A stretch of DNA of 21,124 nucleotides, from positions 1 through 21,124 of IMG/VR virus record IMGVR_UViG_3300021092_000248. One strand, written 5' to 3'. Source of the DNA: a virus. Each line of letters starts with the position of its first letter. Position 1 is the stretch's first letter. A program made the position numbers and the translations under genes. Positions 1 through 21,124 of this stretch are shown in pieces. The notes under the pieces are model-generated. The model saw only the letters and a program-made list of their open reading frames with translations. It had not been told where the DNA came from and searched no databases.

Positions 1-134
1 TTGTATCCTTTACAGTGTTTAAATTTTCCTTCACAAGTATATTTGATATTGGAAGGATTTGTTCCTACAAATTTAGAAGCATCACTAATAGATTGAAACT
101 CTCTTAAAAAGTTTCCCTCAATATCATTAGGTTT
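1..134 (-). pseudogene. NUMOD1-like fragment of a homing-endonuclease-type gene (start-less, runs off the window)
   Basis: An open minus-strand frame follows a TAA at 135-137 and runs 44 codons to the window edge. It reads from KPNDIEGNFLREF through QSISDASKFVGTNPSNI to CEGKFKHCKGY. The pattern G-x-F-x-x-E-F-x-S-I-x-x-A-[SA], then S-N-I, then C-x-G-K and G-Y, is that of NUMOD1. This is a small helix-turn-helix DNA-binding module found in HNH and GIY-YIG homing endonucleases. The frame has no ATG, GTG or TTG before the motif. The only nearby ATG (125-127) is in another frame and stops after seven codons. The piece is therefore either a truncated or frameshifted remnant, or the end of a gene whose 5' part was lost. 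It lies directly after nrdA, where T4 carries the HNH gene mobE (between nrdA and nrdB). That position supports a mobile origin. No nuclease catalytic domain is visible here. Confidence 0.6.
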
Positions 135-145
135 TTACACTTTCG

Positions 146-2446
146 TCAAATTTTACAACTTTCGCAATCTTCCTCTTCAGCACCAGAAAGTTCTTGGAGG
201 AGTGATTGGAGATTAGGTTTCTCCTCAACTACTTCATCAGTTTTAATATCATAAGTGTTTTGATAATATGCTGTTTTCCAACCCATTTTGTAGCACATCA
301 AAAGGTCTTGTGCCATTACCGAAGTAGGAACTTCATTATCTGGGTAATTTTCTGGATTATAGGACCAGTTTCCAGAAATTGCTTGATCGAAGAACTTCTG
401 CATAACTGCAACAATATTAATATACCCAGTATTCCCAGGCATATCCCACAGCAGCGTATAATTGTTTTTAAGAGTGTGATACTGGGGAACAATTTGTTTG
501 AGTGGACCCTTCTTCGACTTCTTAACGGACAAGTATCCTCTAGGTGGTTCGATTCCATTTGTCTCATTTGACACAACGGAACTGCTCTCCGAAGGCATCT
601 GTGCGGAGAGTGTTGAGTGCCTGAGGCCGTGTTCCAGGATAGATTCTCTAAGTGATTGCCAATCATGCTCTAATGGAATAGATGAAATTTCATCAACTTC
701 TTTCTTGTATGTATCAATAGGAAGAATTCCATCAGAATACTTTGTACGACCAAAATATTCACAATGCCCCTTCTCTTTAGCAAGTTGGTTTGATGTTTTT
801 AAAAGATAAAACTGAAATGCCTCTGTTAAACTATGCACAGCATCCCATGCTTCTTGAGAAGCATAATTAAATCCAAGTTTAGCAAGATAATGGGCAAGAC
901 CAATAAAACCAATTCCAAGTGCTCTACGATTTTTAGTAAAATTTTCTGCTGCTTTTACCGGATAATTTTGATAATCAATTAGCTCCTCTAATCCACGAAC
1001 AGAAAGATCACAAAGTTCTTCAAGTTCTTCGTCAGATTTTACTTTACCAACATTAATTGCTGAAAGAATACAAGTTGCAATTTCTGCATAATTATCATCA
1101 TCAATGTGTTGAAGTGGGGAAACCGGTAAAGTTATTTCCTGACAAAGGTTTGACATTACAACTTGATCTTTAAAAGAAGAATGAGAGTTGCAGTGGTCGA
1201 TATTCATGATATAGATACGACCTGTCTCAGCACGTTCTTTGAGAAGGTTAAGAATAAGTTCTTGCGCTTTAAGAGTTTTTTTCGGAATGGTCGAATCTTT
1301 TTCATATGAAATGTAGAGGTCATCAAAACTAGGGAGTCCGAAAGAATCATAAAGTCCAGGTACATCATGTGGGGAGAAAAGCGTGATTTCACCGTCTTGA
1401 ATAAATCTTTCATAGAACAACTTACTGATTTGAATTGAGTAATCTAATTTACGAACACGATTATCTTCGGTTCCTTTATTATTTTTTAAAACAATAATGT
1501 CTTCTATTTCTTTGTGCCAGATGGGGAAGTGGACAGTTGCGCTTCCACCTCTGATGCCATTTTGAGTGCAGCATCGGACAGTTGCCTCAAACTTTTTGAG
1601 AAATGGGACAACCCCTGTGTGCTGTACTTCTCCGCCTCTGATTTTAGAGTTGATGCTCCTGATGCGACCTGCGTTGATGCCGATGCCAGCCCTTTGTGCG
1701 ACATATTTGCCAATAGCCATATCGCTGCTAAAGATACTATCGAGGGTATCATCAACATCAACGAGAACACAAGATGCAAATTGACGAAGTGGGGTTCGCA
1801 CTCCTGCCATGATGGGAGTTGGAATGTTGATTTTGTGCTTTGAGATTGCGTCATAGTACCTCCGAACATATGACATTCTGGTTTCTTTGGGGTACTCTGC
1901 AAAGATAGTCAGAGCAATCATCATATACATGAACTGTGGAGTTTCATATACACCTCCAGTACTGCGGTCCTGAACCAAATACTTATCAACTACCTGACGA
2001 AGACCAGCATACGTGAATAGATAATCACGATCATGATCAATAAAAGAATTTGCTTTATCAATTTCTTCTTGAGAATATTTGGTATAGATATTGTGATCAT
2101 AAACTTCTGCAGAAACACATTCAACAATGTGTTTCTCAAGGGTAGGAAGTTCTTTCATTCTACCATACAATTGTTTACGAACAGCAAATAAAAGAAGACG
2201 AGCTGCAACAAATTGGTAATTTGGATGGTCCAAATCAATTAGGTCAGAGGCAGAACGAATTAAAATTTCTTGAATTTCTTTAGTAGAAATTCCATCATAA
2301 AATTGAATTCCTGATGTCATTTCAACTTGACTTGCAGAGACTCCTGCAAGACCTTTACATGCCTCTTCAACCATAATATGCATCTTATCAAGGTCAAGAG
2401 ATTCAATTGATCCATTTCTCTTAACTACTTTTGTTCCGTTACTCAT
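146..2446 (-). CDS. nrdA: class Ia ribonucleotide reductase, large (alpha) subunit
   Basis: Reduces ribonucleoside diphosphates to deoxyribonucleotides for phage DNA synthesis, acting with an NrdB radical subunit that would lie downstream, outside the window. The 766-residue protein starts with an ATP-cone (roughly residues 5-90, KVVKRNGSIESLDLDKM). The finger-loop segment NLCQEI carries the expected Asn-x-Cys-x-Glu triad (N433, C435, E437). The first redox cysteine is in FASC (C226). A PSESSS phosphate-binding loop and a YYQNT radical-transfer motif follow, and the C-terminal tail ends CESCKI with the shuttle cysteine pair. I chose the ATG at 2446 over the upstream in-frame TTG. The ATG overlaps the gp61 stop codon as ATGA and has GGAAGAA just upstream. 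It is probably co-transcribed with gp61 from the promoter at 3433-3460. No intron or intein interrupts it. Confidence 0.97.
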   Translation of the reverse strand: MSNGTKVVKRNGSIESLDLDKMHIMVEEACKGLAGVSASQVEMTSGIQFYDGISTKEIQEILIRSASDLIDLDHPNYQFVAARLLLFAVRKQLYGRMKELPTLEKHIVECVSAEVYDHNIYTKYSQEEIDKANSFIDHDRDYLFTYAGLRQVVDKYLVQDRSTGGVYETPQFMYMMIALTIFAEYPKETRMSYVRRYYDAISKHKINIPTPIMAGVRTPLRQFASCVLVDVDDTLDSIFSSDMAIGKYVAQRAGIGINAGRIRSINSKIRGGEVQHTGVVPFLKKFEATVRCCTQNGIRGGSATVHFPIWHKEIEDIIVLKNNKGTEDNRVRKLDYSIQISKLFYERFIQDGEITLFSPHDVPGLYDSFGLPSFDDLYISYEKDSTIPKKTLKAQELILNLLKERAETGRIYIMNIDHCNSHSSFKDQVVMSNLCQEITLPVSPLQHIDDDNYAEIATCILSAINVGKVKSDEELEELCDLSVRGLEELIDYQNYPVKAAENFTKNRRALGIGFIGLAHYLAKLGFNYASQEAWDAVHSLTEAFQFYLLKTSNQLAKEKGHCEYFGRTKYSDGILPIDTYKKEVDEISSIPLEHDWQSLRESILEHGLRHSTLSAQMPSESSSVVSNETNGIEPPRGYLSVKKSKKGPLKQIVPQYHTLKNNYTLLWDMPGNTGYINIVAVMQKFFDQAISGNWSYNPENYPDNEVPTSVMAQDLLMCYKMGWKTAYYQNTYDIKTDEVVEEKPNLQSLLQELSGAEEEDCESCKI

Positions 2447-3411
2447 ATTTTCTTCCAAGTGGTAAATTTAAGTTTTGCAGATAATCCAGAATAGGTATTA
2501 GATTCTACTATAGATTGAACATCAAGTCCAGCTAAAACCATATCATTTATATCTTTTTGAGATATACTTAATGGCCAAATAACTATTTTTTCATTTTTTT
2601 CAATTACCCTAAGCATTCGATTGTGAATCTCTTTATTTCGTGGTTCGTTATCATAAATCCAAACAAGATCATTGATACCAATTTTTTCAAGATCACCATC
2701 AGCACCACAAAGGGCAATGCAATTTGATAGAAACGTAGAATCAAATGGACCTTCAGTAACATAAACTCTTTTAGTTTTGTCAACATCATCAAATCCATAA
2801 ATTTTTGGAGACTTATCAAAAAGCATTACGGTTATGTATTTATTTGGAGAAGAACTAAGTGCCCTTCCTTGAAATCCAACTAATACATTTTTATAAAAAA
2901 GAGGAATAATAATCCTTTGTTCATCATGAGCAGTCGATTCAAAAGTGGGTTTTAATGAATTAGTCCACTCTTTAAATTTTTCAACATAATAAAACTTTTC
3001 TGGATTTAAATTTCTTTTCTCCAGATATTCTTTTGAAATAACATTCGAAGATGCTTTTGGCAAATTTATAGAAATTTTAAACTTTGGTTGTTCAAAGTGA
3101 AATACTGGAGTTTCTGTAGTAAAATTTTTCCCAGTATGTCCTTCTTTAAATTTTTCAAGTGTATATTGTTTATATAAATTAATATCAATCTTCTTTATAA
3201 AATTGTTTAAAGATATATTTACTCCACAATTATGACACTTAAAATTAATATTATTTTTTACTTGATAAAAATATCCCCGTGCCTTGTTTTTGTTCCTTTG
3301 AGAGTCTCCACAAATCGGGCAACGAAAATTATAAAGTCCAGATTTTACTCTCTTAAATTTTTGTAGACGAGGTGATAACAAATTAATATACTTGTCATCG
3401 ATAAAGTCCAT
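2443..3411 (-). CDS. 61: T4 gp61-like DNA primase
   Basis: Synthesises RNA primers on the lagging strand in complex with the gp41 helicase. The N-terminus has a zinc-binding module with CPIC (residues 31-34) and CHNC (59-62). A TOPRIM domain follows, with the acidic glutamate in VYVTEGPFD and the acidic cluster in WIYDNEP. The length of 322 aa is close to the T4 primase. I chose ATG 3411 over the TTG at 3450. The sigma-70 promoter at 3433-3460 predicts an RNA start near 3426, which would exclude the longer form. The predicted leader is only about 15 nt and has no clear Shine-Dalgarno. The stop overlaps the nrdA start (ATGA), so primase and nucleotide supply are translationally coupled. The gene is separated from its helicase partner gp41 by the whole late block. 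Confidence 0.93.
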   Translation of the reverse strand: MDFIDDKYINLLSPRLQKFKRVKSGLYNFRCPICGDSQRNKNKARGYFYQVKNNINFKCHNCGVNISLNNFIKKIDINLYKQYTLEKFKEGHTGKNFTTETPVFHFEQPKFKISINLPKASSNVISKEYLEKRNLNPEKFYYVEKFKEWTNSLKPTFESTAHDEQRIIIPLFYKNVLVGFQGRALSSSPNKYITVMLFDKSPKIYGFDDVDKTKRVYVTEGPFDSTFLSNCIALCGADGDLEKIGINDLVWIYDNEPRNKEIHNRMLRVIEKNEKIVIWPLSISQKDINDMVLAGLDVQSIVESNTYSGLSAKLKFTTWKKI

Positions 3412-3432
3412 AATTAAAACTTGACTGACGTT

Positions 3433-3460
3433 ATCATAACACGTTATCAAAAAAAGTCAA
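3433..3460 (-). promoter_or_regulatory. sigma-70-type promoter for gp61-nrdA
   Basis: On the minus strand TTGACT (3455-3460) is followed after 16 bases by TATGAT (3433-3438). Both boxes match consensus at 5 of 6 positions. The predicted start is about 15 bases before the gp61 ATG. The -35 box sits in the loop of an A7/T7 inverted repeat (3449-3470). An imperfect operator-like element covers the -10 region: the dyad ATAACGTGTTAT and two copies of GATAACGT. Confidence 0.72.
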
Positions 3461-3577
3461 CCATTTTTTTCCTTACACACAGAAGTAATAATGGATGTCC
3501 ATTTAACTACGGAATTTGTCAGTTTTTGTAGGGAATAAATTGAAATTTTCTTTGCTGATTTATATTCTTTTTTCATT

Positions 3578-3592
3578 TGGCATTTTGTGCCA
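3578..3592 (-). terminator. hairpin downstream of the XhlA-like gene (possible weak terminator)
   Basis: The inverted repeat TGGCA-CAAAA-TGCCA lies 8 bases beyond the stop codon. It is not followed by a T-run on the minus strand (AATGAAAAAAG follows). It could be a transcript-end stabiliser or a factor-dependent stop rather than an intrinsic terminator. A 9-base direct repeat, CTGATTTAT on the plus strand, flanks it at 3555-3563 and 3594-3602. Apart from the gp61 promoter and a short dyad at 3490-3503, I see nothing else in 3412-3599. Confidence 0.3.
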
Positions 3593-3599
3593 GACTGAT

Positions 3600-4016
3600 T
3601 TATTTAGAATATTGATTGGTAATTTTATTATGCTCTTGCATTCCTGCGGGAGTCCACCAACCAGAAGCAAGTGTTGATATTGATGTTGCAAGAATTGCCA
3701 ATATAACTCCACACCCTATTGTCATCCATTTAATCTTTTTAATTTCTTTGATTTCATTTTCAATGTCAGACATTCTATGAGATACTAGAGAATGTTCTTT
3801 ACTATTTTCATCTTTCAAATCATCAATCATCTTAATAATAAGATTATCAGATTTATTACATTGCTCGATTCTTTCTTCATGAACAGCAAGCATTTTGCTG
3901 ATGTTTGAATTTACATCACTTAATTTTGAAATTGCATCATCTATCTTAGAAACAAAATTGGCAAAGTCCAAAAGCTTTTGCTCAAGAACTGCTATTTTTA
4001 CTGATTCATCTGACAT
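3600..4016 (-). CDS. XhlA-like coiled-coil protein with C-terminal membrane segment
   Basis: The 138-residue protein has a long heptad-rich helical region (about residues 5-100, with AVLEQKLLDF and SKMLAVHEERIEQ). One hydrophobic segment, MTIGCGVILAILATSISTLA, follows at about 103-122, and then a short polar tail. This layout resembles the hemolysin XhlA family and a conserved cyanomyovirus protein, both tied to lysis or membrane association. The family assignment is from remembered pattern, not a search. The start is uncertain. ATG 4016 has AGAAG upstream and fits the family's usual MS start. GTG codons at 4052 and 4043 are also possible; the latter has AGAGAGG eight bases upstream, and both fit better the short leader expected from the late promoter at 4087-4094. 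Confidence 0.7.
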   Translation of the reverse strand: MSDESVKIAVLEQKLLDFANFVSKIDDAISKLSDVNSNISKMLAVHEERIEQCNKSDNLIIKMIDDLKDENSKEHSLVSHRMSDIENEIKEIKKIKWMTIGCGVILAILATSISTLASGWWTPAGMQEHNKITNQYSK

Positions 4017-4085
4017 TTCTTCTAAGCAAAGTGTAAGCAACACAAATTTCACCTCTCTAATTAATGTGAATAACTAAGGTTAATA

Positions 4086-4298
4086 CTATTTATTTTTTAT
4101 ATTATTTACCCATTTTTTATAGGTTTTTGGAACCTTTCTATTGTCAACTTTTCCTCTTCTCATAAACTTCATAAGAGGATCAAAACCAGCAACTGGTCCT
4201 TTTGGATCTGCAGAACCACCACATCCACCGCTGCCAGCCGGTACATTTGCAACCATTTGCTCTCTAACTAATTTGATGAACCTATCAATTCTTTTCAT
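4086..4298 (-). CDS. small conserved phage protein, Gly-rich linker and basic C-terminus
   Basis: This 70-aa protein has a helical, positively charged N-terminus (MKRIDRFIKLVREQM), a glycine/cysteine/proline stretch (PAGSGGCGGSADPKGP) and a basic tail (MRRGKVDNRKVPKTYKKW). The pattern resembles small proteins I associate with T4-like cyanophages, but I cannot name a function. It lies one base after the stop of the 125-aa gene (TAA-C-ATG), so it is co-expressed with it. Its distal codons overlap the late promoter of the next gene (4087-4094). The MK..xFI N-terminus loosely recalls the capsid-targeting type seen at 7925 and 16751, but it lacks the I/L-x-E cleavage site at the right place. Confidence 0.7.
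   Translation of the reverse strand: MKRIDRFIKLVREQMVANVPAGSGGCGGSADPKGPVAGFDPLMKFMRRGKVDNRKVPKTYKKWVNNIKNK
4087..4094 (-). promoter_or_regulatory. T4-type late promoter box (AATAAATA)
   Basis: The minus strand reads AATAAATA, matching the NATAAATA form of the T4 late promoter. It sits at the very end of the 70-aa gene, about 35 to 70 bases upstream of the candidate starts of the XhlA-like gene. Position supports it, but the motif is short and the region AT-rich. Confidence 0.45.
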
Positions 4299-4299
4299 G

Positions 4300-4677
4300 T
4301 TAGTTGTAGATTTTTTCCAATTCCACTAAACAAGTCTCATCAACAGGTATATTATGAATATAACATTTAGGGTATTCTGGCAATCTATCCAAAAATAAAA
4401 TAAATGTTTTCATTACAGACCACAACTCTTTTTCTATTTTATAGAATAACATTGGGGTTGCTGCATCTCCAAAAATATTATAAAGAATAATAAAATGATT
4501 GAGTAATAAATGAGTTTTCAGAATACCCGTATTTTTGTATTTTTTAAGAAGACGTTTAATATATTTAAAGTGATTTAAATCTTTATCAAAATCTTCCTTT
4601 GTTACAGCCTGGGGATTGTGATAGTACTTAATTGCAAAAAGAATAAAATTATTCTCATTCAATTCATCAAATAACAT
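4300..4677 (-). CDS. conserved T4-like phage protein of unknown function
   Basis: The 125-residue, mostly helical protein has the segments FDELNENNFILFAIKYY, DFDKDLNHFKYIKRLLKKY, LLLNHFIILYNIFGDAATPM and a C-terminal PEYPKCYIHNIPVDE. I recognise this pattern as a widespread small protein of T4-like myoviruses with no established function. I see no catalytic motif or signal peptide. The hydrophobic stretch LLLNHFIILYNIFG is more likely a buried helix than a membrane span. It begins six bases after the stop of the 172-aa structural candidate and ends one base before the 70-aa gene. The three therefore form one late transcription unit started from 5235-5242. Confidence 0.8.
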   Translation of the reverse strand: MLFDELNENNFILFAIKYYHNPQAVTKEDFDKDLNHFKYIKRLLKKYKNTGILKTHLLLNHFIILYNIFGDAATPMLFYKIEKELWSVMKTFILFLDRLPEYPKCYIHNIPVDETCLVELEKIYN

Positions 4678-4683
4678 ATATTA

Positions 4684-5202
4684 TCAAGCTGGTGGATAAA
4701 GTGGTACATTTCCAGTAGTGATTCCAGACATTGCAACAAGAGTCTCAGTTTTAACTCTTAAAGCGCCCGTATTATCATTATAGGTAGTAACACCAACCCA
4801 TCCCTGATGAGTCAAAGCATATGAGGTAGTTTGAGCAGCATTTGTTCCTGCAGATTCAACACCGTAAATGTATGGTTCATAACCAGTATTTGTCTGACTC
4901 CAACGACTATCCCACGTAGTATACTTTGGAAGTTGACTAATTTGAAAATCAGTGCTTGCAATAGAAGCACCACTCAATCCTGAAGTGGAAGCAATTGACA
5001 ATTGAGTAGTGCTTGCAATACCGACGACAATTGCATCTCCAAAATAAGTTCCACCAACAACACCAAAACGAATTACATCACCAGTTGCTGCTGCACCAAC
5101 TTGACCAAATGTGGTCCCCGATCCAGTGACTATAAGAGTGGTGTAATTAAGTGATACTGTTCCACCAGAACCCTTAGCATCATTATTTCCCCAGAGTGCC
5201 AT
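4684..5202 (-). CDS. probable virion structural protein (beta-rich, Gly/Thr/Ser-rich)
   Basis: The 172-aa protein starts MALWGNNDAKGSGGTVSLN. It is rich in Gly, Thr, Ser and Ala with alternating hydrophobics, as expected for a beta-structured tail or decoration protein. Examples are TLIVTGSGTTFG, GDVIRFGVVGGTYFGDAIVVGI and STTQLSIASTSGLSGASIAS. The central WDSRWSQTNTGYEPYIYGVES and the ending TTGNVPLYPPA match a protein I associate with cyanomyovirus structural genes; its exact position in the virion is unknown. AGGAAG lies a few bases before the ATG. It has the best late-promoter context in the window: TATAAATA at 5235-5242, about 30 bases upstream, fused to a terminator. This suggests strong late expression. 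Confidence 0.8.
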   Translation of the reverse strand: MALWGNNDAKGSGGTVSLNYTTLIVTGSGTTFGQVGAAATGDVIRFGVVGGTYFGDAIVVGIASTTQLSIASTSGLSGASIASTDFQISQLPKYTTWDSRWSQTNTGYEPYIYGVESAGTNAAQTTSYALTHQGWVGVTTYNDNTGALRVKTETLVAMSGITTGNVPLYPPA

Positions 5203-5234
5203 GTTTCTTCCTGTAAAAAATTATTTGCTATGAA

Positions 5235-5242
5235 TATTTATA
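5235..5242 (-). promoter_or_regulatory. T4-type late promoter TATAAATA
   Basis: A perfect TATAAATA on the minus strand, 32 bases upstream of the 172-aa gene's ATG. Its first T is the last T of the terminator T-run at 5242-5248, so termination and late initiation share bases. Confidence 0.75.
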
Positions 5243-5274
5243 AAAAAAAGAGACCTTAATATTAAGGTCTCTTT
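5242..5274 (-). terminator. intrinsic terminator after the 61-aa gene
   Basis: A 28-bp perfect palindrome (5247-5274, halves AAAGAGACCTTAAT and ATTAAGGTCTCTTT) is followed on the minus strand by a continuous T-run. The hairpin is strong and lies 17 bases beyond the stop codon of the upstream gene. On the plus strand no T-run follows beyond TTT, so it acts on minus-strand transcripts. Confidence 0.9.
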
Positions 5275-5291
5275 GGATTAATTAATCAATC

Positions 5292-5477
5292 TCAGGGGGT
5301 TGGATCTACCGCACCCTTTTTCTTAAGATGTTGTTGAATTTTAAGAATTACTAATGATGCAATTCCATTTGCCTTAACTTTAGGAATTGCGCCAAGAAGT
5401 TCTGAAACGATCAAAAGAAGTGTAGCTACGGTTGCCTCATTAGCAACAATCCAAGCCCAGATAAGTCCTACAGACAT
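5292..5477 (-). CDS. small single-span membrane protein, holin-like
   Basis: The 61-aa protein has a hydrophobic N-terminal half (LIWAWIVANEATVATLLLIVSE, about residues 5-30). A short loop, a second moderately hydrophobic stretch (ANGIASLVILKIQQ) and a basic tail (HLKKKG) follow. Size, one or two spans and a positive C-terminus fit phage holins or holin-like membrane peptides. The sequence alone does not prove this. AGAGG lies seven bases before the ATG. It is preceded by a late-promoter-like CTAAATA (5508-5514) and followed by the strong terminator at 5242-5274, so it may be expressed alone as a monocistronic late message. The XhlA-like gene 1.3 kb downstream could be a functional partner. 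Confidence 0.65.
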   Translation of the reverse strand: MSVGLIWAWIVANEATVATLLLIVSELLGAIPKVKANGIASLVILKIQQHLKKKGAVDPTP

Positions 5478-5507
5478 AATAACCTCTGTGTGAAGAGCAT
5501 CCTGTCT

Positions 5508-5514
5508 TATTTAG
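5508..5514 (-). promoter_or_regulatory. variant late-promoter box (CTAAATA)
   Basis: CTAAATA on the minus strand lies about 30 bases upstream of the 61-aa gene, the same spacing as the TATAAATA boxes. It is a one-base variant of the late motif, so support is positional only. Confidence 0.3.
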
Positions 5515-5517
5515 CAA

Positions 5518-6669
5518 TCAATCGAATCTTGAACCAATTTTTTGTTGCTGCGACAATTCTCTTCTAGACCTTCGTAAGGCCACTTTATGTGCCGGATCTT
5601 GTACACCAGATCCAGGTTCTCCAGCAACTGGTGGTTTTTCTCCACGAACTTTTGGTTTCTGTCTTGAACCACCATAGTTATATCCAGGAAGTTTATTTCT
5701 TTCTTTGACTTTAGGATTTCCACCCTCTACAGATGGACGACCAGTTTTAACATTTTTTTCAGTTTCCTTAGCATATCTTGTTCTTTCATTAACTAGTTCA
5801 CCTTCTGGTTCATATCCAGCAGAAATAGAAGGATCACTTCCCTTAGGTGCAGATCGGAGTGCTTGAAGTTTTCTTTGAAGAATTTGAACTTCTTGTTGTC
5901 GTATTCTATCTTGTTGTTGAGATTGTTTTTTATCTTTATCTGCGGTTACAACTTCTTTTTCCTTTTCTTGTCCAACCATAGATTGCTCAACTGCATATCT
6001 TCTATCAGATTTTGAGGTGTCCATTCCCTCCTTTGCTCTTTTAGTAGCAGTTGCGTACATCACTTCCTTCCAACGAGATCCATATCTCTTCTTAAGATCT
6101 GATGTACTTTTTTTCATTCCAGTTACAATTCTTTCTTTTTCCTTTTTCTCAGAAGTATCAAGTGCTCTTTCAACAATAAAATCAAATTCATCAATTTCAA
6201 CCATTTCAATGAGTTCACCACCAAGTTCTTCAACTGCTTCTTTCATTTCTGGATTAATAATGATTTTATTATTGACCTTTTTTTCTTTAATTTTTTTTTC
6301 AGCCTCAATATCATCCATAACTTCAGAAAGATCTTGTCTCCAATCCGAATATCCCTCCTTTACGTTTTTCTTTGCAATTGCTTTTCCAACTGCTTTTCTT
6401 CTGTTGTGAAGATACTTATCAGTCTTATCATGATCTCCATCATTATCAATGTCTTTATCTTCTTTACCAACAGGATCTAATGCTTCATCAACACCCATAG
6501 CCTTTCTGGCAGACTTTACCATATCTTTATGTGCCTTTGTCTTCATCATTTCTTTACGTGCCTTTTCATTTTCTTCAGCACGTTTCTTCATATCCGATTC
6601 AAGATATGAAGACTCAGCAACCTGCTCTAAATAAACTTTAGAAATGTCGTTAAGAATATTCATTGACAT
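5518..6669 (-). CDS. K/E-rich probable internal or prohead-associated protein with Ca-binding-type loop
   Basis: The 383-aa protein is dominated by Lys, Glu, Gln and Arg and is predicted largely helical or disordered. The N-terminus ([21 protein letters not shown]) contains several L/I-x-E sites of the type cut by the T4 prohead protease gp21. A 12-residue loop D73[11 protein letters not shown]84 has the spacing of an EF-hand/dockerin calcium loop, followed by [17 protein letters not shown]. The middle has Q/K/R-rich coiled coil ([19 protein letters not shown]). The C-terminal 90 residues are Pro/Gly/Lys-rich and basic, which suits DNA or scaffold contact. I know similar low-complexity proteins from cyanomyovirus genomes, but no function is proven. 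Starts at 6669 or 6663 are equally possible, and no clear Shine-Dalgarno is seen. Confidence 0.7.
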
Positions 6670-6683
6670 AAGTATAAGTGTTT

Positions 6684-7925
6684 TTACTTTTTGACCTTAT
6701 ACTTATTTATGAAATTTTTAATATTTGTTGTTCCAGTCACTTGCATAGCATTTTTCAAATACCCATCTGTTCCAACTAAAGTGTTTGGTTTTCCAGGAAC
6801 TCTCATTTTTTTATTCATTTTAACTTCAGTATATTCCATAACATCTTTGATCCAAGACTTAAACATAAATCCCTCTTTTGTCACACAAATGAGATGATTT
6901 GCACCTCTACGCATAATTTGTCCAACTAATCCAGTATTTAAATTTTCTACAACATCACCAAGTTTGAAAATATTTTTGGTTACATAATTCTCACGAAGAT
7001 TTTTCATATCAAATTTTGGAGCAATTTCCCAAAGTGCATATCCTTCCTTTTGAACTTTGGATTTTTTAGTCCCCATTGATTGACGTATAGCATCAAAAAG
7101 TGCTCTTGTATCTCCATCATCAAGAGTCTTTGGTGTTCCTCTGCGGAATGAATCAAAGTCATCATCCATTACAGCTTTTCTCATTTTAGATGCTGACATT
7201 CCGGATACACCTTCAGCATCCGCATCACGAACACCAGCAGACACAACACGAATTAAATCAAAGTTATAAAGATCTCCATTATATTTTTGAGCAAGATTTT
7301 CAAACTCTGCTTGACGATCAGAACCAACAACAATATTTACGTTATTATATCCTTCTTCAGATGCAGCAATAAGGACATTAAAAATTGATTTCATTTCATC
7401 ATCATTTATAATATTATCCTTATAATCTGGAAACATTTTTTTCATAAACGAAATCTTCATATCAGGATCTAACGGATTCTTTTTAGGATCCTGAGTTCTT
7501 GAAGGATATACTTTCAGATCTCCTCCAGTAGAAATTTTATTTGCAGACTTAAGAAGTTTTTCGTGTCCTATTGTTGGAGGATTGAAACGTCCAAATACTA
7601 CAGTTAAAGTATCACCAATTTTTCCCTTTGCTTCTTCTTCTGGTTTTATTGGTTCCCTTCTTTGTGCAGAAGGTAATGGTTGTTGGGAAGTTTTAGATTT
7701 GGGAGAAGGTTGTGCTTTTGACGCTGGTTCTTTAGGTTGATCTTTTTGACCTACTCTTTCTCCCTTATTATAAAACTTGAGTTTTCCACCTTCTGTTTTT
7801 GCAACAAACTCTCCACGAGAATCATACCATCCTCCATGACCATCACTCTTGAGGTTGAGTTTCTTTGCTTGTAATGATGCCTTAAATTGAGTTGCCTCAG
7901 TTAAAAATTGGAAAAAACTCTTCAT
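6684..7925 (-). CDS. cytidylyltransferase/NMNAT-fold nucleotidyltransferase with capsid-targeting-like N-terminus and C-terminal SH3-like domain
   Basis: The 413-aa protein has three parts. Residues 1-10, [10 protein letters not shown], then A, resemble the T4 capsid-targeting sequence MKTYQEFIAE with its gp21 cleavage site. It is followed by a basic [24 protein letters not shown] segment (about 29-52) and a Pro/Lys linker. Residues about 105-285 are a nucleotidyltransferase domain: [18 protein letters not shown] (N115-P-P-T-I-G-H121) is the nucleotide-binding HxGH-type motif, and SGMSASKMR is the counterpart of the ISxTxxR signature. The likely chemistry is transfer of a nucleotide to a phosphorylated acceptor such as NMN; the substrate is not determinable. 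Residues about 338-385 ([36 protein letters not shown]) look like a KOW/SH3 barrel. A late promoter lies 20-28 bases upstream. Confidence 0.8.
6704..6711 (-). promoter_or_regulatory. T4-type late promoter box (CATAAATA)
   Basis: CATAAATA on the minus strand sits inside the last codons of the nucleotidyltransferase gene, 35-42 bases upstream of the 383-aa gene's ATG. It matches the NATAAATA late motif and the spacing of the other late boxes in this block. Confidence 0.5.
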
Positions 7926-7945
7926 ATTTTATTTTGATATACTTA

Positions 7946-7953
7946 TATTTATT
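7946..7953 (-). promoter_or_regulatory. T4-type late promoter box (AATAAATA)
   Basis: AATAAATA on the minus strand lies in the 31-base gap between the 391-aa gene and the nucleotidyltransferase gene, about 20 bases before the ATG. It gives a leader of roughly 14 bases without an obvious Shine-Dalgarno. Confidence 0.5.
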
Positions 7954-7956
7954 TGT

Positions 7957-9132
7957 TTAGTAAATCTTTAGAAATGGACCGTTCTTTTGGGAGAATTCTT
8001 TTTTTGCTCCATAATAAAGAACAGTACACCAATCGGACATTTTGCCTTTTTTTGAAATTTCAACCCAAGTATTTGCCCACTCCATAGCAATTAATTTGGA
8101 AGAAAATCTTCCTGCAGAACTTCTATCCGCTTTTCCTGTTTCATAGATTATTGCATTTTCCAAAATTTGCTCAAAGGTATCTCCAATTTTTTTACCATTT
8201 TGATACACTGCTATTTCACCAAAGTCTATCATATTATTATTTTTAAGTTTATTATAAAGATCTATCCAATATTTTTTATCAGTATCAGTCCAAGATCCTA
8301 CAGCAGGAATATGCTGATGTTTGGCAGCAGAAGTTGGTCTTGATAGTTCAATATCACTTAAGAATTGATCCAAGGCGACGCTAGAGACTTTACCAAGTTT
8401 TGCACCAGAATCTTTTCCCTTAGGAGTCAAATCAGTTTGAACAAGATTTCTTTCCTTAGAGTATTGAAAGTTTCTGGATTGACCATGAATCTTTCCACCA
8501 GATTCTGTTTGCAAATCAAATCCCAGTTCCCCAGTATCAAACAAATAATTCGCTTTTTTCCCTAGAGTTAGAGTGCATTTTATAGACCCAGGAACTAAAT
8601 CAATATGTGCTCTTGCTCCAGCAGATCCTCCCATATTTGCAAGTTCTACACTTGCAGTTCTTTTATTTTTTGCTATAGCCTTTAGAGAAACTCCTATAAG
8701 AATTTTATCTTCAAGTGCCTCTCTCATATAAGCATTTAATAAAACTAACCTAGCTGGTTTATTCATTCCATCTATATTAGTAAGTTCTCTTATTGTTCCC
8801 TCAATAGTTCTCTTCATACTTTTTTTAACCATAACAATGTCCATTGGATTCCATCTATCCTTAACACTAACTCCACAGTCAGTTTTAGCAATTCTCTCAA
8901 TATAAGGCATTATTCCAGAATCTCTAGAATATTCATACCCTTTACTACTACCAAGAAAAGATTTTAAAGCGGAAGCTTGTTTTCGATATGTTTCTTTCCA
9001 TTCTGCATTATAACCATCATAAACTTTCAACATTTCAGCATCAGATGGCTCTGCATTACGTTCTATTACACTTTCAAAAAATACTCTAGAACCATTCTCT
9101 TGCTTAGCAGTCTCTATAGCACTTGTAGCCAT
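7957..9132 (-). CDS. hypothetical phage protein with WNPxDI motif
   Basis: A 391-aa soluble protein, not recognised as any named enzyme. The N-terminal 80 residues are charged and helical (ETAKQENGSRVFFESVIER, KETYRKQASALKSFL). Around residue 96 it has DRWNPMDIVMVKK, a pattern (WNPxDIx) I have seen in uncharacterised phage proteins. The middle contains KILIGVSLKAIAKNKRTASVELANMGGSAGA and a beta-rich region with TGELGFDLQTESGGKIHGQSRNF. The C-terminus ends MEWANTWVEIS, KGKMSDWCTVLYYGAKKEF and PFLKIY. The alternation of LIGVSLK and beta-strand stretches would suit a nuclease-like or nucleic-acid-binding fold, but I see no catalytic signature and assign no function. It lies between the tRNA gene and the nucleotidyltransferase, preceded by a CTAAATA late-like box. 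Its expression class is therefore likely late. Confidence 0.75.
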   Translation of the reverse strand: MATSAIETAKQENGSRVFFESVIERNAEPSDAEMLKVYDGYNAEWKETYRKQASALKSFLGSSKGYEYSRDSGIMPYIERIAKTDCGVSVKDRWNPMDIVMVKKSMKRTIEGTIRELTNIDGMNKPARLVLLNAYMREALEDKILIGVSLKAIAKNKRTASVELANMGGSAGARAHIDLVPGSIKCTLTLGKKANYLFDTGELGFDLQTESGGKIHGQSRNFQYSKERNLVQTDLTPKGKDSGAKLGKVSSVALDQFLSDIELSRPTSAAKHQHIPAVGSWTDTDKKYWIDLYNKLKNNNMIDFGEIAVYQNGKKIGDTFEQILENAIIYETGKADRSSAGRFSSKLIAMEWANTWVEISKKGKMSDWCTVLYYGAKKEFSQKNGPFLKIY

Positions 9133-9154
9133 TTTTGTTTATTACTCTTTCAAG

Positions 9155-9161
9155 TATTTAG
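9155..9161 (-). promoter_or_regulatory. variant late-promoter box (CTAAATA)
   Basis: CTAAATA on the minus strand begins two bases beyond the tRNA 3' end and lies about 25 bases before the 391-aa gene's ATG. It is the same variant as at 5508-5514 and is supported only by its position. Confidence 0.3.
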
Positions 9162-9163
9162 AA

Positions 9164-9236
9164 TGGAGATAAGGAGACTCGAACTCCTGACATCAGCCTT
9201 GCAAAGACCGCGCTCTACCAACTGAGCTATATCCCC
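9164..9236 (-). tRNA. tRNA-Ala (anticodon TGC)
   Basis: The 73-base minus-strand sequence folds into a full cloverleaf. The acceptor GGGGATA pairs with TATCTCC (one G-T). The D arm is GCTC-AGTTGGTA-GAGC. The anticodon stem CGGTC/GGCTG has two wobble pairs around the loop TTTGCAA, with the TGC anticodon at 9201-9203 on the plus strand. The T arm is AGGAG-TTCGAGT-CTCCT. The discriminator is A73 and CCA is not encoded. It resembles bacterial tRNA-Ala(UGC). A sigma-70 promoter at 9247-9275 would start transcription about four bases upstream of the mature 5' end. No terminator is visible downstream. It reads GCA and, by wobble, other GCN codons. Confidence 0.95.
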
Positions 9237-9246
9237 TTTTTTAGAT

Positions 9247-9275
9247 ATTATAAAACCCACTCAACTCAAAGTCAA
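9247..9275 (-). promoter_or_regulatory. sigma-70-type promoter for the tRNA gene
   Basis: On the minus strand TTGACT (9270-9275) is followed after 17 bases by a perfect TATAAT (9247-9252), placing the start at about 9240, just before the tRNA. The -35 box lies in the left arm and loop of the terminator hairpin of the upstream gene. The spacer consists of the right arm and T-tract. Confidence 0.8.
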
Positions 9276-9282
9276 GTGGGTT
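9251..9282 (-). terminator. intrinsic terminator of the 234-aa gene, overlapping the tRNA promoter
   Basis: In the minus-strand RNA, AACCCACUUGAC pairs with GUUGAGUGGGUU (12 bp, two G-U) around the loop UUUGA. UUAUAAU follows. The hairpin lies 25 bases beyond the stop of the gene at 9307. The T-tract is short, so efficiency may be moderate. Confidence 0.75.
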
Positions 9283-9306
9283 AGAGCAACCTTCCGTGGT
9301 TATTTA

Positions 9307-10011
9307 TTATCGGACATTCTTAGCATACCACTTCTCAAAGTCCTCTCTCTTCTTGTTACCTCTTGGGGGCATAGGAGTTCTTTCTCCACGAACAGGAGCA
9401 TACTTCTTGCTCTGCTCTCTTTCATACTTATCAGGGTCTCTGTTAGCAACTTGTGCTTCACCAATAACAATATTAATCGCTTCTTCATCAATCACATTCG
9501 CCATCAACCACTCTGCTTCTTCCAGAGTTTCTGCAAATCCTTCTACTTGGAGGAACTCAAGGACTACATCAAAGATATCAAAATCTTCCGCCATCTTTTT
9601 ATTTTGAAGGGCAGTACGACGAGATGCTGGACTTTGCATTGCAATTCTTCTTTGCATCTGCCTATTAGTTTCCTTCTCATCGCCAGCAGCGACCGCACGG
9701 ATTTCCTTTCCGTATGCTCTTCCTACTTGACGAGCTATCTTCTCTTTAGGAAGTGGCTTCATTTCTTCTCCAACCTGCTCTACTTCTTCACCCATTCTTT
9801 GACGTTTCACATATGCCATTTGAGAAAGTTTATGTGAAGCATATCTCTCACCTTCTTTTGCAGAAAGTGGTTTGACGCCCGATCTTCTTTCTGCAGCAAG
9901 TGCCTTTCTTCTTTCTGGCGACTCACCTTTTACTGCCTCATCAATTTCTTCTTGAGGAACATAAACTTGCATATATGCTTCAATCAAACCTCTAAGTTCT
10001 TTGGGATTCAT
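9307..10011 (-). CDS. charged helical phage protein, probable internal/structural type
   Basis: The 234-aa protein is rich in Glu, Arg, Lys and Ala. The N-terminus MNPKELRGLIEAYMQVYVPQEEIDEAV matches a segment recurring in cyanomyovirus low-complexity proteins and contains LIE-A, a possible gp21-type cleavage site. The central region is basic and alanine-rich (RRKALAAERRSG, RRIAMQSPASRRTALQNKK). Residues about 140-180 form an acidic helical module (MAEDFDIFDVVLEFLQVEGF, EEAEWLMANVIDEEAI). The tail is basic and Pro-rich (RGERTPMPPRGNKKREDFEKWYAKNVR). Nothing catalytic is seen. It is probably related in type to the 383-aa protein at 5518, and both are late by promoter. A role in the prohead core or packaged contents is an inference. 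Confidence 0.7.
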   Translation of the reverse strand: MNPKELRGLIEAYMQVYVPQEEIDEAVKGESPERRKALAAERRSGVKPLSAKEGERYASHKLSQMAYVKRQRMGEEVEQVGEEMKPLPKEKIARQVGRAYGKEIRAVAAGDEKETNRQMQRRIAMQSPASRRTALQNKKMAEDFDIFDVVLEFLQVEGFAETLEEAEWLMANVIDEEAINIVIGEAQVANRDPDKYEREQSKKYAPVRGERTPMPPRGNKKREDFEKWYAKNVR

Positions 10012-10032
10012 TTTTTTACAATACTTTTTAGT

Positions 10033-10040
10033 TATTTATA
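10033..10040 (-). promoter_or_regulatory. T4-type late promoter TATAAATA
   Basis: A perfect TATAAATA on the minus strand, 21 bases upstream of the 234-aa gene's ATG. Its first T is the last base of the mazG terminator's ten-base T-run, the same arrangement as at 5235-5242. Confidence 0.75.
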
Positions 10041-10075
10041 AAAAAAAAACTCCCGAAGGAGGTTTTTCAACCTCC
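10040..10075 (-). terminator. intrinsic terminator of the gp43-mazG operon
   Basis: The minus strand holds two alternative hairpins. One is GGAGGTT-GAAA-AACCTCC (10058-10075), with a 7-bp stem and GNRA tetraloop. The other is CTCC-TTCG-GGAG (10050-10061), with a UUCG tetraloop immediately before a run of ten T (10040-10049). They share bases and cannot form together. The second is the classical terminator; the first could compete with it. Confidence 0.85.
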
Positions 10076-10080
10076 ATAAA

Positions 10081-10491
10081 TCAAATATCTCCTTCTACTC
10101 TATTCTCTGATTTATAGACAGAAAAAGTTCCTTCTGGATATCTTGCAGATAGTTTTTGATAATTAATTTCCATCAATTCTTCAAATGTAGTATTAAGACC
10201 AATACAAAGTTGAGAAAGATACCATAGAACATCTCCCGCTTCTTTTTTCATATGAATAATATTATCTTCATTATAAGATTTTCCTTGCAGAAAAATTTTC
10301 TTGATAATTTCTACCAGTTCTCCACACTCTGCACTCATACCAAGAGAAGCAGTCAATAGACGACAGACATCAGCATCTTGAGTTTCAAGTTCAGTCATGC
10401 GAGAAAGCAAAGCAGCAAAGTTACTGCTTGCAGGACTTGTTGTTTGACGAACGAATTCAATGTATTTGTTTGTATCAATAACTTGGGTCAT
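10081..10491 (-). CDS. mazG: MazG-family nucleotide pyrophosphohydrolase
   Basis: The 136-aa protein hydrolyses nucleoside triphosphates or related nucleotides to monophosphates and pyrophosphate. Phage MazG has been proposed to affect (p)ppGpp or to recycle host nucleotides; the true substrate is not shown by sequence. The metal-binding signature is intact: E55-C-G-E58 with E61 (SAECGELVE), then after about 25 residues E84-A-G-D87 (KEAGDVLWYL). The tail continues MEINYQKLSARYP, typical of the family. I chose ATG 10491, one base after the gp41 stop (TAA-T-ATG). The longer frame to 10602 overlaps gp41 and adds lysine-rich shadow sequence. It is the last gene of the gp43 operon, directly before the terminator, consistent with early expression and dNTP supply. 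Confidence 0.93.
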   Translation of the reverse strand: MTQVIDTNKYIEFVRQTTSPASSNFAALLSRMTELETQDADVCRLLTASLGMSAECGELVEIIKKIFLQGKSYNEDNIIHMKKEAGDVLWYLSQLCIGLNTTFEELMEINYQKLSARYPEGTFSVYKSENRVEGDI

Positions 10492-10492
10492 A

Positions 10493-11869
10493 TTAGAATT
10501 TAAATCCTTCGAATGATTTTTTTGGTTTTCTTTCTTCATAATCATACTCTTCTTCTTTTCCAGAGTCAAGTATATCTTTTTGAGCAGACTGTTCACAATC
10601 ATACAGTCTCATTTTTGCGCGATCAATTCCAATAACAAACCTTTTAAAGATTGTAGGATCATTATATCGGTTTTTTAGTTGCTTAACAAGTATTTGTCCC
10701 AACTCCTCCAACTCTTCCGTAGAAATCAAAGCAAACATCAAATCAGCAGTTGCAGGAAGACCAAAAGATTCAGAAGTATCTGTAAGTTCAACATCAGAAG
10801 AACCAAAACCAGATCTTGTAGTTTGTGTAGCACTGACAATTGGCACATTAAACTCCACGGCAAGACCACGAAGTTCTTCTGCGATTGCTTTTACAAAGGT
10901 ATATGAATTAATATTACTATTTCCTTTGTATCTTGAGGAAGCACAAATGTTAAGGTAATCAATGAAAATAATATCAGGTCTAAATGATTTTTTAAGTGCA
11001 AGTTCATTAAGAAGTGATTTGAAATGACCACTGTGAGCAGATGCTGTTGGATACTCTTTAATTATAAGAGTTCCCTGAGTCTTTTTTGACAAACTGGTAA
11101 CTTTATTTTCAAAGGTTTGTTTGGGCAAATCAATAATCTCTTGAATGTTTACGTTCAAAAGATTTGCATCAATTCGTTCAGCAATTCTTTCCTCCGCCAT
11201 TTCAAGAGTGATGTAGAGAACGCTCCTGCCTTGCAATAAGACGGAAGCAGCAACATGGCACATAAAGAGACTTTTTCCGACACCCGTACCAGCAAGAGCG
11301 ATATTGAGAGTCTTATTAGGTAAACCACCTTTTGTAATTTTGTTAAAATATTCGAGATCAAATTCAATTTTGTCCTCCTTTCTGTGATAAGAATCATAAC
11401 GCAATTCATAGTCTAACAGATAATCATGCCCGATGTGAGTATCAAAAGATACCGATAATGCTTTTGACAAAATTGATGGAATAGCGTCACGATTTTTATT
11501 ATCATCCTGTCCATCAGCAATCTTGATAGATTCCATTAAAGCAAGATAAATGGCACGATCACGACACCACTTTTCAGTCGTATCAATCATCCAATTTAAA
11601 TCTGTAGTGGAATCATCAAATAATTCAATAGTTGAATTAATTTTTGTTTCCTCTTGCTGCGTTAAATCATTACGATTTTCAATTTCAATCAATAAAGCTT
11701 CCTTAGGAATTGTATTGTTATACTTTACTGCAAACTGAGCAATTTCCTCAAAGATAATTTTTTCTTCTCTATTATTAAAGTATTCGGGTTGAATAAACGG
11801 TAATACCTTTCTCAAAAATTCTTCATTGGAAATTAGATTATGTAAAATTGTAGTCTCAATTCGATCCAT
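10493..11869 (-). CDS. 41: T4 gp41-like replicative DNA helicase (DnaB family)
   Basis: The hexameric 5'-3' helicase unwinds the fork and recruits primase gp61. The 458-aa length is near T4 gp41. The N-terminal helical domain (about 1-150) is followed by a RecA-like core. Walker A is AGTGVGKS (193-200), Walker B is DIIFIDYLNIC, and a sensor-type segment VSATQTTRSGFG follows. The C-terminus is Asp/Glu/Lys-rich (EEEYDYEERKPKKSFEGFKF), a typical flexible tail. Its ATG shares one base with the oxygenase stop (TAATG), and mazG starts one base after its stop. Expression is therefore coupled through the gp43-uvsX-41-mazG unit. Confidence 0.97.
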   Translation of the reverse strand: MDRIETTILHNLISNEEFLRKVLPFIQPEYFNNREEKIIFEEIAQFAVKYNNTIPKEALLIEIENRNDLTQQEETKINSTIELFDDSTTDLNWMIDTTEKWCRDRAIYLALMESIKIADGQDDNKNRDAIPSILSKALSVSFDTHIGHDYLLDYELRYDSYHRKEDKIEFDLEYFNKITKGGLPNKTLNIALAGTGVGKSLFMCHVAASVLLQGRSVLYITLEMAEERIAERIDANLLNVNIQEIIDLPKQTFENKVTSLSKKTQGTLIIKEYPTASAHSGHFKSLLNELALKKSFRPDIIFIDYLNICASSRYKGNSNINSYTFVKAIAEELRGLAVEFNVPIVSATQTTRSGFGSSDVELTDTSESFGLPATADLMFALISTEELEELGQILVKQLKNRYNDPTIFKRFVIGIDRAKMRLYDCEQSAQKDILDSGKEEEYDYEERKPKKSFEGFKF

Positions 11870-12426
11870 TATTTGTAATGCAAGTAAGTATGAAGAATGT
11901 ATTTTTCATTACTGATCGGAGGTTCTCCTTTATGTGGAAACATCCAAAGAGGTGGAAAAACTAACAGTCTACCAATTTTTGGTTGAACATTGAACTTATA
12001 AAAAATTGTTTTTCCTCCTTCATCAACATCATTTAGATACCACATAAATGTGAGAAATCTACGAGCACTAGAATAGTCCTGAACATCTACATGTGTATCA
12101 AACAAATCGTTACCGTCATTGTGATATTTTTTAATTCTAAACTGCTCAAATGCATGACTTTCTGGGAAGACTCTTTTATCAAAAATTTCATAGTATTGGT
12201 TACGATACTCCAAAGTTTTTGAAATTAACAGATTATGAGTTTGATTTATTTGATCCGAAATTGATGCATTCTGTGTGAGATTAATTTGAGTAAAATTTGG
12301 TTTTTTATCATTATCAACTCTTTCTTGCAAATCTTTATGCGACTCATAAAAGTTTATTAAAAATTTGCAAGTATCAGAATCTAATACATCATCATAGACG
12401 CAAATAAAATCACACAAATCAACCAT
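11869..12426 (-). CDS. 2-oxoglutarate/Fe(II)-dependent oxygenase (prolyl-4-hydroxylase-like)
   Basis: The 185-aa protein has the full iron-binding triad: H112-V-D114 in DTHVDVQDY and the distal H165 in FPHKGEPP. The 2-oxoglutarate-binding residue appears to be K175, ten residues later, where many relatives have Arg. The middle ([22 protein letters not shown]) is the expected jelly-roll core with GGxT. The substrate is unknown; relatives hydroxylate proline or other residues, or act on nucleic acids. Start: ATG 12426 has AAAGGAA eight bases upstream and overlaps the uvsX stop by eight bases, so the longer frame to 12456 is not needed. The 3' end overlaps gp41 (TAATG). Its place between recombinase and helicase is typical of cyanomyoviruses and suggests a role early in infection. 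Confidence 0.9.
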
Positions 12427-13420
12427 AGGAAAATTCCTTTTGGGCAATTTCATCAAGTGCTTGCATCACTTCTGTAGTAAAATACTGTTCGGGATTTTTC
12501 AAAATTTCTTTTGCATAAATCTTTTTACCATTTATTTCATAGCGACCTGCTGCATTCTTCCAGAGTCCACCAATCTCACCAAGTTCCAGAAGACCATAAT
12601 AACGATCAAGACCACGATCATCGTAATACAAACGAATTTCAACACTTTGATTTTCTTTACTCAAACGTGATTTATGAGTCTTTGCTTTAATAATATTTCC
12701 AATAATTTCTGTCCCGTCCTTTTCCTTTTTCTTCGAAAGGTAAATGATAGTAGAGGCAGCATACTTAAGGCCACTACCACCACCCATTTCTTTTGTTGGA
12801 ACATAAGAACCAATAACATCATAAGTGTGATTAGTTACAATCATAGGAATTTTTGCCTGACCCAACTTAAGGGTAAGCATACGGAATGCACCTTTAATCA
12901 GTTGAGATTTAGTCATGTCCCGAACTTCTTTATCGTTCAGAGCATCATTAATCTCTTTACTTGTAGAAAGCATTCCCAAAGAGTCTAACACAAACATACA
13001 AGGATTACGATCTCCTTCTGGTTTTTTCATATAAAGATCAAGTGCCTTGAGTGCCTTTCCACGAAACTCCTCAACGGTTACGACATTGACAACCACCAAA
13101 CGAGTTGTGTCAATTCCCCTACTTTCCAAAAGAGATTTTGTGATTGCTGCTTCAGTATCAAAATACAAACAATATCCAGTAGGATTATTGTCAAGGAAAT
13201 TTTTAACGACGGCGAGAGAGAAAAAAGTTTTGCCAGTAGAACTTTCACCTGCGATTGCAGTAATCTTATTCCCAGATACACCACCAAATATACTACCAGA
13301 TACAAGAGCATTAAAAATGTACGAACCTGTATCCACAAAAGTTTCGGTTTCATCAATCTCTGATGCAAGTTGGGTGTATTCTCCACCAATTTCTTTTACA
13401 ATATCTTTTAAGAAGTCCAT
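12419..13420 (-). CDS. uvsX: UvsX recombinase (RecA/Rad51 family)
   Basis: Forms filaments on single-stranded DNA and catalyses strand exchange for recombination-dependent replication. The 333-aa protein has Walker A GESSTGKT (58-65), a YFDTEAA segment with the conserved acidic residue, and Walker [12 protein letters not shown]. An [11 protein letters not shown] segment and the L2-like region [13 protein letters not shown] follow. It is somewhat shorter than T4 UvsX (391 aa), mainly at the C-terminus. The C-terminal tail ends with [14 protein letters not shown]. The start codon shares one base with the gp43 stop (TAATG) and the stop overlaps the oxygenase start, so it is translationally coupled on both sides. 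Confidence 0.96.
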
Positions 13421-15927
13421 TAAGCAAAAAATGATTCAAGATTTACAGTTTTTTCTATTTTCCAACCAATTGCCTCAAGAATTGATTTAAGTGGTTCTAA
13501 GAAACTCTTCTCAAATTGTAGTTCATAGTCTATGTATTTGTCAAGATTCAGTTCCTTGGGAAATTCCTGAATGAAAGAAATTACATTTTCATGAATTGGA
13601 TTTGGTTTTTTGAGATAGCAAAATTTAATTTTTTCTCCATTTTGAATTAAAGAATATTTGTGAGTCAAATTATTTTCTTTAATATAATGATTAAACAATA
13701 AAGCACCACGAACTTGAATCGGAGTTGCTTTTATATAAATTTGACTTGCAGAATTTGATTTATATTTTGCAACATTATTGACAGACCTTGGAAATGAAAT
13801 TGTTTCTGCAGGCAAAGTTTTAAATTGTTTCTTCTTTCTATCAATAAATTCTATGACATCATCCTCACTACCCGTCATCATTAATTGAAGAGCATCTTTA
13901 ATCATTTTACGACAAGGTGCTGGTGTTGAAGACTTGATTGCTTCAATTCCCATTATCTTAAGTTTTGGTTCATCATAACGAACACCTTCACTATCCCAAA
14001 CATTTAGAATGTATCTTTTCTTTGCCATCCAAATTCCACGATCAGCAATGTTCTCTCTTTTCATGAACATTTTTTGATCATAAGCGTTCACATACTCTGC
14101 CAACTCTTGGTAAGAACTCTCAATATACTTTTCAAGTTCCATTTTACAGACCTTATCAAGGAACGAAACAATACCTTCAGTAGTTTTCTCTCTTCCCTTG
14201 TATACAGTTTGAACCAAAGGACCCAAATTGAGATAGATGGAATCAGTATCAGAAGCAATAACATAATCTTCATTTTCAGTTTTAAGCAATTTGTTAAGGT
14301 ATCTATTCATTTTATTTTCGATCCAACGAATTGCAACTTGCCCAGACAGAGTAATTGCCTCCGCATTTTCTAACTTATAATAACGAAAATATTCATTACC
14401 AATTGCGCCATAAGCAGAGTTCAGTTGAATCTTTCGTGCCATCTGAATGTTATTACAACGAGCAATCTCTTTCTCTAATTTTTTAGATGGAGTTTTTTCA
14501 TATTGCTGCTTAGCAGCAAGCATTTTTTCTTTGAAGATAACACGTTCATTATAAATCTTCTCCATGAGTTCTGGAAGAAATCCTCGAACATCTTTACGGA
14601 ACATTGCACCATTCGCACACACCGCATAGTCTTTATACATCTCAAAATTAATCTGTTGACTCAAAATACGGTCTACAGAAGCTAACGAATGTTTCTCATC
14701 CAAAAGAGTTTCTGGTGAAATGTTATACTGCATGATCAAATGTGGGTATAGAGAGTTGAGGTCAAATGATACGACCCAATCATACTTTCCAGGAACTGGT
14801 TCTTTCACATAAGCACCAGCATACCTTTCACTTTTTTTCTTGTTCTCTTTAGGTGGAATGATGATGTTCTTTTTCTTGAGATAATTGTAAATGATAGTAT
14901 CCCACATACGAACCTGGGAATACACATCCGAAAAATTGACCTTAGCATCGTATGCCATAGTCACTGCCAATTCAATCAACTTCATTTTATCTTCAAGTTG
15001 ATCTACTAGTTCTACGTCTTTGATGTTATACTCAACGAATTTCTGCCAATTTTGAGTATAAAAATCTTTGAACGTTTCGTACTCAGAGTGATCAAGTTTT
15101 TTCTGACCAAGTTCCACCTCAGCAATGTAATCCAGACGATAAGACTCCTGTGCTTTATAGGTGAATTTCTTATAGAGATCAAGATAATCAAGTTGAGTCA
15201 AACCACCAATGTCATAAGAAGTATTTTTTCTCCCTTGAATATAAATTTCTTTGTAATTTACAAGTCCCCAAAGAGACATTCTTTTCATCAAATTTTCACC
15301 AAGAATGCGATTCAGTCTACCAACAATGTATGGAATATCATATAGCATAATATTCCACCCAGTAATAATTTCTGGAGTATTGTTCATCCAATAGTCAATG
15401 AAATTTGATAGCAGCTGCTTCTCTGTTCCACACTCAATATACCTAACATTATCCTGATTAACTGTAAATGGATAAATCCCCCAGGTAATAATTTTTTTTG
15501 TTGAGTAATCCTGTATTGTTATAGTAAGAATTTCTTCGGAGCAACTTTCAACATCTGGAAATCCATTTTCAGATGCAACCTCAATGTCAAGAGTTGCTAC
15601 TTTAATCTTAGTTAAATCAAATTCAATACGTTCTTCTGGATAATTTTCCGAAATGTATTGATAGATGTATCTATCGTTACCATAAATCTCAAATCCATCT
15701 ACTCCATCATACTTTTTATAGAATTCTCTACAATCTCGCACATAACCAGGAACAACTGGTTCTAAATATTTTCCACTCAAAGATTTAAATTTACTTTTTT
15801 GTTTTGAAGGAACATAGAGAGTTGGTCTCCACTCATCTCTTGTTATAAAACTTTTACCATTTTCATAACCACGGACAAGAAATTGATTTCCAACAAGTTG
15901 AACATTAGTATAAAATCTTTGAGACAT
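13420..15927 (-). CDS. 43: T4 gp43-like family B DNA polymerase
   Basis: Replicative polymerase with 3'-5' proofreading, 835 aa (T4: 898). The exonuclease motifs are intact: Exo I LDIEVASE (D114, E116), Exo [14 protein letters not shown] and Exo [13 protein letters not shown]. The polymerase motifs are [26 protein letters not shown] and [18 protein letters not shown] is the loop linking exonuclease and polymerase. The C-terminus VNLESFFA resembles the sliding-clamp-binding tail of T4 gp43 (SLDFLFG). No intein or intron interrupts the conserved motifs, although these are common insertion sites in phage polymerases. The start lies 10 bases after the stop of the 93-aa gene. Confidence 0.98.
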
Positions 15928-15937
15928 TACAAATAAT

Positions 15938-16219
15938 TCAAGAAAAAAGTTTTTTGTACTTCAATAAAAGTGATGATTTTGGATTCATCAAAGTAATGAT
16001 TTTATCAGAACTAATCATAAATTGAGTTTGATCTGTAACATCATTTAACCAAGGAACTAAGTCATCTTTGATAACACATGGATTAATTAATTTGCAGTCA
16101 GGTTCACCAATTTCAGATGTAACTTCTTCAATTTCAGAAATTAAAATTTCATTCGTTGAAATCAAAAGACTCTTGATTAATTTCGTTTTTTTGACTTCCT
16201 GTTTCACTTCCTCTTCCAT
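15938..16219 (-). CDS. small conserved phage protein, possible paralogue of its upstream neighbour
   Basis: The 93-aa protein has a Lys/Glu-rich start (MEEEVKQEVKKTK), then KSLLISTNEILISEIEEVTSEIGEPDCKLINPCVI and a second half KIITLMNPKSSLLLKYKKLF. The segment LLIST-NEILISEIEE...INPCVI lines up with AVLKSGEDIIADMKE...VDPLVL of the 134-aa neighbour, so the two may be related copies of one small beta-barrel-like fold. GGAGAAG lies four bases before the ATG. It overlaps the neighbour's 3' end by 71 bases in a different frame, unusually long for this phage. The position immediately before gp43 is constant with early expression from 16568-16596. The function is unknown. Confidence 0.65.
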   Translation of the reverse strand: MEEEVKQEVKKTKLIKSLLISTNEILISEIEEVTSEIGEPDCKLINPCVIKDDLVPWLNDVTDQTQFMISSDKIITLMNPKSSLLLKYKKLFS

Positions 16220-16547
16220 TTAACTTCTCCAAATAAAGATTTTTAAGATTTGCAACTGGTTCAACAACAGTAACGACCCAATCTGCAGAACACGGTATTC
16301 TATTTGTTGCAGAAAGAGGAATCCATGGATAAAACTTAATGTCAAGTTTAGTGCTCATTGTTGCCGTGTTACCAGACTCTAATGAATTTTCAGTTAAGAC
16401 AACTGGTTCATTTTTGAATGAAGTTTTTAATACCAATGGATCCACAAAAAGATATGCAACTATTTCATCAGAATCTTCTCTGCGAATTTCTTTCATGTCC
16501 GCAATAATATCTTCACCAGATTTTAATACCGCAAGTCGAATGCTCAT
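16149..16547 (-). CDS. small conserved phage protein with LKSGExIIADxKE motif
   Basis: The 132-aa protein begins MSIRLAVLKSGEDIIADMKEIRRED. It continues with beta-type segments (VAYLFVDPLVLKTSF, NEPVVLTEN, KLDIKFYPWIPLS, DWVVTVVEPVANLKNLYLEKLNG). The pattern suggests a small beta-barrel, Lsm/Sm-like at least in outline, and resembles a protein conserved next to gp43 in cyanomyoviruses. The function is unknown. The C-terminal 24 residues (from about GRGSETGSQKNE) are encoded only in the stretch shared with the next gene and look like a disordered tail. ATG 16547 is preferred over TTG 16553. The start of transcription predicted by the promoter at 16568-16596 gives a leader of about 14 bases. 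Confidence 0.7.
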   Translation of the reverse strand: MSIRLAVLKSGEDIIADMKEIRREDSDEIVAYLFVDPLVLKTSFKNEPVVLTENSLESGNTATMSTKLDIKFYPWIPLSATNRIPCSADWVVTVVEPVANLKNLYLEKLNGRGSETGSQKNEINQESFDFNE

Positions 16548-16567
16548 TTTCAAAAACAGTTTTTATC

Positions 16568-16596
16568 AGTATAAGTGAATTAATACAAATTGTCAA
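16568..16596 (-). promoter_or_regulatory. near-consensus sigma-70 promoter of the gp43-uvsX-41-mazG operon
   Basis: On the minus strand a perfect TTGACA (16591-16596) is followed after 17 bases by TATACT (16568-16573). The predicted start is near 16561. The -35 box overlaps the stop codon of the 52-aa ORF. Downstream, all genes to mazG are spaced or overlapped tightly, with no other promoter seen, so this probably drives the whole replication operon. Confidence 0.85.
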
Positions 16597-16751
16597 TCTC
16601 CATCTCCACCAGCACTGGAAGGAGATCTGTCTGGAACTGCTCTTCCAGATCCAACATTAGTTACTCTTCCTTTATCATAAATCTTATGTTTTTTTGACAT
16701 CAGATAAGGAATAGTTTTGACTTCCCGAATAAACTGATTAAAAGTTTTCAT
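16593..16751 (-). CDS. 52-aa ORF with T4-like capsid-targeting N-terminus
   Basis: This short frame starts MKTFNQFIREVKTIPYLMS, continues KKHKIYDKGRVTNVGSGRAV and ends with a Ser/Gly/Asp tail (SSAGGDGD). The first ten residues match the T4 capsid-targeting sequence MKTYQEFIAE at M, K, T, F/Y, F, I and E. I-x-E is the consensus before the gp21 cut. A cleaved product would be a roughly 42-residue basic-to-acidic peptide. It sits between the hsp20 terminator and the gp43-operon promoter, and its stop codon is part of that -35 box. No strong Shine-Dalgarno or promoter of its own is visible, so expression would depend on read-through past the terminator at 16756-16797. It may be an internal-protein-type peptide. 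Confidence 0.55.
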   Translation of the reverse strand: MKTFNQFIREVKTIPYLMSKKHKIYDKGRVTNVGSGRAVPDRSPSSAGGDGD

Positions 16752-16755
16752 GCTT

Positions 16756-16797
16756 AAAAAAATAGGGGATTAGATGGTCTTTGTCATCTTATCCCCT
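16756..16797 (-). terminator. intrinsic terminator downstream of hsp20
   Basis: On the minus strand AGGGGAT and ATCCCCT, then AGATG and CATCT, pair with one mismatch between them around an 8-base loop. A T-run of seven (16756-16762) follows after one A. It lies 24 bases past the hsp20 stop codon and ends just before the 52-aa ORF's start. Confidence 0.88.
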
Positions 16798-16820
16798 TTA
16801 GCGACGATATTCGTTTTTAT

Positions 16821-17255
16821 TTAGAGATAATCTTTTCTTGCATGATGCTCTGGAACAATTTTACTTAAGACAACTCTAAGTAATCCGTCTTCAAAGATGA
16901 CTTCACGGACTTCTGTATCGTCTGATAAAGACCACGCTCGTTTAAAACTTCTTTGAGCCAAACCCTTGTGGATAAACGTCCCGTCCGATTCAGTATCGGA
17001 TTTTTGCCCTTCGACAAAAAGTTTTCCATACTCTGTGAATACATTGACTTCTTCCCTCTTAAATCCTGCGAGTGCAATTTCCAAATGCGACTCAACATTA
17101 TTTACTTGAATAAGGTTATAAGGTGGATAATTTGTTGTAGTTTCGTGAAGATGGAAAAGACGGTCAAAGTATTCGTCCATTCCAATAGAGTTGCGAGTAA
17201 TCTTCTCCATCAGTGCAGGAAGATCCGCAGCAGTATACCTTGTTAGGTTAGTCAT
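16821..17255 (-). CDS. hsp20: small heat shock protein, Hsp20/alpha-crystallin family
   Basis: ATP-independent chaperone that holds unfolding proteins. In T4-like cyanophages hsp20 is a near-core gene. The 144-aa protein has a variable N-terminus (MTNLTRYTAADLPALMEK) and an alpha-crystallin domain at about 45-135: YNLIQVNNVESHLEIALAGF, KREEVNVFTEYGKLFVEG, then the FxRAWSLSD segment and DGLLRVVLSK. The last two carry the family's L-P-like and G-x-L positions. The C-terminus (IVPEHHARKDYL) is short. AAGGAG lies eight bases before ATG and falls in a small hairpin with a U-run. A TATAAT box is at 17316-17321. The gene ends in a strong terminator, so it can be expressed as a single-gene message. 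Confidence 0.95.
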   Translation of the reverse strand: MTNLTRYTAADLPALMEKITRNSIGMDEYFDRLFHLHETTTNYPPYNLIQVNNVESHLEIALAGFKREEVNVFTEYGKLFVEGQKSDTESDGTFIHKGLAQRSFKRAWSLSDDTEVREVIFEDGLLRVVLSKIVPEHHARKDYL

Positions 17256-17262
17256 TTTAGTA

Positions 17263-17276
17263 GCTCCTTAAAAAGC
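17263..17276 (-). promoter_or_regulatory. hairpin covering the hsp20 Shine-Dalgarno (fourU-like RNA thermometer candidate)
   Basis: In the leader RNA GCUUUUUAAGGAGC can fold with G-C, C-G, U-A and two U-G pairs around a UUAA loop. A U-run thus pairs with the AGG of the Shine-Dalgarno, the arrangement of fourU thermometers. A second hairpin, GGAU-CC-GAAA-GG-AUCC with one bulged G, lies near the predicted 5' end. The stem is weak and this is an inference. Confidence 0.35.
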
Positions 17277-17315
17277 GAGTTTGTGTTGTGTGGATCCTTT
17301 CGGCATCCTATACTA

Positions 17316-17321
17316 ATTATA
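17316..17321 (-). promoter_or_regulatory. TATAAT -10 box of hsp20
   Basis: A perfect TATAAT on the minus strand lies about 60 bases before the hsp20 ATG, giving a leader of roughly 54 bases. No consensus -35 is found 16-18 bases upstream (ACCCCA at 17 bp). The promoter may need an activator or be recognised by a modified polymerase. Confidence 0.5.
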
Positions 17322-17362
17322 CAACATCTCATAAAAAATGGGGTGTTGAACTCCCTACTTTA

Positions 17363-18355
17363 TTATTCGGTTATACCAAATACAATATTAAGAGAAGAAT
17401 TGAGTGTTCCTCTATTCTTATATTCCTTTGCCACTTTATCCCACCCATTACCAACTTTTGATCCCGTTTCATCATTCATATACTTATCAATCCAATAAAG
17501 AAGGTATGATACTGTACGATCCATATTATCCCATCGAGTATCTTTGCAGATATTAGAATCCTTAAACATACCACCAGTTTTCCAGGTTTCAGTGATATGA
17601 GTTAACCCATCCCATTCATCCCCATAGGTATTTCCTACACCTTTTTCAATCAATTCCCACAGTTTACGAAGTTTTTGATTATTAGGTCCATAGTAATAAA
17701 GAGACATAAGAGCAGCGGCAATAAATGGTTGGCACCATCTATCCTTTCTCACCATAAGTTCATCAAGTGCTTGAAGACATCCTTTAATCATCCAAAAAGA
17801 AAGTTGATCACGAAGTTGTTCAGCATTCTTTACATTTGACTGATTCCATTCCGTTGGTTTCATAAAGTGACAAGCCTTATTCATGCCAGAAAGAATGATT
17901 CCTTTAGAAAGTTTTTCATTCTTTGGAGTGTAATCATAAAATCCAGTAAGAATACCATAAACTTTCTGCTGATTTTTTTCCATTGCTTCAGCAGAATCAA
18001 AAGTATCATAAGATTGTTTAATCTGATCAAGATCTTCATACTCATAAGTAATAGAAACTAACTTCTGGGGAAGATAATCAGATCCTTCTTTTTCCCAATT
18101 CAAAGCCCTGGTATTTCCGTCCACCCTAAACACCATGCCTTTTGGATACAATTTTCCAGATACAGTACAGTTTTTGGTAAGACGAACTAAATGAACAACA
18201 CAATGTTCTGGTCTAACTTGCTTAAGATGTCCTCTAGCCTTACTCAATCGTGCTTCAGTATCTCTTTGACAAGGAACTTCTGGCAAATTTAAAAAATCTT
18301 GCAATGAATAGTTGCAATTTACAGTAATGTTGCTTGTAAAATCTTTTGTTTCCAT
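17363..18355 (-). CDS. ParB/sulfiredoxin-fold-like phage protein
   Basis: The 330-aa protein has an N-terminal domain reminiscent of ParB/Srx proteins. A VPCQRDTEARLSKARGHL segment (about 27-44) is followed by VVHLVRLTKNC, a G-x-Y-x-G turn and VFRVDGNTRALNW (D79-G-N-T-R83). The last corresponds to the DGxxR phosphate-binding signature. TYEYEDLDQIKQSYDTFDSAEAMEKNQQ follows, where the acidic/DS pattern suits the helical part of the fold. The C-terminal ~190 residues are helical with Trp-rich stretches (KDTRWDNMDRTVSYLLYWIDKYM) and no motif I recognise. Relatives may bind or cut DNA, or hydrolyse nucleotides; none of this is shown. It stands apart from regA by a terminator and has its own strong sigma-70 promoter and a structured 80-base leader. 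Confidence 0.6.
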   Translation of the reverse strand: METKDFTSNITVNCNYSLQDFLNLPEVPCQRDTEARLSKARGHLKQVRPEHCVVHLVRLTKNCTVSGKLYPKGMVFRVDGNTRALNWEKEGSDYLPQKLVSITYEYEDLDQIKQSYDTFDSAEAMEKNQQKVYGILTGFYDYTPKNEKLSKGIILSGMNKACHFMKPTEWNQSNVKNAEQLRDQLSFWMIKGCLQALDELMVRKDRWCQPFIAAALMSLYYYGPNNQKLRKLWELIEKGVGNTYGDEWDGLTHITETWKTGGMFKDSNICKDTRWDNMDRTVSYLLYWIDKYMNDETGSKVGNGWDKVAKEYKNRGTLNSSLNIVFGITE

Positions 18356-18383
18356 TTTTTTAAATTAAAATTAATAAACAATT

Positions 18384-18415
18384 CACTGACCATGAGGAAA
18401 GTGCTGCTATTGCAG
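18384..18415 (-). other. structured leader of the ParB-like gene (two small hairpins)
   Basis: In the leader RNA CUGC-AAUA-GCAG (18404-18415) is followed at once by CACU...AGUG with an inner CC/GG (18384-18403). The ATG at 18355 has no Shine-Dalgarno upstream, only A/T-rich sequence. The hairpins may help stabilise the message or control its translation. Nothing else is seen in 18356-18438. Confidence 0.35.
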
Positions 18416-18438
18416 GGAGTTTATCAGTTTACTTAAAT

Positions 18439-18467
18439 ACTATAAAATAAAAAAAGAGAGTTGTCAA
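18439..18467 (-). promoter_or_regulatory. sigma-70 promoter of the ParB-like gene, inside a terminator
   Basis: On the minus strand a perfect TTGACA (18462-18467) is followed after 17 bases by TATAGT (18439-18444). The -35 is the centre of the regA terminator hairpin and the spacer contains its T-run. The predicted start near 18432 leaves a leader of about 77 bases. Confidence 0.8.
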
Positions 18468-18474
18468 CTCTCTT
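18448..18474 (-). terminator. intrinsic terminator of the gp44-dam-62-regA operon
   Basis: On the minus strand AAGAGAGTTG and CAACTCTCTT form a near-perfect palindrome around one A (18454-18474). Seven further bases of T-rich sequence follow. It starts just six bases after the regA stop codon. Confidence 0.88.
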
Positions 18475-18480
18475 AAAAAA

Positions 18481-18921
18481 TTATTCTGGTTCTACTGGTT
18501 TCCCTTTCTTACCAATATTATACTTCTGCTCTAAAATCCAATCGCCTTTATCTTTATAGGCAAGAACTTTAATTTGGTTAAGGGGTGCGATGTCCGCAAT
18601 AGAATCCTCTTTGACCACCGTAATCAATCCCCAATCACAAAGAAGTTTTGTAATTCTATTTCTTCTTTGTAAATCATTTATTGTCAGATTTGCGTGCTTA
18701 CCATCCAGAGCAAACAACTCTTTAAAATGGACAATATAATATCTACCTTGCTTATGGAGAATATGACAAGATTGATAAAGTTTTTTCTCCTTTCTTGACG
18801 CAACTCCAATGCGAGTCAAAGTTTCACGAACCTTCAAAAAATCATCTGGTTCATTTAGAATGATTTCAACCATCATATCGGAAGACCAGTTTACTTGAGG
18901 TTCAATTGTTTGATTAGTCAT
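18481..18921 (-). CDS. regA: RegA translational repressor
   Basis: Binds ribosome-binding regions of early phage mRNAs and blocks their translation. In T4 its targets include its own message and clamp-loader messages. The 146-aa protein shows the family core: VEIILNEPDDFLKVRETLTRIGVA, LYQSCHILHKQGRYYIVHFKELFALDGK, NDLQRRNRITKLLCDWGLI and DWILEQKYNIG. These match T4 RegA (122 aa) across nearly its whole length. An extra 15-residue N-terminus (MTNQTIEPQVNWSSD) precedes the usual start, with Met-Met at 16-17 as an alternative. A short tail (KKGKPVEPE) extends the end. The start overlaps the gp62 stop as ATGA. A terminator lies six bases after the stop. Confidence 0.96.
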   Translation of the reverse strand: MTNQTIEPQVNWSSDMMVEIILNEPDDFLKVRETLTRIGVASRKEKKLYQSCHILHKQGRYYIVHFKELFALDGKHANLTINDLQRRNRITKLLCDWGLITVVKEDSIADIAPLNQIKVLAYKDKGDWILEQKYNIGKKGKPVEPE

Positions 18922-19289
18922 TTCGTTCCACCAGTTTCAAGTCGTTGTTTAATAAAATTAAGTTGTTCTTTATTTAGAATCTTCAAAGCTTGAGATGCCT
19001 TTTCATTACTATAACCATAGTATTGTTTAACGCATTCTAAATCTTTGATTTTATCTTTTCGGAGCCAGGGAGAAAATCTCTTCTTTTTCCTTAGACTATT
19101 TAGATAAAAGGAATATTGCATATCTTTGTCAAGTTGATGATGTATATTCATTTCGTTTGCAAAAAGAATACAATCAATGTGCCCAGACAAGCAACGATTT
19201 ACAATGTAAGGAGCATAATTGCCAATCTCTTCAGAAAGATCTTCCTTTGTAAAATTAATCGAGTTCAACCAATCTTTTAGTTCAGGCAT
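18918..19289 (-). CDS. 62: T4 gp62-like clamp-loader small subunit
   Basis: With four gp44 subunits this protein loads the sliding clamp gp45 on DNA. The 123-aa form is much shorter than T4 gp62 (187 aa) but has the recognisable start PELKDWLNSINFTKEDL and NYAPYIVNRCLSGHIDCILFANEMN. RKKKRFSPWLRKDKIKDLECVKQYYGYSNEKA and a helical end complete the match; cyanomyovirus gp62 proteins are usually short. Its start overlaps the end of the methylase gene by eight bases and its stop overlaps regA (ATGA). It is separated from its partner gp44 by the inserted methylase gene. Confidence 0.9.
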   Translation of the reverse strand: MPELKDWLNSINFTKEDLSEEIGNYAPYIVNRCLSGHIDCILFANEMNIHHQLDKDMQYSFYLNSLRKKKRFSPWLRKDKIKDLECVKQYYGYSNEKASQALKILNKEQLNFIKQRLETGGTK

Positions 19290-20169
19290 AAAGAATACTC
19301 TCCAGTGAGTTAATTTTTTCTGTAGGATAACTGGTAACTAGCAATTCAGTCTTTATGTTTTCATCAGTTCCTTTTTCACCACGGTGAGCCATCGAATAAC
19401 GAAGTTTCCATTCACGAAGATAATAGTCTTTATATAATTCGATCAATCTATCATTTACGTTATAAGTAATCATAAACTTGTGCGGACACTTATAAACATT
19501 TTCTGCAAACAAATCATGATCAAATGATTTATGCATCTCACGATTTTTTCCATAAAGAAAATCTTTAATGTCATAAGGTGGATCAAGAAAAACAAACACA
19601 TCTTTTCCAGGAGCATTCATTACTTCAGAATAATCAATGTTTGTAATCTTCCAATTCTTCATCAATTTAGAATAATCTTTGAGTTTTTCAATGCCAACAA
19701 AAGAAAAATTAGAACGAGAAGCAGTCACCGAAAAAGTGCTGTTTTCAGTTAAACCTGAAAAACTACATTTGTTAAGAATAAAAAAACTTGATGCACGATC
19801 CAATCCTTTCTGAGAATTGATGTCTATCTTTGTTTGATTAAACAATTCTTGATGGGCAGCATCTTTTTCATCCTGAGTCGAAAAATCAGAGACTTTAGTT
19901 TTAAGTTCTTTCAATCGTTCTGAAAGTTCTTCACCACGATCTCGAAGTTGAACCCAGAAATTGTAAAGAGGAACATACAAATCATTGATCCAAATAGGAA
20001 CATCTGGATATGCTTGTGTTGTGTAAAAAGCAACAGAACCACCTCCAATAAAAGGTTCCCGATATTCTTTAAAATTTTCAGGATACCAAGGTGATAGTGT
20101 TTTAGTTGCCTTAGACTTTCCTCCAGGATAACGAAGACAAGTTTTGAGTGGAAAAGTTTTTACTTTCAT
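19282..20169 (-). CDS. dam: DNA adenine N6-methyltransferase, Dam/D12 class
   Basis: Transfers methyl from S-adenosylmethionine to adenine N6 in a short DNA target, GATC being the usual one for this class. The 295-aa protein has the D12-class N-terminal LRYPGGKSKATK (12-23) and the SAM-binding EPFIGGGSVAFYT (38-50). The catalytic DPPYD is at 196-200, in the alpha-class order (FxGxG before DPPY). RSNFSFVGIEKL and a C-terminal YNVNDRLIELY segment fit Dam proteins. The target is not proven by sequence. Its start overlaps the gp44 stop (ATGA) and its stop region overlaps gp62 by eight bases, so it is inserted into the clamp-loader pair without breaking coupling. It may protect phage DNA from restriction or mark replicated DNA. 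Confidence 0.92.
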   Translation of the reverse strand: MKVKTFPLKTCLRYPGGKSKATKTLSPWYPENFKEYREPFIGGGSVAFYTTQAYPDVPIWINDLYVPLYNFWVQLRDRGEELSERLKELKTKVSDFSTQDEKDAAHQELFNQTKIDINSQKGLDRASSFFILNKCSFSGLTENSTFSVTASRSNFSFVGIEKLKDYSKLMKNWKITNIDYSEVMNAPGKDVFVFLDPPYDIKDFLYGKNREMHKSFDHDLFAENVYKCPHKFMITYNVNDRLIELYKDYYLREWKLRYSMAHRGEKGTDENIKTELLVTSYPTEKINSLESILYA

Positions 20170-21110
20170 TTAAATTCACACTCCACCATAATTTCAGTTA
20201 GACAAGCAATCGTATTAATTTCTTGATCTGCTACAAACGCACTCTGATACTGATACTTAGCAAGCACAAGCACAGCAGCAGGAATAGAAGCAGGAACGAG
20301 AGAATCATAAAGGGCATCATAAACCCTTCGAAGAATAACAGAAGAGTCATTATCCAAGTTAGAAACAACCCACTTACGAACTTCTGTAAAGTTCTTTTCT
20401 TTTAGAAACTTAAGAAGATCATTTACTGAGATGTCTGAGAACGATGCAAGAATACCTGCATCAATTTGTCCTCCCGTAGAGTACCTTTGACATTCGTTGA
20501 GAACTCTTCGGAAGTCGGGAAAATGTTTGGATACAAGTTCTGCAACGACTTTTTGATCATACTCGATCCTTTCTTCATCCAGGATGTTTTGTAGACGTTT
20601 GAAGAAGGATCCTGCCAACTGGGCTTTTTGTTTTCCTTTGATTGTGAAGTCGATGACGGCACATCGGGAGTGGAGGGGTTCAATGATTTTGTTCTTGTAG
20701 TTACAGGTGAAGATGAATCGGCAGTTGTTATAAAATGCCTCAATATTCGCCCGTAGTAGGAGTTGTACGTCGTTGCCTGTGTTATCCGCCTCATCGATGA
20801 TGATGACCTTGTGTTTAGAAGATCCCGTAAGTGAGACGGTCGAAGCAAAGTTCTTTGCTTGGTTTCGTACAGTATCCAAGAAACGTCCTTCGTCGGATCC
20901 ATTGATGACATAATAATCTGCCCCCAGTTCATTACATAGTGCTTTTGCGATTGTAGTTTTACCAATACCAGGAGGTCCAGCAAGAAGGAGATTTGGAATC
21001 TCACCCTTTGCCACAAACTCTTTAAAGGTTTTTTTAGTTTCATCAGGAAGAATACAGTCATCAATTACTTGAGGACGGTACTTCTCCACAAAAAGGAATT
21101 CACTTGTCAT
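20166..21110 (-). CDS. 44: T4 gp44-like clamp-loader large subunit (AAA+ ATPase)
   Basis: ATPase subunit of the clamp loader that opens and places gp45 on primed DNA. The 314-aa protein has WVEKYRP-type start FLFVEKYRPQVIDD, Walker A GPPGIGKT (45-52), Walker B VIIIDEAD (102-109), sensor 1 FIFTCNYKNKI and the SRC arginine-finger motif (148-150). A collar domain follows. It matches T4 gp44 (319 aa) in length. The ATG lies 14 bases from the window edge, so its promoter and upstream neighbour (expected to be gp45) are not visible. It is coupled to the methylase gene by ATGA. Confidence 0.97.
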   Translation of the reverse strand: MTSEFLFVEKYRPQVIDDCILPDETKKTFKEFVAKGEIPNLLLAGPPGIGKTTIAKALCNELGADYYVINGSDEGRFLDTVRNQAKNFASTVSLTGSSKHKVIIIDEADNTGNDVQLLLRANIEAFYNNCRFIFTCNYKNKIIEPLHSRCAVIDFTIKGKQKAQLAGSFFKRLQNILDEERIEYDQKVVAELVSKHFPDFRRVLNECQRYSTGGQIDAGILASFSDISVNDLLKFLKEKNFTEVRKWVVSNLDNDSSVILRRVYDALYDSLVPASIPAAVLVLAKYQYQSAFVADQEINTIACLTEIMVECEFK

Positions 21111-21124
21111 AATTTATTTAAATC

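Follow-up and report, generated by a model that had tools for sequence, protein, structure and literature searches.

A putative nested terminator-promoter with its -35 hexamer at the hairpin tip, downstream of regA in T4-like cyanomyoviruses

The window, a virus record of 21,124 bases treated as an entry of IMG/VR, has on its minus strand genes of the T4-like cyanomyovirus type, and S-SKS1, S-SCSM1 and P-TIM68 are among its nearest named relatives. The gene of the translational repressor regA (18481-18921, minus strand; Pfam PF01818, E=5e-44) is followed by a gene for a 330-aa protein (17363-18355, minus strand), which matches phrog_2615, of unknown function. The initial annotation called this downstream gene ParB-like, a label that is not supported: the protein has no Pfam match, and a ParB/sulfiredoxin-type domain was not found in it. 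Between the phrog_2615 gene and hsp20 lies a hairpin with a T-run and a TATAATTAGTA box (17316-17355, minus strand), within which the identity with the IMG/VR contig L577 ends.

In minus-strand letters, the gap between regA and the 330-aa gene reads TTTTTT AAGAGAG TTGACA ACTCTCTT TTTTTATTT TATAGT. It contains AAGAGAGTTGACAACTCTCTT (18474-18454), then TTTTTATTT, then TATAGT. Hairpin scans, RNA folding and compensatory stem turnover in 22 unique relatives identify a terminator hairpin, AAGAGAGTT-GAC-AACTCTCTT, at 18454-18474 of the minus strand, which would end the regA transcript. The RNA folds into 9 bp, of which only 3 are G-C, with the loop GAC, at -9.2 kcal/mol (z = -3.6; 0 of 200 shuffles equally good). 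The -35 hexamer TTGACA occupies the hairpin tip (18462-18467, minus strand). The T-run TTTTTTTATTT (18445-18455, minus strand) coincides in the sequence with both the U-tract of the terminator and the spacer of the promoter, and the promoter scan places the -10 hexamer TATAGT (18439-18444, minus strand) after a spacer of exactly 17 nt. The initial annotation had proposed this terminator/sigma-70 composite, with the T-run inside a 17-base spacer and TATAGT next, and it is correct to the base (TTGACA at 18467-18462, TATAGT at 18444-18439). It had also put TTGACA at the exact centre of the palindrome. TTGACAA is indeed exactly symmetric around the hairpin centre, but the hexamer TTGACA lies half a base off it.

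Both halves of the element have the expected make-up. The -35 and -10 hexamers of a sigma-70 promoter are present at a 17-nt spacing (16-18 nt in the relatives), with 11 of 12 hexamer positions matching, the joint-highest score in the scanned region. As in an intrinsic terminator, a G+C-containing stem lies directly before the U-tract, and its pairing is conserved by compensatory change. The T-run is absent from the opposite strand of the hairpin, indicating that the terminator is one-way. L577 has the identical composite sequence, which rules out an assembly slip. The T4-like late promoter TATAAATA is not matched, the window having TATAGTAT at 18444-18437, and a late-promoter identity of TATAGT was rejected for its poor fit to the late box. 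Two more sigma-70-like sites with 11 of 12 matches lie on the minus strand without a hairpin, at 16596-16568 and at 13544-13515, the second within the DNA polymerase gene.

A second composite at 9247-9281 (minus strand), found by scan and fold, consists of a 12-bp terminator-like hairpin whose 5' arm contains TTGACT, with TATAAT 17 nt on. It ends 10 nt ahead of tRNA-Ala and has a near copy in contig L058. The initial annotation ascribed the same design to it. The composite is real (9281-9247), and the two composites of this 21-kb fragment of a phage genome share no stem letters, but its TTGACT is located in the 5' arm and not in the loop.

With hairpin programs that work by consensus, we scanned for terminator-like hairpins that enclose a TTG-containing -35 and are followed by a -10 after 16-18 nt. 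The scan found 22 composites across the 740 kb of 82 related loci, versus 1-5 in each of ten dinucleotide shuffles. For stems of at least 7 bp with at least 11 of 12 hexamer matches, the count against shuffled sequence that had been proposed along with the composite gives 16 in 0.69 Mb of related contigs and 0 in 8.29 Mb of dinucleotide shuffles. IMG/VR, which is redundant, was scanned for TTGACA-TTTTT-TATAAT with free spacing and with one anagram control, TAGTCA. Among the matches listed, TTGACA lies within a terminator hairpin in 34 of 121 strings, with stems that are nearly all different, and the spacer is 17 nt in 85 of 121; the anagram gives hairpins in 5 of 119 and a flat spacer distribution, with 12 of 119 at 17 nt. 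In genomes of bacteria and archaea, the TTGACA pattern has a 17-nt spacer in 79 of 120 of the matches listed but is nested in only 3 of 120, with weak hairpins (Fisher p about 1e-8). A shared spacer peak with few hairpins in bacteria indicates that the promoters are of the ordinary sigma-70 type and that the nesting is virus-enriched. Among the matches listed, contigs that encode T4-like marine proteins are over-represented in the nested cases (28 of 34 versus 29 of 84). Scans of the T4, HTVC008M, S-SSM7 and Syn9 genomes gave no convincing nested case. That promoter-like letters fell on a terminator by accident, as AT-rich DNA might allow, would agree with the overall number of promoter-like matches in the window, which is not above shuffles (74 versus 76.8), but this explanation has next to no chance of being right and is refuted by the shuffle, anagram and orthologue counts, the nested combination being far above shuffles, above the anagram control and conserved orthologously with compensatory stems.

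Relatives of the site were sampled by the downstream protein and not by the element, so the sample was not chosen for the element. A hairpin and T-run precede the gene in all 23 relatives with readable upstream DNA. The layout is nested in 22 of the 23, with TTG inside the hairpin (as TTGACA, TTGACG, TTGCAA or a further variant) and a -10 following after 16-18 nt. The -35 is weak in several relatives, reading TTGCAA or TTGTAA in six and TTGCGA or TTGCGC in two more, and the element of contig L592 has no -35 TTG. In the 12 columns that precede the -35, agreement among the 22 unique elements is only 36-64%, while TTG is kept at 95% and, in the -10, T1, A2 and T6 at 100% and T3 at 95%. The downstream proteins are mostly 84-100% identical, and the stem letters are nonetheless unrelated. 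The mean hairpin score is 18.4 for the elements' own arms versus 7.5 with the arms swapped among relatives, and the real mean was reached in 0 of 20,000 permutations. Conservation therefore covers the pairing, the tip letters and the -10, but not the letters of the stem. Recurrence far above shuffled sequence, with stems that are unrelated both at this orthologous position and across cyanomyovirus-like contigs, supports the earlier suggestion of a repeated solution instead of a copied repeat.

The palindrome is almost perfect and has the -35 at its centre, and the gene behind it may encode a regulator; this would also suit a protein-binding operator, for example for autoregulation by the downstream product, in place of a terminator. 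An operator would keep its letters, whereas the 22 relatives keep the stem pairing and not the letters, and in every case a T-run is present on the 3' side and not on the other. Kept pairing with changing letters is what is predicted for a terminator and a promoter that share their DNA, unlike a protein operator, which the stem turnover disfavours and which we consider very improbable. Selection seems to hold stem pairing, tip -35 and -10 simultaneously. The homologues of the downstream protein in cultured phages (S-RIM8, ACG-2014d; 44-49% identity) are located elsewhere, without the element or the RNA leader described below.

Covariation among the relatives reveals a three-way-junction RNA leader at 18372-18426 of the minus strand, composed of helices P1 (18426-18419/18379-18372), P2 (18415-18412/18407-18404) and P3 (18403-18384). 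It is common to the relatives (contig L584 at 3910-4002, and others) and spans from just past the -10 to the start codon. In the alignment of 19 pairs, 97.2% of the cells are paired, compared to 26-43% in slid controls, and 8 pairs have two-sided changes, versus a shuffled mean of 4.3. Rfam contains no match to the leader at gathering or relaxed thresholds, and the leader was not found in seven complete cyanomyovirus genomes or in 80 regA loci; among the sequences searched, it occurs only ahead of the phrog_2615 gene. The covarying leader is a candidate new cis-regulatory RNA. The promoter predicts a transcript start at about 18431-18433. The conserved RNA begins right at the 5' end expected from the promoter, which lends independent support to a transcript start here.

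These observations bear on the possibility that the terminator alone works, with the TTGAC of the loop being tolerated or an RNA feature and the gene being expressed via readthrough or from a phage late promoter. The TTGCAA variants among the relatives would be in keeping with this, as would those regA junctions that have a hairpin and a TATAATTA or TATAAATA box instead. It would not explain, however, why T1, A2 and T6 of the -10 are invariant at 16-18 nt, why the spacer peaks at 17 nt as in bacterial promoters (among the matches listed), or why the leader begins at the expected start point. As TATAGT is, in addition, a poor late box, we regard a terminator acting alone as improbable.

We consider it likely that the 36-bp element is a nested terminator-promoter that shields an inserted early cassette from the neighbouring replication operon and supplies it with its own promoter, as the PeSLs discussed below do in other T4-like phages. 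A polymerase coming from gp44-gp62-regA would transcribe the hairpin and the U-tract and stop there. As double-stranded DNA, the same bases would present both promoter hexamers to a sigma-70 polymerase of the host type, with the -35 at the tip of the hairpin and the -10 immediately behind the U-tract. A separate early transcript would then start near 18432 and comprise the structured leader followed by the phrog_2615 cargo gene, which is inserted between regA and hsp20. It is the resemblance to sigma-70 promoters that suggests the early timing. Marine cyanomyoviruses have no alt, modA, modB, motA or asiA homologues and are thought to run their early genes on the unmodified host polymerase (PMC2984593). 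Cyanobacteria lack Rho according to PMC13289151, by whose title canonical mechanisms account for only a minority of operons in these bacteria. In hosts without Rho, hairpin terminators would be a natural choice.

The overlap of the two signals could also serve regulated readthrough, in which a sigma-70 polymerase or another factor at the nested promoter alters termination by roadblock, occlusion or hand-off, so that each half would control the other. This would extend the nested terminator-promoter reading and does not exclude it. The physical overlap makes interference unavoidable, and E. coli polymerase can stay on the DNA after termination and restart at nearby promoters (PMC6978380); in the window, the promoter closest to a terminating polymerase would lie beneath it. 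A plain additive stop-and-restart fits the sequence equally well, though, and regulated readthrough seems to us conceivable but rather unlikely. It is an equally tentative idea that the nesting is functional in itself: a terminating polymerase left on the promoter might restart, or a promoter-bound polymerase might enforce termination, which would couple the output of the inserted gene to the flow through the replication operon. If true, cyanophages would use nesting as a hand-off device in hosts without Rho. The element provides a natural test bed for the question whether polymerase, once terminated, is used again at a promoter that overlaps the terminator.

That no established description of such a layout existed for phages, as the initial annotation supposed, proved mistaken. 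PeSLs (promoter-early stem-loops) of T4-like phages were reportedly published by Arbiol et al. in 2010 (10.1093/gbe/evq006) and Comeau et al. in 2014 (10.1093/gbe/evu129), and KVP40 has seven nested hairpins. PeSLs figure as 'composite conserved promoter-terminator motifs' of T4-like phages in PMC4503421 and PMC5931544, and their low density in cyanophage S-PM2 is discussed (PMC4503421). PeSLs join a sigma-70-type promoter to a terminator stem-loop within a short intergenic cassette at variable-gene junctions of T4-like phages, and the window likewise has both within one short intergenic element. In RB49, a terminator hairpin and T-run are followed by a separate TTGACA about 12 nt on, whereas the -35 of the cyanophage form is inside the hairpin; RB49 was rejected as an example of the same nesting, since its -35 follows the T-run. 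RB49 copies are also recognisably related, while the cyanophage stems are unrelated and the copies few (0-4 per genome). T4-like KVP40 has AAAGGGTTGACnnnnGTCAGCCCTTT and TATTAT or similar, the -35 being inside the terminator hairpin and the -10 about 18 nt on. Its seven nested hairpin-promoters are near-identical and lie on the plus strand (21144, 59696, 85856, 97797, 100191, 121374, 150224). They differ from the cyanophage form, with its -35 at the tip, in that TTGAC is in the 5' arm, the stem letters are common to all copies and the U-tract is short. In the haloarchaeal virus HGTV-1, most ORFs in one half of the genome are preceded by a TATA-like box with an inverted repeat, a motif that the authors liken to PeSLs (PMC3950731); HGTV-1 is a different virus with an archaeal promoter type.

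Several sequence-related copies per genome, a feature of PeSLs, were found neither in the 21-kb fragment of the window nor in complete relatives, which contain 0-4 composites each at a score of at least 10, with mostly unrelated stems. Because these sequence-related copies were not found, we do not file the cyanophage element as a PeSL member. Judged by its sequence, it would function like a PeSL, with the -35 at the tip, the U-tract as spacer and unrelated stems. The composite promoter-terminator idea is already known; the tip-placed -35 with unrelated stems is a new variant. An abundant group of marine phages would in this way compress a transcription stop and a transcription start into about 36 bp, and the layout gives a simple sequence rule by which inserted early genes and the borders of transcripts can be located in marine phage contigs that lack annotation.

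Other cyanomyovirus regA/hsp20 junctions have a terminator followed by a promoter-like box (TATAATTAGTA or TATAAATA) in the same place. They differ in that a -10-type box stands alone, is late-promoter-like and follows a hairpin without a -35; a late-promoter-like box of S-PM2 is NATAAATA (PMC2984593). A terminator-like hairpin follows regA in 41 of 80 regA loci; 6 of these are nested sigma-70 composites, and 34 have the late-like box. In relatives without the phrog_2615 gene, the usual order after regA is hairpin, T-run, TATAATTA or TATAAATA-like box and hsp20, and the hairpin type found at 17316-17355 of the window directly follows regA. At 5 of the 6 nested regA junctions, extra genes precede hsp20 or fill the available sequence. 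The cargo is a gene of 349 aa, one of 345/347 aa (at two loci), a pair of 88-aa and 592-aa genes, or a pair that by eye resembles restriction and methylation genes. In cultured P-SSM2, the nested element lies at the regA stop codon (142801), ahead of purL; S-SKS1, also cultured, carries nested elements at 28035 and 33272. From base 1 of L577, the window and L577 are identical across regA and the gene for the 330-aa protein; the identity breaks off sharply at window 17342/L577 2034, inside the next terminator hairpin, and hsp20 is only 53% identical. This break is suggestive of a recombination joint at the stem-loop, and the junction pattern would fit a gain and loss of gene cassettes at stop/start elements. 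Recombinational exchange of gene modules is a trait of PeSLs, and the varying cargo together with the break is suggestive of it here.

In contig L075 (10500-11800), the regA-hsp20 cargo behind the nested element looks by eye like a restriction-modification pair. A conserved motif of the type GTGCC-ATTCGTGC-GGCAC...GTCGGAAC between regA and the terminator is present in L014 (449-545), L004, L026, L054 and about 20 other regA loci. Located after the regA stop, it forms a hairpin with possible downstream loop pairing and has no above-threshold Rfam match. By their coordinates, the nested elements of P-SSM2 (142801), P-TIM68 (152765) and S-PM2 (124309) contain the upstream TGA stop codon inside TTGACA/T, so that stop codon, terminator and -35 share bases. 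In S-PM2 (124309) and Bellamy (184228), the nested element lies directly ahead of a high-light-inducible (hli) gene.
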